Notes under the pieces: generated by a model
Database searches by the model: none
What the model saw: the letters and a program-made list of their open reading frames with translations, nothing else
Told to the model about the DNA's origin: nothing
Assembly (NCBI GenBank): GCA_021822495.1
Contig: JAKAQO010000001.1
Location: 576,808 to 640,807 of the forward strand
DNA from: a bacterium
GTDB lineage: Bacteria > Elusimicrobiota > Elusimicrobia > UBA1565 > UBA9628
Length of the DNA: 64,000 bases
Direction: 5' to 3'
Program-made: the position numbers and the translations under genes
Part shown: one piece after another, positions 1 through 64,000 of the stretch
Numbering within the stretch: position 1 is the stretch's first letter
Layout: every line of letters starts with the position of its first letter

Positions 1-1136
1 ACAACTTCAAGGCTGCCTTCCGTTAAAACCCCGGTCTTATCGAATAGCAAGGTGTCTATGGTCCTTGCTCCGGAAATCAAATTAGTGTTAAGAACTTGAA
101 TTCCTTCTTCTCTCATTTTGCGCAAACCGAAAAATATCGCGAGCGGCCTGGCTAAAGTCAGAGCTGGCGGACAGGAGAGTATCCACAGAGCGGCGAGTGA
201 GGAAAGAGATAAAAACATCCGGTGAGAAGAGGCTTCCATGGCCCAAAAAATTGAAATTCCGGCGGCAGAAATGATGCTTAAAGCCGTAGCCAAGGTTGCG
301 GCGTTATCAACGCAATTTTCTTTCTCAAATTTATTACCTGCATTTTTAATGATGGAAGATATCGCAAGAGAGAAAAGAGAGTCAGCCCCATTAGCCGTCA
401 TTGAAAAAGAGGAGGATTGGACAAAAGATCCGGCGCAAATCCTGCATCCCTTGGTTTTTGGAGAAGGAGCCCTTCGGTCATTGAGGAGAAATTCATCTAT
501 AATTGCGGAACTTTGAGCCATACCATCAACGGGAATCTCTTCGCCTTTTTTAACGACAATCTTATCCTGGGGCTGAACATCGGAACGGGAAATAAAAAAC
601 TCATTTCCATCTTTTGACAAGCGGGCGGAACGGGGAATTTTACGACGAAGAGACTGGAGGTTTGTCCGGTAAAAATTTTTAAAATGAATATCCCAATACT
701 CCCCAATGGTCACTAAGATGATCATCTCCGCGATCAAAGAGGCATAGAAATGACGGTAAACCTCGGAAATTGTATTGGGAGTGAAAACGGCGTAGGCCCC
801 CAGAAAAAAAGCGGACCACAGGCTTAAAGAGACAAGCGTATTGAGCGCCCCTTTTCGGGCTCGAATCTCTTTTTTAAAGCCGCGAATGAAATGCCTTCCG
901 CCAAATAAAATTAATAAAAGAGACAGAAGAATCTGGGTATAAAAAGATAAGTTAATATCTTTGCCCAAGAGGAGAATGAGAGTTAAAATGCAGGCGATAA
1001 GAAAGTTTTTAACTAGAAACTTCGCCGAAGACGGCTCTCCCTCCAAGGCAGACAATAAGTCAGAGGGAAGGGCGACAGGGTTCTCCGGCTTCAAACCCAC
1101 GGACGCGGTTTGAGGAAGTGAAATTTCGCTATCCAC
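1..1136 (-). CDS. P1B-type (heavy-metal) P-type ATPase, degenerate, cut by window edge
   Basis: The frame is open from a GTG at 1136 to the window edge (about 378 residues); the rest lies outside. It reads as the first half of a P1B cation-pumping ATPase: about six hydrophobic segments, an actuator-like stretch containing KKGEEIPVDG, an SCPPALTLARP metal-channel helix near residue 321, and the phosphorylation motif FDKTGVLTEG near residue 365. No N-terminal HMA domain is present. Two family residues look wrong. The actuator TGE loop, which normally drives dephosphorylation, reads LLNDRRAP near residue 218, and the usual CPC is CPP. The start overlaps the upstream lipoprotein stop by 8 nt, so the two are translationally coupled. 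It may be a divergent transporter (FixI/CopA-like) or an inactive homologue. The fold assignment is firm; substrate and activity are unknown. Confidence 0.85.
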   Translation of the reverse strand, partial: MDSEISLPQTASVGLKPENPVALPSDLLSALEGEPSSAKFLVKNFLIACILTLILLLGKDINLSFYTQILLSLLLILFGGRHFIRGFKKEIRARKGALNTLVSLSLWSAFFLGAYAVFTPNTISEVYRHFYASLIAEMIILVTIGEYWDIHFKNFYRTNLQSLRRKIPRSARLSKDGNEFFISRSDVQPQDKIVVKKGEEIPVDGMAQSSAIIDEFLLNDRRAPSPKTKGCRICAGSFVQSSSFSMTANGADSLFSLAISSIIKNAGNKFEKENCVDNAATLATALSIISAAGISIFWAMEASSHRMFLSLSSLAALWILSCPPALTLARPLAIFFGLRKMREEGIQVLNTNLISGARTIDTLLFDKTGVLTEGSLEV

Positions 1137-1947
1137 GCTGTTGCCAGGCTTGATAGAAGGAATTAAGTCCCGACCATTTCCCAGTAAAGGCTTGGCCGAT
1201 GGCGGAACTTAAGTCTTCATTGCCTTGAAGATTGGCCAAGAATTGGCCGAACTCCGAATTTCCGGCTTGGGAAATCATGAAATTCATCATGGATTCGGCC
1301 TCGCAATCCCAGGCGCTTGAAGAAACGGATTCGTCATCCGGCGGCGCCATGTTGATGAGCTGAGACATCGGACTTGGGTTTTGACGCATTTGCGCTCTGA
1401 CCAGGGCGAAAAGATCTTGCTGATTTCCGGCAAGCTGCATGGTCTTCATTTCTTCATAGGCGGCGAGTCCATTTTTTACCCAAATCCAATCGGGATTAGG
1501 ACGATGGATGTAATTGGATAGAACCAATTGCGTGATCTCATAGGAAAGCCGGTTATTCAGCATGGGGTCAATATAGGTGTAGAGAGATCCCCGATAAATG
1601 ACTCCCCGGGAACCGGCAGGCTGACTCGTGGCCTTTTGAAATTGAGTTTGATTTGGATAGAGGATAATCTTCATTGGGCTTGAAGGCTGATAATTCATGA
1701 TTCCGGCGTCAATCATGAGACGGTTATAAAGATTTTCGGCGGTATTAGCGTATTGCGTCGCCGCGTTTTGGCCTATGGCCTCAACAAAAAAATGCTGGGT
1801 TTGGGCGTTGGAGGCGCCTTTAAGAGGGGCGAAGGAACTTCGAGTTAAGGCTTGCGGATGATAGACGGCCGAGCGCATTCCCGGATAGGGAACGCAACTG
1901 GACAAGAACATCGCCGCTAGAATTAAAAGAGGAGATAGTTTTTTCAT
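1129..1947 (-). CDS. peptidase MA-like lipoprotein lacking the metal site
   Basis: This 272-residue protein starts with a lipoprotein signal (MKKLSPLLILAAMFLSSC), so it is predicted to be anchored in the envelope by Cys18. The middle part resembles the peptidase-MA/gluzincin family: a helix followed by a W-x-x-x-GLAAYEE segment that matches the usual WLxEGLAxY. Where active enzymes have HExxH this one reads YEITQLVLSNY, so both zinc-binding histidines are missing. Infer a non-catalytic, binding or scaffold role. It sits between a TRL-like lipoprotein and the P-type ATPase, which its stop overlaps. The family call is by motif pattern only. Confidence 0.6.
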   Translation of the reverse strand: MKKLSPLLILAAMFLSSCVPYPGMRSAVYHPQALTRSSFAPLKGASNAQTQHFFVEAIGQNAATQYANTAENLYNRLMIDAGIMNYQPSSPMKIILYPNQTQFQKATSQPAGSRGVIYRGSLYTYIDPMLNNRLSYEITQLVLSNYIHRPNPDWIWVKNGLAAYEEMKTMQLAGNQQDLFALVRAQMRQNPSPMSQLINMAPPDDESVSSSAWDCEAESMMNFMISQAGNSEFGQFLANLQGNEDLSSAIGQAFTGKWSGLNSFYQAWQQRG

Positions 1948-1964
1948 GATGGTTTTTCCTTTTT

Positions 1965-2360
1965 TTATTGATACTTGACGGCGATTCCCTTGACTGCGGT
2001 ACAGGAAACGCTCACTATATTATAAATAGGTAAAAAGCTATAGAGACTGCTTGCGACGGAAACATTAACCAAGGCGTCCCCGTTGGATTTTTTTAAAGCT
2101 CGCCTAACCGCCGTTTCCAAATCGGAATCTCCCCACGGAACGATGGAGAGAAGAATATATTTACAGGCGTTTCCCGAGGCGGGACCCAGCTCTTTGTAAG
2201 ACCTTCCCGATTTCAAAATTGAAACGGGATCGGCCTCGCTTTTGGTGATCATCCCCAATGTTCCCATGGACGTACACCCTGAGAAAAAAATTAAAATCGC
2301 GCCCATGGCGAGAAATTTTAAGCGATTCTCTCTTTTTGGAGCTTCTGTTTTTGATTTCAT
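1965..2360 (-). CDS. TRL-like family lipoprotein
   Basis: 131 residues with a charged N-terminus, a hydrophobic stretch and the lipobox FSGC (Cys29), then a small domain ending in GDALVNVSVASS and a C-terminal beta-rich segment. This matches the TRL-like family of small bacterial lipoproteins, whose function is not established; the typical pattern is a Cys after the signal, a G(D/S)xxxA helix and an NV..V strand. It lies 17 nt upstream of the next lipoprotein and 5 nt after the preceding gene, so all are likely co-transcribed. Envelope location is inferred from the lipobox. Confidence 0.6.
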   Translation of the reverse strand: MKSKTEAPKRENRLKFLAMGAILIFFSGCTSMGTLGMITKSEADPVSILKSGRSYKELGPASGNACKYILLSIVPWGDSDLETAVRRALKKSNGDALVNVSVASSLYSFLPIYNIVSVSCTAVKGIAVKYQ

Positions 2361-2365
2361 TTGAT

Positions 2366-2872
2366 TTACCTCTTGATTGGTTTCATGGGACGAATCTTGA
2401 AAGCGGAAGTCGCGTAAGGGTAATTCCCCCCGTAACTTCCATAATAGGGATCGCCGTAATAATTATAAGGAGAACCTCCGTAATAGCCGGAACACGCCGC
2501 CGAGGCGCAATTGGAACCCTGATTGAGCTTTGAGGAGAGCCAAATCATAGCGCCCGTCAGCAAAAGACTGCCAATGGACCATAAAATTTTTTCCTTGGTC
2601 GTCCATTCCGGCACGGGGTCCGAAGCGGAAGTGCGGCAGGCGTCGCATTCCTCGCTTCCAAAGGGGTTAAGAAAACAATCAGAAAAACATCCCCCGCCTC
2701 TCTCCGACAACAGAGAGGCATCATCTGTGGGAACGGAACACAGAAGCGGCTTTTGGACGGATATTTTTTTAATCCGCGCGACCAAAAAATCCTCAGAGTG
2801 AAGGTTTGCGGGAATCTCGGGCAATAACAAACTGATTCCAAGAAAAAACAAGAAAAAATTTTTTATTTTCAT
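2366..2872 (-). CDS. exported Cys-, Gly- and Tyr-rich protein of unknown function
   Basis: The start chosen is the ATG at 2872, which overlaps the upstream stop as ATGA and gives a clean signal peptide (MKIKNFFLFFLGISLLLP). Further upstream starts would bury the signal. The mature part (about 145 residues) has a cysteine cluster (GGGCFSDCF and EECDACR), a probable second hydrophobic helix (ILWSIGSLLLTGAMIWL), then a Gly/Tyr-rich tail (YYGGSPYNYYGDPYYGSYGG) and a basic end. No family is recognised. The tail is of the kind seen in surface or matrix proteins. It is coupled to the C39-like peptidase gene, which could act on it, but that is conjecture. Confidence 0.6.
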   Translation of the reverse strand: MKIKNFFLFFLGISLLLPEIPANLHSEDFLVARIKKISVQKPLLCSVPTDDASLLSERGGGCFSDCFLNPFGSEECDACRTSASDPVPEWTTKEKILWSIGSLLLTGAMIWLSSKLNQGSNCASAACSGYYGGSPYNYYGDPYYGSYGGNYPYATSAFKIRPMKPIKR

Positions 2873-3501
2873 TGCGGGATATCCGCGCTTTCCGCTGGGA
2901 AAGCTAAAAGAGTGAACCTCCCAGCCAAATCCCATCCCATTTTAAAATTTTTAATAGACAGGGCGATAGGCCCATCCCGGGGATCGTTGAGAATGACAAG
3001 CTCTCTTTTGAGATCGTATCCGTCCAACACCATATAATGGCTTTCCGCTTTTTTCCTAAGCATGACAATGAGAGGCCTCCCGCGGTCAATTTCCGAAAAA
3101 ATACCGCGACTGCCTTTTCCCAGGGTTCCGGAAAAAACAGAAACTTCAAATCCGGAGTTTTCAAAAAGATTTTTCATCTCCTGCCCCGAAGCTCCGCCCA
3201 TTTTTTTTGCCGTGCTTTCAACGGATTTAAAATCCTCCCGGTTTAAATTCCGCCCATAATAGCCCGCGACCATTTGCGCCGCGGCAAGCCCGCAAAGATT
3301 GGGAGATTTCTGATGAATAAAAGGCGGGTAAGTGATGACGGCTTCATCCGAGAGGGGATATTGGCCCTTATAAAAGTTTTTCTTGGAAAGGCGCTGAATC
3401 GCGAAATCGCCTTTATTGGGATAATTTTGCGAAGAATGAATCAGACCGCAAGCGGAACCCAGAAAAATAAACCCAATCGTGGGGAAAAATATTTTTCGCA
3501 T
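2869..3501 (-). CDS. C39-like cysteine peptidase lipoprotein
   Basis: The start is the ATG at 3501, giving signal MRKIFFPTIGFIFLGSAC with a lipobox-like LGSAC; a TTG at 3516 would add five residues. The mature part shows the papain-like C39 triad pattern: Cys in NLCGLAAAQM, His in SHYMVLDGYD, and Asp in ILNDPRDG. C39 enzymes typically cut after double-glycine leaders, but free-standing C39-like domains also occur as general secreted peptidases, and no ABC transporter is fused here. First gene of the leftward operon, downstream of the FNR-type palindrome. The peptidase fold is well supported; the substrate is unknown. Confidence 0.75.
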   Translation of the reverse strand: MRKIFFPTIGFIFLGSACGLIHSSQNYPNKGDFAIQRLSKKNFYKGQYPLSDEAVITYPPFIHQKSPNLCGLAAAQMVAGYYGRNLNREDFKSVESTAKKMGGASGQEMKNLFENSGFEVSVFSGTLGKGSRGIFSEIDRGRPLIVMLRKKAESHYMVLDGYDLKRELVILNDPRDGPIALSIKNFKMGWDLAGRFTLLAFPAESADIPQ

Positions 3502-3561
3502 GGTGACGCTCGTCAATTCTTATCTTACATAAATAGATGCGAAAGCCCCCTTAAACGGGCA

Positions 3562-3575
3562 TTGATTTAAATCAA
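3562..3575. promoter_or_regulatory. FNR/CRP-family binding-site-like palindrome
   Basis: The 16-bp perfect palindrome ATTGATTTAAATCAAT (3561-3576) contains an exact match to the FNR/Anr consensus TTGAT-N4-ATCAA. It lies between the divergent genes starting at 3501 and 3657, so it could control both, for example in response to oxygen. A TATCAT hexamer at 3593-3598 is a possible -10 for the rightward gene. The regulator itself is not in the window. Confidence 0.55.
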
Positions 3576-3656
3576 TAAGCCTGATTGAGCTTTATCATTG
3601 GGATTTGGAAAGCCAAGCGCTAACATAAAGTTGGATTCAGTTGTAAGGAGGATGTC

Positions 3657-4130
3657 ATGAAGAAAATGTTGACTTTAGTTTCCAGCCTGTTTTTGCTTGC
3701 CCCTCAAGCTTTCGCGCAAGTTTCGGCTCTTCCGGGCGAAGCGGCTTCGGAATTCGCTATTGGAGTTGAGCGCGGAATTTATTTCATGAAGCCTGTTGAT
3801 CCCTTCGAGATTCCCCAATGCCAGGTCGTGGATGCTCGTTTTTTTGCCCCCCTGAGCCTCTCTCAAGCCCAGAAAACAATGTCCCCCTGCCTTTCAGCAA
3901 TCTCTCAAAAATACGGCATTCCGGTAAAAATTAAAGTTGGAACTCCCCACAGCGGCTCTTACAAGTTGGACGCCCAGGTTGAAATTTTGATGTTCAACGT
4001 CTCTCGCCCCTTGCCAATCACCCACCCACTGGTTCGCGATTTGGATTACGGCTTGTCCCGCAGAAAAGGGAAAATTCTCGGTTTTCCAGCCCGCGTGTTG
4101 GTTCCCGGACACTTTGAGCCGAAAGCGTAA
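3657..4130 (+). CDS. small secreted protein, unknown function
   Basis: 157 residues with a classical signal peptide (MKKMLTLVSSLFLLAPQAFAQ, cleavage after AFA) and a strong ribosome site, AAGGAGG, 7 nt before the ATG. The mature protein has two cysteines (IPQCQVV and MSPCLSA) that could form a disulfide, and no membrane helix or lipobox. No family recognised. It diverges from the envelope operon across the FNR-type palindrome, so both may respond to the same signal. Single gene; the next gene starts 74 nt later. Confidence 0.7.
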   Translation: MKKMLTLVSSLFLLAPQAFAQVSALPGEAASEFAIGVERGIYFMKPVDPFEIPQCQVVDARFFAPLSLSQAQKTMSPCLSAISQKYGIPVKIKVGTPHSGSYKLDAQVEILMFNVSRPLPITHPLVRDLDYGLSRRKGKILGFPARVLVPGHFEPKA

Positions 4131-4204
4131 GTCCGATTTCTCGTTCCGAAGATTTGCGGCTCGTTATTGAGCAGTCTTGGCCCAACTTTTCTTAAAATTG
4201 AATC

Positions 4205-4909
4205 GTGATCTCGGTTGTTATCCCCTGCTTTAACGAAAAAGAAAACATCGAACGTTTTCCGCAAACCCTTTTCCCGGCTCTTAAAGAATTAGAAGATTTT
4301 GAGATCATCGCCGTTGATGACGGCTCTCATGACGGAAGCAAAGACGTTTTAAAAGGTTTCCAGGGCGCTCAAAAAATAAAGCTGATTACGCATTCACAAA
4401 ACCAAGGGATGGGGGCGGCGCTTAAAAGCGGCTTTGCCGCGGCATCAGGGGATTGGATTTTAGTCCTGGATGCGGATTTAACCTTTTCCCCCAAGGATAT
4501 CGTCTTGTTAATCGAGAAGCAACGAAAAGAATCCTCTGATTTGGTCTCAGGATCCCCGTGGCTTGGCTTAAGAAATCCTTCCCAGGTTCCTCTCTTAAGG
4601 CGATTTCTTAGTCGTTCGGTTAATCTCCTTTACCGATCAACTTCGAGAATTCCTTTTTCTTCCTTTACGTCTGTTTTTCGGCTCTACCGGAGTTCTCGCT
4701 TAAGGGGTTTAAAGATTCAAAGCGACGGCTTTGAAATTAACGCGGAATTGGCGGCTCTTTTTTGGGCGCATGGTTTTAAACTATCTGAGGTTCCGGTTTT
4801 ATTGTCTAGCCGCAAAAGCGGGCGCTCAAAATTAAATTACCGGCGAGAAATATTGGCCCATCTTCGCCTTATTTTTAGATTGACGAAACTTGTTAGAATG
4901 AATTCATGA
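4205..4909 (+). CDS. family 2 glycosyltransferase (polyprenyl-phosphate sugar transferase type)
   Basis: 234 residues from a GTG start. The N-terminus is a canonical GT-A fold: SVVIPCFNEKENI, then the nucleotide-binding AVDDGSHDGS, and the DxD metal site in LDADLTF near residue 95. The order and length match dolichol/polyprenyl-phosphate mannose synthase-like enzymes that move a sugar from a nucleotide donor to a lipid carrier on the cytoplasmic face of the membrane. It lacks the C-terminal membrane anchor found in many relatives. The stop overlaps the XapX ATG. Substrate not predictable; the GT-C-like membrane protein at 56502-58010 is a conceivable user of its product. Confidence 0.85.
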   Translation: MISVVIPCFNEKENIERFPQTLFPALKELEDFEIIAVDDGSHDGSKDVLKGFQGAQKIKLITHSQNQGMGAALKSGFAAASGDWILVLDADLTFSPKDIVLLIEKQRKESSDLVSGSPWLGLRNPSQVPLLRRFLSRSVNLLYRSTSRIPFSSFTSVFRLYRSSRLRGLKIQSDGFEINAELAALFWAHGFKLSEVPVLLSSRKSGRSKLNYRREILAHLRLIFRLTKLVRMNS

Positions 4910-5064
4910 AAACAATTTTATTGAGCTTGTTGAGCGGAGCGGGCTGCGGAGTTCTTTTCGGGTTTTTGCGCTTGCCGGTTCCGGCTCCGCCGACACTGGC
5001 CGGAATTGCCGGGATCGTGGGGATATTCCTGGGGTATTCCCTCGTCGTTTTGGTCCGCCGTTAA
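4906..5064 (+). CDS. XapX domain protein (52 aa)
   Basis: A 52-codon frame starting at the ATG that overlaps the glycosyltransferase stop (ATGA). It has two hydrophobic segments and the family's hallmark middle, RLPVPAPPTLAGIAGIVGIF, ending GYSLVVLVRR. XapX/DUF1427 proteins are very short membrane proteins of unknown function with a conserved P-x-PAPP-x-x-x-G core, all visible here. Coupling to the glycosyltransferase is positional. The stop TAA is interleaved with the opposite-strand stop of the HicA gene within the same TTAA. Confidence 0.85.
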   Translation: MKTILLSLLSGAGCGVLFGFLRLPVPAPPTLAGIAGIVGIFLGYSLVVLVRR

Positions 5065-5246
5065 AACGGCGGCAAGCCCAGCTGCTTACAGATTTTCCTA
5101 GCCGCAAAATCTTCCATCTCAGGGTGACGGGTAATGGGAACCTCTTTTTGGTTGGTCGGATTTTGATAGATGGAGTATTTCCCGCCTTCCCGTATCAGCA
5201 CGCAACCGTGGTCGGTCAAATATTTGACGAGGTCCCGTCTCTTCAT
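5061..5246 (-). CDS. hicA: HicA-family mRNA interferase-like toxin, orphan
   Basis: 61 residues with the HicA/YcfA double-stranded-RNA-binding fold pattern: KRRDLVKYLTDHGCVLIREG, the catalytic-type His in PITRHPEMED, and the family ending AARKICKQLGL. HicA toxins cleave translated mRNA and are normally neutralised by a HicB antitoxin encoded next door. No HicB-like frame exists on either side (XapX to the left, kinase to the right). The central 'GGKYSIYQNP' has K-Y where many toxins have S-H-x-x-(Y/F), so it may be a domesticated or non-toxic member. Confidence 0.8.
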   Translation of the reverse strand: MKRRDLVKYLTDHGCVLIREGGKYSIYQNPTNQKEVPITRHPEMEDFAARKICKQLGLPPF

Positions 5247-5280
5247 GACTTTTATTTTATATTTTTTTTACTGAAAAAGG

Positions 5281-5309
5281 TTGACAGAAGAAGATTCATC
5301 CGCTACACT
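5281..5309 (+). promoter_or_regulatory. sigma-70-type promoter of the kinase-phosphatase-FHA operon
   Basis: TTGACA at 5281-5286, a 17-bp spacer, then TACACT at 5304-5309. The -35 is a perfect match, and this TTGACA could be misread as a TTG start codon for the kinase. The expected transcription start (near 5316) lies upstream of the in-frame ATG at 5332, which argues for the ATG. Confidence 0.65.
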
Positions 5310-5331
5310 TTTGGAAGCAACCTTAAAAATA

Positions 5332-7866
5332 ATGTTGAGAAAAAAAGGACTTGTCTGGGATATCTTGTTGGGGGTTTTCCTGACCTCTCTCATTTCCCTA
5401 GGCTATCGTTTTCCTTCCGCGTTTCCCGTTTTTAGATCCTTTGAGCGCAAATTCTATGATTGGCGGTCCACTCTTCGCCAAGATTTGGCGTCGGGACGAC
5501 AAATCGCTATTATCGCGATTGATAATGATTCAATTTCACAGTTGGGGCGTTGGCCGTGGCCGCGAACAAGAATCGCCAGGCTTTTGGAGCGGCTAAAAGA
5601 CGCGCAAGCGGCCGTCGTAGGACTAGATATCGTGTATTCCGAGCCGGAAAATAATCGCGGAATTAAGGCCCTTAAAACAATACAACAGAACTATCAGCAA
5701 ATGACTTCTTCGTATAAGATTTATGACCGCCTCCATTTATTTGATACGCTCATCTCATCCGAGGAAGCGCGTTTGGACGCGGATACGCAAATGGCTTCGG
5801 CCATCCAAAAATCTGGAAACGTCGTTTTACCCCTGATTTTTACTCAGGCTACTTCTGGACACGCGGAAACGGCCGCAGTCCCTCCTTTGTTTTCAAGCGC
5901 GAGCGTGCGCTTAGCCGTGACCCCTGATATGAACCGCTCCGAGATTCCAAGGGGTTTTGATCCGGCCTATCCAATCGCCCCTTTCGCTCAAGCCGAGGCC
6001 GGAATCGGCCATGCTAATTTAATATCTGATTCCGATGGGATTTTGCGGCGCGTTTATCCCGTGATGAGTTACCGGGATTTTTATATTCCCGCGTATTCCT
6101 TGGCTTTGGCTCTGGCTTTTCAAAAAATACCGCCCTCCGCCGCGACGTTCTCTCCGGGGAAATCAGTCGATTTCGGAAGCGTCCATATTCCCCTCAATTC
6201 TCGAAGTCAGATGATGATTCTGTTTAACGGCCCGTATCGAACGTTTCGGTATTATTCTTTTAGCGATGTTATGAACGGCCATGTGGACATGGAGGCATTT
6301 AAGGATAAGATTGTACTGGTGGGTTTGACCGCCTCCGGCGTGGATACGCCTTATGCGACCTCGTTGTCTCCACTTATTCCGCCCGTTGAGATTTTGGCGA
6401 ACATCACCTCTAATATTTTAGAAGGTCGGTTTGTTTTTAGGCCTCTCTGGGCGCCGAAGTTAGAATGGGGGCTTATCGCTTTTGTCGGGGCCTTTCTCGT
6501 CTTGGGGTTGCCGTTTCTCTCCGCTTTTTGGGGTTTTACGCTCAGTTTTCTCATGTTTGTGTTCATCCTAGGAGCGGGAAGTTACTTTTTCATTCTAGGA
6601 GAATGGGTTAAAACGAGCTATCCAGCCGTTTTGTTGGCTTTAGGATATTTAGTCGGGGTCGTTCGGCGGTTTTTCGTTACGGAAAAGGGCAAGGAACTCG
6701 TCGAGGCTTCAGCCATTGAAACCAACAAAATGTTGGGGCTGTCCTTTCAAGGGCAAGGAATGCTCGATCTCGCTTTTGAAAAGTTTCGCCTGTGCCCGAT
6801 GGATGAAGCGATGAAGGAAATTCTCTATAACCTCGCTTTGGATTTTGAGAGAAAAAGACAATTCGCTAAGGCCGCTTCAGTTTTGGAGATGATCGCCCAG
6901 AAAGACCGAAAATACAAGGACATTCAATCGAAGATGATGGTTCTTAAAACTGCGGCCAATGGCGCGGTTTTGCCGGGCGCCATTGGCGCTAAAAAAGAAG
7001 GGACGGTCGTCATCGCCGCCGGAGCGGCCAAGCCTACCTTGGGAAGATACGAGATCCAAAAAGAACTGGCTCGCGGCGCGATGGGGATTGTTTATCTCGG
7101 GAAAGACCCAAAAATTAACCGCTGGGTCGCGATTAAAACCATGAGTCTTGGAGAAGATGTAGATGCCGCATCGGTGAAGGAAATTAAGGAGCGTTTTTTC
7201 CGCGAGGCAGAAGCGGCCGGGAAGCTCAATCATCCGAATATCATTCGCATTTTCGACGCCGGGGAAGAAGACGATGTCGCCTATATCGCCATGGAATTTT
7301 TGGAAGGGCAAAGTTTGTCGGCCTACACGGAAAAGAGCCATTTAATCCCCTTTAAGTCGGCGATGGAGTATACCGCGATTGTCGCCGACGCCTTGGCTTA
7401 TGCCCATGAACAAGGCGTCGTTCACCGGGATATCAAGCCGGCCAATATCATGATTCTTAAAGACGGAAGCCTTCGCGTCGCGGATTTTGGAATCGCTCGC
7501 GTGGCGGCCTCTTCCAAAACGGCGACTGGAACTGTCATGGGAACGCCCGCTTACATGAGCCCGGAACAAATAGCCGGAAAAAAGGTGGATGGCCGCGCGG
7601 ATATTTTTTCCTTAAGCGTAGTTCTTTTTGAGCTTTTGACCGGAGAAAAACCATTTAAAGGCGGAGAGGGAATTGGAGCTCTTCTTTTTCAAATTGCCAA
7701 CGACCCTCACCCTGATCCTTTATCCATTGTGCCGTCCCTGCCCCCTTTAGTGTCAACAATCCTGAATCGCGGGTTGGCCAAAAATCCGGACGCAAGATAT
7801 CAAAATGCTTCGGAGATGGCCCGTGATATTCGCGCGTGTTATGGGAGTTTAAAGGCGCAGGTATGA
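5332..7866 (+). CDS. CHASE2-domain transmembrane Ser/Thr protein kinase
   Basis: 844 residues from the ATG at 5332. Order: N-terminal membrane helix, extracytoplasmic CHASE2 sensor (about 30-360, ending with the typical DKIVLVGLTASGVDTPYATS), three membrane helices (about 376-441), a helical repeat-like linker, and a Hanks-type kinase domain (about 569-840). Kinase motifs are complete: GAMGIVYLG, VAIK lysine near 601, VVHRDIKPANIM near 695, VADFGIAR near 716, and GTPAYMSPEQ. It should sense an envelope signal and phosphorylate Ser/Thr in the cytoplasm. It overlaps the PP2C gene (ATGA), which should reverse its action; the FHA protein that follows is a likely phospho-reader. Confidence 0.92.
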   Translation: MLRKKGLVWDILLGVFLTSLISLGYRFPSAFPVFRSFERKFYDWRSTLRQDLASGRQIAIIAIDNDSISQLGRWPWPRTRIARLLERLKDAQAAVVGLDIVYSEPENNRGIKALKTIQQNYQQMTSSYKIYDRLHLFDTLISSEEARLDADTQMASAIQKSGNVVLPLIFTQATSGHAETAAVPPLFSSASVRLAVTPDMNRSEIPRGFDPAYPIAPFAQAEAGIGHANLISDSDGILRRVYPVMSYRDFYIPAYSLALALAFQKIPPSAATFSPGKSVDFGSVHIPLNSRSQMMILFNGPYRTFRYYSFSDVMNGHVDMEAFKDKIVLVGLTASGVDTPYATSLSPLIPPVEILANITSNILEGRFVFRPLWAPKLEWGLIAFVGAFLVLGLPFLSAFWGFTLSFLMFVFILGAGSYFFILGEWVKTSYPAVLLALGYLVGVVRRFFVTEKGKELVEASAIETNKMLGLSFQGQGMLDLAFEKFRLCPMDEAMKEILYNLALDFERKRQFAKAASVLEMIAQKDRKYKDIQSKMMVLKTAANGAVLPGAIGAKKEGTVVIAAGAAKPTLGRYEIQKELARGAMGIVYLGKDPKINRWVAIKTMSLGEDVDAASVKEIKERFFREAEAAGKLNHPNIIRIFDAGEEDDVAYIAMEFLEGQSLSAYTEKSHLIPFKSAMEYTAIVADALAYAHEQGVVHRDIKPANIMILKDGSLRVADFGIARVAASSKTATGTVMGTPAYMSPEQIAGKKVDGRADIFSLSVVLFELLTGEKPFKGGEGIGALLFQIANDPHPDPLSIVPSLPPLVSTILNRGLAKNPDARYQNASEMARDIRACYGSLKAQV

Positions 7867-8681
7867 GCGCTCCTTTTGAGGCGGCGGGGCTTACCGATGT
7901 TGGGCGCGTGCGCGCAAATAATGAGGACTCTTTTTTTTGCGACGGGGAAAAAGGAATTTTTATCGTCGCCGACGGTATGGGCGGGCATAATTCTGGAGAA
8001 GTCGCGAGTTCTTTTGCGGTTTCCCTAGTCAAGGATTTCCTCGTTCAAAAAAGTTCGGATTTCGGTTGCCGAATTTCGTCCGCGGATTTAGAAGCCGGGG
8101 TCAAGGCGGCCAATAGCCTGGTCTACGCCAAAGGGCGCGCTTTGCCCAAGGATTCGGGAATGGGAACCACCTTGGTCTGCGCTTGTGGGGACGGGGAAAC
8201 TCTGACTGTCGCGCATGTGGGAGACAGCCGCGCCTATATTTTGAGAAAGGGCGTTTTATCCTGTTTGACCGAGGATCATTCGGTCGTTCAAGAACAAATT
8301 AGAAGAGGTCTCATTCGGCAAGAAGAGGCGGCCGTTTCCGAGCTTCAAAATCTATTGACTCGGGCGGTGGGGTCAAACCCCGAAGTGGATGTGGATATTT
8401 CCACTCATCCGTTATTTTTTGGAGACCTTCTCCTCCTTGCTTCCGACGGTTTAACTAAAATGGTTCCAGATTTTCGAATTCAAGAGATTTTATCGCGCAA
8501 AGAAGACATATCCACTCTCGCATCGAAACTTGTGTCGGAGGCGCTTAAAGCGGGGGGGCTCGATAACGTGACGGTCGTGGTCGCGCGGGTCCGGAGAGAA
8601 GGAAAAAAATCGCGCCTGGGTTCTTCTTGGTCTAAAGTGAAATCAATTCTCAGAGGGGCTGATGCCAAAACTTCTTCTTAA
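7863..8681 (+). CDS. PP2C-family Ser/Thr protein phosphatase
   Basis: 272 residues; the ATG at 7863 overlaps the kinase stop. All metal-binding PP2C motifs are present: RANNEDSFF, VADGMGGHNSGEVAS, GTTLV, AHVGDSRAY, LLASDGLTKMV and GLDNVTVVVARV. No membrane helix; a basic C-terminal tail follows the domain. Bacterial PP2C (PrpC/Stp-type) enzymes dephosphorylate Ser/Thr sites made by Hanks kinases, so it is the direct antagonist of the upstream kinase. It overlaps the FHA gene by 20 nt. Confidence 0.93.
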   Translation: MSAPFEAAGLTDVGRVRANNEDSFFCDGEKGIFIVADGMGGHNSGEVASSFAVSLVKDFLVQKSSDFGCRISSADLEAGVKAANSLVYAKGRALPKDSGMGTTLVCACGDGETLTVAHVGDSRAYILRKGVLSCLTEDHSVVQEQIRRGLIRQEEAAVSELQNLLTRAVGSNPEVDVDISTHPLFFGDLLLLASDGLTKMVPDFRIQEILSRKEDISTLASKLVSEALKAGGLDNVTVVVARVRREGKKSRLGSSWSKVKSILRGADAKTSS

Positions 8682-9348
8682 GTTTAACGCGGCGGTGCTT
8701 AAGGAAATTAATTTAGGGCGGGAACCTCTTTTGGTCGGAAGGAGCCCTAATAACGACATAGTTATTAATAATCCCGCGGTTTCGTCCAACCATTGCAAAA
8801 TTACCCTGGAAGGCGAAACCTATTATGTCGAGGATTTAGACTCGACCAATGGAACCTATGTCAATGAGAAGAGAATTAAAAAATGCGGCCTTCATAATCA
8901 AGATATCGTTGGCATCGCCAAACATTCCTTGGTTTTTGTTGAACCCCCCGCTTCCGCCGTAGAGGATAAAACCATTTTCTTGACTCCGGAAAAACAATCC
9001 CAGATTCTCGCTCAATCGGTCAAGACTCCGTCAAAACCCGCCGTATTGAAGGTTTTAAAGGGCTTAGCCGGAGAACCAGAATATGAACTCAAAGGGCTCT
9101 CCACCTATATCGGAAAATCGGAAAGAGTCCAAGTTCCGATCAAGGGAACAGGCCTTTTTGGCTCCGCGCCCGAAGTGGCCGCCTCCATCCATCGAAAATC
9201 CGAAGGTTATCATTTAATTGCCGTGGTTCCCGGCTACCCCATTTTAAACGGAGAAAAAGTCTTCGCTTCGGTTCCGCTCAAAGACGGAGATATTTTAGTT
9301 TGCGGCGGGACGACGTTTCAGTTTAACCTGGAAAATTCCGCCGCTTAA
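8662..9348 (+). CDS. double FHA-domain protein
   Basis: 228 residues. The first FHA domain (about 20-95) is canonical: LLVGRSPNNDIVI, VSSNHCKI, and DLDSTNGTYVN, the residues that clamp phosphothreonine. A second half (about 130-225) looks like another, degenerate FHA domain (TYIGKS, ASIHRKSEGYHL, YPILNGEKV, LKDGDILVCGGTTFQF), with weaker binding residues. It probably docks on targets phosphorylated by the operon's kinase. Last gene of the operon; its end overlaps the convergent PAP2 gene by 4 nt. Confidence 0.88.
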   Translation: MPKLLLKFNAAVLKEINLGREPLLVGRSPNNDIVINNPAVSSNHCKITLEGETYYVEDLDSTNGTYVNEKRIKKCGLHNQDIVGIAKHSLVFVEPPASAVEDKTIFLTPEKQSQILAQSVKTPSKPAVLKVLKGLAGEPEYELKGLSTYIGKSERVQVPIKGTGLFGSAPEVAASIHRKSEGYHLIAVVPGYPILNGEKVFASVPLKDGDILVCGGTTFQFNLENSAA

Positions 9349-10001
9349 AACTTTTTTGAGATTCCCACCGACCAATCCCGTCCCGGGATAATCTGGAGAG
9401 TAAACGGCGACTTAAAAAAATGCCGTGCCGCCCAACCCGAGGCGAAACCTAAGGCCATGCCTCCAATAGTGTCAGTCGGATAATGCCCGCGAGCTTCAAC
9501 CCGCGCGGCGGCATCCGCCACGGGCAGAAGAGCGAGGAGATAAGCCATCGGGTGATCAGCTCCATATTCATAGATGAAGGGAGACACCAAGGCTGCGGTA
9601 TTAGAAACATCACTGGAGGGAAAACTTTGGCTTTGGGGACCCGAGAACCAGGCATTGGCCCCCAAGTCCTGGGTTGGGCGGGCTCTTTGAAAAGCGTATT
9701 TAAGTCCGGTATTGGAAACGGAAGCGATGACGGCGGAATCGAGACTTTGCCAGAGAGTTTTCCCAAACCGCGTCTGGGCCCCGTCCCAAATCGCGCTTCC
9801 GGCCGTTAAAGTCGTCATTGCCATCGGAAAATAAGGAGTCGTGAAAATCGCCCAGGGCCCGCTGATATGCGGCGTTCTTGGAGAACAATCAATAAGATTG
9901 GGGCAAGACCACAACGCCTGCGGCAAAAAGAATAAAACAGTCAAAAGAACAAGAATGCGAAAGCGTTCAGTGGCCGGAATTGGGTAAAAAATATTTTTCA
10001 A
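9345..10001 (-). CDS. PAP2-family phosphatase, exported or membrane-associated
   Basis: The start is uncertain. A TTG at 10001 gives an N-terminus with a hydrophobic export segment (ILVLLTVLFFLPQALW) and overlaps accC by 35 nt; the longer ATG frame to 10154 runs deep into accC and is unlikely. PAP2 motifs: KYAFQRARP (motif 1), SFPSSDVSNT (motif 2) and ARVEARGHYPTD (motif 3). Motif 2 is usually PSGH; here Asp replaces His, a variant also seen in some exported PAP2 branches. The motif 3 His nucleophile is kept. Likely substrates are lipid phosphates or pyrophosphates at the outer face of the membrane. Confidence 0.75.
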   Translation of the reverse strand: MKNIFYPIPATERFRILVLLTVLFFLPQALWSCPNLIDCSPRTPHISGPWAIFTTPYFPMAMTTLTAGSAIWDGAQTRFGKTLWQSLDSAVIASVSNTGLKYAFQRARPTQDLGANAWFSGPQSQSFPSSDVSNTAALVSPFIYEYGADHPMAYLLALLPVADAAARVEARGHYPTDTIGGMALGFASGWAARHFFKSPFTLQIIPGRDWSVGISKKF

Positions 10002-11319
10002 CAAAGGAAGTATCGAAATCTCCGGATAAGAAATCTGGGTGAGAAAGAACTTTTTTGTGAAAGTCCCGCGTGGTTTTAATTCCAGAGGTTTCAAGCTCTG
10101 ACAGCGCCCGGAGACTGCGTTTGACCGCATTTCCCCGGTCGGAAGCGAAAACAATGAGCTTGGCGATCAAACTATCGTAAAAACTAGGAACGGTGTATCC
10201 GGCGTAGAGATGGGTGTCAAGCCTGACTCCGCAGCCGCCTGGTAAAACAACCTCAGAAATCTTTCCCGGAGACGGGGCGAAATTATGCTCCGGGTCCTCG
10301 GCGTTAATGCGGTGTTCAATGGAGTGAAAATGAATTTCAGAAGCCCGCGCCTGATCAAAGGGCATTTTTTCGCCCGCAGCCAGGCGTATTTGGGTGTTGA
10401 CCAGATCAAGACCAGTGACCGATTCTGTGACAGGGTGTTCGACTTGGAGGCGAGTGTTGACCTCAATAAAATAGAAATTGCCGTCAGGCCCTAGTAAAAA
10501 TTCAACAGTGCCGACATTGGAATACTTCGCCGCTAAAGCCAGATTTCTCGCCGCGGCCTGCATCTTGGCGCGAATTTCAGGAGTAACCTTGGGAGAAGGA
10601 GATTCCTCGATGAGCTTTTGATGTCGTCTTTGAACGGTGCAGTCTCTTTCAGGAAAAGCAACGACATTTCCAAAATTGTCGGCGGCAATTTGAATTTCCA
10701 CATGCCTTGGGCGTTCAATAAATTTTTCGATATAGACCGAGCCGTCTCCAAAAGCGGCTTGGGCCTCGCTTTGAGCAAGTTTGAGTTGCTCTTCCAGATC
10801 CTTTGGATCGCGGACAAGCCTGAGCCCCTTTCCACCTCCGCCTGAGGCGGCCTTAACCATCACTGGAAAGCCCACGGCCTGGGCTTCTTTCATAAAATTT
10901 TCATCCACCAATCCTTGGGTACCAGGCACAACCGGAACTTTTGCTTCCCGGGCTAGGGTTTTAGCAGTGCTTTTATATCCCAGTTTGCGTATGGCCGCGG
11001 CGGAAGGGCCGATAAAAACAAGGCCGTTTTTGACGCAGGCCTCGGCAAAATCTGCGTTTTCGGATAAAAACCCATATCCCGGGTGAACGGCCTCGGCCTT
11101 GCTTAAGCGCGCGGCGGTTAACAGAGCTTCGGAATTAAGGTAACTCTGTTTGGCCGGAGCCGGGCCGATGCAGTAGGCTTCATCTGCCAGGCGAACATGC
11201 ATCGATTCCCGGTCGGCCTCGGAGTAAACGGCGACGGATTGAATGCCCATTTCCCGGCAGGCTCGGATAACTCGCACTGCGATTTCGCCGCGATTGGCGA
11301 TAAGAATCTTTTTAAACAC
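9967..11319 (-). CDS. accC: biotin carboxylase (acetyl-CoA carboxylase AccC type)
   Basis: 450 residues, the usual length. It starts FKKILIANRGEIAVRVIRA and carries the ATP-grasp loop VKAASGGGGKGLR, the bicarbonate/biotin region ERDCTVQRRHQKLIEESPS, and the metal-site segment FIEVNTRLQVEHPVTE. It carboxylates biotin on a carrier protein using ATP and bicarbonate, the first half-reaction of acetyl-CoA carboxylase. It lies 2 nt downstream of the BCCP-like gene, which lacks the biotin-accepting lysine motif, so its carrier may be encoded elsewhere or the pair may have another task. Confidence 0.95.
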   Translation of the reverse strand: MFKKILIANRGEIAVRVIRACREMGIQSVAVYSEADRESMHVRLADEAYCIGPAPAKQSYLNSEALLTAARLSKAEAVHPGYGFLSENADFAEACVKNGLVFIGPSAAAIRKLGYKSTAKTLAREAKVPVVPGTQGLVDENFMKEAQAVGFPVMVKAASGGGGKGLRLVRDPKDLEEQLKLAQSEAQAAFGDGSVYIEKFIERPRHVEIQIAADNFGNVVAFPERDCTVQRRHQKLIEESPSPKVTPEIRAKMQAAARNLALAAKYSNVGTVEFLLGPDGNFYFIEVNTRLQVEHPVTESVTGLDLVNTQIRLAAGEKMPFDQARASEIHFHSIEHRINAEDPEHNFAPSPGKISEVVLPGGCGVRLDTHLYAGYTVPSFYDSLIAKLIVFASDRGNAVKRSLRALSELETSGIKTTRDFHKKVLSHPDFLSGDFDTSFVEKYFLPNSGH

Positions 11320-11321
11320 GA

Positions 11322-11714
11322 TTATTTTCCGTCCGGTTCTATAAAGAGAAGGGCTTGTCCGTAGGCAACAGGGCTGGAATCTTCAACTAAGATGCGGGCA
11401 GCTCTCCCAGAAGAAGCGACCTTGACCGGAACCGTTTTTCCCGGCAAGGTTTCGATGTATCCAATGGTCTCTTCCGCTAAAAGAGAATTTCCTTCCTCTA
11501 TTTTTTGCGGATGGCCAGGACGGGACCAGCGGAAGGTGCCTATCGCCGGAGCCGAGACGACTTGATAATGGGCCTGGGGCATTTCCGCGAAGGATTCGTC
11601 TGGGTGTTCGGTAGTCGTAAATGAGAATCCCGAACCTTTTTCCTTAAGGGACACCGAAGTAAGATCAGTCGTTTTAACCCAGCCGAGAATTTCTTTAATC
11701 TGTTCCGTTTTCAC
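11322..11714 (-). CDS. accB: BCCP-like protein without the biotinylation motif
   Basis: 130 residues with the AccB layout: N-terminal helix (QIKEILGWV), linker, and a biotinyl-like domain beginning SAPAIGTFRWSRPG and ending VAYGQALLFIEPDG. In the biotinylation hairpin, where AccB proteins have EAMK(L/M)M, this one reads IETLPGKTVPV (Lys93 in PGK), with one extra residue. Reading the other two frames over this stretch does not restore EAMKM, so a simple sequencing frameshift does not explain it. It directly precedes accC. Either a carrier using an altered site, a decoy, or a regulatory subunit. The symbol reflects fold and context, not proven function. Confidence 0.8.
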   Translation of the reverse strand: MKTEQIKEILGWVKTTDLTSVSLKEKGSGFSFTTTEHPDESFAEMPQAHYQVVSAPAIGTFRWSRPGHPQKIEEGNSLLAEETIGYIETLPGKTVPVKVASSGRAARILVEDSSPVAYGQALLFIEPDGK

Positions 11715-11771
11715 GATTCCTCCGGAAAATCTTATTTTCGCCTCAGCTCATTTTAGCATTTTCGTTTCCTG

Positions 11772-12037
11772 AGGGCTTGGAAAGAAATAAGGTATCCATC
11801 TCGGAGGTTCGATGTTGAGACGATTTCAAGGCGCGAGAAGCGAGCATAACGAGTTATGTGAGCGCCGAGCAACGAAGAAATCGGCCAAGAGCGAACCTCC
11901 CCGAAGGGCCGGGGCGATTTTGGGCTGCGCCTTCGTCGTTCGTCGCTTACATAGCTCAAGCTATGCTCGCTCCTCACTTCTCGGCTCGCTCCAAAATCGC
12001 CCCGGCGAGATGGATACCTTATTTCTTTCCAAGCCCT
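11772..12037. repeat. 266-bp branched (three-way) palindromic element
   Basis: This fills most of the only gene-free stretch longer than 300 bases (11715-12150). Outer arms 11772-11803 and 12006-12037 are 32-bp perfect inverted repeats. Inside lie two long hairpins: one with base 11803-11811/11892-11900 and an inner stem 11821-11827/11877-11883, and one with base 11909-11923/11991-12005 (15 bp perfect). The hairpin tips carry related short palindromes (CATAAC-GAG-GTTATG and CATAGC-TCAA-GCTATG-like) flanked by similar AGCGAGC/GAGCG and AACGAAG words, so the two halves look like diverged copies. No convincing gene lies inside. It may be a MITE-like mobile element, a dispersed intergenic palindrome or a structured RNA. 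Confidence 0.8.
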
Positions 12038-12106
12038 TAGGGCGCATTTCTCAAGCGCGGCGGAGGGAAAATAACTGGTAAAATAAATTTGTTTCCGACG
12101 AATGAG

Positions 12107-12135
12107 GGAACTTTTTGGCGAGTTATCCGTATCAA
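12107..12135 (+). promoter_or_regulatory. sigma-E/ECF-type promoter, probably autoregulatory
   Basis: GGAACTTTT at 12107-12115 matches the -35 of sigma-E-type ECF promoters. With 16 bp after GGAACTT comes TATCAA (12130-12135; GTATCAA in context), similar to the ECF -10. It is placed 16 nt before the sigma gene, so the sigma factor probably activates its own operon. Confidence 0.5.
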
Positions 12136-12150
12136 TAGAGACGGGGTTTG

Positions 12151-12690
12151 ATGGCTATGCTTGAAAATCTGATCAAAGAATACGCCGAAAAGGGATATCA
12201 CTTCGCCTTCCGCTTATCCGGAAATACGGAAGAGGCCAAGGATTTGGTCCAGGAAGCTTTTTCCCGCGTTTTGAGCAAATGGAACCGCTATGACGCCTCT
12301 CGCCCCTTTGATCATTATTTCCTCACAATTCTTAAAAATATCTATTACGATTATTCCGCCAAGAAAAGTTCCCGCAACTTGCCCCTGGACGCGCCCGTTG
12401 GCGGCCAAAAGGGCCTTGAGACCTTCGCCGATCAGCTCGCCGACCGAGAAGAACCCCTTTTAGAGCGGCTCATGCGCCGGGAAACGGAAGAGACTGTTGA
12501 ACGCTGCCTCCGCCAAATCGCCAAGGATCACCGCGCTATTTTAACTCTCTGCGATTTGGAAGGCCTTTCCTATGAGAAAATATCCGAAGTCCTGGGCTGT
12601 CCAATAGGAACAGTCAAATCCCGCATTAGAAGGGCCCGGTGCGCGCTCAAAATAAAGCTCTTGGATCAATTTAAGGAGGTCCCTTTATGA
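12151..12690 (+). CDS. ECF-family RNA polymerase sigma factor
   Basis: 179 residues from the ATG at 12151 (a TTG directly before it is less likely). Region 2 covers about 10-75 (EEAKDLVQEAFSRVL, then the -10 recognition part RPFDHYFLTILKNIYYDY). Region 4 covers about 115-170 (DLEGLSYEKISEVLGCPIGTVKSRIRRAR, a helix-turn-helix for the -35). No region 3, typical for ECF sigmas. It heads a five-gene operon with an anti-sigma factor and an RseB-like protein, so it is a sigma-E-type envelope-stress regulator. It overlaps the anti-sigma gene by 4 nt. Confidence 0.92.
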   Translation: MAMLENLIKEYAEKGYHFAFRLSGNTEEAKDLVQEAFSRVLSKWNRYDASRPFDHYFLTILKNIYYDYSAKKSSRNLPLDAPVGGQKGLETFADQLADREEPLLERLMRRETEETVERCLRQIAKDHRAILTLCDLEGLSYEKISEVLGCPIGTVKSRIRRARCALKIKLLDQFKEVPL

Positions 12691-13157
12691 CGTGCGAAAT
12701 CTGGGAAGAAAATCTAAACGCTCTGGTTGACGGAGAATTAAAGGGCGAGGAAAGAGAAAAAACTCTTTTGCACCTCTCCCAATGTCCGACCTGCCAAAAG
12801 GAAAAAGAAATTCTTGTGTTTTTAAAAAAAGGCTCCGCTTCCTCAAGAAATATTCCCGCGATGCCGCAAAATCTCCCCCAGGAAATTATTTCTTCTCTTA
12901 AATTAAAGGAATCTCTTTCTTCACAAAATCAAAACCCGCGATTCTTTAGACTGGCCTTGATTGGCAGCCTTGGCTTTGCGACGGCCATCGCCTTCTTTCT
13001 CCTGAGAACCCGCCAACTTTCCACGCCGCCCTCCCAAGCAGTTTCTCTTAATTGGATGTTGGCCGCCCATAATGAGTATGCGATGAGCTTGCCTCTGTCT
13101 CAAGCGGAATTAGCTCTGCCCTCTGTCAATCAAGACAGCGGAAAGGCGGGAGGGTGA
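12687..13157 (+). CDS. zinc-finger anti-sigma factor, single-pass membrane protein
   Basis: 156 residues. The N-terminus has the zf-HC2/ZAS pattern (LVDGELKGEE, then HLSQCPTCQKE with His and two Cys). One membrane helix follows near 93-110 (LALIGSLGFATAIAFFLL) and then a short periplasmic part. It should hold the upstream sigma factor at the membrane until stress-triggered proteolysis or a redox change releases it. It is encoded directly after the sigma factor and before the RseB-like periplasmic protein, the RpoE-RseA-RseB order. Confidence 0.88.
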   Translation: MTCEIWEENLNALVDGELKGEEREKTLLHLSQCPTCQKEKEILVFLKKGSASSRNIPAMPQNLPQEIISSLKLKESLSSQNQNPRFFRLALIGSLGFATAIAFFLLRTRQLSTPPSQAVSLNWMLAAHNEYAMSLPLSQAELALPSVNQDSGKAGG

Positions 13158-13162
13158 AGGCC

Positions 13163-14176
13163 ATGAAACTCAAACTCTGCGCCAGTCTTTTCGCTTTGCT
13201 TTTAATGGGGACGAGTTCTTTCGCCAAAACCCGTTCTCGGGAGAAACGTCCTCTCCCAAATTCCTGGGACTTAATCGCCGAAAGCCTGTCGGGATCTTCC
13301 GTTCCTTACCAAGGGAAGATGGAAGCAACCCGCTTTCTCAACTCGACTCATACCGTATCTGTCACCGCAATTCGCTTTGCCCCCCCCTATTCCTACCACA
13401 GAGAAGTGTTCAATTCTGACGGCAAGGTCAAAGAAATCGCAATTTCAAATGGGAAAAAAGAATGGGTTTACCGCCGAGACACAAAAGAGTATTGGGAAAT
13501 GCCCTCGCCCGCTCCCTTGGACGAAAAAAAAGAACTCTCAACCCTCAAATCAAATTACGAAGCTTCTCCTCCTGTTCTAAGCCGAGCCGCCGGCCGCCGA
13601 GCCTTTAAGATTGAACTCCGTTCTCGAAAAGACCATGCTTTAGCCCGGGTTTTTTGGCTGGACCCTAAATACGGAGTCATTCTCAAAACCGAGATTTATA
13701 ATGCGAAGGGCCGTTTGAAATCAAAATCCGCCTTTAAAAAAATCCGATTTTTCGTCAAAAAGCGCGTTCCCGCGAAATGGTTTATGTTCAATCCTCCCAA
13801 GAAAGCTCATTCCGCTCAAGAGGACCTCTCTCTTTCAAGGCAAAATGCGCAAAAAGAATTTGGAGTGGCGGCATTAAGCCCTTCCTGGCTCCCGTTTGGG
13901 TACGCGCTCCAAGATATCCGGACCCTCAATCATCAAGGCCACGTCGTCATTCAGGAAGAATTTTCAGACGGCATCAACGCCCTATCCTTATTTGAATATA
14001 AAAATTCCGCTTCGGCTTTTACGGGCGAAAAAATTCCCTTAAAAAAACAAACCGCCTATCTTAAGCGCACCAGCGAAGGAAGAGTATTGAGCTGGAAAGA
14101 AGGTCCATTAACCTTGGTCCTTATTTCGTCTATGGATCAGGACAAACTCATTCGCATCGCCGAGTCAATCCCATGA
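13163..14176 (+). CDS. RseB/MucB-like periplasmic sigma-factor regulator
   Basis: About 337 residues from the ATG at 13163, which has GGGAGG at proper distance; a GTG at 13154 overlapping the anti-sigma stop is possible. Signal peptide LKLCASLFALLLMGTSSFA. The N-terminal half matches the LolA-like MucB/RseB domain (YQGKMEATRF, then YHREVFNSDG and KKEWVYRRDTKEYW). The C-terminal half resembles the small RseB domain (LSPSWLPFGYALQD, then EEFSDGINALSLFEY). RseB binds the anti-sigma periplasmic domain and shields it from proteolysis, and the gene order fits. Similarity is at the pattern level. Confidence 0.75.
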   Translation: MKLKLCASLFALLLMGTSSFAKTRSREKRPLPNSWDLIAESLSGSSVPYQGKMEATRFLNSTHTVSVTAIRFAPPYSYHREVFNSDGKVKEIAISNGKKEWVYRRDTKEYWEMPSPAPLDEKKELSTLKSNYEASPPVLSRAAGRRAFKIELRSRKDHALARVFWLDPKYGVILKTEIYNAKGRLKSKSAFKKIRFFVKKRVPAKWFMFNPPKKAHSAQEDLSLSRQNAQKEFGVAALSPSWLPFGYALQDIRTLNHQGHVVIQEEFSDGINALSLFEYKNSASAFTGEKIPLKKQTAYLKRTSEGRVLSWKEGPLTLVLISSMDQDKLIRIAESIP

Positions 14177-14706
14177 AACCGCAAACGACTCCTCGACAGC
14201 CCTCCTTTCACCCTGTTCTCAGCGCGCGGGATTTAGCCGCGCTTCTCATCTCAATACTCCATCCTATGATTGAAAAAAATGCCAAGATGGAATCCCGATT
14301 AGAAGAAGGTTTTTTAACCGATGTGCCGCCCATTCTTGACGCGCCCACACGTGTGGCTGAACAGATTCCCTTTTCAATCAAATCCGCTAAAAAAGAGAAT
14401 TTTCTGGCTTTCTATCTCAACTCAAGAAATCAGCTCATTTTCTCGGAAACTGTCTCCATTGGAACTCTCTCGGCAAGCCTGGTCCACCCCAGGGAAGTCT
14501 TCGCGCCCGCTATCGAACACTCCTCCGCCGCCCTGATTGTCGCGCACAACCACCCCTCTGGCGACTGCTCCCCTTCTCCTGAAGACAAGGCCGCGACCAA
14601 ACGGCTTAAGGAATCCGGAGAGCTTCTAGGCATCCCTCTTTTGGATCACTTAATCGTGTCTTCTCGGGGGTTCTTCAGCTTTCGTGAAAATGGGCTATTA
14701 TCTTAA
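14173..14706 (+). CDS. RadC-family JAB/MPN domain protein
   Basis: 177 residues, shorter than typical RadC (about 225) because the N-terminal helix-hairpin-helix part is missing or unrecognisable. The JAB1/MPN-like metalloprotease domain is complete: FYLNSRNQLIF, the metal motif AHNHPSGDCSPSPED, and the ending LLDHLIVSSRGFFSF. RadC is linked by name to DNA repair, but its biochemical role is not settled. Its start overlaps the RseB-like stop (ATGA), so it belongs to the sigma operon, an unusual partner. Confidence 0.85.
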   Translation: MKPQTTPRQPSFHPVLSARDLAALLISILHPMIEKNAKMESRLEEGFLTDVPPILDAPTRVAEQIPFSIKSAKKENFLAFYLNSRNQLIFSETVSIGTLSASLVHPREVFAPAIEHSSAALIVAHNHPSGDCSPSPEDKAATKRLKESGELLGIPLLDHLIVSSRGFFSFRENGLLS

Positions 14707-14716
14707 TAGATTCTCC

Positions 14717-15520
14717 ATGAACAGGACTCACGTTTTTTGTCTTTCTTACCTTATAAGTTTATCTGGATGTTCGTCTTATTATTACCATGCCGGGAAATTC
14801 GAGGAAGGAATTGGAAACAAAATCGCGGCCTTTCGCCTCTATGAAAAATTTCTACAGATTGCGCCTCCCTCATCAAAAGTTGTGGAAATTAAATTTCGTT
14901 TAGGCAATTTAGAAGCGAAAGTCTTCCACCGCTGCAATGAGGCCATCCCTGATTACGAGTTCGTCGCGCGCAATGCCTCTCCCCAAAGCCCCCTGTTTAA
15001 AAAAGCGGCTCTTGGGATTCTCAACTGCCCTGATTATTTTCCATTAATTCCGGGACGAACCTGGATTTACGGCGACACGCTCAGTCACGGGAAAAACATG
15101 AAGGACCTTTGGGCAACCCTCAACGGACAAGAAGATAAAAATAGGATTGAAAGCTCTCTCTACGCGGGGAAAAACCTGGTCCGCAGGGAAAAATTCTTAT
15201 TTCAAAAGAGAGATTGGTCAGTGTTCAGAATTGAAGGTCTTTCCGCCGTTCCAATCCTCAAATACCCCTTTCACGCCGGAAACCGCTGGAAATTTGGGAA
15301 CGGCAAAAACGAGCGTCAATTTGAAATCATCGCGGCTTCGTCCACGGTTCAAACCGCAGCCGGAATTTTTTCAGGATGCCTGAAAGTCAAGGAATCTTAC
15401 GGGCGTTTCCCTCATTCCTGGAAATACACCTACTACGCCCCTTTTGTCGGAGAGGTCAAAACGACTGTTGGAGAACCAGGTTTTGAAAGTCCCAACACCG
15501 AACTCATCCGATATCAATAA
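14717..15520 (+). CDS. lipoprotein with TPR-like N-terminal part, unknown function
   Basis: 267 residues from the ATG at 14717, which gives the lipoprotein signal MNRTHVFCLSYLISLSGC; a GTG at 14684 would prepend a non-signal stretch. After the lipid-bearing Cys come helices resembling a tetratricopeptide pair (IGNKIAAFRLYEKFLQIAPP, then FRLGNLEAKVFHRCNEAIPDY), then a beta-rich domain starting near PLIPGRTWIYGD. Possibly an outer-membrane assembly or adaptor lipoprotein. It overlaps RadC if the longer start is used and is the last gene of the sigma operon, so envelope-stress control is likely. Confidence 0.7.
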   Translation: MNRTHVFCLSYLISLSGCSSYYYHAGKFEEGIGNKIAAFRLYEKFLQIAPPSSKVVEIKFRLGNLEAKVFHRCNEAIPDYEFVARNASPQSPLFKKAALGILNCPDYFPLIPGRTWIYGDTLSHGKNMKDLWATLNGQEDKNRIESSLYAGKNLVRREKFLFQKRDWSVFRIEGLSAVPILKYPFHAGNRWKFGNGKNERQFEIIAASSTVQTAAGIFSGCLKVKESYGRFPHSWKYTYYAPFVGEVKTTVGEPGFESPNTELIRYQ

Positions 15521-15526
15521 TAAATC

Positions 15527-16615
15527 TTAAAGGCTGGAAGGCTCTCCGTAAAGGCTAAGCCCAATGACAGCCAAAGAGCCAAAAATCGCATTGGGAACCC
15601 AGGCGGCGGCTATCGGCGGGATAAAGCCGCTGGAACCAAGGGCTTTGGATACCTCCATGAGCCATAAGTATAGGAAAGAAAGCATCAGGGCGATGAAAAA
15701 AATTCCCGCTTTGGGAAGGCGTCGAAGTTTCAGCGCAATCGGAATCCCCAATGCGCAGATAATGAAATTGCTAATCGGATAAGCGATTTTAGAATAGGTC
15801 GCCGTTTCAAGCTCAAGCGGAGACACCCCCAAAGCCGCCATTCTCTTTGAATAGCGCTTGAGTTCTCTCAGGCTCATTTCATCCGGATTTTTTGTTCTAG
15901 GGATTAGCTTTTGAGGCGGCACGTCCAAATCGGAAATCTTTTTGTTGAAAACTTCTTCCTGAAGCGCGCCGTTTGAAAAACTTCGGTACACCCCTTGATA
16001 AAAAACCCATTTCTGAAGAGAGGAATCCCATAGCGCTTTTTCGGCGTCGAGTTGAAATTCAACCCCGTCTTTTCCCATTTTTTCAAGCAAGGGACGCTGC
16101 ATAAGCCCTTGGCTTGCGATAAAGACGGTCGCCTGCAAAAATTCATCCGGTGCGCCGATAAGAGCGATGTTGTAATAATGATTCCATTCCCATCCCGGAT
16201 GAATTTTGACCTGCCAGAGGCGTTCGGCTCGCCTAAAACATAAAGGAAACAATGTTTCCTGAAACGCAAAACTAAAAAAGGAAACAATAACAGACGCAAT
16301 AAGAATAGGAATCCAAAAAGAACGAGTCTGAAACCCGCAAGATTCCGCGCCCAGCCATTCTCCGCTTTGAACAAATCCGATCAAGGCCGTCAATGTGGCA
16401 AGGAGTGTCGCCATGGGAATCACGCGGCCCGTCCAATAGGGCACTTCCAACCATAAAAACTCAACAATGACCCCAAAAGAAGCCGCGCTCTTTAAAAGGT
16501 CGTTCATCTTGTCAAACATATCTCCAAGGAAGATGAGAAGAGAAAAAAGGAAAAGTCCAAACAGAAACGGAGCCAGAAAGCGGCGGAACATATAACGAGA
16601 AAAAGTGTTAATCAT
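15527..16615 (-). CDS. lptG: LptG-type permease of the LPS export ABC transporter
   Basis: 362 residues from the ATG at 16615, which overlaps the upstream stop (ATGA); the longer frame lacks support. YjgP/YjgQ-family layout: helices 1-3 at the N-terminus (MFRRFLAPFLFGLFLFSLL onward), a soluble beta-jellyroll-like periplasmic domain in the middle, and three C-terminal helices. LptF and LptG form the membrane part of the LptB2FG pump that extracts lipopolysaccharide from the inner membrane. Paired with lptF directly upstream. The LptB ATPase is not in the window. Assignment as G rather than F rests on order. Confidence 0.85.
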   Translation of the reverse strand: MINTFSRYMFRRFLAPFLFGLFLFSLLIFLGDMFDKMNDLLKSAASFGVIVEFLWLEVPYWTGRVIPMATLLATLTALIGFVQSGEWLGAESCGFQTRSFWIPILIASVIVSFFSFAFQETLFPLCFRRAERLWQVKIHPGWEWNHYYNIALIGAPDEFLQATVFIASQGLMQRPLLEKMGKDGVEFQLDAEKALWDSSLQKWVFYQGVYRSFSNGALQEEVFNKKISDLDVPPQKLIPRTKNPDEMSLRELKRYSKRMAALGVSPLELETATYSKIAYPISNFIICALGIPIALKLRRLPKAGIFFIALMLSFLYLWLMEVSKALGSSGFIPPIAAAWVPNAIFGSLAVIGLSLYGEPSSL

Positions 16616-17697
16616 AAAGTCGAAGATCGAGCGTACAAGAAAATTCCGGCGACTAATCCGGCCGCATCCGCCGCCCAAGGCGCGATATTAGAAATTTTGA
16701 CGTTTCTTCTTCCCATCCCGATGCCTAAACTCAATAGCCCGTAGAACGCAAAAAGAATTCCGAGGCTCAAGGCAAAACTCTTCGCGCGGCTGTCTCGCCC
16801 AAGACCAACCCCAATGGGAACGCTAATGAGGAAAAAAATAAGGGGAGACAACGCTTCGGCGCTTCTGACCGCGAGTTCCACGCGATATTCTCTCTGATGT
16901 TCGGCGCTTGTTTTAGGATTATGGATTCGTTCGAGAAGAGTCCTTGAGTTCATCTCGGGAATATCCATGGAAGAAGCGCCCGCCGCTTCAGTTAAGGGAA
17001 TATCTACCTGATAAGTTTCAAAATGTCCGACCGTAAGTTTAGTTGGATCGGGATTAGGGAAAAAAATCGATCCCGCTTTTAAGACGAGTTTGGCCCCAAG
17101 AGCCTTTTGAACAGTAAGACGTCCCCGGGGCGCGACAATGCGCAAATCGCGAGTTTTGGAAATATCAACGAGATAGACGTTGTTCATCCTCCCGCTTTTT
17201 TTATCAACCTGAGACGCATAGAGCTTCCAATTTCCCAAAACCAGAAAAGACCCGGGTTCAAGATCAATATGATTGATGTGATTTGAAGCGCGCAAATATT
17301 GTTTGCGAAAAGCGTGATAGCCTTCGGGGCTCGCTTTATGATTAAGGTAAAACAAGGTTCCGGAAAGGAAAACGGTGACCACAAAAAAAGGCCATACAAT
17401 ATTCCAAAAAGAGAGCCCACAGCTGCGCATGGCCATAATCTCGCTTCCCTGGGCAAATTCGCCGAAGCTCAAAAGAATGGAAACTAAAAAAGCCATCGGC
17501 AGCGCCAAAGCCATGATAAAGGGCAACAGCCGGGCAAAACAGCCGATGATCCAAAAAATTGAAATCCCCTTCATCACGGCCATGCTAAAGAGCCTTAAAA
17601 AATGGCTCATCATCAAAATTCCGACGAGAACCATCAGACTGAGGAGAAATAGCGGAATAAATTTACGCAATAGATAGCGAGCAATGATAAAAGGCAT
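16612..17697 (-). CDS. lptF: LptF-type permease of the LPS export ABC transporter
   Basis: 361 residues. It starts MPFIIARYLLRKFIPLFLLS and has three N-terminal helices, the conserved coupling region around FAQGSEIMAMRSCGLS, a periplasmic domain (about 105-260) and three C-terminal helices. This is the YjgP/YjgQ family. With LptG it extracts LPS and passes it to the periplasmic bridge. Its presence, with LptG, is the clearest sign of an LPS-type outer membrane. It follows a 15-bp hairpin that separates it from the peroxiredoxin gene. Confidence 0.88.
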   Translation of the reverse strand: MPFIIARYLLRKFIPLFLLSLMVLVGILMMSHFLRLFSMAVMKGISIFWIIGCFARLLPFIMALALPMAFLVSILLSFGEFAQGSEIMAMRSCGLSFWNIVWPFFVVTVFLSGTLFYLNHKASPEGYHAFRKQYLRASNHINHIDLEPGSFLVLGNWKLYASQVDKKSGRMNNVYLVDISKTRDLRIVAPRGRLTVQKALGAKLVLKAGSIFFPNPDPTKLTVGHFETYQVDIPLTEAAGASSMDIPEMNSRTLLERIHNPKTSAEHQREYRVELAVRSAEALSPLIFFLISVPIGVGLGRDSRAKSFALSLGILFAFYGLLSLGIGMGRRNVKISNIAPWAADAAGLVAGIFLYARSSTL

Positions 17698-17703
17698 AAT
17701 TAC

Positions 17704-17757
17704 GCGAGGCGCCTTCTCTCTGACTGAACCGAGAAGGCGCCTCGCTAAGTTTGTTTT
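17704..17757. terminator. strong hairpin between peroxiredoxin and lptF
   Basis: A perfect 15-bp stem (17704-17718 with 17731-17745) and a 12-nt loop. It probably ends the glnN-mrp-peroxiredoxin transcript, which runs leftward. On that strand the stem is followed by a poor U-tract; the T-rich run (TAAGTTTGTTTT) is on the other side. It could also insulate lptF from read-through. Confidence 0.5.
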
Positions 17758-18250
17758 AAGAAAGTTTCTTCAGATGATCTTCGACTTCGGAATAATTGCG
17801 TTCTTTGGCGATGTCTGATTCAACTTTAACCCATGCAACCTTACCGTCTTTCCCAATAAGAACGGTCCCCCTTTGGCTGATATTACCGGCCGGGTGATAA
17901 AAACCGTAAGCCTTAACTGCCACGCGGTGCATATCCGATAAGAGGCGGTGCTTAAGCCCCATTTTCTCCGCCCAAGCTTTATGAGACCAGGTTGAATCAA
18001 CCGAAATAGCAACCACTTCCGCGTATTGAGAAAAGCGCGATAAGTCCTGGGTAAAGCAGACATTTTCTTTAGAGCAGGTCGGGCTCCAATCCAGCGGATA
18101 AAAGAAAAGAGCGACAGGCTTTTTACCCTTATAATCAGCCAAGTGAAAATTGTTTTTGTCTTGATCGGGTAAGGTAAAGTCCGGAGCTAAAGTTCCAACG
18201 GCAATCGGTGTTATTTCCGAAATGGATGGGTTAAGGGTCGTCTGAGTCAT
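17756..18250 (-). CDS. peroxiredoxin (AhpC/TSA family)
   Basis: 164 residues with a strong AGGAGG site. Thioredoxin-fold peroxidase: APDFTLPDQDKNNFHLADYK, then the peroxidatic-cysteine motif FFYPLDWSPTCSKENV, which matches P-x(3)-T-x-x-C in shape. The enzyme reduces hydroperoxides with a thiol partner such as thioredoxin. A likely resolving cysteine is not in the usual C-terminal place. It lies 18 nt after mrp, suggesting a shared transcript with an iron-sulfur carrier that is oxidant-sensitive. Confidence 0.88.
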   Translation of the reverse strand: MTQTTLNPSISEITPIAVGTLAPDFTLPDQDKNNFHLADYKGKKPVALFFYPLDWSPTCSKENVCFTQDLSRFSQYAEVVAISVDSTWSHKAWAEKMGLKHRLLSDMHRVAVKAYGFYHPAGNISQRGTVLIGKDGKVAWVKVESDIAKERNYSEVEDHLKKLS

Positions 18251-18268
18251 GGCACTGCCTCCTTGTTT

Positions 18269-19366
18269 TTAGGCCGCGGCGGCCTTTATTTTGATTTCTA
18301 TGGGTTTTGTTCTTGCTGAAACAATACTAACGCGCGCAGCCACCTGCCGCGCAAGTAAACGAAAAGCCTGGGCCGTCGCGGATTTTTCCAGAGTCACGAT
18401 CGGGCGCCCTGATTCCCCTGCCTCACAAACGGCGGGGTCAAGCGGAATATTTCCTAAAATGGGAATCTCATACTTTTCGGAAACATATCGTCCTCCGCCC
18501 TCCGAGAAAATAGCGCTGGATTTCCCGCAATGAGGGCAGGCAAAACTCCCCATGTTCTCAACCACTCCCAAGAGGGGCACTTTTAGTTTCTCGAACATCG
18601 CGGCCGCTTTTCGAACATCGGATAAGGCAATGGATTGTGGAGTCGTTACCAAAACCGTCCCCACAACCGGAGCCGATTGACAAAGAGAAAGCTGAACATC
18701 TCCCGTCCCCGGAGGCAAATCGATGACTAAATAATCCAAATCTCCCCAGACCACATCCTTTAAAAATTGAACGACGGCGCTGTGGAGCATGGGCCCGCGC
18801 CATATCACCGGAGCGTCGGGGTCCATCAAAAATCCCATGGACATGACTTTGACGCCGAAAGCCTCGGGGGGAATAATTTTTTTATCTTCCCTGACCTCGG
18901 GAGTCAAGTTCCCCACTCCCATCATCTGCGGCTGATTAGGGCCGTAGATATCGGCGTCCAAAAGGCCGACGGAAGCCCCTTCTTGAGCCAAGGCCAAGGC
19001 GAGATTGGCGGACACCGTTGATTTTCCAACTCCCCCTTTTCCGGAAGCGACCGCGATGATGTTTTTAATTCCGGGCGGCAGCACATTTTCAAGACGTGGA
19101 TCTTTTTTAACATCATGGGTCATGCGAATTTGAACATCCACGACTCCGGGAACTTTTCGAACCGCGGCCTTCGCTTCCGCTTCCATCTCCATTTTAAGCG
19201 GGCATGCCGGAGTCGTCAGGACATAGTCAAACGAGACCACCCCTTCTTTGACCTCAAGATTACGAATCATCTGCAAAGACACGATGTCCTTGCGCAGTTC
19301 CGGCTCCTGGCAGGTTTTTAAGGCCTCCCAAATACTTCTTTCCAAGGGGTCGTGAGGAGTATCCAT
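18269..19366 (-). CDS. mrp: Mrp/ApbC-family iron-sulfur cluster carrier ATPase
   Basis: 365 residues. The N-terminal MIP18/DUF59 domain (about 1-95) is followed by a deviant Walker P-loop ASGKGGVGKSTVSANLA, switch motif LLDADIYGPNQP, DLPPGTGDVQL, and the bridging cysteine pair FACPHCGK near residue 275. These proteins bind a transferable 4Fe-4S cluster between two subunits and deliver it to apo-enzymes. The start shares one base with the glnN stop (TAATG), so the two are coupled. Confidence 0.93.
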   Translation of the reverse strand: MDTPHDPLERSIWEALKTCQEPELRKDIVSLQMIRNLEVKEGVVSFDYVLTTPACPLKMEMEAEAKAAVRKVPGVVDVQIRMTHDVKKDPRLENVLPPGIKNIIAVASGKGGVGKSTVSANLALALAQEGASVGLLDADIYGPNQPQMMGVGNLTPEVREDKKIIPPEAFGVKVMSMGFLMDPDAPVIWRGPMLHSAVVQFLKDVVWGDLDYLVIDLPPGTGDVQLSLCQSAPVVGTVLVTTPQSIALSDVRKAAAMFEKLKVPLLGVVENMGSFACPHCGKSSAIFSEGGGRYVSEKYEIPILGNIPLDPAVCEAGESGRPIVTLEKSATAQAFRLLARQVAARVSIVSARTKPIEIKIKAAAA

Positions 19367-21546
19367 TAAATGATAAAAAGCATCTCTCTATATTTGGGAA
19401 CCGACCATAAATAATCTGGAACCAATCCCTCAAGCTCATCAACGGTTTGCCGAAGCGGAATAAACAAAGGTTTTACTTCATCACAATAAAAATAGGCAAG
19501 CTCTTTTGCGTCGCTCAAGGTGGAAGCCTTTTCAAGGCTCTTTTTGAGAGACTCTGTTTCACCCAAAGCTCGCTCAAGCAGGGAGGACGTTTTTTTGAGA
19601 AGTTCCTTCTGAAAGGGAGCCGCTATTTTCCCGTCTTCCAATTTGCCAAGCTTTGACAAGGAATTTGCCAATTGGGTTTGATACTCAATCGCGGCTGGGA
19701 TAAACTGAGTCTGGGCCATTTCCACCATGACCCTAGCCTCGATGTCAATTTCCTTCCAGTATTTATCCTGAAGAACATGATAGCGGGATTCCACCTCGGA
19801 CTCGGATAAGACTTTAAGAGCGCCAAATATCTCAACCGATTTCTTAGAACGCCAGGCCTCGAGAGCATAAGGGGTTGAGGTAATATTGGGCAAACCGCGC
19901 TTCGCGGCTTCTTTCGCCCATTCGGGGGAATAATTATTTCCTTCAAAGCAAACCCCTTTACTCTCCTTGTAAGTTTTGCGAATAACCTCAAGGACAGCCG
20001 CTTTGAGCGGTTTTTTAAGTTTGAGCTGGGCCTCGATTTCTTTTTTTGTCTCAACCAATTGGAAGGCGACAATGGAATTTAAGACCGTGAGTGGGACGGC
20101 ATTGTTGAAGGCAGATCCTACCGCGCGGAACTCAAACTTGTTCCCAGTAAAAGCAAACGGGGAAGTGCGGTTACGGTCGGTATTGTCTCTAAGAACCGCG
20201 GGGAGATGATCAATTCCGAAACTCATCCACTCCGCCTCGGTTCCCTTGGATGTCACGCCTTTCTCAATATCCTCAAGCACGGAAGTCAGCTGTTCTCCAA
20301 GAAAGACCGACATAATCGCAGGAGGGGCTTCATTGGCCCCCAAGCGATGATCGTTCCCGGAAGAGGCAATGGAAGCGCGCAACAGGGCGGAATGTTCCTT
20401 GATGGCCTTGATAATTGAAACCAGGAAAGTTAAAAACTGAAGATTCTCGTGCGGAGTATCGCCGGGAGAAAGAATATTTTTGCCGCTATCGGTCGCTAAG
20501 GACCAATTGCAGTGTTTTCCGCTTCCATTAACTCCGGCAAAAGGCTTTTCATAGAGCAAACACGCCAGATCGTGCCGCGCGGCAACGCGCTTTAAGACAT
20601 CCATGACCATCTGGTTGTGGTCCACGGCGACATTGGTTTCCTCAAACACCGGCGCGCACTCAAATTGATTCGGGGCCACTTCGTTATGGCGGGTTTTAAG
20701 CGGTACGCCAAGTTTGTAAAGCTCGCTTTCCGCATCCGTCATGAATTCAAAAACTCGCTCGCGAATCGAGCCAAAATATTGATCTTCCAGCTGTTGGCCT
20801 TTGGGAGACGGAGCCCCAAAAAGCGTTCGCCCGGTCAAAAGAAGGTCCGAGCGATCTTCGTAATAGCCCCGGTCAATGAGGAAATACTCTTGTTCGGCCC
20901 CTAAAGTCGAATGAACCCGAATGGCCGTTTGATCGAAGTATTTTAAAATTCCAAGGGCCGCTCGGTTGAGAACGTCTATCGAGCGCAAAAGCGGAGTCTT
21001 TGTATCCAAGGATTCTCCGCGATAAGACACAAAGATTGTCGGAATACAAAGAGTGGCTCCGCCGGGAACATCCATTAAAAAGGCCGGGGAAGTCGGATCC
21101 CAGGCCGTGTATCCGCGCGCTTCAAAGGTGCTGCGCAAGCCTCCACTGGGAAAGCTGGAAGCATCCGGCTCCTGCTGAACCAATTGTTTGCCCAGCAAAG
21201 ACTCCAAAACCTTGCCGTTTCCCACCGGATCGATAAAGCTGTCGTGTTTTTCCGCGGTGACCCCGGTCATCGGCTGAAACCAATGGCAGTAGTGAGTCGC
21301 GCCTTTAGACACCGCCCACTTTTTCATCGCCAAGGCAACCGCATTAGCGACGTCAATATCCACTTTTTTGCCGTTTTGAATCGAATCCTGCAATTTCCGA
21401 TAGATTTCCTTGGGAAGAAGAAGTTTCATCGTCTCGGCCCCGAAAACATTACAGCCAAAATAATCAGATATTTTAGACACGCCGGAAGATCGGGCGTTGT
21501 TTAAAAGTTTGGCGGAACTTGATTCTAAGCGGCTGGTATGGGACAT
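19366..21546 (-). CDS. glnN: type III glutamine synthetase
   Basis: 726 residues, the length of GSIII and much longer than GSI (about 450-470). Motifs: NVFGAETMKLLLPKEIY near the start, ahead of the GSIII-specific domain; the catalytic GAEQEYFLIDRGYY; NEVAPNQFECAPVFE; and NGSGKHCNWSLATD. It makes glutamine from glutamate, ammonia and ATP in the cytoplasm. It has AGGAGAA before its start. No GSI is in the window, so it may be the main nitrogen-assimilation enzyme. First gene of the glnN-mrp-peroxiredoxin transcript. Confidence 0.95.
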   Translation of the reverse strand: MSHTSRLESSSAKLLNNARSSGVSKISDYFGCNVFGAETMKLLLPKEIYRKLQDSIQNGKKVDIDVANAVALAMKKWAVSKGATHYCHWFQPMTGVTAEKHDSFIDPVGNGKVLESLLGKQLVQQEPDASSFPSGGLRSTFEARGYTAWDPTSPAFLMDVPGGATLCIPTIFVSYRGESLDTKTPLLRSIDVLNRAALGILKYFDQTAIRVHSTLGAEQEYFLIDRGYYEDRSDLLLTGRTLFGAPSPKGQQLEDQYFGSIRERVFEFMTDAESELYKLGVPLKTRHNEVAPNQFECAPVFEETNVAVDHNQMVMDVLKRVAARHDLACLLYEKPFAGVNGSGKHCNWSLATDSGKNILSPGDTPHENLQFLTFLVSIIKAIKEHSALLRASIASSGNDHRLGANEAPPAIMSVFLGEQLTSVLEDIEKGVTSKGTEAEWMSFGIDHLPAVLRDNTDRNRTSPFAFTGNKFEFRAVGSAFNNAVPLTVLNSIVAFQLVETKKEIEAQLKLKKPLKAAVLEVIRKTYKESKGVCFEGNNYSPEWAKEAAKRGLPNITSTPYALEAWRSKKSVEIFGALKVLSESEVESRYHVLQDKYWKEIDIEARVMVEMAQTQFIPAAIEYQTQLANSLSKLGKLEDGKIAAPFQKELLKKTSSLLERALGETESLKKSLEKASTLSDAKELAYFYCDEVKPLFIPLRQTVDELEGLVPDYLWSVPKYREMLFII

Positions 21547-21628
21547 ATGAATTTTTCTCCTAAATAGTGAAAAGATTCTAACAGCTCTCTGCCTATTTTA
21601 CAAAATTCCGACGCAAAGGAATTGGGAA

Positions 21629-22621
21629 CTAATGGGCCAGGGAGGCAAGCCGTTCCTCGAATTTTTGTTTCACCGAGGTTCCTTCTTCCGGAAGAAGGAA
21701 ATATTTGCTGGCTTTATGCGATAAAATCGTCAAGAATCTAGCGGAAACTCCCGCGCGGCGATATGCGGCCAGTTTATGATGTCCGTCCAACACAAAACCG
21801 GCGAAAAAGGAATGAAAGTTCGCGGCTTTTCCGCTTTGAACCGAGGCCGGAATTGGACGCTGGTAAAGACCCAAAAGAAGGATGCGCGGCCGATCGCCTC
21901 CCGCAATCATCTCTTGATAAATTTTGACGTATTCCTCATTGAGCAAATCCCTCTGCATTAAAGGAACAACAAAATCAAACTGCTTTTCAAGCAAGTTCGA
22001 TTCTGAATGGCGAAAGACCCGCGGGCGCGCGCCTTCATAAAAATTCCAGCCTGGAAGAACCCCTTCTTCCCGCGGGTTTTCAATATTCCAAATCTCAAGA
22101 AATTCGTTATTAAAAAAATAAGAACCTTCGTCGTCTCCAGAGTAGGGGCCGCTGAGCGGAAGAGTTGCGTCAAAAATATCGTATTCGCCCTTTTCCATCA
22201 GCTCCAGTAAAGGTTCCATCTCCCGAATCAACGGCTCATCCAGTGGACGGGGGGTTTGAAAGCTTTTGGGTAAATTGGCGATCTTTTTTTGATTGGACAA
22301 ACGCGGATCGTTTAAAAGCTTAAACCAAAAATGACAAGTATCGCAGTCGTTTCCTATTTCAAATTTGCGAGACCCGTTAATTTCCAAAAAGAGGGAATTC
22401 GCCTCTTCAGGGCGCTTTTCAACCCCAATCTTAAAGAAGCCTTTTCCCTCGCGGACCTTGACTTTAAAAAGGCCTTCGGACAGTTTTTCAACATCAAGCT
22501 TGGAATGAGTTGTTTCTTGTTTCATAGAAAATTCAGCGGTCATCTCAAAATTTAGAGCGCCAGGGCTCCCAATGATGATAACAAAACATCGCTTGTAACG
22601 CAATAAAAAACTTAAATTCAT
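21629..22621 (-). CDS. unknown protein with ParB-like 'DGHHKLAAY' segment
   Basis: 330 residues; the ATG at 22621 is preceded by GGAGGAAG at good distance, which supports this long start despite its hydrophobic first residues. No family is recognised with confidence. Visible points: a CDTC pair near residue 94 (NDCDTCHFWF), acidic middle, and near residue 273 the motif VLDGHHKLAAYRRAG, which resembles the R/H-x-x-A box of ParB/Srx-type domains that bind or hydrolyse nucleotides. No membrane helix beyond the N-terminus. It is divergent from the phosphohexomutase gene, 62 nt away. Confidence 0.7.
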   Translation of the reverse strand: MNLSFLLRYKRCFVIIIGSPGALNFEMTAEFSMKQETTHSKLDVEKLSEGLFKVKVREGKGFFKIGVEKRPEEANSLFLEINGSRKFEIGNDCDTCHFWFKLLNDPRLSNQKKIANLPKSFQTPRPLDEPLIREMEPLLELMEKGEYDIFDATLPLSGPYSGDDEGSYFFNNEFLEIWNIENPREEGVLPGWNFYEGARPRVFRHSESNLLEKQFDFVVPLMQRDLLNEEYVKIYQEMIAGGDRPRILLLGLYQRPIPASVQSGKAANFHSFFAGFVLDGHHKLAAYRRAGVSARFLTILSHKASKYFLLPEEGTSVKQKFEERLASLAH

Positions 22622-22683
22622 TTGTGGCGCTTCCTCCTTTTTGATAACATAATTAGGCTTAGAAACACATAAGAGAGGCCTCT

Positions 22684-24156
22684 ATGATTCGATTTGGAAC
22701 GTCCGGCTGGCGAGCCGTTATCGCTGATGAATTTAATTTTTTCAACGTGCGCAGAGTCGCTTCTGCCCTCGCCAACCATATAAAGGAAAATACTGAATAC
22801 GGAGTTCTCAGCGCGGAATATAAATCCTTCGTCGGTAAAAATTCCCTGCCGCGATTGCCTCTGGTTGTCATCGGATTTGACGGACGATTTTTGTCGGAAG
22901 ATTTTGCCCGCGAGGTCGCCGGAGTATTCGCTCTTGAGGGAATCAAAACAATTCTTGCCGATTGCGATACGCCAACCCCGGTCGTTGGGCACGCTGTTTT
23001 AGCCCACAAAGCCATTGGGGGCGTCGTCATCACGGCTTCTCATAATTCTCCGCAATATAACGGGTTTAAGTGGATGCCTTTCTGGGCCGGATCGGCCCCG
23101 CCGGATGTGACCAGCGATATTGAAAGAAGGCTTGAGCTGATTCAGCACGACGTCAAGGTAATGCCCTTTGAAAAGGCGCTCCAAGAAGCCTGGACTGAAT
23201 CCGCTGATTTCAAAACCTCTTACTCCAAGCATCTCTCCTCCATCATTGACGTCCAAATGATAAAAAAAGCTCGACTAAAAATAGGAGTTGATGTCATGCA
23301 CGGAGCGGCGCGTCATTATCTGCGCCCCTTTTTAGAACACTGCGGCGTTGTGGTGACCGCTCTCCATGAAAACCGCGACGTTCTTTACGACGGGCACTCG
23401 CCCGAACCGGCGCCTGAGAATCTTTCGGAATTATCCGCCTTGATTAAGAAAAACCGTCTCCATTTGGGTCTTGCTTGCGACGGAGACGCCGACCGTTTTG
23501 GGATATTGGATTCGGATGGGGGCTGGATTTCCGCCAATGAAATTTTGGCTTTAGTCCTAGAACACCTCGTCTCAAACCGGGGAATGAAGGGAAAAATCGC
23601 CCGCAGCGTCATGACCTCTCATTTTGTGGACGCCGTCGCCAAATCCCACAGTCTTGATATACGGGAAACGCCGGTGGGTTTTAAATTCATCGGCGAACTT
23701 TTAAGAACGGGTCAATACCTTTTAGGCGGGGAAGAATCGGGAGGGCTCAGTATTCGCAATCATGTCCCGGATAAAGATGGAATCTTAGCCTGCCTTTTAG
23801 TTGCCGAGATGGTCGCTCTCGAAAAGAAATCAATCGCCCAACTGCGCGATCGCTTATTTAAAAAAGTCGGCGCATTCCACAACACGCGGATTAATTATCA
23901 CATGCCGCATTTAAGAGAGCGCTTGGCGCTTGAAGACCGCCTGCACACAAAGCCTCCCCTGGATTTAGCCGGAGGCTCAGTTTGGAGAATTGACGAGTCG
24001 GATGGATTCAAATTCATCCTTCGGGACGGCAGCTGGCTGGGGCTTCGCCCTTCGGGAACGGAATCATCCTTTAGAATCTATGCGGAAGCTTCCACCCCAA
24101 AAAAACTTGAGGCCTTGGTGGATGCGGGAAAAAATCTGTTGGGTAAAAAACAATAA
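22684..24156 (+). CDS. phosphoglucomutase/phosphomannomutase family protein
   Basis: 490 residues. The four-domain alpha-D-phosphohexomutase pattern is complete: IRFGTSGWRAVIAD at the start, the phosphoserine loop ITASHNSPQYNGFK, the magnesium loop ACDGDADRFGILD, the sugar loop LLGGEESGGLS, and the phosphate-binding GLRPSGTESSFRIYAEA. It interconverts hexose 1- and 6-phosphates for glycolysis and for cell-surface polysaccharide. The enolase gene starts 4 nt after its stop. Confidence 0.93.
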   Translation: MIRFGTSGWRAVIADEFNFFNVRRVASALANHIKENTEYGVLSAEYKSFVGKNSLPRLPLVVIGFDGRFLSEDFAREVAGVFALEGIKTILADCDTPTPVVGHAVLAHKAIGGVVITASHNSPQYNGFKWMPFWAGSAPPDVTSDIERRLELIQHDVKVMPFEKALQEAWTESADFKTSYSKHLSSIIDVQMIKKARLKIGVDVMHGAARHYLRPFLEHCGVVVTALHENRDVLYDGHSPEPAPENLSELSALIKKNRLHLGLACDGDADRFGILDSDGGWISANEILALVLEHLVSNRGMKGKIARSVMTSHFVDAVAKSHSLDIRETPVGFKFIGELLRTGQYLLGGEESGGLSIRNHVPDKDGILACLLVAEMVALEKKSIAQLRDRLFKKVGAFHNTRINYHMPHLRERLALEDRLHTKPPLDLAGGSVWRIDESDGFKFILRDGSWLGLRPSGTESSFRIYAEASTPKKLEALVDAGKNLLGKKQ

Positions 24157-24160
24157 GACC

Positions 24161-25459
24161 ATGAAAAATTTACCTATTCAATCAATCAAAGCGCGGCAAA
24201 TCTTTGACTCCCGGGGTCTTCCAACCCTGGAGGCGGATGTTTTCCTGGAAGACGGCTCTTCTGGCCGCGCGATGGTTCCCAGCGGGGCTTCCACCGGAAG
24301 CCACGAAGCCGTTGAGCTTCGCGACGGCGACAAGAAATATTTTCACGGAAAAGGAGTGACAAAAGCCCTTCTCTCCGTTAATCAAGAAATTGCCTCCGCG
24401 CTTAAAGGGAAAAATGCCGGCGATCAGAAGGGCCTCGATGAGGCCATGATTAAACTCGATGGAACCGCCAATAAATCCAAACTAGGGGCTAACGCGATAC
24501 TTTCAGTTTCCTTGGCCGCCTCCCGGGCCGCCGCTGTTTCTTTAAAAATCCCTCTTTACCGCTACCTCCGCGAAACCTTTAATCTTAAGCTCAATTCGTG
24601 GGTTTTACCGACTCCGATGCTCAACGTCATCAACGGCGGCAAACACGCCGACAGCGGTCTCAATATTCAAGAGTTTATGTTGGTCCCCACCGAGGCTTCT
24701 TCGTTCTCGGAAGCCCTCCGCATGGCTTCTGAAACCTATCAAACCCTTAAAAAGATACTTATCTCCAAGAATCTTTCCATTGGAGTTGGAGACGAGGGCG
24801 GGTTCGCGCCCCATATTCCAACACACGAGGAAGTATTGGCTCTTTTGTCGGACGCCATTGCCCAATCAGGATACAAAGGAAAAATAAAAATTGCCTTAGA
24901 TTCCGCAGCCAGCGAATTTTACCAGAATGGAGTTTATGCCTTTGAGTCGAAAAATCTCAGCGCGAAAGAAATGACTTCGCGCTACAAAAGCTGGCTTGAA
25001 AAATACGAACTCATCTCTCTTGAAGACCCTTTATCCGAAGATGATTGGGAAGGGTGGAAGGAACTGACCACCGAACTGGGACATCAATGCAAAATCATCG
25101 GAGACGATATTTTTGTCACCAACCGCAAGCGGCTGGAGCGGGGCATTAAGGAAAATGTCGCCAATTCCATCCTCATTAAACTCAACCAAATTGGAACTTT
25201 AACCGAGACCGTCGAAACAGTGCTTCAGGCTCAAAAGGCGGGATATTCCTGCGTCATTTCCCACCGTTCCGGCGAGACCGAAGATTCCTATATCGCCGAT
25301 TTGGCGGTGGCCTTAAACGCCGGCGCAATTAAATCCGGGGCCCCTTGCCGCTCAGAGCGCCTGGCTAAATATAATCAGCTAATTCGCATTGAAGAAGAGT
25401 TGGGCAACCAAGCGCTCTACGCGAGTTTGACTCCATTTAGAATGAAGGCCGCGGCATAG
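24161..25459 (+). CDS. eno: enolase
   Basis: 432 residues from the ATG at 24161; a longer frame that starts inside the upstream gene was rejected because this ATG aligns with the normal enolase N-terminus (IQSIKARQIFDSRGLPTLEA). Signature regions: VPSGASTGSHEAVELRDGD, VGDEGGFAPH, ISLEDPLSEDDWEGW, and SHRSGETEDSYIADLAV. It converts 2-phosphoglycerate to phosphoenolpyruvate. Grouped with a phosphohexomutase and an FtsB-like gene, a common bacterial order. Confidence 0.96.
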   Translation: MKNLPIQSIKARQIFDSRGLPTLEADVFLEDGSSGRAMVPSGASTGSHEAVELRDGDKKYFHGKGVTKALLSVNQEIASALKGKNAGDQKGLDEAMIKLDGTANKSKLGANAILSVSLAASRAAAVSLKIPLYRYLRETFNLKLNSWVLPTPMLNVINGGKHADSGLNIQEFMLVPTEASSFSEALRMASETYQTLKKILISKNLSIGVGDEGGFAPHIPTHEEVLALLSDAIAQSGYKGKIKIALDSAASEFYQNGVYAFESKNLSAKEMTSRYKSWLEKYELISLEDPLSEDDWEGWKELTTELGHQCKIIGDDIFVTNRKRLERGIKENVANSILIKLNQIGTLTETVETVLQAQKAGYSCVISHRSGETEDSYIADLAVALNAGAIKSGAPCRSERLAKYNQLIRIEEELGNQALYASLTPFRMKAAA

Positions 25460-25503
25460 TTTAAGTTCGCTTATAAACTCCAAGCCCTATTTTTTAGGAT
25501 TCT

Positions 25504-25803
25504 ATGCTTCATAACCCAAGAAAATCGAATTCCCATAAGCTCTGGAAAAAATGGGCATGGGTATTACTTCTCCTGGCGGTTTTTTTCGCGAACCGCGGTT
25601 TTCGCCTTTTAATCAGGAATTGGCTGGCGCTCCACAGAATCAACTCCCAGAAAGGGTTCTTATCAAAAAAGATACAGGAAGAGAGCGTGGAACTCAAACA
25701 ACTCTCTGATCCCGCGGTTTTGGAGCTTAAAGCCCGAAAGGAACTCGACTTTATTAAAAAAGGGGAAATCGAATATCGTTTTACCCCACCCCATAAATCC
25801 TAA
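25504..25803 (+). CDS. FtsB/DivIC-family septum formation initiator
   Basis: 99 residues: a basic cytoplasmic head, one membrane helix (WAWVLLLLAVFFANRGFRLL) and a coiled-coil periplasmic stretch ending with LKARKELDFIKKGEIEYRF, the typical FtsB/DivIC tail. The protein links FtsL and FtsQ in the divisome. Its place after enolase is the classical eno-ftsB order. Confidence 0.85.
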   Translation: MLHNPRKSNSHKLWKKWAWVLLLLAVFFANRGFRLLIRNWLALHRINSQKGFLSKKIQEESVELKQLSDPAVLELKARKELDFIKKGEIEYRFTPPHKS

Positions 25804-25922
25804 AATAACCTTATGATCGAGCCTAAGCGAGGCCGCTCTCTTAAACAGAATTTGGAAGCGGCATTTCCTCATTTAAATTCGGTCAGAAATGGTTGGCTCC
25901 AGATTCCGTACGAAAGGAAACC

Positions 25923-26714
25923 ATGCACCCCATTCTCTTGTCATTAGGCCGCTTTCGGATTTACAGCTATGGAGTTTTAATCGCCCTCGGCGGGGTTTTC
26001 TCGACTATTTTCTGGCTAAAACATTGGAAGCCCATGGGTCTCAAAAAAGAGGACGATGTCTGGCTTTTGGTCAACACCCTGATTCTCTCCGGCTTTCTTG
26101 GAGGGCGCATTCTCTACGTGTTCCAATATGACCCCTGGTTTGGCCGCGCGTTTTGGGGCGATCTTTTTTCGCTGAACCGCGGGTTTTGCGTGATGGGGGC
26201 CATTCTCAGCGTCATTTTGGGAATTTATCTTTACGCCCGTTTTCTCAAACTTCAATTTTTAAGGACTCTCGATTACGTCTGCCAAGCCGCTCCTCTTTGG
26301 CATTTTTTTGGACGGCTCGGATGCTTTTCCGCCGGATGCTGCTACGGCATCCCAACCTCAAAACCCTGGGGCGTCAAATTTACCAATCCCCAATCCCTGG
26401 TCGAGCCCGATTTTTTGGGAATTCCCATCCATCCAACCCAGCTTTATGAGGCCTTCGGGGAACTCGGCATCTTTTTCATCCTTTATTATTTTTTCCTGAG
26501 ACGCCTGGAAACGGGGAAAATAAAGCCCGGAGTTCTCAGCGCGGCCTATATCGGCGGATATGGAGTTTTAAGATACATTCTTGAATTTTACCGCGGCGAC
26601 GCCCTTTGGATGCAAAGTTTGCCCATGACCCAGGTCCAGGCATTTTGTCTTTTGCAGATTTGTATCGCTGGAATTATTTTATGGAGGGTTCGTCATGCAT
26701 CCCATTCTTCTTAA
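25923..26714 (+). CDS. lgt: prolipoprotein diacylglyceryl transferase, copy 1
   Basis: 263 residues from the ATG at 25923 (AAGGAAA site). Multispanning: starts MHPILLSLGRFRIYSYGVLI, has the Lgt signature region as FGRLGCFSAGCCYGIPT, the HPTQLYEAFGEL motif with essential His and Tyr, and the ending GVLRYILEFYRGD. Lgt attaches diacylglycerol to the lipobox cysteine, the first step of lipoprotein maturation. It overlaps a second lgt by 20 nt. The cysteine-rich AGCCYG replaces the more usual NxE segment, as in a subset of Lgt proteins. Confidence 0.9.
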   Translation: MHPILLSLGRFRIYSYGVLIALGGVFSTIFWLKHWKPMGLKKEDDVWLLVNTLILSGFLGGRILYVFQYDPWFGRAFWGDLFSLNRGFCVMGAILSVILGIYLYARFLKLQFLRTLDYVCQAAPLWHFFGRLGCFSAGCCYGIPTSKPWGVKFTNPQSLVEPDFLGIPIHPTQLYEAFGELGIFFILYYFFLRRLETGKIKPGVLSAAYIGGYGVLRYILEFYRGDALWMQSLPMTQVQAFCLLQICIAGIILWRVRHASHSS

Positions 26715-27489
26715 TCTTGGCTTTATCAAAATCCCCACCTACGGAGTCTTGGTCGCTTTGGCTTATATTTCTGCGGTGTTTTGGGTTAAGCGCAAGATTT
26801 CCATGATGCCCGGCATGACCGAGGACAAATTCTGGACTCTCATCTACGGAATTTTCTTTGGCGCGATTTTGGGCGGAAAAATTCTTTTTATTATGGTTGA
26901 ATGGAACGCGTTTAGATCCGGAGAACTGAGCTTTTTTCGCGATTTCCGCTACGGTTTTGTTTTCTATGGCGGCTTTATCGGCGGCATCGCGGCCGCCATG
27001 TTCTTTCTTAGGCGCCTTAAGATTCCATTTTTACCCTCGGCCGATTATTTCGCCTCCGCCCTGCCCTTGGGTCAGGCCATTGGCCGCTGGGGGTGTTTGG
27101 CCGCCGGATGCTGCTACGGAAAGCCGACTCAACTTCCCTGGGGAGTGCGTTTGGGTGGGAGCCCGGAAAGCGTGACCCCGCCTGACCTTTGGGGAATCCC
27201 GCTTCATCCAACCCAGCTCTATGAATCTGCGGCGGATTTTTCTATTTTCCTTTTCATCTCCTTTTGGCTGATTCCGCGCATCGAGAAAAAAGAAATCAAG
27301 GCCGGAACCGCTTTTTGGACTTACATGCTGACCTATGCTTTCGCGAGATTTCTCATTGAATTTGTCCGCGGGGATGACCGCGGCTGGTCTTTTATGTCCC
27401 TATGGGTGTCCCAGTGGGTCGCCTTGGGATGCTTTTTAGCCGCCCTCATCGCGCTCTATAGAAACGGAATAAAAACTCAAAATGTCTAA
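26695..27489 (+). CDS. lgt: prolipoprotein diacylglyceryl transferase, copy 2
   Basis: 264 residues with a GGAGG site. Same architecture as the upstream copy: MHPILLNLGFIKIPTYGVLV, GRWGCLAAGCCYGKPT, HPTQLYESAADF, and FARFLIEFVRGDDRG. The two are clearly paralogous but well diverged, so the duplication is not recent. Both keep the signature residues. It overlaps the RluA gene by 8 nt. Possible division of labour between substrate classes, or one may have a changed lipid donor. Confidence 0.9.
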   Translation: MHPILLNLGFIKIPTYGVLVALAYISAVFWVKRKISMMPGMTEDKFWTLIYGIFFGAILGGKILFIMVEWNAFRSGELSFFRDFRYGFVFYGGFIGGIAAAMFFLRRLKIPFLPSADYFASALPLGQAIGRWGCLAAGCCYGKPTQLPWGVRLGGSPESVTPPDLWGIPLHPTQLYESAADFSIFLFISFWLIPRIEKKEIKAGTAFWTYMLTYAFARFLIEFVRGDDRGWSFMSLWVSQWVALGCFLAALIALYRNGIKTQNV

Positions 27490-28432
27490 AGAGAAGACCT
27501 TCTCTTTTCACTGCGAAACCCCGGGGCTCCGCCTCGATCGTTTTCTCGCGGCGCGAATGCCCGATTACTCGCGGACCATCCTTCAGAATTTCATTGAAGA
27601 TGGGCGTGTCTTGGTTGACGGCCGCGCGCAAGCGTCCAATTTCAGGCTTAAAGGCGAAGAAAAAATCGAAGTCTCTCTTATCCGTAATCTTCAGGACGCG
27701 GCTTTTGCCGAGGATTGGATTATTCACGAGGACAAAGACTTGATTGTCATCAATAAGCCCGCCGGAATCATCATCCACCCGCTCAATAATTCCTGGCTGG
27801 GCAACCCGGAAACCATTCTGTCCGAAAAGGAACCCTCCATCGCAGGAATTTTTTACCAATTAAGGCCTGAAATCGCCAAGGCAGGCGTCGAACGGCTTGG
27901 AATCGTCCATCGTCTTGACCGCCAAACCAGCGGGGTTCTTTTGCTGGCCAAAAATGAAGATGCTGAAAAAAATTTGCGAAGACAATTTAGGGAACGTCTT
28001 CTGCATAAGACCTATCGCGCGATTGTGCGGGGAAATCCCAAGGAAAAACGCCTGCGCGTCACCGCCCCCATTGGACATGCCGGAATGTCCAGAAATTTTG
28101 TCGCCACTCCCTTTGGAAAACCCGCCGAGACAGGATTTAAAATTCTCAAAGTCGCGCCTTGGGCGGCATTAGTGGAAGCTCATCCCCTGACGGGCCGGAC
28201 CCATCAAATTCGCGCGCACTTAAGTTTTGCCGGACACCCAGTCGCGGGCGATTTTCTCTTTGACAAGGAAAATCTTTCGCCCATTCCCCCAAGGCTCATG
28301 CTCCACGCCTTTGAAATCACGCTCTCTCATCCGCGGACCAAAAAAGAAGTTTCTTTTCGCGCGCCCACTCCCAAGGACTTTAATGATTTCTGGAAGGAGT
28401 GCTTAAAATCCTTTAAGCCCATTAAAGGGTAG
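27482..28432 (+). CDS. RluA-family rRNA/tRNA pseudouridine synthase
   Basis: 316 residues. An N-terminal S4 RNA-binding domain (LRLDRFLAARMPDYSRTI) precedes the catalytic domain with LIVINKPAGIIIHP, the catalytic-aspartate motif GIVHRLDRQTSGVLLLAKN, and HPLTGRTHQIRAHLSF. It isomerises uridine to pseudouridine in structured RNA, probably 23S rRNA (RluD-like, because of the S4 domain). The start lies within the end of the second lgt gene. Confidence 0.93.
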   Translation: MSKEKTFSFHCETPGLRLDRFLAARMPDYSRTILQNFIEDGRVLVDGRAQASNFRLKGEEKIEVSLIRNLQDAAFAEDWIIHEDKDLIVINKPAGIIIHPLNNSWLGNPETILSEKEPSIAGIFYQLRPEIAKAGVERLGIVHRLDRQTSGVLLLAKNEDAEKNLRRQFRERLLHKTYRAIVRGNPKEKRLRVTAPIGHAGMSRNFVATPFGKPAETGFKILKVAPWAALVEAHPLTGRTHQIRAHLSFAGHPVAGDFLFDKENLSPIPPRLMLHAFEITLSHPRTKKEVSFRAPTPKDFNDFWKECLKSFKPIKG

Positions 28433-28569
28433 ACCAAGATTTTTATTTTGCATGAGTCCTTGCGCTTTGCCCAAATTGCTGGCGCATCTACTATTCTCGC
28501 CGCAGTGATATGGCAAACTCAATCCATGACCAAGGCCTTGGTTCAAAAACCTGATCAGTAAAGGTATTC

Positions 28570-29178
28570 ATGACTATCAGATTGAAAATTAAGGGGAGCT
28601 CCATCAAGAACATTTCTCAACAACAGTTTTACCAATGGTTTAGAGTGAGATATAAGAAGAAAATAATCGCAACAGAACAACTTCCAGAGGCCTTTATCAA
28701 ACGTTCCATTGCCTATTCAAAAAAACAAGAAAGGAAATTTGAACAAATATCTGAGATAAAGAAAAAAATCCCAGCTGGTTTGATAATACCTGCCTATATC
28801 GCCCATATAAGCGAAACTGTGGGTTATGGCCTTTTTGCCTACCAAAATATTGCCAATGGAGAAATAATCGGCGAATATACTGGAACCCTGTCGCGGGACT
28901 GGATAAAGAATTCCATAAAGCCAAACGATTTTAAGCCGTATCTACTCAAATATCCATTCAACTCGCCTTTTGCCATTGACGCTCAAGACGAGGGAAACGA
29001 ATTGAGATTTATCAATCATTCTTCTAAAAATGCCAATACCAATCGCCTATACATTTTTAACGGCGACCTCTTGCATATCCTTTTCGCAGCTACTCGCCCC
29101 ATTACACGGCATCAACAAATACTCATTGATTACGGAGAAAAATACTGGAAATTTAATAGGCCCAAACTATTGCGTTGA
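28570..29178 (+). CDS. SET-domain protein, putative lysine methyltransferase
   Basis: 202 residues. The N-terminal 75 residues are basic and unrecognised; the rest is a SET domain: AHISETVGYGLFAYQNI (cofactor loop), GEIIGEYTG, the pseudoknot motif NELRFINHSSKNANTNRL, and ILIDYGEKYW. SET enzymes move a methyl group from S-adenosylmethionine to lysine; bacterial targets are largely unknown. No pre-SET zinc cluster or Cys-rich post-SET is seen. The gene is noticeably richer in A/T than its neighbours and stands alone, which fits horizontal transfer. Confidence 0.85.
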   Translation: MTIRLKIKGSSIKNISQQQFYQWFRVRYKKKIIATEQLPEAFIKRSIAYSKKQERKFEQISEIKKKIPAGLIIPAYIAHISETVGYGLFAYQNIANGEIIGEYTGTLSRDWIKNSIKPNDFKPYLLKYPFNSPFAIDAQDEGNELRFINHSSKNANTNRLYIFNGDLLHILFAATRPITRHQQILIDYGEKYWKFNRPKLLR

Positions 29179-29268
29179 TGGAGAAATTTCATCTCGCTTA
29201 AATCACGACAATAACACCCCTTATTACATGACATTTCTAAAAGTCCTTGACACAGCCCATCAACCCCA

Positions 29269-29297
29269 TTGACAAAGTTTGTTCGGGGGATTATATA
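29269..29297 (+). promoter_or_regulatory. sigma-70-type promoter close to a start codon
   Basis: TTGACA at 29269-29274, a 17-bp spacer, and TATATA at 29292-29297. The coding ATG at 29306 is 8 nt after the -10, leaving almost no leader, so the mRNA may be leaderless. Confidence 0.65.
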
Positions 29298-29305
29298 TAG
29301 AAGTA

Positions 29306-30370
29306 ATGAGAACTATTTCTATTTTTTTCGCGGCGGCTTTTCTATCTTCCCCTCTCTTTGCGGCAAAACAATGTCCTTCTCAAATGTCGGAAATTAATTC
29401 AAAAAATTTAGTTCGACTTTGCCTTAAAACTCGCCCCCAGCTTGAAGAATGGCGGAACTGGCTGGTGGAAGAAAAAGTTTCCGAGGGCTCTCCAGTCTTT
29501 AGAATTTCCAAGCGCTCCGGCCAACAAACCCTCATCGCTGTGTTGCCAAAAACGCTTGGCGTTTCCGGGCAGGACTTTACCGCACCCGCCAAGGATATTC
29601 AGGCCTTGGGAATTCAACTCCCCAAACAGACAGGACTCTTAAGCTCCGTCTCGAAAAAAAACGGCCTCAAACTGAAACTTGAGAGTAGCGGAAATTCCCG
29701 CCAAGAGGCTTTGAGAAAAACCCTTGATAGCTGGAAACTTCTGGGTCTTATGGCCAAAAGCGAACAACGCCGCTTATCTCAAGATTCTTCTAATAACAAA
29801 GAATCCAAAGACTCTGAGAGGCAGTTCAAGCGTTTGGTGAGAGTCAACCGTTTCCTGGAAGCCCTGGATGCGGTGCAACAAAGATTGGCCGCTGAAAACA
29901 AAAAATCTACCCATGCCTTAACGAAAAGTTATACTCCCAAAACCATCCATAGCCCCTCTCTTTCCAGCTTAAAAAATGTCTGGCATTCAAACAAAGAAAA
30001 TGAGTCCGTACATTCGCCTGATGATTTGATCGCCCAAAAAAGACCCTCCGCCTCAAAACCCGTTTCTCCAACGGGCAATATCCAATTACAAAATCTTGAC
30101 CCAGATCGAAGCGTCTCAAACATCCCTTCTCCCGGGCTGAAAAAACGTCAGCTTCAAATGGAAAAAGCTGTCAGAAAAGCGTTTTTTGGAACTCCCCACT
30201 GGGATAAAGCTAAAGAGCTTTTGAGTCAAGCCATGGACGCAAACGAAGAAGCCCTTTCCCGCGTTAGTCAAAAGTTGGCCTCCCTTTGGGATCGTGTTTG
30301 GTATGGGAAGGGACCTAATCCGTTTAAAAATTGGGCCAACTGCGTTTCCAATTCTTCCTCTTGCCGCTAA
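29306..30370 (+). CDS. secreted protein of unknown function
   Basis: 354 residues from the ATG at 29306, giving signal peptide MRTISIFFAAAFLSSPLFAA; the TTG start further up lies inside the promoter and was rejected. The mature part starts with two Cys (KQCPSQM, VRLCLKT), has a compact N-terminal domain, a long Ser/Lys/Asn-rich, probably disordered middle (about 150-270), and a helical C-terminal region ending with NWANCVSNSSSCR, again Cys-bearing. No family recognised. Its end converges on the DEAD-box helicase gene, 7 nt apart. Confidence 0.7.
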   Translation: MRTISIFFAAAFLSSPLFAAKQCPSQMSEINSKNLVRLCLKTRPQLEEWRNWLVEEKVSEGSPVFRISKRSGQQTLIAVLPKTLGVSGQDFTAPAKDIQALGIQLPKQTGLLSSVSKKNGLKLKLESSGNSRQEALRKTLDSWKLLGLMAKSEQRRLSQDSSNNKESKDSERQFKRLVRVNRFLEALDAVQQRLAAENKKSTHALTKSYTPKTIHSPSLSSLKNVWHSNKENESVHSPDDLIAQKRPSASKPVSPTGNIQLQNLDPDRSVSNIPSPGLKKRQLQMEKAVRKAFFGTPHWDKAKELLSQAMDANEEALSRVSQKLASLWDRVWYGKGPNPFKNWANCVSNSSSCR

Positions 30371-30377
30371 AAACCGA

Positions 30378-31601
30378 CTAGCGGCGAAAAAGAGCTCGGC
30401 GCGAACGCGCGATGGGACGGCGGCGAAAATTAATTCCGGAAAAAGTTTTGGGTTTGGGCGGTTCAAGATTGGGTTTGATCGCATAAGCGAAAGTTGGAAG
30501 CATCGCCCGCGGAAAAACGACTCCCGTAAAACGCTCAATTCCCGCGATCAAAGGCTCTTCTTCCCGATCGCAAAACGTAATCGCATCCCCCACTCCATAA
30601 GCGCGGCCGGTGCGGCCTACCCGGTGAATATAATCTTCTGGGTTTTGCGGCACGTCAAAATTAATGACATGGCTAATCTCGCGAACGTCAATGCCACGCG
30701 CGGCGATGTCGGTCGCGACTAAAATTTGAGTGCGGCCGGTTCGGAAATTATCCATCGCGTTCATCCGCTGGCCTTGGGTTCGTCCGGCATGGAGAATGCC
30801 GACGGAAAACCCTTGATCTGAAAGCCTGTTTTTAAGCCGATCGGCGCGATTTTTAGTCCGGGTAAAGACAAGAACCGAGCGCATCTCGGTCGCCTTTAAA
30901 AGCTCCACCAACAAATCCGTCTTCTGGGCTTGACTAATGGGATAAACGACTTGGCTAATGCCTTCCGCAGTCTCGGTTGGGCGGGAAACTTCCACTCTTT
31001 CAGGATTTTTCAAGGCAAACGCGGCGATTTCCTCCACTTTTTTGACCAAGGTGGCGGAAAAAAGCATGGTTTGCCTCTCGCGCGGAAGCCGGGAGATGAT
31101 GGCGCGGATATCGGGTAAAAACCCCATGTCGAGCATTCGGTCTGCTTCATCCAAGACCAAATATTTAATGAAATCCATTTTGAAGCGTCCGCTTTTAAGA
31201 TGATCCAAAAGCCGCCCGGGAGTCGCGACAATGACGGAAACCCCGCCGGACATGAATTTTCTTTGGCGATCATACCCCACGCCCCCAATGACGGAAGCGA
31301 CTTTAAGCGGAGTGAATTTTCCGCAATCCTTGAAACAATTCTCGACTTGCGCCGCAAGTTCCCGAGTTGGAACAATCACCAGCGCCCGAAGCCCGTGACC
31401 GGGTTTTGTCATCAAGTGATGAAGAATCGGCAAAACAAAGGACGCGGTCTTTCCGCTTCCGGTTTGAGCGCAACCGAGAATATCGGAGCCTTTCAAGGCG
31501 ACGGGAATGGATTGAGATTGAATAGGGGTCGGCTCTAGCCAGTTGAGGGCTTTAGTCGCCCGCTCTAAATCAGGATGAAGACCTAAATCGGAGAAGATCA
31601 T
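30378..31601 (-). CDS. DEAD-box RNA helicase (RhlE-like)
   Basis: 407 residues with all helicase motifs: Q motif region PTPIQSQSIP, AQTGSGKTASF (motif I), PTRELAAQ, ATPGRLLDHL, VLDEADRMLD (motif II), FSATL, LVFTRTKNRADRL, VATDIAARGIDV and HRVGRTGRA. A short basic tail (RRRPIARSRRALFRR) probably adds RNA affinity. Such enzymes unwind RNA in ribosome assembly and mRNA decay. RhlE is the nearest type by length and tail; the subgroup is inferred. Confidence 0.93.
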   Translation of the reverse strand: MIFSDLGLHPDLERATKALNWLEPTPIQSQSIPVALKGSDILGCAQTGSGKTASFVLPILHHLMTKPGHGLRALVIVPTRELAAQVENCFKDCGKFTPLKVASVIGGVGYDRQRKFMSGGVSVIVATPGRLLDHLKSGRFKMDFIKYLVLDEADRMLDMGFLPDIRAIISRLPRERQTMLFSATLVKKVEEIAAFALKNPERVEVSRPTETAEGISQVVYPISQAQKTDLLVELLKATEMRSVLVFTRTKNRADRLKNRLSDQGFSVGILHAGRTQGQRMNAMDNFRTGRTQILVATDIAARGIDVREISHVINFDVPQNPEDYIHRVGRTGRAYGVGDAITFCDREEEPLIAGIERFTGVVFPRAMLPTFAYAIKPNLEPPKPKTFSGINFRRRPIARSRRALFRR

Positions 31602-31646
31602 GAGTTAGTGTATCATTTATATCTCTCCTCCAAGGTTTCTATCTTG

Positions 31647-31669
31647 GGCCCAGAGCCTCTGGGCCTTTT
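31647..31669 (+). terminator. GC-rich hairpin followed by TTTT
   Basis: GGCCCAGAG (31647-31655) pairs with CTCTGGGCC (31657-31665), followed by TTTT at 31666-31669. It lies between the divergent helicase gene and the secreted peptidase gene. No rightward gene ends here, so it may insulate or end antisense transcription. Confidence 0.35.
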
Positions 31670-31674
31670 GGTCC

Positions 31675-31703
31675 TTGACGTTTAAAGCTTTTAAAATTAC
31701 ACT
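31675..31703 (+). promoter_or_regulatory. promoter immediately upstream of secreted peptidase gene
   Basis: TTGACG at 31675-31680, 17-bp spacer, TACACT at 31698-31703. The ATG is at 31710, where transcription would be expected to start, so the message is probably leaderless. The -10 is the same hexamer as at 5304-5309. Confidence 0.6.
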
Positions 31704-31709
31704 TCTTTT

Positions 31710-33413
31710 ATGGACCCTAAGAAAATTTTTCCGGCTTTAACCCTCGCTTTAACGGCCATGACCGTTCCGGCGCATCTTCGAGCCGGGTGTTGGAAATATC
31801 GCGTTGACCATATTTTCCCCTGCGCCATTTCCATTGTTCCAGCGCAAGTGAAGGGCGCAGATGCGGAAGATTGTCCCGCCAAAAGCGAACTTGAACCCAA
31901 ATTTCCACAATATACCTGCGACTATATTGGCGTGGACGGCGAGGATTATTCCGCGGCCATCGAGGCTGAAAAGGAAGGGTTTAACAAATACGACTTACAG
32001 TCTTTCGGCGTCAAAATCAACGATGAACCGCGCCCCATCTCTCAAAACGTACGCATGTTCAACGATTACAAACTCTCCGATCAAGAAGACGTTGTCCGTT
32101 TTAGTCAGAAGGCTTACGCGGATTATCTCAAAGCTCTTTCCAATTTTTTAAAGCGCACCAACCCTGACGATATTAAAAATGATTATCCCGTCAAAATGCG
32201 GCTTGCGATGGCCACCCGCTATAAGGGATATGCTTATTCCCAATTTAAACTCTCCCACGTTTTGCGTCCATTTCTTGGAAAGGAAATTGTCGCTCAATAT
32301 CTTTCAAACGCGAAAAAAGGCGTCCGGCAAAACGACTGGCATTGGAAGCCTTATTTAGAGCCCATTCAAAAACGCGAAGAGGCTCTCCAAGAGATTGAGG
32401 ATCAAGCGACGCAAGCCTACTTAAGGCAAAAGCGCTCGGAGATCATCAAGGAATTAGGAACAAAATACGGCGCGAAATTTAAGGCCGACTACGCCGCATC
32501 TGAAGACGCCGTTAACGCGCGATATTCTCACGGGGAAACAGTAAAGCCCTTAACCTTGACAAAACCCATCCGTAACGCCGTCAAAGCGCCTCCGTCTCCG
32601 GCTTTTCTGCCCAACAACCCCCATGAAATTGCCCAGCGCAACTATTTTAGCCGCAACTATTTCTTCAACCTTCATGCTCCAAAAGGAGAAAAATTAAATT
32701 TTGGATATCTGCGCCTAGGCATTAAGCGCGTATCGGAGGAGGCCCAGGTCGCGATTTGGCACGCTCTTGGCCTGACTCAAACCGTCGGAAATCCCGAACA
32801 AAAGGTTCCCTTGGTTTTTCAACAATCAAACGGCACTTGCGGAATCGCGGCCTTGACTCAATATATGCAGGCCCACGGCCAAAAAGTAACGGTCCAGGAG
32901 CTCTCAAAAATTTCCAGGGACAGAGGCATCTCTGACTTCACTGGAAATAATCCAAGTGATTGGGGCGGAACCAACTCCGGCGGGGAAGGCTTGGCCGCTC
33001 AACCTTACGGTTACCATCCGGATGATTCGTTTTGGATCACTTTTCCGCCAGGAAAAAAAATTAATAAGAATGACCCTAATTACGACGCTTATCTCAAGCG
33101 CTATCAAAGCCAGGACCAAAAGCGGCTTGAAGACGCGATACGTTCGCGAAAAGGCGCTATCGTCAGCGTTGCCAGTAATGTCCTCTGGGGTCCTCCCGCA
33201 AGCCCGTGGACCGCTCAGGCGGATCATTATATTTATGTCACCGGCGAAGAAAGAAACGCTTCCAATCATAAAATTGTCGGCTATTATATCAACGATAGCG
33301 GCGTTGGAGAAGGCGGCCGCTTCGTTGACGCGAAGACTTTCTTGCGCGCCTGGATTTACGGCGGCGATGAAATCGCGACGATTAGCCCTATTCCGGGGCT
33401 GGCTCAACAATAA
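31710..33413 (+). CDS. secreted C39-like cysteine peptidase, 567 aa
   Basis: The N-terminus has a signal-like stretch (PKKIFPALTLALTAMTVPA, cut near LRAG) and then several cysteines. Residues about 60-330 are mostly helical and unrecognised. The C-terminal 200 residues look like a papain-fold C39-like domain: catalytic-type Cys in QQSNGTCGIAALTQYMQ, His in QADHYIYVTGEE, and an Asp/Asn in YYINDSGVGEGG. This is the second exported C39-like enzyme in the window (compare 2869-3501) but has a large extra N-terminal part. No transporter or Gly-Gly peptide lies next to it, so a degradative or toxin role is as likely as leader processing. Confidence 0.7.
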   Translation: MDPKKIFPALTLALTAMTVPAHLRAGCWKYRVDHIFPCAISIVPAQVKGADAEDCPAKSELEPKFPQYTCDYIGVDGEDYSAAIEAEKEGFNKYDLQSFGVKINDEPRPISQNVRMFNDYKLSDQEDVVRFSQKAYADYLKALSNFLKRTNPDDIKNDYPVKMRLAMATRYKGYAYSQFKLSHVLRPFLGKEIVAQYLSNAKKGVRQNDWHWKPYLEPIQKREEALQEIEDQATQAYLRQKRSEIIKELGTKYGAKFKADYAASEDAVNARYSHGETVKPLTLTKPIRNAVKAPPSPAFLPNNPHEIAQRNYFSRNYFFNLHAPKGEKLNFGYLRLGIKRVSEEAQVAIWHALGLTQTVGNPEQKVPLVFQQSNGTCGIAALTQYMQAHGQKVTVQELSKISRDRGISDFTGNNPSDWGGTNSGGEGLAAQPYGYHPDDSFWITFPPGKKINKNDPNYDAYLKRYQSQDQKRLEDAIRSRKGAIVSVASNVLWGPPASPWTAQADHYIYVTGEERNASNHKIVGYYINDSGVGEGGRFVDAKTFLRAWIYGGDEIATISPIPGLAQQ

Positions 33414-33420
33414 GTCTGTT

Positions 33421-34401
33421 TTATAATCGGCAGGCTTTGTGAACGGCGTTCAAGGCCGCTTCGCCCTCGAAACGAGGAACAGAGATGGATAAGCGGCGAA
33501 AACCCGGGCGAAGGGAGATAATCTTAATTTTCTTTTTCTTGAGTTCGAGGAGGATGTTTTCTTTTATTTCCGGGCTTAGATGCGCGCAAGGCCCCACGGC
33601 GGAAATAAGGGTCTGATTTTCTTTTTTCTCAAAAGCTAAAGCCGTCACGGGAAATTGTTTTTTTTCTTGAGGATGCGGCTCAATTAAGGTTCCAGAACCC
33701 CCATGAAAGGCCGAACGCAAATAAATGGGAACCTCGTCTTTTTTGGCAATTTCAAGCGAGCGAAGCTGCATGACTTGGGCCCCATGGCGGGAAAGCTCAA
33801 TCATGTCCAAAAGAGAAATTGTTTTGAGAATCCGCGCCTTAGAGACGATGCGGGGGTCTGCCGTATAAATTCCGCGAACATCGCTAAAAATCATGCAGGA
33901 AGAAGCCTTGAGTTTTGCGGCTAAAACCGTCCCCGTCAAATCCGATCCCCCGCGTCCCAAGCTCACCACATCCCCCGCCGCGTCCATTCCTTGAAAGCCG
34001 GCGACAACCACAATTTTTCCCGCTCTTAACTCTCTCAAAATACGTTGCGGAGAAACTCGTGAAATGTCCGCATTTCCATAAGGCCCTTTGGCCTCAATGC
34101 CCGCTTGCGCGGCGCTTAAGGAAATAGCCGAACTTCCTTTTTTATGGCAAGCCATCGCAAACAAAGACACTCCGACAATTTCACCAGTCGTGATTAATTG
34201 ATCTTTTTCCCTGGGAGAAGCATTGGCGTCTATTTTGGAAGAAAGAATCAAGAGTTCATCGGTCATTTCTCCCGGGGCGGAGACCACCACCACTACCTTT
34301 TTCCCGCGCTTTTTTTCAAGGATAGCGCGGCAAGCCGCGCGCTCAATTTTTTCCGGATCGGCGACCGAAGTGCCGCCGAATTTCATCACGGTGATATTCA
34401 T
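33421..34401 (-). CDS. aspartate kinase, shortened regulatory part
   Basis: 326 residues; typical monofunctional aspartokinases have about 400-410. The kinase domain is complete: VMKFGGTSVADPEKI, VVSAPGEMTDELL, QLITTGEIVGVSLF, SLGRGGSDLTGTVLA and YTADPRIV. After it only one ACT-like segment remains (about 262-326, TLISAVGPCAHLSPEI onward); the first ACT domain, which usually binds lysine or threonine, seems to be missing. It makes aspartyl phosphate for Lys/Thr/Met and diaminopimelate synthesis, probably with altered feedback control. It overlaps lipB by 4 nt. Confidence 0.88.
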   Translation of the reverse strand: MNITVMKFGGTSVADPEKIERAACRAILEKKRGKKVVVVVSAPGEMTDELLILSSKIDANASPREKDQLITTGEIVGVSLFAMACHKKGSSAISLSAAQAGIEAKGPYGNADISRVSPQRILRELRAGKIVVVAGFQGMDAAGDVVSLGRGGSDLTGTVLAAKLKASSCMIFSDVRGIYTADPRIVSKARILKTISLLDMIELSRHGAQVMQLRSLEIAKKDEVPIYLRSAFHGGSGTLIEPHPQEKKQFPVTALAFEKKENQTLISAVGPCAHLSPEIKENILLELKKKKIKIISLRPGFRRLSISVPRFEGEAALNAVHKACRL

Positions 34402-35018
34402 GGAGCGAAGGAAAGACTTTGCATTTTTTTAAGGAAAACTTTCGCGACTGTTTTGCGAACTTGTTCCATTGAAAGGGGCTCTCGCGCCAAATTCCAAATA
34501 TTGGAAAGAGTTTCCGGCTCAAGTTTGCAGGGATAAATAGCCGAAAAGGCTTTTAGATCGCAAGAGACGTTTAGCGAAAACCCGTGATAGGAAATTCCCT
34601 GTTTAACCGCAATGCCGATGGAAGCTACTTTTTTATTTTGACACCAAACCCCAGTCAGGCCTTTAACCGTTTCCCCTTTAAGACCAAAATTTTCCAGAGA
34701 CTCAATTAAGATTTCTTCCAAAAGACGCAAATAATCTCGAACCTTGAGGCCTCGTTCCGATAAATCAAGAATCGGATATCCCACGAGTTGCCCCGGACCG
34801 TGATAGGTCCAATCTCCTCCGCGCTCGATGAGATAAGCCGGATGGGGCAAAAAAGGAGGTTTCGGAGTTTTGGATGAAATTCCGCGCGTATAAACCGGCG
34901 GATGCTCTAAAAGAAGAAGGGTATCCTCAACCACGCCTTCTTTTCTTTTCTGAACTAATTCGCGCTGAAACTGCCAGGCTTTTTCATAATCCAAAGGCCC
35001 AAGAAAGCGAACATCCAA
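34398..35018 (-). CDS. lipB: octanoyltransferase LipB
   Basis: LipB moves octanoate from acyl carrier protein to lipoyl domains. Motifs: RGGDWTYHGPGQLVGYPI, the lysine in NKKVASIGIAV, ISYHGFSLNVSCDL, and the active-site cysteine in IYPCKLEPETLS. The start is uncertain: a GTG at 35075 adds about 19 residues encoded by a GGGGACTGTCCC-type palindromic repeat, so a TTG at 35018 (reading LDVRFLGPLDYEKAW, the normal LipB beginning) is preferred. It sits in the E2-E3 operon whose lipoyl domain it should modify. Confidence 0.88.
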   Translation of the reverse strand: MDVRFLGPLDYEKAWQFQRELVQKRKEGVVEDTLLLLEHPPVYTRGISSKTPKPPFLPHPAYLIERGGDWTYHGPGQLVGYPILDLSERGLKVRDYLRLLEEILIESLENFGLKGETVKGLTGVWCQNKKVASIGIAVKQGISYHGFSLNVSCDLKAFSAIYPCKLEPETLSNIWNLAREPLSMEQVRKTVAKVFLKKMQSLSFAP

Positions 35019-35049
35019 GGGGACTGTCCCTTGTGAACTATCCCCTTGG
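35015..35049. repeat. GGGGACTGTCCC-type palindromic repeat at the lipB start
   Basis: The segment 35015-35032 (CCAAGGGGACTGTCCCTT) followed by TCCCCTTGG at 35041-35049 forms a compound inverted repeat (CCAAGGGGA/TCCCCTTGG). A similar unit is at 63648-63668. It overlaps the 5' end of lipB and, if translated, encodes an unusual N-terminal extension. Confidence 0.55.
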
Positions 35050-35081
35050 ACCTTTGATAAAGCGAGTAAGTCCACTGAATA

Positions 35082-36488
35082 TCAGGCGGTTTTGGCCAGA
35101 ATGTGAATGGCTTCGCCCAAGGCCGCTTCCGCCGCTTCCTGAAACGCTTCGGACAAAGTCGGATGGGGGTGGATGGTTCCCGCGACATCTTCAATGGTCG
35201 CCCCCATCTTAATGGCCAAGGACGCTTCGCCAATAAGCTCCGAAGCGTGAGGACCTACAAAACCCGCTCCTAAAATCCGGTGATCGGATTTATCCGCAAT
35301 CACTTTTACAAAACCCTCTGCCTGGCGAACGGCCTGCGCTCTTCCCGAAGCGGTAAAAGGAAACCTTCCAACCAAGATCGGAATATTTTTAGCTTTAAGC
35401 TCGGCTTCAGTTTCGCCGACGTAAGACACCTCGGGATCGGTAAAGACGGCCCACGGAACAGCCCCGCGGGATTCAGATGAAAGACCCGCGATATTGAAAG
35501 CCGCTAAAATCGCCTCGCGGGAAGCCTTGTGCGCCAAATACGGCGCGCCTACCACATCTCCCGCCGCGTAAATGTGGGGAACGTTCGTTCTAAAACGCTC
35601 ATCCACGCGAATATGTCCCTTCGCGTCAGTTTCAACGCCGCAGACCTCAAGGCCCAGGCCCTTGGTAACAGGCGCGCGGCCCACGGTCACCAAAACTTTT
35701 TCGGCTTCAATCGTTTTAAGGCCATCTCGGGTTTCAATTTCAATCCTAAGAGTTTCGCCCATATCTTGATAGGATTTGGCCTTCGCTTGAAGAATCACAT
35801 CCACGCCCAGTTTCTGAAGTTTGCGGGAAACTGGAGTCACAAAATCAGGATCAATGCCAGGCAGAATCTGAGGCATGAACTCAACCACGGTCACCTTTGT
35901 CCCGAGTTTCGCGAAAACCGTCCCGAGTTCTAAGCCGATAACTCCAGCCCCGATCACCAAAAGACTTTTGGGAGCCGTAGTCAAATCCAGGGCTTCTTTA
36001 GAGCTGATGATTTTATTTCCGTCAAATGGAAAGTTGGGAAGTGAAATAGGCCTTGTCCCAGTGGTAATCAAGGCATGCTGAAAATGCACGTTTTCTTCTC
36101 CAGAAGCGGTTTTGACCGCAGCCGAATGTTCTCCCGTAAAAACGACTTCCCCTGTCATTAAAGTCGCCCCACGACCCTTGGTTAGGGAAGCGACCCCCCG
36201 GTTGAGCCCGCCCACTAATTGGCCTTTCCAGGTTTGGACTTTTCCCCAATCCAAGGAAATTTCTCCGGCGTTAAGCCCGACGGAAGCGGAGTTTTTAGCT
36301 TCGTAAAATTGACTCGCGGAATAAATGAGGGCTTTTGAAGGAATACACCCGTAATTAAGACATTCACCGCCCAGATTTTTATCTTTATCGACCAAGAGGA
36401 CCTTTTTCCCAAGTTGCCCGAGTTTAATAGTCCCGACATAGCCTCCGGGGCCGGCGCCGACAACTAAAACTTCCGTTTCAATGGGCAT
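35082..36488 (-). CDS. lpdA: dihydrolipoyl dehydrogenase (E3)
   Basis: 468 residues. FAD-binding GAGPGGYVGTIKLGQLG, the redox disulfide motif GGECLNYGCIPSKALIY, the NAD-binding VIGAGVIGLELGTVFAKLG, YAAGDVVGAPYLAHKAS, and the C-terminal HPHPTLSEAFQEAAEAAL with the catalytic His-Glu pair. It reoxidises the dihydrolipoyl arm of 2-oxoacid dehydrogenase complexes with NAD. It lies 12 nt after the E2 gene and 6 nt before the frame containing lipB, so the three act together. Confidence 0.95.
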   Translation of the reverse strand: MPIETEVLVVGAGPGGYVGTIKLGQLGKKVLLVDKDKNLGGECLNYGCIPSKALIYSASQFYEAKNSASVGLNAGEISLDWGKVQTWKGQLVGGLNRGVASLTKGRGATLMTGEVVFTGEHSAAVKTASGEENVHFQHALITTGTRPISLPNFPFDGNKIISSKEALDLTTAPKSLLVIGAGVIGLELGTVFAKLGTKVTVVEFMPQILPGIDPDFVTPVSRKLQKLGVDVILQAKAKSYQDMGETLRIEIETRDGLKTIEAEKVLVTVGRAPVTKGLGLEVCGVETDAKGHIRVDERFRTNVPHIYAAGDVVGAPYLAHKASREAILAAFNIAGLSSESRGAVPWAVFTDPEVSYVGETEAELKAKNIPILVGRFPFTASGRAQAVRQAEGFVKVIADKSDHRILGAGFVGPHASELIGEASLAIKMGATIEDVAGTIHPHPTLSEAFQEAAEAALGEAIHILAKTA

Positions 36489-36500
36489 AAAGGGTCTCCG

Positions 36501-37688
36501 TTAGATCAGGGTTCTCGGATTTTCCAGATGCTTGACGAAGGTGTTCATAAACATCGCCGCCTGAGCGCCGTCTGTAATGCGGTGATCGAAAGAGAGAATA
36601 AAATTGGCCATCTTTCTGATTTCAACCTTGCCGTCCCGAACCATGGGGCGATCTTGAATTTTCATCACTCCTAAAATTGCGACTTCTGGAAAATTGATGA
36701 TGGGAGTCGCGAAAAGCCCTCCCAAGGGCCCGATATTGGTAATCGTAAAGGTTCCCCCTTGCATTTCGGAAACCTCTAGGCGACTGGCGCGCGCTTTCTC
36801 GGCTAAGCGCTCAATTTCCGCGGCCAGGCCCCAGACATCCATATTGCCCGCGCCTTTAACGACCGGGACCACAAGCCCCTGATCGGCGGAGACGGCAATG
36901 CCGATATTATAGGAGCGTTTTTCAATAATCACGCCCTCAGTTTCGTTTAAAGTCGCGTTAAACATGGGAAATTCCGGAAACGTTTTGACCAAGGCCTTAA
37001 TGATAAACGGAAGGTAGGTTAGTTTAATCGTTCGTTGCTCGGCTTCTTTTTTCATTTCTTCCCGCAATTGAACCAAGGCGGTCAAATCCGCTTCTTCCAT
37101 ATGGGCCACATGGGGGATTTTTCTCCAGCTCTCGGACATTTTATCCGCGATTTTTCTTCGGATACCGGTAAAGGGAATTTTAATATCGGAAGAAGAAGCC
37201 GGAACCGAAGAAGCGGCTTTAGGGGTTCCGCCAACTGCGCTCCGAACATCAATTTCGGTCACCCGTCCGCCCGGGCCAGTTCCTTTAATAGCCGCAATAT
37301 CCACGCCTAAATCCTTGGCGAGTTTGCGAACCGCCGGAGTCGCGCTCACTGAAGAAGACGCCGGTTTTTCCGCGACCGCAACAGAACTCTTGATCTCAGT
37401 TGAAGCTGAAGCCGCCACGGAATGAGCAGACAGTGTTCCGCCCCCCACGCCTTCAATATCAAAAATGACCAAGGGAGCGTGAACCTGGACCTTTTCGCCG
37501 GGCTTGGCCATGAGTTTTGTCACCTTGCCGGTTTTGGGACTGGGGATTTCAACTTCCGCTTTATCCGTCAAAACGTTACAGAGAGGCTCGTTTTCCTTAA
37601 CAGACTGTCCTTCTTGAACATGCCATTTAACGACTTCTCCTTCGGTCAAACCTTCTCCGATGTCCGGCAATTTAAATTCGTAATTCAT
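36501..37688 (-). CDS. 2-oxoacid dehydrogenase E2 (dihydrolipoamide acyltransferase)
   Basis: 395 residues from the ATG at 37688, preceded by GGAGG. Lipoyl domain (1-80) with the lipoylation lysine Lys43 in LTDKAEVEI; a flexible Ala/Ser/Val linker; a peripheral-subunit-binding domain (ATPAVRKLAKDLGVDIAAIKGTGPGGRV); and a catalytic domain ending with FDHRITDGAQAA, which holds the active-site His and Asp. Substrate class (pyruvate, branched-chain or 2-oxoglutarate) cannot be fixed; the binding domain and single lipoyl domain fit pyruvate or branched-chain types. No E1 gene is adjacent. Confidence 0.92.
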   Translation of the reverse strand: MNYEFKLPDIGEGLTEGEVVKWHVQEGQSVKENEPLCNVLTDKAEVEIPSPKTGKVTKLMAKPGEKVQVHAPLVIFDIEGVGGGTLSAHSVAASASTEIKSSVAVAEKPASSSVSATPAVRKLAKDLGVDIAAIKGTGPGGRVTEIDVRSAVGGTPKAASSVPASSSDIKIPFTGIRRKIADKMSESWRKIPHVAHMEEADLTALVQLREEMKKEAEQRTIKLTYLPFIIKALVKTFPEFPMFNATLNETEGVIIEKRSYNIGIAVSADQGLVVPVVKGAGNMDVWGLAAEIERLAEKARASRLEVSEMQGGTFTITNIGPLGGLFATPIINFPEVAILGVMKIQDRPMVRDGKVEIRKMANFILSFDHRITDGAQAAMFMNTFVKHLENPRTLI

Positions 37689-37758
37689 AACATCCTCCAC
37701 TCAAAAATTCTCTTACAAATTGATTCTATCAATTGTCCAACCCCTCCTCAAAATCAGA

Positions 37759-38745
37759 TCAGCGGTTGACGGCTTGCATAGCCTGAGCCGCATAGCGCGG
37801 GCCGGATGTCGCCCCTTTGGGGATGAGCTGGTCAATCTCTTTGAGCTCCTGATCAGTCAAAGAAATTTTAAGAGCTCCGATATTCTCTTCCAAACGCGCA
37901 ATGCTCCGAACCCCAAAAATAGGAACAATGTCTTCGCCTTGGGCGCGCACCCAGGCCAAGGCAACCTGAGCTAAAGTGGCCTTTTTCTTTTGAGCCAAGG
38001 CCTCGATATGTTTCACTAAATCAAGATTCTTATAAAAATTCTCTCCTTGGAACCGCGGATGATTTCTCCGGTAATCGTCTTGAGCGAAATCTTCCGGCGA
38101 TTTGAAACGTCCGGTTAAAAAACCGCGACCGAGAGGGCTGTAAGCCACAAAACCAATTCCAAGTTCCCGGACCGTGCTTAAAATTTCATCTTCTGGATCT
38201 CGCGTCCACAGGGAATATTCCGATTGAAGGGCGCTGATTGGATGGGTATGATGGGCCCGCCGAATGGTTTTGGCCGCGGCTTCGGAAAGACCCAGATAGC
38301 GCACCTTCCCCGCGCGAACCAAATCCGCCATTGCCCCCACTGTTTCCTCAATAGGAACAGTCGGGTCAACTCGGTGTTGGTAATAAAGATCAATAGTTTC
38401 AACTCCCAGTCTTTGAAGCGAAGCGTCACAACATTTCTTGACGTATTCCGGCCGACCGTTGATCCCTAGAAATTTTCCATCCTCTGTTCTCTGATTTCCA
38501 AATTTTGTCGCTAAAACAACTTCTTGGCGGCGGCCTTTGATGGCTTTTCCCACCAAAATCTCATTTTTAAAAGGACCATACATATCGGCGGTATCAATAA
38601 AATTCATCCCTAAATCAAGAGCATGGCGAATAACCTGAATTGATTCTTTCTCATTGGCCGGGCCGTAGAAATCAGACATTCCCATACAACCGAGCCCCAT
38701 TGCTGAAACTTTAAGCCCTATTTTCCCCAGTGAAACTTGATTCAT
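37759..38745 (-). CDS. aldo/keto reductase
   Basis: 328 residues of the YajO/YghZ-like class. Barrel motifs: [15 protein letters not shown] (catalytic Asp and Tyr), VVLATKFGN (catalytic Lys), [19 protein letters not shown] (catalytic His) and [17 protein letters not shown]. It reduces aldehydes or ketones with NADPH; the substrate is not predictable. It is upstream of the E2 operon with a 70-nt gap, in the same direction, and probably transcribed on its own. Confidence 0.92.
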
Positions 38746-38805
38746 AACTCCTCCATGCGTAAACTTTTTTAAAAGCCTGCTTCTATGACTATGATAAAAT
38801 AGTTC

Positions 38806-39597
38806 ATGCCTTTAATTCACCATCCTTCTTCCCCATTGACCTATTACGTGTTGGCTTCTTTGATTGGAGCGGGAGTCGGTTTTCTTTCCGGGCTCTTTGG
38901 AAAAGGCGGTAGCGCCATCACGACGCCTCTACTACGCGTTCTCCTCAATACTCCAAGGTTTTTTGCCCTGGCCTCGCCTTTACCGGCAACTCTGCCCACC
39001 ACGGCTTCCGCTTCCTGGGCCTACCGGGGAAACGATCTTGTCGACTGGCATGCCGTCTCGGTCACCTGCCTTTGGGGAATTCCGGCAACGATTTTAGGAT
39101 CTTTGGCCAGCAGTTGGGTGGGCGGTCATTTTTTAATGCTTTTAACCGCCGGTTTCATCTTATACTTAGGGGTTAATCTTTTGTGGCGAGGAGAGCATGA
39201 GAAGAAAAATGGCATTCAACAAACCGACCGCTCCCACCATAGAAAACTAGCCATCATCGCTTTGGGAGTAGGCTTTTTATCCGGGCTTCTGGCTAATGCG
39301 GGCGGCGTTCTTTACGGACCGCTGTTTATTAGCTGGATTGACATGCCGACGAAAAAAGCCCTGGCGACTTCTTTAATCGTTTCTTGTTTTTTAGCGATTC
39401 CCGGAACCATCGCTCATTGGTATCTCGGGCATATTGACTGGGCCCTTGTCCTTGCCCTCTCTATCGCGACGATTCCGATGTCGTATCTCGGGGCTCGATA
39501 CGCGCTCAAAATGAAAAGCGAGTCTCTTCTTAAACTCTACGGAAGCGCCTTAACTCTCTTCGGCCTTTACGACCTCATCCACACGCTCAGGCATTAG
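38806..39597 (+). CDS. TauE/SafE-family (TSUP) membrane transporter
   Basis: 263 residues, about eight membrane helices. The family's repeated glycine motifs are visible in both halves: [21 protein letters not shown] and [24 protein letters not shown] proteins export sulfite, sulfoacetate or related small anions. There is no ribosome site before the ATG, and a TAAAAT hexamer ends 5 nt upstream, so it may be leaderless. Its end overlaps the convergent serS gene by 11 nt. Confidence 0.88.
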
Positions 39598-40903
39598 AAA
39601 CGGCAATTCGTTCAAACCCTGCGTAGGGAACCAAGGGCTTGGGAATAGCAACGGAGCCGTCTTTTTCTTGGAAGTTTTCCAGGATCGCGGCGAAAAGGCG
39701 GCCAATAGCCACTCCGCTTCCATTGAGAGTATGAACAAACTCTGGAGAAGCTTTGGGGGTTCTTCTCAAACGCGCGTTCATCCGGCGAGCTTGAAAATCC
39801 CCGCAATCAGAACAAGAGGAGATTTCCCGATATTTTTGCTCGGAAGGCATCCAAACTTCCAAATCATAGGTTTTTCTGGAAGCAAACCCTAAATCTCCGG
39901 TGCAAAGTTCGATAATCCGGTAGGGAATTTCAAGCGTCTTAAGAATTCGTTCCGCATCCTCGGTCAATGATTCCAAAGCCGACAATGAATCCTCAGGCCT
40001 GGTAATCCAAACCAGTTCCACCTTGTCAAATTGATGATTGCGAATCAAACCGCGCACATCTTTTCCATAAGAACCCGCCTCTTGCCTGAAACAGGGGGTA
40101 TAGGCCGTCATTTTGATGGGAAGCGATTCTAGCGGCAAAATTTCATCACGCACAAGATTGGTCAAGGGCACTTCCGCGGTCGGAATTAAATACATATCCC
40201 CGGCGGCTTGAGAATTTTCCTTTCCTGGATTTTCCAGGTGATAAAGGTCTTCCTTAAATTTTGGAAGTTGTCCCGTACCTTCTAAGATTTCAGGCTTCAC
40301 CAAATAGGGCGGCCAAATTTCCTCATATCCCGCGCTTCTGTGAAGGTCCAAACTCCAACGCACCAGGGCGCTCATGAGACGCGCGCCCGGACCTCTCCAA
40401 AGAGAAAACCGCGATCCCGAGAGTTTAGCTGCCGCGGCAAAATCCAGAATCTTGAGGCGCTCTCCGATTGTTTGATGGTCAAGCGGCTTAAAATCAAAGG
40501 GGATGGGTTTCAGTCCAAAACGCACCGGACGATTATCCTCCTCGTTTCTCCCAAGAGGGACGCTCTCATGAGGCAAATTTGGCAAACTCAAAAGCGTTTC
40601 TTTAAGAGGAGAACTCAAAGCCGCCAAGGATTTTTCTTTTTCTTCCATTGTGGATTTAAGAAGCCCCACTTCTTCAAGCAACTTTTGCGCTTCCTCCGCC
40701 GCTCCGGCAGCCTTTGCTTTTCCCACGGATTGGGACAAGGCGTTTCTCTTCGAACGCAGGGCTTCCACTTCCTGTAGTAGCGTTCGATGCTCAGCCTCAA
40801 TTTTAATCGCCGCTTCCAAACTAGAAACATAACGTTCATTGCGGGAACGAAGAGAAGACGCCACTTTCTCGGGAGTTTTTCTCAAAAGCGAAGAATCAAT
40901 CAT
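39587..40903 (-). CDS. serS: seryl-tRNA synthetase
   Basis: 438 residues. An N-terminal helical arm (about 30-110) reads the tRNA; the class II core has FRQEAGSYGKDVRGLIRNHQ (motif 2 region) and LNGSGVAIGRLFAAILENFQ (motif 3). It charges tRNA-Ser and tRNA-Sec. It follows the small secreted protein gene by ATGA overlap, so serS appears to be transcribed with gyrB-gyrA. Confidence 0.96.
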   Translation of the reverse strand: MIDSSLLRKTPEKVASSLRSRNERYVSSLEAAIKIEAEHRTLLQEVEALRSKRNALSQSVGKAKAAGAAEEAQKLLEEVGLLKSTMEEKEKSLAALSSPLKETLLSLPNLPHESVPLGRNEEDNRPVRFGLKPIPFDFKPLDHQTIGERLKILDFAAAAKLSGSRFSLWRGPGARLMSALVRWSLDLHRSAGYEEIWPPYLVKPEILEGTGQLPKFKEDLYHLENPGKENSQAAGDMYLIPTAEVPLTNLVRDEILPLESLPIKMTAYTPCFRQEAGSYGKDVRGLIRNHQFDKVELVWITRPEDSLSALESLTEDAERILKTLEIPYRIIELCTGDLGFASRKTYDLEVWMPSEQKYREISSCSDCGDFQARRMNARLRRTPKASPEFVHTLNGSGVAIGRLFAAILENFQEKDGSVAIPKPLVPYAGFERIAVSNA

Positions 40904-41451
40904 TTCTTTGTCTCCAATCCAAAACGGGTTAAGACGACGTTTAAAATAGATTCCGTCGTTTTAAGAGCTGAATCCTCTCCTTGTCTAGGCTCAATCATCA
41001 CTTCTATTTTGATTTTTTCTGGATTCCAGCCTTCCAAGGCAAGACCCCTAAAATAATCTTTAACAGAGTCGGTCACGTCAAAAACAACCGGCAAACTTTG
41101 ACCAGATTTTAAAATTGGAACTCGCCTTTCATCCACCGCAAAGGGAATTGTCCAACCATGGTATTTTTGAGGATCAGCCTCTGAATAAATGTCCGCTGAA
41201 AGCGCGTAGCGTAAGAGAATTCCTTCTCGATTCTCCCCATGATTAATAATCATAACAACCGCCTTGAGACGCCCTTTAAAAGACCCCTTTAGGGGCAAGG
41301 GAATGGCCGTAATCGCAGACAGCGGCCGCGTATTTTGTTTATTGAGAAGTTGCCAGCTCCAAGGCCCAAAGGAAATGGAGGCAAAAGCCGGACTTGAGAA
41401 CATCCCCAAGACCGCGACCAATATCGCGGTCTTGGGGCTTCGCTTAATCAT
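40900..41451 (-). CDS. small exported protein between gyrA and serS, unknown
   Basis: 183 residues with a signal peptide ([18 protein letters not shown], cut near AFA-S). The mature part is beta-rich with no cysteine and no recognised domain; [11 protein letters not shown] and [15 protein letters not shown] are its most distinct segments. It overlaps gyrA at the front and serS at the back by 4 nt each, so it is translationally coupled to both. A 14-bp perfect hairpin lies in its signal-peptide codons. Confidence 0.75.
41404..41437 (-). other. 14-bp perfect hairpin in signal-peptide codons
   Basis: CCCCAAGACCGCGA (41404-41417) pairs perfectly with TCGCGGTCTTGGGG (41424-41437), loop of 6. It starts 11 nt inside the coding region after gyrA and covers the codons for [10 protein letters not shown]. 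No U-tract follows, so it is more likely to pace translation or protect mRNA than to terminate. Confidence 0.6.
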
Positions 41452-43943
41452 TCCGCCGGCGCCTCGGAAACCTCAACCGGTTCAGAAGCAAGTGGAGAAA
41501 CGCGAGCAATTCCGTCTCCCTCATCCATTCGCACGAGCCTAACGCCCTGCGTATTTCGGGAAATAACCTTGATATCCCTGCATCTCAAACGAATCATCTT
41601 TCCTTTTTCGGTCATAACCATCAGATCATCTTCATCAGTGACCAGTTTAACGCCGACAACCATGCCGTTTCTGTCGGTTGCCTTAATCGTGATAACCCCC
41701 GATCCTCCGCGGTGCTGGCCCCGGTATTCGGAAAGGTCCGTTCTCTTTCCAAAGCCATTTTCACAGACCGTCAGCAAGGTTTTTTTACTGTCCGCCGGAA
41801 AGGCTTCCATACCGATGACTTGATCGCCCTTGTCCAACCTGATTCCGCGCACGCCCATCGCGGTTCTTCCCATCGCGCGAACATCTGATTCCGAGAAGCG
41901 AATCGCCATCCCGGATTTTGTAGCGATTAAAAGCCCGTCTGAGCCGCTGGTGTGTTGAACCTCAACTAAAACATCGCCCTCATCCAAAGACAAGGCGATA
42001 AGACCGCTTCGGCGGATATGCTCAAATTCCGAGAGCGGAGTTTTTTTGATCGTCCCGTTTCGGGTACACATCACCAAGAAACTTTCTTTTCCTTTTTTCT
42101 CTTCAAAGGAACGAATCGCAATCGAGGAAGTGATTTTTTCCTCGCCGGTTAAGGCTAACAGATTGACGACAGCCTTTCCGCGGGAAGCTCTTCCGCCTTC
42201 CGGAACCTCAAAAGCCCTTAAGGCGAAAGCTCGGCCCCGATTCGTGAAGAAAAGAAGGGTCGCATGAGTATCGGTGATGAAGAAATGCTCGATAAAATCT
42301 TCTTCCTTGACATCCGCGCCGGTCACCCCTTTCCCGCCGCGTCCCTGCGCTTGATAGGTCGTGACGGGAATTCGCTTGATGTATCCGGAATTGGAAAGAC
42401 TAATCACGACATCTTCTTTCGCGATTAAATCTTCTAACGACATTTCCGCCGCCTCGCTGGTAATTTGAGTCCTTCGATCTTGAGCGAAGGATTTTTTAAC
42501 CTCTTCCAATTCCTTAACCACGATTCCCATTATCTTTTGAATATCGGCCAAAATCCCTTTAAGTTCCGCGATTCTCTTTTTAAGGGCGTCGTATTCCGAT
42601 TCCAAATCGCCGACAGAAAGCTTCGTCAACTGGGACAAGCGCATATCCAAAATCGCCTGCGCTTGTATTTTGCTGAGCTCAAATTCCTCGATTAGTTTAC
42701 CGCGGGCTTCTTCTGAATCCTTGGCTGCCCGGATAATTTTAATTACGCGATCGATATTTTTAACCGCGATGAGAAACCCTTCCAAAATATGGGCGCGGTC
42801 CAGTGCTTTTTTAAGCTGGAATTTCGTGCGCCGGGTAACGACTGTTTTCCGGTGTTGGATAAAGTGGCCGATAATTTCACGAACCGGCAGAATTCTCGGA
42901 CGTCCATCCACCAGGGACAATAAAATAACGCCAAAAGAAGTTTCAAGAGCCGTGTGTTTAAAGAGTTGGTTTAAAACAACATTGGCGTTTCCGTCTCTTT
43001 TGACTTCAATAACAATCCGCATTCCGCTGCGATCCGATTCATCCCGAATGTCGGAGATATCAGGAATTTTTTTATCGCGGACAAGCGCCGCAATCGTTTC
43101 CAGCAAGGTCGCTTTGTTGACTTGATAGGGAAGTTCGGTTACGATAATCGCCTGGCGACCGCCCTTAATATCCTCAATATCGGTCTTTGCTTGAATTCGG
43201 ACCGAACCCCGTCCGGTTTCAAAATAATCGCGAATACCGGCTCTGCCGCGAATGATTCCGCCGGTTGGAAAATCCGGGCCTTTTAAAATCTTGAAAAACT
43301 CCTTGGAATCAATTTGGGGATCCTTGATTAAGGCAATCGCCGCGTCGCAAACTTCCGTCAAATTGTGGGGCGGAATATTGGTCGCCATTCCCACCGCGAT
43401 GCCGGAAGAGCCGTTGACCAGCAAATTGGGAGATTGACTTGGCAAAACCATGGGTTCAACGGTGTTCCCATCGAAATTAGGAGCGAAGTCAACTGTTTCT
43501 TCTTCAATATCCGCTAAAAGATTTTCTCCAAATTTCGAAAGACGGCACTCAGTATAACGATAAGCCGCCGCGGGATCTCCGTCTACGGAACCGAAATTTC
43601 CCTGGCCATCGACCAGGGGATGGAGAAGAGAAAAATCCTGTACCATACGGACCAAGGCGTCGTAAACCGCCATATCGCCGTGAGGGTGATATTTTTTCAA
43701 AACCTCGCCGACGACTCCAGCGCATTTGGAGTATTTTTTATTGGAGGCAAGTCCCTCCGAGTGCATCGCATACAAAATGCGGCGATGAACAGGTTTCAGA
43801 CCGTCCCGGACATCCGGAAGGGCGCGTCCAACAATCACCGACATCGAATAATCAATGTAAGACGCCTTCATTTCCGCGCCGATATCTCGCGGTAAAATAT
43901 TACCCGATGGTTCTTGGAACTTGGCTTCTTCCGCTTTGCTCAT
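41448..43943 (-). CDS. gyrA: DNA gyrase subunit A
   Basis: 831 residues. Catalytic tyrosine in [12 protein letters not shown]; Winged-helix start [20 protein letters not shown]; the gyrase-specific GyrA box [13 protein letters not shown] that distinguishes it from ParC; and a C-terminal beta-pinwheel with an acidic tail. Quinolone region: [11 protein letters not shown], where Met91 replaces the Ser83 (E. coli) position and Asp95 (Asp87) is kept. It introduces negative supercoils with GyrB. Preceded by AGGAGAAC. Confidence 0.97.
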
Positions 43944-44008
43944 AAAGTTCTCCTTAGAAATTACTTGAGTCTAACCTATATTCAATCCATTACACATCTG
44001 AAATTTCA

Positions 44009-46895
<2,887 letters not shown>

Positions 46896-46899
<4 letters not shown>

Positions 46900-48023
46900 G
46901 CGGCTACCTCGACTCTCATAGGCATGATAATAAAGAAATAATCTTTCCCTTTTTCCGGTTCGATGCGAACTGGATTTGAAGGAGTCGTAAAACTCATTTT
47001 AACTGATTCAGAATCTATTCTTTTCAAGGCTTCAACCATAAACGCCGGATTAAAAGCGACGTCAAACTTATTTCCATTATATTTTATCGGGAGTTCATCG
47101 TCATATTCTGAATAAGGGCTGGCCGCCGAAATCTTCAAAGTCTCCGCGTTTAACGAATAAGACACGGTTCCTCCACGATCCCCCACGCACAGAGCTGCGC
47201 GTTTGGTGGAGGTCAACAAATCAGCCGTATTAGCTGTAATTGAAAAATCTATTTTTTCCGGTATCACTCTTTTATAATTAGGAAATGTTCCGCTGACTAA
47301 GCGAGATAAGAGAGTGGTTTGATTAAATTCAAACACAATTTGATTTTCCGTAATGGTAATTTTAATTTTTTTTGAGAGATCGGAATCTATTTTATGAAGA
47401 GAGGCGAGTCTTAAAAACTCGGCAAGGGTTTTATGGGGAATAATAGACTGAAAACTCGCTTCTTTAGGAAGAACCTCCTGAGAACTGATAGCGAGCCGCC
47501 GGCCATCGGTCGCAATCATATCCAATTTGCCTTTTTCAGCGCACCAAAAAACCCCGCTTAAAACATGATTAACTTCCGGCAGAGAAGTGGAAAATAAAGT
47601 TTTTGAAATCATATCCAGAATCGGCTGGGCTAAAACGCTAAAAGTTTTTTCTTTGTTAATTGTGGGAAAAACCGGATATTCGCTTTTAGGGTTGCCTGAA
47701 ACCAGAAAATAAGACCTTCCGCATCGCAAAGAAAGTTTTCCGTTTGAGTCTATGCTTAAGGAAACATTTTGGCCTTCTGGAAAACTATGAAGCATTTCGG
47801 AAAACTTTTTTGCTGGAATAGCGATATTTCCCGGGCTTTCTATTTTAGCGCTCACATAATGTTTAACCCCTATTTCCAGATCAGTGGAAGTCAATTTTAA
47901 AAGAGAGTTTTCGGTCTCCAAAAGAAAATTCATGAGTATGGGAAGAGTGGTTCGGCTGGACAACCCCGCTTGAATGGTTTGGATTCCATCCACTAAATCA
48001 TTTTTATTGCATATAACTTTCAT
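46896..48023 (-). CDS. dnaN: DNA polymerase III beta sliding clamp
   Basis: 375 residues from the ATG at 48023 (AAGGA with 8-nt spacing); an ATG at 48029 has too short a spacing. Three repeated clamp domains; motifs LPILMNFLLETENSLLKLTSTDLEIG, MIATDGRRLA, and the C-terminal YFFIIMPMRV (usual MPMR-L/V ending). The ring tethers the polymerase to DNA. Follows dnaA with a 187-nt gap that holds DnaA boxes. Confidence 0.96.
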
Positions 48024-48029
48024 ATTCAT

Positions 48030-48210
48030 ATCCTTATTAATGGGTTAGTTTTTGTGGATAAGTTTGTTTAGGCACAAAAATCTCTTTTAAAATTAAATAA
48101 AAAATTCATATCACTTTTAACTTTTAAAAACGTAATTTTATCCACCGTATTCACAAAAATTTTTTATAAACAAAATTTTGAAAGGCTTAATGGGTTATCC
48201 CCTATATTTT
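48030..48210. other. candidate replication origin (oriC) between dnaA and dnaN
   Basis: Very A/T-rich. DnaA-box-like sites: TGTGGATAA at 48053-48061 (perfect, reverse), TTATCCACC at 48138-48146, GTATTCACA at 48147-48155, TTATCCCCT at 48195-48203, and just inside dnaA TTATCCTCA at 48224-48232. A/T-only runs between 48080 and 48135 could be the unwinding zone. One more perfect box is at the dnaA start. Confidence 0.6.
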
Positions 48211-49578
48211 TCACTCAAATTTTTTATCCTCAACCATCTTTATGTCGGATTGGAGTTTGTTTATCATTTCCAGGAAAAAAGGGTCTTCCTCCACTTTTTT
48301 CCGGATTTTGTCCCGCGCGTGCAAAACAGTGGTGTGGTCTTTTCCCCCAAAAACTCGCCCAATATCTTTAAGAGACATATCCGTCATCGCGCAACATAAA
48401 TACATGGCGACTTGCCGGGGAATGGAGATAGAGGCGTAGCGTTGGCTTCCTTTTAAATCTTTAACATCCACAGAGTATTTATAAGCAACGACTCTTTGAA
48501 TTGTTTCCGCTGATACGGATGTGGAATTTTCAGTGGCGATGGTATCTTTTAAAATTTCCTTAGCATAATCTATAGAAAGAGGGTTTCCTGTTGCAAGCGA
48601 AAAAGCCTTGAGACGAATGAGAGCTCCCTCTAACGCTCGGACGTTGGTTTTAATAGCGCTAGAGAGAAATAAAATCACGTCATCAGGGACAAAAAAGCCT
48701 TCAAGTTCAGCTTTTTTTCTCAAAATAGCGATGCGGGTTTCTATATCTGGAATTTTAATATCCGCGATCACTCCCCATTCAAGCCTTGAAATCAGGCGTT
48801 TTTCATAAGGGGTCATTTCCTTGGGAGATCGATCAGATGATATCACTAATTGCTTATGCGCGTTAAAAAGAGCGTTGAAGGTATGAAAAAATTCCTCTTC
48901 GCTTCTTTCCTTGGCGATTAAAAATTGAAGATCATCCATTAAAAGACAATCCAAGCTTCGGTATTTGTTACGGAAATTTTCGGTGGTATTGTGGCGAATA
49001 CACTCCACATATTCATTGACGAATTGTTCGGAAGTTGTATAAAGAACCCGAGCCGAGGGATTTTCTTTTCTCAAGGCGTGTCCGATGGCGTGCATGAGAT
49101 GGGTTTTTCCAAGACCAACCCCTCCATAAATAACAAAAGGGTTATATTGGATTCCGGGTTTTTTGACGATAGCTTCAGCGGTTGCGTGAGCAAAACGGTT
49201 AGATGCTCCAACAACAAAGGTTGAAAAAGTGTATTTTGGATTTAATTCGCTGGCTCTAAAATCATACTGAGGGCTCGGTTCCGAAATAGGATCGGTTTCA
49301 AGAACGCTATTTTTTATGTCCTTAGCCAAGTCATAATCATAGTCAATAGAAGACAAGGATTCTGAGTTTTTTTTGAAACAATCCAAGATTCTTTTCTGAT
49401 AATTTTTTTTAATCCAATCAGAAAAATACTTATTGGGAACTTTTAAACGCAACACCCCATGATCTAAATTAATCAGTTCGATGGGTTGAAGCCAAAGGTC
49501 GGCTTGCTCATCGCCGATTTCACCGCGGAGTTCTTGAATGGTTTGAGACCATAAGGCGGTTAATTGTGAGTTATCCAC
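48211..49578 (-). CDS. dnaA: chromosomal replication initiator DnaA
   Basis: 455 residues from a GTG. Domain I (about 1-80), a short linker, AAA+ domain III with GGVGLGKTHLMHAIG and LLMDDLQFL, and domain IV with the DnaA signature GGKDHTTVLHARDKI. It binds DnaA boxes and opens the origin. The start codon lies inside a perfect DnaA box (TTATCCACA at 49571-49579), with AGGTGG placed upstream as ribosome site, which suggests self-repression. Confidence 0.97.
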   Translation of the reverse strand: MDNSQLTALWSQTIQELRGEIGDEQADLWLQPIELINLDHGVLRLKVPNKYFSDWIKKNYQKRILDCFKKNSESLSSIDYDYDLAKDIKNSVLETDPISEPSPQYDFRASELNPKYTFSTFVVGASNRFAHATAEAIVKKPGIQYNPFVIYGGVGLGKTHLMHAIGHALRKENPSARVLYTTSEQFVNEYVECIRHNTTENFRNKYRSLDCLLMDDLQFLIAKERSEEEFFHTFNALFNAHKQLVISSDRSPKEMTPYEKRLISRLEWGVIADIKIPDIETRIAILRKKAELEGFFVPDDVILFLSSAIKTNVRALEGALIRLKAFSLATGNPLSIDYAKEILKDTIATENSTSVSAETIQRVVAYKYSVDVKDLKGSQRYASISIPRQVAMYLCCAMTDMSLKDIGRVFGGKDHTTVLHARDKIRKKVEEDPFFLEMINKLQSDIKMVEDKKFE

Positions 49579-49579
49579 A
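49571..49579. promoter_or_regulatory. DnaA box covering the dnaA start codon
   Basis: TTATCCACA, a perfect DnaA box, contains the complement of the GTG start of dnaA. A weaker TTTTCCACC follows at 49582-49590. Protein bound here would block both initiation of translation-coupled transcription and possibly the promoter nearby. Confidence 0.7.
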
Positions 49580-49707
49580 GGTTTTCCACCTATGTGAATT
49601 TAAAATAGAAATACCTAAATTATTATTTAAATGTAAACAATTTTTATTAAAAAAAACAGTCAAAAGCGGCTCCCGTAGCCAGTCAAAACGTCTTTTATAA
49701 AAGAAAC

Positions 49708-49747
49708 AGGAATGCGAGTAATAAAACGCATTCCTTATTTTTATTTT
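49708..49747 (+). terminator. rho-independent terminator-like hairpin between dnaA and the CpaF-type gene
   Basis: AGGAATGCG (49708-49716) pairs with CGCATTCCT (49727-49735); loop of 10; followed by TATTTTTATTTT. It faces right, but no rightward gene precedes it: dnaA points left. The upstream A/T-rich space also has a direct repeat CAGTCAAAA at 49657-49665 and 49680-49688. It may end a short untranslated RNA or antisense transcript. Confidence 0.55.
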
Positions 49748-49831
49748 ACCTCATTTCTCGACGGGAGTCAAATGAAATTTAAGGTGAAATGGTTGAATCC
49801 TGGCTGAATGTGATAGGATTGGAAGATGAAC

Positions 49832-50878
49832 ATGATGCAAGAATTCCTAAATCTAATGGGGAATGAAGCCGTTATTGAAATTATGGTCAATGAAGACGGT
49901 GCGGTTTACGTGGAGCGTTCAGGACAATCTTTTGTCGAAAAAACTTCTTTAACCCTCAACGATCAAGAGCGCTTGGAAGCTCTTAAGACGGTTGCAGGAA
50001 GTGCGGCATTGACTCCGCAAAGGCCTTACGCCGATTTGGTAGGAAAAGACGGCTCTCGAATTCACGCGATGACTGCTCCAATTGTTAAATCTCTCGTTTT
50101 AACCGTTCGCAAGCGGCCTCATAATCGCCCTTCGATTGAAGAAATGGTTGGTTTTAAAACTTTAAGCCCGGCCTGCGCCAATTTTCTTGTCTATGCTGTT
50201 CAACTGAGAAAAAACATCATGATATGTGGAGGAACCAGCTCTGGAAAAACAACTCTCCTCAACGCTTTGGCGGCTTATTTGCCCCAACAGGAAAGGATTT
50301 TGGTTCTTGAGGATACCCCTGAGTTGACCCTCCCGCAGCCGCATGTCATGTATTTGAGAACGCGGATTTCTGATCAAAACGGGCTTCCAGATATTACGCT
50401 CAGAGAATTGGTTATTAATACGCTCCGCATGAGGCCGGATCGATTAATCATAGGCGAATGTCGCGGCCCGGAAGCCGCTGACATGTTGGGAGCGATGAAT
50501 GTGGGGCAAGACGGGCTCTTGACCACCTTACACGCGAGCTCTTCCCGGGAAGTTTTGACGAGACTTGAGACCTTGGTTTTGATGGCGGGCCTTGATATGC
50601 CTCTTAAAGCCGTTAGGTCTCAAATATCCACCGCGATTGATTTGGTTGTCTTTATGTCGCGTTTGGCGGATGGAAAAAGGCGGGTCATTTCCGTCGTCGA
50701 AGTAACCGGCATGGAATTGGATAATATCACGCTTTCTGAACTTTTCTCAGCGGATGTCCGAAAATCTCCAGAAGGCCTTTCTGTTTCCTTGAAAAGCACC
50801 GGCTTAAGGCCTAAATTTTATGATCAACTGAGGAGCCAGGGGTTTGAACCGCCGATGAATTTTTTTGAGAACTCATGA
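49832..50878 (+). CDS. CpaF/TadA-type secretion ATPase, stand-alone
   Basis: 348 residues from the ATG at 49832, which has GGAAG at 6 nt; an ATG at 49826 is directly abutted to that site. Secretion-superfamily ATPase: MICGGTSSGKTTLLNALAAY (Walker A), EDTPELTLPQPHVM (Asp box), and LIIGECRGPEAADMLGAMN with TTLHASS (Walker B and His box). CpaF proteins drive Tad pilus assembly, but no TadB/C, CpaE or pilin gene is near. It is coupled to a histidine kinase (ATGA), suggesting regulated or moonlighting use. Confidence 0.9.
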   Translation: MMQEFLNLMGNEAVIEIMVNEDGAVYVERSGQSFVEKTSLTLNDQERLEALKTVAGSAALTPQRPYADLVGKDGSRIHAMTAPIVKSLVLTVRKRPHNRPSIEEMVGFKTLSPACANFLVYAVQLRKNIMICGGTSSGKTTLLNALAAYLPQQERILVLEDTPELTLPQPHVMYLRTRISDQNGLPDITLRELVINTLRMRPDRLIIGECRGPEAADMLGAMNVGQDGLLTTLHASSSREVLTRLETLVLMAGLDMPLKAVRSQISTAIDLVVFMSRLADGKRRVISVVEVTGMELDNITLSELFSADVRKSPEGLSVSLKSTGLRPKFYDQLRSQGFEPPMNFFENS

Positions 50879-52284
50879 GCCTGAGCGTCCGCTTAGTTCT
50901 TATTTTTTCTCTTTACGGTTTGATTTTAACCGCCGGTTTTCAATATCTTTACGTTCTATCGGTCAAACGGGAATCCTTTCTTTTGTCTGAAAACATGGCC
51001 CGCTCGGAACAGGAAGCCGTCAAGGTCCTTATTCAAAAAGACGTGGAGAGTGGTCATTGGGGACAAGTTAAAAAATATTTGGGAGACATGATTCGCCAGA
51101 CAGGAATTGCTTCTATTTCTATTTTGGATAATCAAGGGAAATATCTCTTAAAGAGATCGGACGAAATAGGATGGCTCAACCGAGTTCCTCATCCGGGACT
51201 TTCTCTGTCTAAGTGTTCGGATGGTTTTTACGATATGGAATCTTCTTTTCAGCTGCCGAGAGGACATTGGGGAAAACTGCAGGTCTCTTTCCATGCCGAT
51301 TCCGTGGAAAATAGTTTGCGCCGCGTTCAAGCCCAAGCGATTGCCTCTGGGGTGATGGCTTTTTTGGCTATTGTTTTGAGCGCATGGCTGATGGGAACTT
51401 GGTTAGGGTTTCGTCTGGAACGCTTGGTTCCAAGAATTGAATCTTTGGCAAAGGATCCGGAGAATTTTAAGCCCATTAAGCTGGATGGAAAACTTAAAGA
51501 CGAGGCATGGCGCTTGACCGAAGCCTTTAATTCCCTGGGCTCTTCTTTAAAAAAAGAGATTCGGCGCCGAAGAGAGTTGGAGACCGAAAAGGCCGAACTT
51601 GCGGCGATGTTGGTTCATGACTTGAAAAGCCCGATAACCGTAATTAGGGCTGGAATCACCTTCGTTCATGAAGAGGTTTCCGAAAAGTTGCCGCGCCAAG
51701 ATTGGATTATCCTTGAGAAAACTTTTAAGCTCATCCATTCCTCCATGGAACGTTTGCACCGAATGGTGGAGGATGTTTTGCAGTTAGCCAAGATGGAGGA
51801 AAAGTCCTATATTCAGGACGCTGTTTTCGTGGATTTAGGAGCGATGATTATTTCCGCTCAAAGAGATTTTGACTTGGTGGCCAAATCCCGCGGTCAAACC
51901 ATTTCTGTTGATCCAATTTTAAAAACCTATCCTTCGGTTTTGGGAGACCCGGTTTTATTAAGAAGGGTTTTGGATAATTTGATTTACAACGCCATTGAAC
52001 ATACCCCGCAAGGAGGCGCGATTCAGCTTTCGATTTCAAAGAATCACGAGGGGATTCGGGTCAATGTAGTTGATTCAGGACCCGGAGTTCCCAAAGAAGC
52101 CCGCAAGGATATTTTTAAAAAATTCTTCCAAAAAGATGTTAAGCGCCATATTGGCAATGTCGGTTTAGGGCTAGCCTTATGCGAAAAGGTGATTTCGCGG
52201 CATAGGGGAATTATTGATATTGAAGACGCAAAGCCCCATGGGGCTTGTTTTTATTTTGTTTTGCCTGAAGAAAGCGAAAAATAA
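50875..52284 (+). CDS. sensor histidine kinase
   Basis: 469 residues: membrane helix 1 (VRLVLIFSLYGLILTAGFQYL), an extracytoplasmic sensor (about 30-150), helix 2 (ASGVMAFLAIVLSAWLMG), HAMP-like linker, HisKA with phospho-acceptor His in AAMLVHDLKSPITVIRAG, and a GHKL ATPase (NLIYNAIEHTPQGG, DSGPGVPKEARKDIF, GNVGLGLALCEKV). No response regulator is adjacent, so its partner is encoded elsewhere. The 3' end overlaps the convergent maf gene by 34 nt. Confidence 0.92.
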   Translation: MSLSVRLVLIFSLYGLILTAGFQYLYVLSVKRESFLLSENMARSEQEAVKVLIQKDVESGHWGQVKKYLGDMIRQTGIASISILDNQGKYLLKRSDEIGWLNRVPHPGLSLSKCSDGFYDMESSFQLPRGHWGKLQVSFHADSVENSLRRVQAQAIASGVMAFLAIVLSAWLMGTWLGFRLERLVPRIESLAKDPENFKPIKLDGKLKDEAWRLTEAFNSLGSSLKKEIRRRRELETEKAELAAMLVHDLKSPITVIRAGITFVHEEVSEKLPRQDWIILEKTFKLIHSSMERLHRMVEDVLQLAKMEEKSYIQDAVFVDLGAMIISAQRDFDLVAKSRGQTISVDPILKTYPSVLGDPVLLRRVLDNLIYNAIEHTPQGGAIQLSISKNHEGIRVNVVDSGPGVPKEARKDIFKKFFQKDVKRHIGNVGLGLALCEKVISRHRGIIDIEDAKPHGACFYFVLPEESEK

Positions 52285-52853
52285 GACTTTTTACTTTTTT
52301 GGATGAGGGCTTTCACCACATCTAAAGGAAGCCCGATGACATTGTCTAAGGGGCCGTCGACAGATTCAATAAAAGGATCTTCCCGGTCTTGGACAGCATA
52401 GGAGCCGGCTTTATCCATATGCTTTCCGGCTAAAGACGAAAGCTCTTTTTCTCCCAATTTTCTGGTTTTAAGACGGGTGACCGAAGCGGTTTTAAATATC
52501 GTTTTTCCGCCGTCTAAAACCATGGCCACTCCGGTGTAGACCTTGTGTTTTTGGCCGTTTAAAAATTCGAGAATGCGGCGGGAGTCTTTCGAATTTCTTG
52601 GTTTTCCAATAATCTTTCCCTTACATACGACTGTCGTGTCGGCGCCCAAAACCCAATACTCTTTTTTCTTTTTCGCGATAAATAAGGCTTTTTTTAACGC
52701 GAGCTTAAGGACCATTTTTCTAGGGTTTTTCTCTCGGGTGTTTTCCGAGACGTTGCTGGGGATGATTTTAAACGGAATGTTAAGTTTGGCGAGAAGCTTT
52801 TTTCTCTGGGGCGAAGAAGAGGCGAGGATGAGGGGTTTCGGCAGAAGGGGCAT
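52251..52853 (-). CDS. maf: Maf-family nucleotide pyrophosphatase
   Basis: 200 residues. LILASSSPQRKKLLAKLNI (substrate loop), VLGADTTVVCKGKIIGKP (catalytic Asp) and MDKAGSYAVQ are the family hallmarks. Maf proteins hydrolyse dTTP/UTP or modified nucleotides and keep them out of nucleic acids. A lysine-rich insert (IAKKKKEYW) is present. Its start shares one base with the cutA stop, so pyk-cutA-maf form one transcript. Confidence 0.92.
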   Translation of the reverse strand: MPLLPKPLILASSSPQRKKLLAKLNIPFKIIPSNVSENTREKNPRKMVLKLALKKALFIAKKKKEYWVLGADTTVVCKGKIIGKPRNSKDSRRILEFLNGQKHKVYTGVAMVLDGGKTIFKTASVTRLKTRKLGEKELSSLAGKHMDKAGSYAVQDREDPFIESVDGPLDNVIGLPLDVVKALIQKSKKSYFSLSSGKTK

Positions 52854-53191
52854 TATCTTGTATTCTCCAATATCCAGCGCAAATAAGGCTGGTGTCCATC
52901 TTCGACGGAGAGAGTCAAAAATTCCGGCAGTTCATAACTGTGGCGCGCGAGAATCCATTTTTTAAGGCGTGGAATGAGGCGTTGGCGCGTCTTGATGAGG
53001 AGAAGAATTTCTTTGCCTGATTGAGCGCGATTTTTCCAAAAATAAAAAGAGGCTTTTATAGGAATCAAGGAAACGCAGGCGGCCAGTTTCTCTTGAACTA
53101 AAGCTCGGGCGAATTTCCGGGCTTCTAAATTGGTTGAAACCGTCGTTAAGGCCAGGCAAAAACGTGGTTTTAGAATAGAATTTTTCTTCAC
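52853..53191 (-). CDS. cutA: CutA-family divalent-cation tolerance protein
   Basis: 112 residues with the CutA1 trimeric ferredoxin-like pattern: EARKFARALVQEKLAACVSL, SGKEILLLIKTRQ, and SYELPEFLTLSVEDGHQPYL, including the conserved HxYELPE core. Function is not settled: copper tolerance in E. coli, signalling roles in others. It overlaps pyk by 4 nt. Confidence 0.9.
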   Translation of the reverse strand: MKKNSILKPRFCLALTTVSTNLEARKFARALVQEKLAACVSLIPIKASFYFWKNRAQSGKEILLLIKTRQRLIPRLKKWILARHSYELPEFLTLSVEDGHQPYLRWILENTR

Positions 53192-54642
53192 CGGTAAGTC
53201 TGAGATCCGATGACCATAATTTTAAGCATATTAGAGGCTTTATGTTTGGCAGTTCCGCCGGCGGTAATCAAAGCCGTCTGCCCTTTTTTGATGAGACCTT
53301 TCTTGAGGAGATTTTTTTCTCCTGTGGCCAGCATTTGATCCGTTGATTTTCCCAAAGGAGAAATCACCGGGGTAATTCCCCAATAAAGGGCAAGTTGATG
53401 AAAGGTGGCGGCGAGCGGAGTTAAAGCATAAATGGGGGCATTGGGCCGGTATTTGGACATAACCTTGGCCGACCAACCGGTCATCGTATAAACAATAACC
53501 GCGTTGGCGCCGGTCACTTCGCAGGCGTCATGAGCGGCCCGCGCGAGGGCGTTGGCAAAACCGGTTTTATAATTATCGTTCATCCCATGAGGGATGTTGG
53601 TGTAGCGAAAAGGGGAGGCTTCGGATTTTTGAATGATGTCAGCCATCATTGAGACCGCTTCTACAGGATATTTCCCGACGGCCGATTCCGCAGATAGCAT
53701 GACTACATCAGCGCCGTCATAGATGGCGTTGGCGACATCCGAGGCTTCGGCTCTCGTCGGGTTTGGATTTGAAATCATGGACTCAAGCATTTGGGTTGCC
53801 ACAATTCCAATTTTTCCCAATTCATTGGCTTTTTTAATCATCTGCTTTTGAAGGCTGGGAACTTCGGCTGGAGAAAGCTCAACCGCCAAATCCCCGCGGG
53901 CGACCATGAGTCCGTCGGCAAATTTGAGAATTTGATCTAAATTTTTGATTCCAAGAGGATGTTCGATTTTGGCGATAATGCTCATGTGAGAACCTGCCGC
54001 TTCAATGATTCTCCGCGCGAGCAGCACGTCTTCGGGCCTTCGGACAAAGGAAAGGGCGACATGGCTGATTCCCATCTTAATTCCCACTTTTAAATCCTGA
54101 ATATCCTTGTGGGTCAAGGCGGGGAGATCAATATCAGCTCCCGGAAGGTTCATACCCTTGTGCTCGGCAAGCGTTCCACCGACGATGACTTTGCAATCGA
54201 CGAAATCATTTCCTTTTTTGATGACCTGTAAAATTTTTGATCCGTCGTCCAGTAAGATTTTCGAGTGAATGGAAACGGCTTGAGGTAATTTTTTGAAATC
54301 GGTTGGTATTTCGGCGGATGTTCCAAGAATCGGGCGTGTGGTAATTCTGATGCGGCGCCCAGGAATAAGAGAAACAGGACGGCCTCCTTCTAAATTCCCA
54401 ATGCGCAGGCGCGGCCCCTGTAAATCCATGACGATCGAACAGGGAATTTTTGTTTGTTCAGAAGCGGTTCTGATGCGTCTGACCAATGGCGCGAGTTTCT
54501 CCATCGGGGCATGAGAGCAGTTGAGGCGGAAAGCGTTAGCTCCCGCCTTGAGGAGTTTTTCCATCATCTCCACGCTGGAAGATGAGGGTCCCAAGGTGGC
54601 TAAAATTTTTGTTTTTTTTGAAGCGAGAGGTAAATCAGGCAT
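53188..54642 (-). CDS. pyk: pyruvate kinase
   Basis: 484 residues. KTKILATLGPSSSSVEMM, VMDLQGPRLRIG, the substrate/metal loop IIAKIEHPLGIKNLDQIL with VARGDLAVELSP, and VVMLSAESAVGKYP; the C-terminal regulatory domain is complete. It converts phosphoenolpyruvate and ADP to pyruvate and ATP. With enolase and the phosphohexomutase elsewhere in the window it supports an intact lower glycolysis. First gene of the pyk-cutA-maf transcript. Confidence 0.96.
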   Translation of the reverse strand: MPDLPLASKKTKILATLGPSSSSVEMMEKLLKAGANAFRLNCSHAPMEKLAPLVRRIRTASEQTKIPCSIVMDLQGPRLRIGNLEGGRPVSLIPGRRIRITTRPILGTSAEIPTDFKKLPQAVSIHSKILLDDGSKILQVIKKGNDFVDCKVIVGGTLAEHKGMNLPGADIDLPALTHKDIQDLKVGIKMGISHVALSFVRRPEDVLLARRIIEAAGSHMSIIAKIEHPLGIKNLDQILKFADGLMVARGDLAVELSPAEVPSLQKQMIKKANELGKIGIVATQMLESMISNPNPTRAEASDVANAIYDGADVVMLSAESAVGKYPVEAVSMMADIIQKSEASPFRYTNIPHGMNDNYKTGFANALARAAHDACEVTGANAVIVYTMTGWSAKVMSKYRPNAPIYALTPLAATFHQLALYWGITPVISPLGKSTDQMLATGEKNLLKKGLIKKGQTALITAGGTAKHKASNMLKIMVIGSQTYR

Positions 54643-54666
54643 AGAAGCGATCCTTTAAAAGATTCA

Positions 54667-54702
54667 CCCGCGGTTCTTGCTTAACCAAGCTAGAACCGCG
54701 GG
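54667..54702 (-). terminator. hairpin between DUF167 gene and pyk
   Basis: CCCGCGGTTCT (54667-54677) pairs perfectly with AGAACCGCGGG (54692-54702), loop of 14. It follows the DUF167 stop on the minus strand and precedes pyk. The U-tract is weak (TGAATCTTTT), so it may be a partial terminator or mRNA-stabilising stem. Confidence 0.5.
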
Positions 54703-54723
54703 CGAACCCATGCTAGTAAGGAA

Positions 54724-54987
54724 TCAAGGAATAGATTCCATGACCCGTTTGAGTTGTTCTTCCGTTTTTCCAACGATCTCGACAGTTTTTTCCCGGCCGT
54801 TGGCTCCACGCAGGATATTGACTTGTTTGTTGGGAACCTCGAAGAATTCAGCCAGGTAATCTTTCAGCGCCGCGTTGGATTGTTTATCCATGGCGGGGGC
54901 GGCAACCTTAACTCTCAGGACGCTACCGATGCGGCTAACGACTTCGTTTTCCGGTGCGTCTGGGATGACACGAACCTTTACGATCAT
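54724..54987 (-). CDS. DUF167 (YggU-like) protein
   Basis: 87 residues from the ATG at 54987 (GGGGGA site); the long upstream frame was rejected. Pattern: MIVKVRVIPDAPENEVVSRI, LRVKVAAPAMDKQSNAALKDYLAEFF, and NILRGANGREKTVEIVG, which covers the small DUF167 fold (the typical 'V-x-V-x-P-x-A..N..' and 'G..SR.K.V.I' motifs). Function unknown across the family. A promoter lies at 55022-55050. Confidence 0.85.
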   Translation of the reverse strand: MIVKVRVIPDAPENEVVSRIGSVLRVKVAAPAMDKQSNAALKDYLAEFFEVPNKQVNILRGANGREKTVEIVGKTEEQLKRVMESIP

Positions 54988-55021
54988 GAATGTCCCCCTT
55001 TTTAAGATTTGCGTCTCTTTT

Positions 55022-55050
55022 ATTGTAGCATTTTTTGTATTGTGTCTCAA
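55022..55050 (-). promoter_or_regulatory. minus-strand promoter of the DUF167 gene
   Basis: Read on the minus strand: TTGAGA (55050-55045), 17-bp spacer, TACAAT (55027-55022). It is placed 35 nt before the DUF167 ATG, allowing a normal leader. Confidence 0.55.
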
Positions 55051-55084
55051 TACGGCTTTTAAAACGCCTAAATGCTTTACCGCA

Positions 55085-56527
55085 ATGAATAAAGAAGAAA
55101 TCATCGATCGTTTCCATTCGTATGAGCCGAATATTGACGCCATTTTGATATCCAAGGCGTACGATTTCTCCGAGAAGGCTCATTCCAAACAGGCCCGCGC
55201 CAGCGGCGAGCATTATTTCGTCCATTGCCATGCCGTGTCTTCATCCTTGGTTGATTGGAAAATGGATTTGCCCACCATCTGTGCGGGGCTTTTGCATGAC
55301 GTCATCGAGGATACCCCTGTTAAGGAAGATACCTTGCGCCAGGAATTTGGAGATGAAATTACGAAACTCGTTTTGGGAGTGACTAAACTCGATCATCTTC
55401 AATTTCAGTCTCGCGACGATGCCCAAGCCGCCAATTGGAGAAAAATGCTTTTGGCGACGGCCCAGGATATTCGCGTCATCATCATCAAGCTCGCGGATCG
55501 TCTTCACAACATGAAGACGATTAATTTCTTGGACGGCGAAAGGCAAAAGCGGATTGCGGAGGAAACTATTTCCCTTTACGCTCCTTTGGCCCACCGGCTG
55601 GGAATGTTTGAAATCAAAAGCGAACTTGAGGACCTGGCTTTTGCCGTTTTGGAGCCCGAACAATACCATTCCCTCAACAAAAAATTGGAGCTTCGAGTCG
55701 CCGAAAAAGAAAAGACGCTCGCGGAATTTACTCAGGCCCTTGAAGAAGCGCTGTCTTCTTCCCAGGTCCAACATCGTATTACGGCTCGAACCAAAAGCCT
55801 TTATTCTATTTACCAGAAGATGCTCAGACAAGCGAAGCCTTTTGAAGAAATACAGGACGCTTTAGGTGTTCGAATTATTACCGATACCGTGTCCCATTGT
55901 TACGCTCTTTTAGGTATCGTCCACTCTCGTTTTAAGCCGTTGGCCGGTACCTTTACTGATTATATTTCTCTTCCTAAGATTAATCTTTATCAAAGTCTCC
56001 ACACGACCGTCATGGGGCCGCAAGGAGCATTAATTGAGGTTCAAATTCGGACCGAGGAAATGAATCGCACCTGTGAGTATGGAATTGCCGCGCATTGGAG
56101 ATATAAGACTGGGGATGGGAAGGAAGATATCCACTTGGAGGAAAAGCTCAACTGGTTGCGGCAGTGGATTGAGTGGCTTCAAGATTTAAAAAGTCCCAGG
56201 GAATTTTTGGAAAGCTTGGCGACGGATCTCACTCTCCATCAAGTCTTTGTCTTTACTCCCAACGGCGAGGTCAAAGTTCTTCCCGCGGGAGCGACGCCCC
56301 TTGATTTCGCTTTTGCCGTTCATACGGAAATTGGTTATTCCTGCATTGGAGCGGTCGTCAATAACAAGATGGTGAAACTCGACTACGAGCTTCAATCGGG
56401 AGATATTTGCCAGGTCTTGACGCGCAAAAACTCAAATCCAAAGAAAGATTGGCTTCAGATTGTCCGAACCGCTCGCGCAAGGTCCCGTATTCGCCGCTAC
56501 CTTAGAGACCGCGGCCTTGAAGCGTAG
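55085..56527 (+). CDS. RelA/SpoT-type (p)ppGpp synthetase/hydrolase, shortened
   Basis: 480 residues from the ATG at 55085, where the normal N-terminus begins. HD hydrolase: HYFVHCHAVSSSLVDW, LLHDVIEDTPV, IIKLADRLHNMKT; synthetase: TARTKSLYSIYQKM, DALGVRIITD, NLYQSLHTTVMG, EVQIRTEEM; then a TGS domain (VFVFTPNGEVKVLPAGATPL). It should both make and destroy the stringent-response alarmone. It stops shortly after TGS (GLEA end), lacking the helical, zinc-finger and ACT domains that bring typical Rel proteins to about 720. The 3' end overlaps the opposite-strand membrane gene by 26 nt. Confidence 0.92.
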   Translation: MNKEEIIDRFHSYEPNIDAILISKAYDFSEKAHSKQARASGEHYFVHCHAVSSSLVDWKMDLPTICAGLLHDVIEDTPVKEDTLRQEFGDEITKLVLGVTKLDHLQFQSRDDAQAANWRKMLLATAQDIRVIIIKLADRLHNMKTINFLDGERQKRIAEETISLYAPLAHRLGMFEIKSELEDLAFAVLEPEQYHSLNKKLELRVAEKEKTLAEFTQALEEALSSSQVQHRITARTKSLYSIYQKMLRQAKPFEEIQDALGVRIITDTVSHCYALLGIVHSRFKPLAGTFTDYISLPKINLYQSLHTTVMGPQGALIEVQIRTEEMNRTCEYGIAAHWRYKTGDGKEDIHLEEKLNWLRQWIEWLQDLKSPREFLESLATDLTLHQVFVFTPNGEVKVLPAGATPLDFAFAVHTEIGYSCIGAVVNNKMVKLDYELQSGDICQVLTRKNSNPKKDWLQIVRTARARSRIRRYLRDRGLEA

Positions 56528-58010
56528 TTTTTCGCGCAAATAGAAGGGTGGTTTTATCCCAGTAGAGGAGAACCCACTTATTTTTCGGCATAAAACTGGA
56601 AATCCAGGAATCCGACTGCTTTAAATTAGGAATTAAGGCCGCATTAATATTTTGAGAATCCAGGAAATTTTGCCAAGAGTTTGGGCTTTGGAGAGCTTTT
56701 TTCTGCTGAAATAAAAGATCGTGAAAAATATATCTTCCGTCGCAGTAGGGCTTAAACCAAGGCCGCAACTTCCAACCAAGATATCCGCCCCATTCCCAGG
56801 GGTTATAAAAGCGAAGACGCTGTAGAGCGGGAGTTCCTTGGGAGATAAATAAGGTCGCTTTTTCAGGGAGAAGGGCTCCGTCAAAGGGAATTTTTTGGAT
56901 GGTAGGAGTCCAAAAGCTCCAGATAAAAATGAGGGAACAGAGAGAAAGAATAAACGATCCCTTGAGGAGGCGCTCTTTTTTAAACCGCATTTCTCGAATC
57001 CAAGTTCCCCCTGCCATCAGGAATGCGATGATAAAATAAGGCGCGATTCGGCGGTGTTTCAAAGTCAACAAGGACAATAAAAGAGTTAGTAAAATTTCCG
57101 GAAGAAATTTTTTTGAGGGGACCTGAGCCGGTTTGTAGCCAATCATTGCCATTGCGGCCAAAAATAAAAGGACAAACGCCAAATCCGTAGGCCAGTGGCT
57201 TGGAGGAGAAAAATTAAAGGGTTTCCATTCGGCGATGAATTGAGAGAGAAATTTTTGTTCTCTTAAATGCGCGAGAGCGGCTTGATAGGGGCCGAGGACG
57301 TAAGGATTAATCAGGGTTCCTAGAAGAGCTGAAAGCCCCCAAAAAACTGTCTTTTTAAATTGAGAGATATTCTTATACAAAAGATGGAAAACTGCGTAGA
57401 AAAAAATAAGGGCTTCTCCAAAAATAAAACCCGCGTGGAGATTGGCCCAAAAAGAAAAAAGACATGCAAATCCAAATAGAGACGTCCAAGTCGGGGGGCT
57501 TAAGCCTTCGCGCTCTTGTGTGAGAACCAAAAAAATCCAGGCAAAAAAAATAAGCGAGAAAAGCTCGGGTCTTAGATCGGAATGAGAGATAGAACTCGCC
57601 GCCCACAATAAAAAAGCGCCAACGGTCACGCTTTTTTCAATATGTCTTCTCTCAAGAAATAGTCCGATTGGAATCCAGGCTAAAAAGAAAAGAAAAACCT
57701 TGAGAACAAGAAGCGCTTTCCAGCCGCCTATTCGATAGAGGCTAAAAAATAAAAGATGGGAAAGCCACTCAAAATCAATCCAGGGAGTTTGAGGTTTTGT
57801 CCAGGATAAGAAATCGGTGCGCGGAAAAGAATGGTGAAGTAAAATCCAGCGGGCGGAGGAAAACCCCCAAAAGAGATCGGGGTTTCTGATGGGAATGAGA
57901 AAGGCAGGAAGAGCGACGATAAAGAGGAGAAAATAAAAAAGCCAGCCCTTTATTTGCTGTTTTAGATTGGGTAATATGAAAGAGGCGCTTGCGAAAAGCC
58001 CTTTAGGCAT
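56502..58010 (-). CDS. multispanning membrane protein, GT-C-like
   Basis: 502 residues with about eleven membrane helices and a soluble C-terminal domain (about 385-500). Early loop motifs (NPDLFWGFSSARWILL, then DFEWLSHLLFF) and the later PWEWGGYLGWKLRPWF-DGR segment are of the kind seen in GT-C glycosyltransferase-like proteins of bacterial envelopes. This suggests transfer of a lipid-linked sugar on the outer face, but no definite family match can be claimed. It overlaps the rpmB stop by 8 nt, so it is co-transcribed with L28. Confidence 0.7.
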   Translation of the reverse strand: MPKGLFASASFILPNLKQQIKGWLFYFLLFIVALPAFLIPIRNPDLFWGFSSARWILLHHSFPRTDFLSWTKPQTPWIDFEWLSHLLFFSLYRIGGWKALLVLKVFLFFLAWIPIGLFLERRHIEKSVTVGAFLLWAASSISHSDLRPELFSLIFFAWIFLVLTQEREGLSPPTWTSLFGFACLFSFWANLHAGFIFGEALIFFYAVFHLLYKNISQFKKTVFWGLSALLGTLINPYVLGPYQAALAHLREQKFLSQFIAEWKPFNFSPPSHWPTDLAFVLLFLAAMAMIGYKPAQVPSKKFLPEILLTLLLSLLTLKHRRIAPYFIIAFLMAGGTWIREMRFKKERLLKGSFILSLCSLIFIWSFWTPTIQKIPFDGALLPEKATLFISQGTPALQRLRFYNPWEWGGYLGWKLRPWFKPYCDGRYIFHDLLFQQKKALQSPNSWQNFLDSQNINAALIPNLKQSDSWISSFMPKNKWVLLYWDKTTLLFARKTTLQGRGL

Positions 58011-58200
58011 TCACGGGACGAGCGGCTTTTCCCGAACGGATACATCGGGTGCAAACATAAGCCGTTTGGGAGCGTCCTTCCAAAACCACCTTTTGTTTTT
58101 GGAGGTTCGGACGGAAAACGCGCTTGGTCCCTCGGTGAGAATGACTATAAGAGCGGCCCGTCACCGGGCCCTTCGAGCAAATGCTACATTTAAAAGCCAT
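58003..58200 (-). CDS. rpmB: 50S ribosomal protein L28
   Basis: 65 residues from the ATG at 58200, the standard L28 N-terminus (MAFKCSICSKGPVTGRSYSHSH); an in-frame ATG at 58209 is also possible. Two Cys pairs (CSIC and CTRC) form the zinc-binding type. It assembles into the large subunit. No ribosome site is seen; a TATCAT (58208-58213, minus) with TTGTGG 18 bp upstream would start transcription at the start codon. The ATG directly abuts the recG ATG on the other strand. Confidence 0.93.
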   Translation of the reverse strand: MAFKCSICSKGPVTGRSYSHSHRGTKRVFRPNLQKQKVVLEGRSQTAYVCTRCIRSGKAARPVNA

Positions 58201-60312
58201 ATGACTCATGATACTAAAAAAGACTCTCAAACCACAAGAGATTTTCCAGTTACAGATTTAAAGGGAGTTGGGGGCAGCCGAGCCAAGATTCTTGGCAGAT
58301 TGGAAATAGCGACTTTATTTGATTTGTTGCGGCACTTTCCGAGAGATTGGCAGGACCGGCGTTCTGCGGAAAATTTTCCGCTTCCCGACGAATCTTCTTT
58401 AAAAACGTTTTTTGGGCGAGTTATTCACGCGCGCTCTCTTTCCGCCGGTATGCGATTGTCTATTTTTAGGGCGGAACTCATGACCGCGGCGGGGCCCGTA
58501 TCCGCGCTTTGGTTTCGGAGGCGAAATCCGCGCTTTGACGTTATGGAATCTCTCAAAAAAGAAATTTTCCAAGGAGTGGATATTTGGGTGGTGGGTCGCG
58601 CGGAAACATCCGCTTCCGGCAAATGCGAACTTCATGTGGAAGAACATTATCTTGACAATGAAGGTTCTAAGCTCCATGTCAATCGCCTGACTCCCATTTA
58701 TTCTCTCACGGAAGGCCTGACGCAGAAATTCTTGCGAGAAATTGAATGGCAGGCTCTCATCAGGGCGGGGAAAGATATTCCTGAATTTATCCCTCATTTT
58801 CTTTCAGTTAAGCGCCGGTTGCTTTTGGCGGAACAGGCTTTAAAGGGGATTCATTTTCCAGAATCTCGTTTGGAATTGGCGGAGGCTCGGAGGCGTTTTG
58901 TTTATGAAGAGCTTTTTTTTCTAAGCCTGGCGTGGCGAATCAAGCGCCGTCAAGCCCGGGAATCAAATAAAAATTTCATTTACGCGATTAAGCGCTCCCT
59001 TTTGACTCCTTTTAGGAATAAATTGGGCTTTGAGTTTACTCCCGCTCAAAAACGGGCTGTCAATGAGATTTTTTCGGATATGCAGGAGTCCTTTCCCATG
59101 TCGCGGCTTTTGCAGGGAGACGTGGGTTCCGGAAAAACCGCGGTCGCGATTTCGGCCATTTTGCTGGCCGTTGAAAACGGAGCGCAAGCGGCCTTGATGG
59201 CGCCGTCTGAAATTTTGGCCGAACAGCATTTTGCCACTTTGTCGAGGCTCTTAAGCGGGCTTCCTGTTAAAATTCAGATTCTCACTTCCCGCCTGAGTTT
59301 AAAAGAGCGAAAAGAAGCCCGTCAAAAAATAAAAAATGGGGAAATTGATATTGTCGTTGGAACGCACGCGGTGATTGAGGAAGACGTTCAGTTTAAAAAT
59401 CTCCGCCTGGCGGTGATTGATGAACAGCACCGCTTTGGCGTCCGCCAAAGGGCGACCTTAAAAAGAAAAGGAAGTTTAATTGATCTGTTGGTGATGACTG
59501 CGACACCTATTCCCCGCACCTTGTCTTTGGCTCTTTACGGAGATCTCGACGTTTCAACCCTAGACCAAATGCCGCCCGGACGAATTCCCCCTAAAACTTT
59601 TTTTTCCTCTGAGGAAAAAGCCTTTGAGGCCGTGCGGCGGACAATCAACCAGGGCCGACAAGCCTATATTGTCTATCCGGTGATTGAGGAATCGGCCAAA
59701 AAAGATTTGCTTTCCGCTAAAGCCGAATTTAAGCGTCTTGGCGAAAAAGTGTTTTCTGGAATTCCCTGCGGGCTCATTCACGGTTCTCTTAAAAGCGCGG
59801 ATAAAGTGAAGGTGATGGAGGATTTTAATGCCGGAAAAATAAAAATACTCGTCGCGACCCAGGTTATTGAAATTGGAATTGACGTTCCCAACGCTTCGAT
59901 TATGGTCATTCAAAATGCCGAGCGCTTTGGACTGGCAAGTCTTCATCAGCTTCGCGGACGCATTGGGCGCGGCAAGGGAGAATCCGAATGCCATTTAGTG
60001 GGAAACCCGCAAACTCCCGAAAGCCGAAGAAGAATCGAAATTTTGCTTGAAAGTCACGACGGTTTTAGGATTAGCGAAGAAGATATGGCCTTGCGCGGAA
60101 CGGGAGAGATTATTGGAATGGTGCAGCACGGGGATTTTGGCTTTCATCTAGCCGACTTATCCAAAGATGAAAATGTTTTAAAGGAAACCCGGGAAGACGC
60201 GGAAGAAATTTTGGCTCAAGATCCCCATTTGAGTCTTCCGGAACACGAGATTTTGCGAAAACGCCTGAGAGAGCTCTATCAAGAGCATTGGAACTTTATT
60301 GATTTGGCATAA
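58201..60312 (+). CDS. recG: ATP-dependent DNA helicase RecG
   Basis: 703 residues from the ATG at 58201, with the wedge domain near the start (TDLKGVGGSRAKILGRLEI). Helicase motifs: RLLQGDVGSGKTAVAI, LMAPSEILAEQH, AVIDEQHRFGVRQR, MTATPIPRTLSLALYG, VATQVIEIGIDVPNAS and QLRGRIGRGKGESEC. It remodels stalled replication forks and Holliday junctions. A longer frame starting inside the opposite L28 gene was rejected. The gene has no obvious upstream leader because L28 starts one base away. Confidence 0.94.
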   Translation: MTHDTKKDSQTTRDFPVTDLKGVGGSRAKILGRLEIATLFDLLRHFPRDWQDRRSAENFPLPDESSLKTFFGRVIHARSLSAGMRLSIFRAELMTAAGPVSALWFRRRNPRFDVMESLKKEIFQGVDIWVVGRAETSASGKCELHVEEHYLDNEGSKLHVNRLTPIYSLTEGLTQKFLREIEWQALIRAGKDIPEFIPHFLSVKRRLLLAEQALKGIHFPESRLELAEARRRFVYEELFFLSLAWRIKRRQARESNKNFIYAIKRSLLTPFRNKLGFEFTPAQKRAVNEIFSDMQESFPMSRLLQGDVGSGKTAVAISAILLAVENGAQAALMAPSEILAEQHFATLSRLLSGLPVKIQILTSRLSLKERKEARQKIKNGEIDIVVGTHAVIEEDVQFKNLRLAVIDEQHRFGVRQRATLKRKGSLIDLLVMTATPIPRTLSLALYGDLDVSTLDQMPPGRIPPKTFFSSEEKAFEAVRRTINQGRQAYIVYPVIEESAKKDLLSAKAEFKRLGEKVFSGIPCGLIHGSLKSADKVKVMEDFNAGKIKILVATQVIEIGIDVPNASIMVIQNAERFGLASLHQLRGRIGRGKGESECHLVGNPQTPESRRRIEILLESHDGFRISEEDMALRGTGEIIGMVQHGDFGFHLADLSKDENVLKETREDAEEILAQDPHLSLPEHEILRKRLRELYQEHWNFIDLA

Positions 60313-60336
60313 TTTAAGGGAAGACAGGAGGTTTGG

Positions 60337-61194
60337 ATGAAAATTGAACGCGCGGCGGTGGTGGGAGGGGGAACGATGGGTTCCGGAATCGCCCATGTTT
60401 TGGCCCTTAAGGGGATTTCTGTGTCATTGATTGAGTCAAGCGAATTTCTCGCCCAAAAAGCGATGGAAGGAATTTCCGCAAACATGGACCGCCAGATTAA
60501 AAAAGGCGTTCTTGACGCCTCGGCCAAGGAAAAGGCGCTGTCTCAAGTCAAAATTGCCGGCGATTTAAGTGCGGCCAAGGACGCTCAAATTATCATCGAG
60601 GCGGTCCCGGAGAAAATCGAAATTAAAAAAGAAATTTTTTCGCGCCTGGATTCCTTATCCTCTCCGGAAACAATTTTAGCGACGAATACTTCTTCCATCT
60701 CGATTACCAAAATCGCGGCGTTTACCCGGCGTCCTCAAAACGTGATTGGTATGCACTTTATGAACCCTGTTCCGGTGATGAAACTTGTTGAAATTATTCG
60801 CGGGCTTGAGACTTCCGAAGAAACCTATCAAACAGTCAAGGAATTGACTCTTTTCTTGGGAAAAACTCCGGCGATGTCTTTGGATTTTCCGGGATTTATT
60901 TCTAATCGCGTTTTGATGCCGATGATTAACGAGGCTTGTTTTGCCTTGATGGAAGGGCTGTCCACAAAAGAAGACATTGATACGGTCATGAAGTTGGGAA
61001 TGAATCACCCGATGGGGCCGTTGGAGCTTGCCGATTTTATCGGTCTTGACGTGTGTTTAGACATTCTCAACGTTCTTTTCGAGGGTTTTGGGGATTCTAA
61101 ATATCGTCCCTGTCCGCTTCTTAAGCAAATGGTGGACGCAAAACGTCTTGGCCGCAAAACGAAAAGGGGTTTTTATGACTACTCAAAGTCTTGA
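60337..61194 (+). CDS. 3-hydroxyacyl-CoA (3-hydroxybutyryl-CoA) dehydrogenase
   Basis: 285 residues with an AGGAGG site. Rossmann motif AAVVGGGTMGSGIAHVLALKG; catalytic region GMHFMNPVPVMKLVEII; FPGFISNRVLMPMINEACF; and the C-terminal MGPLELADFIGLDVCLDI. It oxidises 3-hydroxyacyl-CoA with NAD (or reduces acetoacetyl-CoA). It overlaps the acyl-CoA dehydrogenase gene by 20 nt, consistent with short-chain acyl-CoA metabolism. Confidence 0.93.
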   Translation: MKIERAAVVGGGTMGSGIAHVLALKGISVSLIESSEFLAQKAMEGISANMDRQIKKGVLDASAKEKALSQVKIAGDLSAAKDAQIIIEAVPEKIEIKKEIFSRLDSLSSPETILATNTSSISITKIAAFTRRPQNVIGMHFMNPVPVMKLVEIIRGLETSEETYQTVKELTLFLGKTPAMSLDFPGFISNRVLMPMINEACFALMEGLSTKEDIDTVMKLGMNHPMGPLELADFIGLDVCLDILNVLFEGFGDSKYRPCPLLKQMVDAKRLGRKTKRGFYDYSKS

Positions 61195-62341
61195 AGCGGA
61201 ATTCTCGGAAGCTCAAATGATGGCGCGAGATTTGGCGCGTGATTTTTCCGAAAAGAAGCTTAAGCCCTTGGCCCAGGAAATGGATGAGAAAGAAGACATT
61301 CCCCAAGAACTCTTAAAGGAAGCCGCGGAACTCGGATTTTTCGGGATGATGATTCCGGAAGAGTATGGCGGGCTGGGGCTTGATTATCTGGGTTATGTTT
61401 TAGCAATGGAAGAAATTGCCAAGGCCGCGGCGGCTTTTCAGGTGGGGCTGACCGTCCACAACAGCCTCGTTTCTTCGGCGATTTTAAAATTTGGAACAGA
61501 AGATCAAAAAGAAAAATATCTTCCCAAAGCCGCATCGGGAGAGTGGATTGGGTCTTACAGTTTATCCGAGCCTGGTTCCGGGACCGACGCCGGAAGCCTT
61601 AAAACCTCGGCGGTTTTAGAGGGCGATCATTACGTTTTAAACGGGGCCAAGGCCTGGGTGACCAACGCTGGACGCGCGCAATTTTTTCTGGTGTTTGTTT
61701 CGACCGCCCCCACTCTTAAAAATAAGGGGATTAGTTGTTTGATTGTGGATAAGGATACCCCGGGCCTTTCGATTGGAAAGAAAGAAAAAAAATTGGGAAT
61801 CCGCGCTTCGGACACCCGAGAAATCCGCTTTACAAACGCCCGCGTTTCACGCCAGAATCTTTTGGGTGAGGAAAACCACGGTTTTAAAATCGCCTTGACC
61901 CAGCTCAACTCTGGACGCATTGCGATTGCCGCGCAATCTTTGGGTATTGCGCGCGCGGCCTTTGATGAAGCGGTTAAATACGCCAAGGCCCGGGAGCAGT
62001 TTGGGCGTCCCATCGCCGATTTTCAGGCGACACAATTTAAAATTGCCGACATGGCTCTGGGAATAGAAGCTTCCCGGCTTTTAACCTATCAAGCCGCTCA
62101 ATTGATGTCTGATGGTAAGCCCTGCGCCAAGGAAGCTTCGATGGCCAAGCTTTTTGCCTCTCAAAATTGCAATAAAACCTGTTTTGAAGCCCTTCAAATT
62201 CATGGCGGAAACGGATATATCCGAGAATTTCCCGTGGAACGCTATTTTCGGGACGCGCGCGTGACCGAAATCTACGAGGGCACCTCGGAAGTCCAACGCC
62301 TCATCATCGCCCGCGAGGTTTTAGGCGAAACGAAGGCCTAA
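61175..62341 (+). CDS. acyl-CoA dehydrogenase
   Basis: 388 residues from the ATG at 61175, which matches the normal N-terminus; a longer frame inside the preceding gene was rejected. Motifs: GFFGMMIPEEYGGLGLDYL, YSLSEPGSGTDAGSLKTSA (FAD site), YAKAREQFGRPIADFQATQFKIADMA, and RYFRDARVTEIYEGTSEVQ with the catalytic glutamate in YEGTSE. It makes the 2,3-double bond of acyl-CoA, probably short-chain, paired with the upstream dehydrogenase. No electron-transfer flavoprotein gene is in view. Confidence 0.94.
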   Translation: MTTQSLEAEFSEAQMMARDLARDFSEKKLKPLAQEMDEKEDIPQELLKEAAELGFFGMMIPEEYGGLGLDYLGYVLAMEEIAKAAAAFQVGLTVHNSLVSSAILKFGTEDQKEKYLPKAASGEWIGSYSLSEPGSGTDAGSLKTSAVLEGDHYVLNGAKAWVTNAGRAQFFLVFVSTAPTLKNKGISCLIVDKDTPGLSIGKKEKKLGIRASDTREIRFTNARVSRQNLLGEENHGFKIALTQLNSGRIAIAAQSLGIARAAFDEAVKYAKAREQFGRPIADFQATQFKIADMALGIEASRLLTYQAAQLMSDGKPCAKEASMAKLFASQNCNKTCFEALQIHGGNGYIREFPVERYFRDARVTEIYEGTSEVQRLIIAREVLGETKA

Positions 62342-62342
62342 T

Positions 62343-62359
62343 TACCAGGAATCCCGGGG
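62343..62359. promoter_or_regulatory. operator-like site O1, upstream copy
   Basis: TACCAGGAATCCCGGGG matches the reverse complement of the O2 palindrome in 14 of 17 positions. Its start is 28 bp before O2, and it ends 3 nt before the -35 hexamer, so the two sites flank the -35. Confidence 0.55.
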
Positions 62360-62362
62360 ATA

Positions 62363-62391
62363 TTGAAATATACCGGGATTCCCGGTATAAT
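62363..62391 (+). promoter_or_regulatory. near-consensus promoter of the ATPase/DUF4325 pair
   Basis: TTGAAA at 62363-62368, 17-bp spacer, TATAAT at 62386-62391. The best promoter seen in the window. The ATG is at 62398, so transcription would begin at or next to it (leaderless). A palindromic operator occupies the spacer and the first bases of the -10. Confidence 0.8.
62371..62387. promoter_or_regulatory. operator-like site O2, perfect 17-bp palindrome
   Basis: TACCGGGATTCCCGGTA: 8-bp perfect arms around a central T, filling the promoter spacer and touching the -10. A repressor bound here would block RNA polymerase. The regulator is not identified. Confidence 0.7.
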
Positions 62392-62397
62392 AGGGCT

Positions 62398-63360
62398 ATG
62401 AAAATCCATATTCCCAATAGCGCTTTTCTTGGCAATATTGATCCTTTTTTGCGGAGCTACAATCCCTCCGAACCTGAAATTCTTGAAATTACAGCCAACG
62501 AAAAATGGATTTCCGTTCACCCGCTTGTTCTTTCCATGATCGCCGCGCGCGGGCTCACCCTCAACCCTCAAAATATTCGATTTGAGAAGCTTGAGGCTAA
62601 ATCCCGCCATTATTTAGTGCGCATGGGGTTGTTTAAACTTTTGGGCGTTGAATCCGGCATTGACGTTGTGGAGCATGAAGAAGCGGGCCGATTTATCCCT
62701 CTTTCTCTCATCAAAACATCGGAAGACTTAAGTCGGTTTATCACGGAGATGATTCCGCTTCTCCATGCAGGCCCGGAACAGGCCAAAACTCTCGGCTACA
62801 TCATCAGTGAATTGGTTCGTAACGTCTTGGAACATGCCGAGGCTCAAAATGGGGCCGTTCTTTGCGCGCAGTATTATCAGAAAAGTAACTCCATTCGAAT
62901 CGGCATCGCCGATACGGGAGTCGGGATCAGAAAAACCATCTCTCGCTTTCATCAGGCGCCCACCGATCTTGAAGCCATTCGCCTTGCCCTGACCCCGGGA
63001 ATCACGGGGACGACCAGCCGCGAGGGCGGGACAGAACAGAACGCCGGAGCGGGGCTTTTTTTCATTAAGTCCATTGCCGCGGTTAATCGAGACTTCTTTG
63101 TTCTTTACAGTGGATCGGGGTTCTATAAGCTTCTAAAAAAATCTTCGGCTCGCAGATTTTCTCTAAAGGCCGATCCCTTCAAAGACCGGCATTCCAAGTC
63201 CGAGGATATGCCGTATTGGCAGGGAACCCTTGTGGGAATTGATATTACTCTCGATGAGACCGCTGAATTTACCCGTCTTCTGGACGCCATTCGAGAGACT
63301 TATAGCGAAGCCATCCAAGAAAGGCTCCGGGCCTCGCGAAAAAAACCGCGGTTTATATGA
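62398..63360 (+). CDS. GHKL-type ATP-binding protein (anti-sigma/histidine-kinase-like ATPase)
   Basis: 320 residues. The N-terminal 110 residues are unrecognised (a possible nucleotide- or protein-binding domain). The GHKL ATPase follows: YIISELVRNVLEHAEAQN (N box), IGIADTGVGIRKTIS (G1), and NAGAGLFFIKSIAAVNRDF (G2). There is no HisKA, receiver or membrane helix, so it is an RsbW-like or free ATPase module. It overlaps the DUF4325 gene by 4 nt. Such ATPase/DUF4325 pairs recur in bacteria; their role is not established to my knowledge. Confidence 0.82.
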   Translation: MKIHIPNSAFLGNIDPFLRSYNPSEPEILEITANEKWISVHPLVLSMIAARGLTLNPQNIRFEKLEAKSRHYLVRMGLFKLLGVESGIDVVEHEEAGRFIPLSLIKTSEDLSRFITEMIPLLHAGPEQAKTLGYIISELVRNVLEHAEAQNGAVLCAQYYQKSNSIRIGIADTGVGIRKTISRFHQAPTDLEAIRLALTPGITGTTSREGGTEQNAGAGLFFIKSIAAVNRDFFVLYSGSGFYKLLKKSSARRFSLKADPFKDRHSKSEDMPYWQGTLVGIDITLDETAEFTRLLDAIRETYSEAIQERLRASRKKPRFI

Positions 63361-63647
63361 TTGAAATTCATGTTCTCGAAAAATCCGGGAAATTCGCCGA
63401 AAATAAAGACGTATCGCGGGAAATTAGAATTCGTGAAATTTGGCCCGCGCTTGAGCGCAATGAGGAAGTCGTGCTTAATTTTGAGGGCGTTGAGGCGGCG
63501 ACGCAATCATTTATTCACGCTCTCATCAGCGACATTTTACGCAAGCAGGGAGATCGGGCTCTTGAGCGCATGAGCTTTAAATCCTGCAACGAAACCGTGC
63601 GCAAAATTATAGGCATCGTCGTGACTTATATGCAGGAAGGCGCGTAG
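63357..63647 (+). CDS. DUF4325 (STAS-like) protein
   Basis: 96 residues with the STAS-like DUF4325 pattern: EEVVLNFEGVEAATQSFIHALISDIL. The segment NFEGVEAATQSF corresponds to the site that in STAS anti-sigma antagonists carries the phosphorylatable serine (here Thr-Gln-Ser). STAS-type partners bind GHKL kinases as in the SpoIIAA/SpoIIAB switch. The coupled ATPase upstream is the obvious partner. Ends at a palindromic repeat. Confidence 0.8.
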   Translation: MIEIHVLEKSGKFAENKDVSREIRIREIWPALERNEEVVLNFEGVEAATQSFIHALISDILRKQGDRALERMSFKSCNETVRKIIGIVVTYMQEGA

Positions 63648-63668
63648 AAAAAGGGACTGTCCCCTTTT
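63648..63668 (+). terminator. GGGACTGTCCC-type palindrome ending the ATPase/DUF4325 operon
   Basis: AAAAAGGGACTGTCCCCTTTT: a near-perfect 10-bp inverted repeat right after the DUF4325 stop, with a T-tract on the plus strand. Same core as the repeat at 35015-35032. It may act as a terminator and belongs to a small dispersed repeat family. Confidence 0.55.
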
Positions 63669-63682
63669 GGGGGCATCGCGCG

Positions 63683-63892
63683 TTATTTTTTAAGGAGGGA
63701 CACAATTCTGCGCTCAACGGAGTTGAGGCGCTCGCGGAGTTTCACTCGCGCCCGAAACAGCAACACCCGTAAATGAGTAGGGGAAATCCCCAAAATGTTA
63801 CACACGGATTCCGAACTTTCTCCCTCCGCCTCCTTAAGAAAAAAAGCTGTGCGCTGTTGGGCTGGCAAATTCTCGGTGCATTGTTCGATCAT
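63683..63892 (-). CDS. sigma-70 region-4-like helix-turn-helix protein, short
   Basis: 69 residues resembling only region 4 of an ECF sigma factor (LPAQQRTAFFLKEAEGESSESVCNILGISPTHLRVLLFRARVKLRERL). Region 2 is absent: upstream in-frame codons run to a stop near 63940 without any recognisable sigma sequence. Either a remnant of a lost sigma gene or a small DNA-binding protein. The AGAGG directly abuts the ATG, a poor ribosome site. It is divergent from the DUF6132-like gene, 29 nt apart. Confidence 0.55.
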   Translation of the reverse strand: MIEQCTENLPAQQRTAFFLKEAEGESSESVCNILGISPTHLRVLLFRARVKLRERLNSVERRIVSLLKK

Positions 63893-63921
63893 CCTCTTGA
63901 TTTCCCGCGTGAGGCTTGGCG

Positions 63922-64000
63922 ATGAACGCGGCGCTCAAAGCCGTCTTAGGCGCGGTCATTGGGGGAGCGGCTGGGTTTATCTGGTATCGCCTCGTCGGCT
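63922..64000 (+). CDS. DUF6132-like small membrane protein, cut by window edge
   Basis: Only the first 26 codons are present (MNAALKAVLGAVIGGAAGFI-WYRLVG). The Gly/Ala-rich helix followed by W/Y-Y-x-L-V-G resembles the N-terminus of DUF6132 proteins, small two-helix membrane proteins with a cysteine pair further on, often near redox or thiosulfate-handling genes. GAGG at 63911-63914 serves as ribosome site. The decisive Cys motif lies beyond the window. Confidence 0.5.
   Translation, partial: MNAALKAVLGAVIGGAAGFIWYRLVG

What the first reader, a model, noticed from the sequence alone, without database searches (positions are those of the whole stretch)
11322..11714. BCCP-like protein beside accC lacks the biotin-accepting EAMKM motif
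The protein keeps the rest of the biotinyl domain, including the start and end of the beta-barrel, but the hairpin reads IETLPGKTVPV. AccB without a biotinyl lysine should not support carboxylation. Other frames do not restore the motif. Lys93 in PGK is one or two positions off and in a different context. Either the carrier is biotinylated at a shifted lysine, carries another modification, or is a regulatory dummy and a true BCCP is elsewhere.
Basis: seen in the sequence. Interest (0 to 1): 0.75.

Follow-up and report, generated by a model that had tools for sequence, protein, structure and literature searches.

The report
Biotin-less partner of bacterial biotin carboxylase
A bacterial group keeps, next to its only biotin carboxylase gene, a copy of the biotin carrier protein that has lost the place where biotin is attached, which suggests a non-catalytic helper subunit of the kind so far described from plants.

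Summary
Window 11322-11714 (minus strand) encodes a 130-aa AccB-type protein directly upstream of accC. It keeps the BCCP barrel, but its biotin hairpin reads IETLPGKTVPV: no AMKM, proline at the lysine position, Lys93 one to two residues off. It is not an error. The same hairpin occurs in all five genomes of the genus, and the motif is gone in 71 of 114 Elusimicrobiota genomes whose accC-side copy I read. Selection is purifying (dN/dS 0.05-0.15).

The genome has a second, intact AccB (EAMKVFNE, beside pnp), one BirA and one biotin carboxylase. So this is an ancient paralogue, AccB2, that stopped carrying biotin. In other families of the phylum AccB2 still reads AMK, with six scattered Lys-to-Arg/Gln losses. 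Full erosion coincides with loss of the split AccA/AccD carboxyltransferase (0 of 71 keep AccA; 70 of 71 have fused PccB-type ones). Of genomes that keep the motif, 41 of 43 have AccA.

Best reading: a non-catalytic AccC-associated subunit, functionally like plant BADC and arisen separately. Binding and effect are inferred, not shown. My searches found no description of it in print.

The parts
11322..11714 (-). AccB2*: 130-aa BCCP paralogue without biotinylation motif
11616..11714 (-). N-terminal helix and beta-hairpin (residues 1-33) with the conserved WxKxTDL segment
   Evidence: W12, T16, D17, L18 are in 90% or more of 44 orthologues; predicted helix 3-13 and strands 20-25, 28-33
11334..11564 (-). 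biotinyl-type beta-barrel (residues 51-127)
11424..11453 (-). hairpin ETLPGKTVPV (residues 88-97) in place of the AMKM biotin-accepting hairpin
11719..11723 (-). GGAGG, likely ribosome-binding site before the GTG start
   Evidence: read from the sequence
9967..11319 (-). accC, biotin carboxylase; the only one found in the genome
   Evidence: TIGR00514 643.6 bits against cut-off 626.5; single Biotin_carb_N match in the genome

Best explanation
AccB2* is a conserved, non-biotinylated paralogue of the biotin carrier. It works as a non-catalytic subunit of the biotin carboxylase module: it joins AccC, and probably the true carrier AccB1, through its N-terminal segment and barrel, and helps assemble or tune the complex instead of carrying CO2. 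Shown here: the sequence state, its spread in the phylum, purifying selection, linkage to the sole accC, the intact second carrier, and co-occurrence with the carboxyltransferase replacement. Inferred: absence of biotin in the cell, physical binding to AccC/AccB1, and the direction of the effect (assembly or inhibition).
For: Motif lost in 71 of 114 genomes whose AccB2 was read; the aligned residue is not lysine in 57 of those 71. All 54 AccB1-type rows read EAMK (one, L154 of G052, is a doubtful extra copy), as do 7 of 7 further ones. dN/dS in the genus is 0.054-0.148 over 10 pairs. The eroded copy lies on the same strand as accC and within about 2.3 kb of it in 61 of 71 fetched stretches; the other 10 stretches did not show accC. 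The own genome has one BC and one BirA; the other matches over the Biotin_lipoyl cut-off are AccB1, an E2 and a GcvH-like protein. The BCCP fold is kept. The nearly fixed residues lie in the N-terminal segment and barrel, while the hairpin tip varies. Lys-to-Arg/Gln changes occur in six more AccB2 copies, never in AccB1 rows read. AccA is present in 0 of 71 eroded and 41 of 43 motif-keeping genomes.
Against: No interaction was tested. The N-terminal match to E. coli BCCP is not significant alone (7.9 bits). 14 of 71 eroded copies have a lysine in the aligned column without the preceding Met (for example EMNKT, EAGKR, ETAKG), so biotinylation in those lineages is not excluded. In at least four relatives a zinc-ribbon gene sits between accB2* and accC, so the pair is not always contiguous. 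Erosion and carboxyltransferase swap are probably one event on one branch, so the correlation is not replicated.
Confidence: 0.55

Rival explanations
1. AccB2* is specifically a docking adaptor between free AccC and the fused PccB-type carboxyltransferases that replaced AccA/AccD, like the epsilon subunit of actinobacterial acyl-CoA carboxylases or the BT domain of PCC/MCC.
For: Erosion and carboxyltransferase replacement coincide. In the own genome one AccC must serve three PccB-type carboxyltransferases if all are active. AccC ends at 450 aa and shows no added domain. The E subunit of Thermobifida facilitates holoenzyme assembly (passages of PMC7835884). The BT domain is recalled, from no call.
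Against: AccB2 existed, and lost its lysine in six copies, in lineages that kept AccA/AccD. No binding data. In PMC7835884 the E subunit binds the CT subunit, not the BC-bearing subunit.
Confidence: 0.2
2. AccB2* is a regulator of expression of its own operon or a partner of the neighbouring zinc-ribbon protein, and no longer part of the enzyme.
For: Position at the head of the accC operon; a zinc-ribbon gene between it and accC in four relatives examined. Autoregulation by E. coli AccB is recalled, from no call.
Against: No known DNA-binding fold among the matches of the model, though the N-terminal part was barely tested there. The zinc-ribbon gene is absent between the two genes in the window and in L238 of the same genus.
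Confidence: 0.1
3. The protein is biotinylated on a shifted lysine (K93), or carries another modification there.
For: K93 is constant in 5 of 5 genomes of the genus and sits at the hairpin tip.
Against: Residue 93 is Lys in only 18 of 44 orthologues. A separate intact carrier exists. That biotin ligases reject a lysine moved by one residue is recalled, from no call.
Confidence: 0.04
4. A decaying duplicate or assembly error.
For: Motif erosion and low scores against Biotin_lipoyl.
Against: Same state in independent genomes, open frames, dN/dS well below 1, and conserved N-terminal and barrel residues.
Confidence: 0.01

Closest known systems
BADC proteins of the plastid heteromeric acetyl-CoA carboxylase
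   Same: BCCP-like, no biotinylation motif, present beside true BCCP and one BC (features from passages of PMC11926652 and PMC7712654).
   Different: Plant plastid proteins working with split CT-alpha/CT-beta. Here bacterial, encoded next to accC, apparently arisen separately, and in genomes that lack AccA/AccD. PMC11926652 calls BADC unique to the plant enzyme.
AccB (BCCP) of bacterial acetyl-CoA carboxylase, for example E. coli (1bdo, 4hr7)
   Same: Fold, N-terminal segment followed by barrel, accB-accC gene order.
   Different: No lysine in an AMK context; very short linker; variable hairpin tip.
Epsilon/E subunits of actinobacterial acyl-CoA carboxylases
   Same: A small non-catalytic subunit that works with a fused-type carboxyltransferase.
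   Different: The E subunit is encoded next to the CT gene and binds CT (PMC7835884). AccB2* is a BCCP homologue encoded next to accC.

Membership tests
AccB / BCCP | biotinyl-domain fold | tested here: met
   AlphaFold2 model (pLDDT 83.8), 1bdo Z 14.4, rmsd 2.1, 79 residues
AccB / BCCP | biotin-accepting lysine in an AMK context | tested here: not met
   ETLPGK in the window; six frames checked
AccB / BCCP | score above the curated AccB cut-off (TIGR00531) | tested here: not met
   35 bits against 115.2
BADC (plant non-catalytic ACCase subunit) | BCCP homologue without biotinylation motif beside a true BCCP | tested here: met
BADC (plant non-catalytic ACCase subunit) | orthology with plant BADC | not tested
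   no plant sequences compared; separate origin inferred from AccB2 copies with AMK in the same phylum
BADC (plant non-catalytic ACCase subunit) | binds BC and BCCP and alters ACCase assembly or activity | not testable with these tools
   needs biochemistry
Epsilon subunit of acyl-CoA carboxylase | encoded beside the carboxyltransferase gene | tested here: not met
   encoded beside accC; the three CT genes are elsewhere
Lipoyl-domain proteins (E2, GcvH) | lipoyl-accepting lysine at the hairpin | tested here: not met
   no lysine at the position; nearest curated models are AccB models, not E2 or GcvH

The most novel reading that the evidence does not exclude
A bacterial counterpart of plant BADC, evolved independently. 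The accC-linked BCCP of Elusimicrobiota gave up biotin and became an obligatory structural subunit of one shared biotin carboxylase-carrier core, at the time the lineage replaced AccA/AccD by PccB-type carboxyltransferases. In the window's genome that core would serve three of them (acetyl-, propionyl- and methylcrotonyl-CoA type).
Probability: 0.35. Interest if true: 0.8.

Novelty: new variant of a known kind. Interest (0 to 1): 0.62.

Why it matters
Acetyl-CoA carboxylase commits carbon to fatty acid synthesis. Whether plant BADC is an inhibitor or assembly glue is disputed in the passages I read (PMC11926652, PMC7712654). A bacterial system with the same loss of biotin, the AMK-bearing state alive in sister families, and repeated single-residue losses (Lys to Arg/Gln) would allow the question to be tested by comparing AccB2 proteins before and after loss. 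It would also show how a free biotin carboxylase can be shared among several carboxyltransferases.

Tried and rejected
Frameshift or missed frame: no frame of 11200-11800 holds the motif. Assembly error: made very unlikely by the genus relatives. A second biotin carboxylase in the genome: none found. Further biotin carriers: the C6 Biotin_lipoyl match is GcvH-like (ESVKAA), and the weaker matches I read looked HlyD- or peptidase-like by eye. Lys93 as a family modification site: rejected by its variability.

A collection scan with the diverse alignment A1 was not possible, so the named scan used the smaller alignment A2. None of the 80 loci kept by that scan has MK in the hairpin. Two regex hits, L269 and L252, are EGMK before the hairpin, not in it. 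That scan returns at most 80 loci (88 encoded a relative) and uses short patterns drawn from eroded copies, so absence from other phyla was not tested.

The zinc-ribbon gene between accB2* and accC was identified in four loci but not pursued; the intervening reading frame taken from L019 matched nothing and was probably the wrong frame. Literature: searches showed no description of a lysine-less AccB in bacteria; I saw listings only, apart from the papers cited, and subscription papers are largely missing from the library. PMC3199775: passages and section 5 read. PMC11926652, PMC7712654 and PMC7835884: passages only.

Results against the reading: G090 is eroded and shows no fused CT at 1e-40. 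G084 and G086 keep AMK and show no AccA (drafts about 85% and 80% complete). G068 and G328 keep AMK and have both CT types. The tree is a quick one on 122 columns with SH-aLRT only; its eroded group has support 88, not starred. 27 near-duplicate rows (168 to 141) were dropped before the tree. dS exceeds 1 in 7 of 10 AccB2 pairs, so those ratios are rough; the three pairs with dS near 0.3 give 0.09-0.148. In one search the row of G302 (L222) was labelled accC-linked although its stretch did not show accC.

Full report
What is there. The window lies at G000:C4:576808-640807 of a 2.2-Mb genome whose named relatives are Elusimicrobiota MAGs. On the minus strand, 11322-11714 encodes 130 aa. It is followed 2 bases later by accC at 9967-11319, which passes the accC model (643.6 bits, cut-off 626.5). 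The small protein is AccB-like over residues 48-126 (TIGR00531 35 bits, PRK07051 36 bits) but far below the curated AccB cut-off. AlphaFold2 on 44 orthologues gives an N-terminal helix and hairpin and a biotinyl barrel (pLDDT 83.8, pTM 0.59). The barrel matches E. coli BCCP (1bdo Z 14.4, rmsd 2.1, 79 residues; 4hr7_G Z 14.3, rmsd 1.2, 76 residues) and Arabidopsis BCCP1 (9a87 Z 13.8, rmsd 1.7, 78 residues). Where BCCP has E-A-M-K-M, the window reads E-T-L-P-G-K-T, one residue longer.

The true carrier is elsewhere. A 175-aa AccB with CMIEAMKVFNE lies on contig C15 between pnp and an ftsK-like gene, both named by eye. It is one of two strong Biotin_lipoyl matches in the genome, the other being an E2-like protein in the window at 36501-37700. 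A weaker match is GcvH-like. There is one biotin carboxylase and one BirA.

The loss is clade-wide and under selection. A protein search found relatives in 92 of 97 genomes at E 0.001, canonical copies included. I fetched accC-side copies and classified 114 genomes. 71 are eroded: families f1-f5, f10-f12 and f15. 37 read xMK and 6 read xMR or xMQ. Of the 71 eroded, 57 have no lysine in the aligned column and 14 have a lysine without the preceding methionine. All 54 AccB1-type rows read EAMK; one of these, L154 of G052, is a doubtful extra copy in a bin with about 6% contamination. Seven further AccB1 rows, from the five AMR genomes and two other genomes of family f21, also read EAMK. None of the 80 named loci has MK in the hairpin. 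Within the genus, dN/dS of AccB2* is 0.054-0.148 over 10 pairs, AccB1 0.119 (one pair), accC 0.023-0.033 (three pairs). In 44 orthologues W12, T16, D17, L18 and several barrel glycines are nearly fixed, while hairpin positions 91, 94 and 95 are highly variable.

History. On a quick tree the unlinked AccB1 rows sit together (support 91), apart from the accC-linked AccB2 rows. The eroded rows form one group of 55 (support 88). The MK state needs at least 7 changes, 5 forced by starred branches. In three AMK-bearing loci (L132, L205, L207) and the AMQ-bearing L147, accB2 lies just downstream of an EF-P-type gene (EF-P confirmed by Pfam for L132 and L205, and by eye for the others), so AccB2 looks like the original operon copy. 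EAMKI/ETMKI of other classes is replaced by Arg in G308, G330, G331, G335 and G241, and EAMK by Gln in G061.

Link with the carboxyltransferase. AccA (PF03255 at 1e-40) is present in 112 of 340 genomes of the phylum. A fused Carboxyl_trans (PF01039 at 1e-40) is present in 205 of 340. Among the 114 genomes with AccB2 read, AccA is present in 0 of 71 eroded and 41 of 43 motif-keeping ones. The fused type is present in 70 of 71 eroded and 2 of 43 motif-keeping ones. An earlier survey's table lists BC but no CT-alpha or CT-beta for its one Elusimicrobia genome (PMC3199775 section 5). In the own genome the three fused carboxyltransferases score best with the mmdA model. One sits with methylmalonyl-CoA epimerase, MeaB and a mutase domain, one with an enoyl-CoA hydratase and HMG-CoA lyase, and one without such neighbours. 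So one AccC probably serves three carboxyltransferases (inference). Erosion and swap probably happened once together, so this is a coincidence on a branch, not a replicated correlation. The six Lys losses in AccA-bearing lineages suggest that biotin on AccB2 was dispensable even without the swap.

How it most likely works. AccB1 carries CO2 on biotin. AccB2* keeps the parts that would contact AccC and partners, and is encoded with accC, so it is best read as a non-catalytic subunit that assembles or tunes the AccC-AccB1 module. The nearest known parallel in function is plant BADC, which lacks the biotinylation motif and is described as glue or as inhibitor of the plastid enzyme (passages of PMC11926652 and PMC7712654). 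A second parallel is the actinobacterial E subunit (PMC7835884). Membership in either is not claimed. Binding, effect and absence of biotin in vivo are untested.

Noticed in passing
window 11768-12041: A roughly 270-bp element upstream of accB2* with 50-nt terminal inverted repeats (88% complementary) and nested inverted repeats inside; it looks like a small mobile or MITE-like element.
   Followed up: partly
L136:787-2439, L110:2901-4979, L029:95-1492, L026:1890-2768: A zinc-ribbon (DZR-type) gene lies between accB2* and accC in these relatives; it is absent between them in the window and in L238 of the same genus.
   Followed up: partly
G000:C15:210196-211653, C4:270478-271911, C1:104470-105900: Three fused carboxyltransferases, two of them with propionyl-CoA-like and methylcrotonyl-CoA-like gene contexts, but only one biotin carboxylase in the genome.
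   Followed up: partly
L209, L218, L220, L224, L225, L147: Single-residue loss of the biotinyl lysine (AMR or AMQ) in the accC-linked AccB of other Elusimicrobiota families, apparently independent.
   Followed up: yes
window 5281-9348: A cluster of a kinase-like protein, a PP2C-like phosphatase and an FHA-like protein near accC, judged by eye from the translations.
   Followed up: no
AccB1 rows: AccB1 reads EAMKVFN in 39 rows, all from AccA-lacking genomes, and VMN or VLN in 9 rows of AccA-bearing ones; 6 rows from genomes without an AccA match read VMN or LMN. Possibly an adaptation of the carrier to the new carboxyltransferase.
   Followed up: no

Follow-up and report, generated by a model that had tools for sequence, protein, structure and literature searches.

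In the window, the 64,000-nucleotide stretch of DNA that we analyzed, the gap between accB (11322-11714, minus strand) and an ECF sigma gene (12148-12690, plus strand) holds a palindromic element, of which this is the only copy in the window (Table 1). The neighbors on the plus strand form an operon of an ECF sigma factor, a zf-HC2 anti-sigma factor, and a MucB-RseB-like protein, and both flanking genes are divergent, pointing away from the element, which places it in the gap named in the original prediction. Its 264 bp contain only short overlapping ORFs and no transposase gene. The palindrome of 266 bp that had been noted at 11772-12037 is real, but the element proper is shorter; likewise, the perfect outer arms, given as 32 bp, consist of a 31-bp inverted repeat to which the A11772-T12037 pair adds one more. 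Among the genomes compared, accBC adjoins the ECF operon in the host genome only (window 11714-12148). Elsewhere in the window, two diverged direct-repeat pairs (67 and 45 nt; 70-80% identical) lie about 775 bp apart at 26308-26449 and 27080-27224 and suggest a tandem gene duplication.

Table 1. Parts of the palindromic element and its target-site repeats (positions in the window)
Feature	Position	Strand	Basis
Whole element, 264 bp, GGG...CCC	11773-12036		Ends set by comparison with 56 other copies, flanks included
Left terminal inverted repeat (outer stem arm)	11773-11803	+	Perfect complement of 12006-12036; helix 1 covaries at 25/30 pairs
Right terminal inverted repeat (outer stem arm)	12006-12036	+	Perfect complement of left arm; helix 1 covariation
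Hairpin 1	11804-11901	+	Consensus fold and covariation
Cross-phylum G·A-rich core within hairpin 1	11813-11892	+	Covariance model R1, 87.1 bits; G·A ladder
Hairpin 2	11909-12005	+	Consensus fold and covariation
Second core copy, inverted, within hairpin 2	11916-11997	-	Covariance model R1, 67.0 bits
Left target-site repeat TGA, degenerate	11770-11772		Same position as TTA/TAA duplication in other copies
Right target-site repeat TTA	12037-12039		Same position as TTA/TAA duplication in other copies

Folding both strands as RNA, as had been proposed, gave structures far beyond those of dinucleotide shuffles (z = -13.1 and -14.1), and the DNA fold of the plus strand was comparably set apart (z = -10.9). 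The two internal hairpins are present as predicted, and the sequence words they were said to share turn out to belong to inverted copies of one core, since a single covariance model recognizes both hairpins in opposite orientations. The suggested three-way-junction shape is returned by the DNA fold of the focal copy and by the family consensus, whereas the RNA fold of the focal copy alone prefers a single long hairpin because the entire element is itself palindromic.

Matches to the element were present in 20 of the 57 genomes searched, host included. The 2.2-Mb genome of the host, an uncultured bacterium of the Elusimicrobiota, carries four full copies (the focal one and those at C14:47.3 kb, C2:21.3 kb, and C6:167.2 kb) as well as several end fragments, and many full-length copies occur in G003, G005 (a relative in the same family as the host), G006, and G041. 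Four isolated ends in the host (C4:35336, C4:101443, C7:7743, and C9:5871) are unpaired and seem to be remnants of decayed copies. Nucleotide searches of plasmid and phage collections gave no match to the focal element. Subfamilies within a genome are mostly 93-100% identical, with about 70-82% identity between subfamilies, a pattern typical of repeated bursts. For one copy (L002), an empty site was found in all four congeners, where its two neighbor genes lie directly side by side; the search for other copies and empty sites called for by the original prediction was thus successful on both counts, with the empty sites at this copy and not at the focal one. At the focal locus, the flanking gene groups are separate in three of the congeners, and only the accB side could be matched in G003; the focal copy thus marks a synteny break in the host lineage.

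Variants of 46, 55, 162, 174, 306, 325, and 382 bp share these ends and have exact duplications on both sides, so hairpin modules are lost and gained. The minimal versions (46 bp at L280:2091-2136 and 55 bp at L293:1067-1121) are back-to-back terminal repeats with exact TTA duplications; they may have arisen by internal deletion or may represent the smallest units that can transpose. At six loci (L108, L155, L156, L288, L289, and L292), larger versions of 325-383 bp have additional sequence separating the two hairpins.

When copies were aligned with their flanks, the ends of the element read GG...CC, typically GGGCTYG...CRAGCCC, and inverted ends were present in all scored copies. Exact 3-bp duplications of TTA or TAA flank 41 of the 57 scored copies, within a wider target preference for C-TWA-G (CTWAG). 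Several copies that lack the outer C or G, such as L063 and L087, keep exact TWA repeats, so the duplication is of 3 bp rather than 5. A search for target-site duplications at positions 11771 and 12038 had been suggested; the duplication is exact in most other copies, but in the focal copy it is imperfect (TGA on the left, TTA on the right). Terminal inverted repeats, a target-site duplication, dispersion in multiple copies with empty sites, and the lack of an internal transposase together have the element conform to a MITE, and the same observations lend good support to the earlier suggestion of a palindrome moved in trans.

A strong hairpin in an intergenic gap could also be a chance or local palindrome or, as originally suggested, a bidirectional terminator between genes. 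No terminator-like site was found at the element, that is, no GC-rich stem with a T run downstream of a gene, and the divergent neighbors do not transcribe toward it. Moreover, the other copies and the empty sites refute such an explanation as a full account, and the target duplications and the covariation of the family also speak against it; we find it hardly credible.

Copies often sit in stop codons. At 12 of the 39 sites with exact duplications, an ORF of 100 codons or more ends in the duplicated TWA. The same holds for 18 of the 875 remaining TWA trinucleotides of these flanks (2%; p = 3e-10) and for 3 of their 30 CTWAG pentamers (p = 0.045). These counts use simple ORFs as gene calls and are thus indicative. 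Twenty-three of the 39 sites lie within 30 bp of a stop. Landing on stop codons is what a CTWAG target combined with counter-selection would naturally produce, as a duplicated TAA leaves the gene intact, and it explains how such large palindromes are tolerated. Some small "hypothetical proteins" in metagenomes may be mere translations of these elements.

Unconstrained folding of an alignment of 36 diverse copies by RNAalifold yielded a consensus of an outer stem and two hairpins. In this structure, 96.6% of the cells are paired and 60 of the 84 pairs have changed on both sides, with 463 double-change cells, whereas shuffles gave 127 and slid controls no more than 64; derivation of the structure from the same alignment favors the percentage paired, yet it leaves the double changes unexplained. 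Other copies, covariation, and a stable fold, the absence of which was to count against the original prediction, thus all exist. The outer stems differ in sequence among subfamilies but keep their complementarity. The perfect stem of the focal copy had been taken to imply recent formation or active maintenance. Symmetry is indeed maintained over deep divergence, and for that very reason the perfection of the stem does not date the copy.

The level at which complementarity is kept can be gauged from the mispairs. With pair 73/92 excluded, G·T occupies 51 of the 2,981 cells in paired columns and A·C 33, a ratio of about 1.5 (20:8 in hairpin 1, 16:10 in hairpin 2, and 15:15 in the outer stem). 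Since selection at the RNA level should favor G·T far more, the complementarity of the arms is probably maintained at the DNA level. The arms of inverted repeats can be homogenized through template switching (PMC8604942, PMC7202029), a candidate process for maintaining the stem, in which case a perfect stem would again carry no date.

The core itself behaves differently from the stems around it. In hairpin 1 it reads GGCGCGAGRAGnGAGCATARC - loop - GYTAYGTGAnCGACGAGCAACGnAG, and its antiparallel arms form tandem G·A/A·G pairs. Across the 36 copies these mismatches are near invariant (64/102 G·A in 36/36, 65/101 A·G in 33/36, 67/98 G·A in 32/36, 68/97 A·G in 36/36, and 71/94 G·A in 34/36), while Watson-Crick pairs among them switch freely (66/100 is GC in 19 copies and CG in 15; 70/95 is GC in 14, CG in 13, and TA in 5), so that columns 66/100, 69/96, and 70/95 co-vary amid the G·A pairs. 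Nearly constant mismatches with co-varying neighbors are hard to explain by recognition of double-stranded sequence alone, and template-switch correction is likewise a poor explanation, because it would erase the mismatches. We infer that the pattern reflects selection on one folded strand, and our best guess for the role of the core is recognition as a folded single strand. As hairpin 2 is the core of hairpin 1 inverted, there is one core on each DNA strand.

Tandem G·A pairs that are nearly invariant and strand specific and have co-varying Watson-Crick neighbors might also be expected of a structured noncoding RNA (or its gene) that is spread by transposition, with selection acting on the G·A-rich hairpin of the transcript. 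The strong RNA folds are in line with this, and a copy at a stop codon would form the 3' end of a transcript. However, the rarity of G·T relative to A·C is unlike selection at the RNA level, each strand carries one core, and the focal copy sits between divergent genes. Furthermore, no promoter-like site was found for the element, and no Rfam family matched in the window at its gathering threshold (the best weak match scored 16.2 bits, with 45 needed). We consider a primary function as RNA unlikely. The fold of the core is strand specific and conserved, and the low tolerance of the stems for G·T points to DNA over RNA as the folded strand.

Of the 295 genomes sampled from the phylum, 89 have the core according to covariance model R1, with at least 15 matches in many of them. 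A scan of about 85,000 genomes with the left half of the core matched 112 stretches, where some 2 would be expected by chance as estimated from the pattern and the size of the collection. These matches fall in Bacteroidota (Chitinophagales, Saprospiraceae, and Lewinella), Desulfobacterota/Thermodesulfobacteriota, Acidobacteriota, Eremiobacterota, Gemmatimonadota, Verrucomicrobiota, and Elusimicrobiota. Most of those not cut by a contig end lie within a palindrome of about 130-310 bp, and the core is commonly 57-60 bp from the end of the palindrome. The right half of the core, which the search left unspecified, is also conserved; all tandem G·A pairs recur, and the surrounding stems co-vary across phyla. 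In viral contigs, the right half of the core gave no match, and two other matches, which have no surrounding palindrome, look like chance; the plasmid collection gave no match to three elements of other phyla.

The terminal repeats, in turn, differ widely across phyla (GGAACGGGAG..., GTGGCGCG..., GTACTCTG...), although a TAAGT-like block about 14-20 bases in is common to many of them. Duplications in these phyla are TNA in some elements and resemble TA or CTAG in GTG-ended ones. For the GTG-ended elements of Lewinella and Chitinophagales (loci L163-L274), the duplication seems to be CTAG or TA and not TWA, which hints at another transposase serving the same core. Isolated ends in these two groups are mostly contig breaks or internally deleted copies, and a 3.7-kb end pair (L362), considered as a larger element, encloses ordinary-looking genes and represents two separate elements. 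With its core conserved in at least six other bacterial phyla, the element belongs to a widespread MITE-like superfamily. The comparisons show the mobility history of the element, its ends and duplication, its family with its covariation, and the cross-phylum core.

As to the mobilizing enzyme, IS5-family (PF13586) elements in G028 and G056, which are of the same phylum, have the ends GAGCCTATC, GAAACTGTT, and GAGCCTGTC with duplications TAA, TTA, and TAA in a C-TWA-G context. Their GAGCCTG- or GAAACTG-like ends are loosely similar to those of the element. Because target, duplication, and, loosely, ends are shared, an IS5/IS1031-like transposase acting in trans would, by analogy, be the best mobilizer. 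IS5-type elements with TWA duplications at C-TWA-G were seen at L328:260-1208, L332:933-1763, and L335:703-1763. As in IS5 derivatives, the duplication falls within 2-4 bp at a T-N-A or CTWAG-like target; a complete IS that encodes an IS5-type DDE transposase and shares the ends of the element was not found. No transposase-bearing copy was present in four element-rich relatives or at sampled ends in five genomes of other phyla. PF01609, PF13359, and PF13586 were found neither in the host nor in the element-rich G003, G005, and G006, and none of PF01609, PF13359, PF07592, PF13586, and PF01797 tracks the element among the genomes searched. The transposase partner has likely been lost or gone undetected. 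One transposase type may not serve all elements, given that the duplication in the GTG-ended elements of Bacteroidota and Acidobacteriota looks like 2 or 4 bp.

The two inverted hairpins also look like a REP doublet, which raises the question of a REPIN/BIME-like element moved by a Y1 (HUH) transposase of the RAYT type that acts on single-stranded hairpins. Y1_Tnp proteins occur in 44 of the 57 relatives, and in G005 a RAYT-like Y1_Tnp ORF (L084:609-1430) lies about 5 bp from a copy (G005:C37:169001). This proximity is probably a coincidence, as Y1 genes do not track the element: the element-bearing G003, G004, G046, and G052 lack Y1_Tnp, and most element-free genomes have it. At the Y1 loci sampled, a set that did not include the G005 locus, there was no convincing adjoining copy and only short weak matches. 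Insertion by Y1 enzymes does not leave a 3-bp duplication, and REPINs have no target duplication, whereas the element does. We regard mobilization by such an enzyme as very unlikely.

Taken together, the element is a nonautonomous transposon of the MITE type, and we are fairly confident of the following account of it as a whole. Its ends would be recognized in trans by an IS5-family DDE transposase (of the IS1031/IS427-like groups, which are related to eukaryotic PIF/Harbinger), and this enzyme would excise the element and insert it at CTWAG with duplication of TWA. As CTWAG holds TAA or its complement, the duplication would leave a stop codon intact, and copies at stop codons would be tolerated. 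The complementarity of the arms would be upheld at the DNA level, either as a requirement of the transposase or by template-switch correction of quasipalindromes. The weakest step is the last one, in which the G·A core would be selected as a folded single strand, bound by the mobilizing protein or by a host protein; the strand might be a single-stranded DNA hairpin during replication or excision, or RNA.

A bolder reading, which we offer tentatively and think rather improbable, is that the G·A core serves as the hairpin recognized by an undescribed mobilization or host system that horizontal transfer has spread over at least seven phyla, with a folded DNA or RNA strand bound by protein and with exchangeable terminal repeats. 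If true, this would make it a bacterial transposable element of a new, structure-guided kind. In mobile elements, it is normally the ends that are conserved while the middle drifts. Here the reverse is seen: the ends are variable, whereas the hairpin core, with its nearly invariant non-Watson-Crick pairs, has been retained across phyla; it occurs in chromosomes but was not found in the plasmid and phage collections searched. Since the covariance model finds the core in so many genomes of the phylum, its reader can now be searched for.

We could not match this MITE-like superfamily to any described family. No published description of the element was found in the open-access literature, although one may exist elsewhere; the core word gave primer-like coincidences only, and papers on MITEs and REPs offered only analogies. 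Correia-type, NEMIS, and ERIC/RU sequences are small intergenic mobile hairpins with short TA-type duplications, but to our knowledge they have no G·A-paired core and form families confined to narrow lineages. This class of small mobile sequences has been reviewed (PMC2229807). REPINs/BIMEs and the GTAG and CGTC REP repeats are likewise dispersed palindromic repeats that form inverted hairpin doublets, and the CGTC repeats, too, are without a known transposase (PMC3733652). However, those repeats measure 20-40 bp, compared to about 130-380 bp for our element (46-55 bp in its minimal forms), which in addition has a target duplication, no GTAG tag that we noticed, and no association with a RAYT. 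The closest likeness is to the bacterial MITEs of the IS5 family (IS1031/IS427), which are also short and gene-less, with a terminal repeat that starts GG/GA...CTG, a 3-bp TWA duplication, and subfamily bursts. The Tourist-like MITEs of eukaryotic PIF/Harbinger form a comparable short, gene-less class with a 3-bp TWA duplication. In contrast to both, the element described here, for which no parent IS was found, is a nested palindrome over nearly its entire length, and its core is better conserved than its ends and recurs in several phyla.
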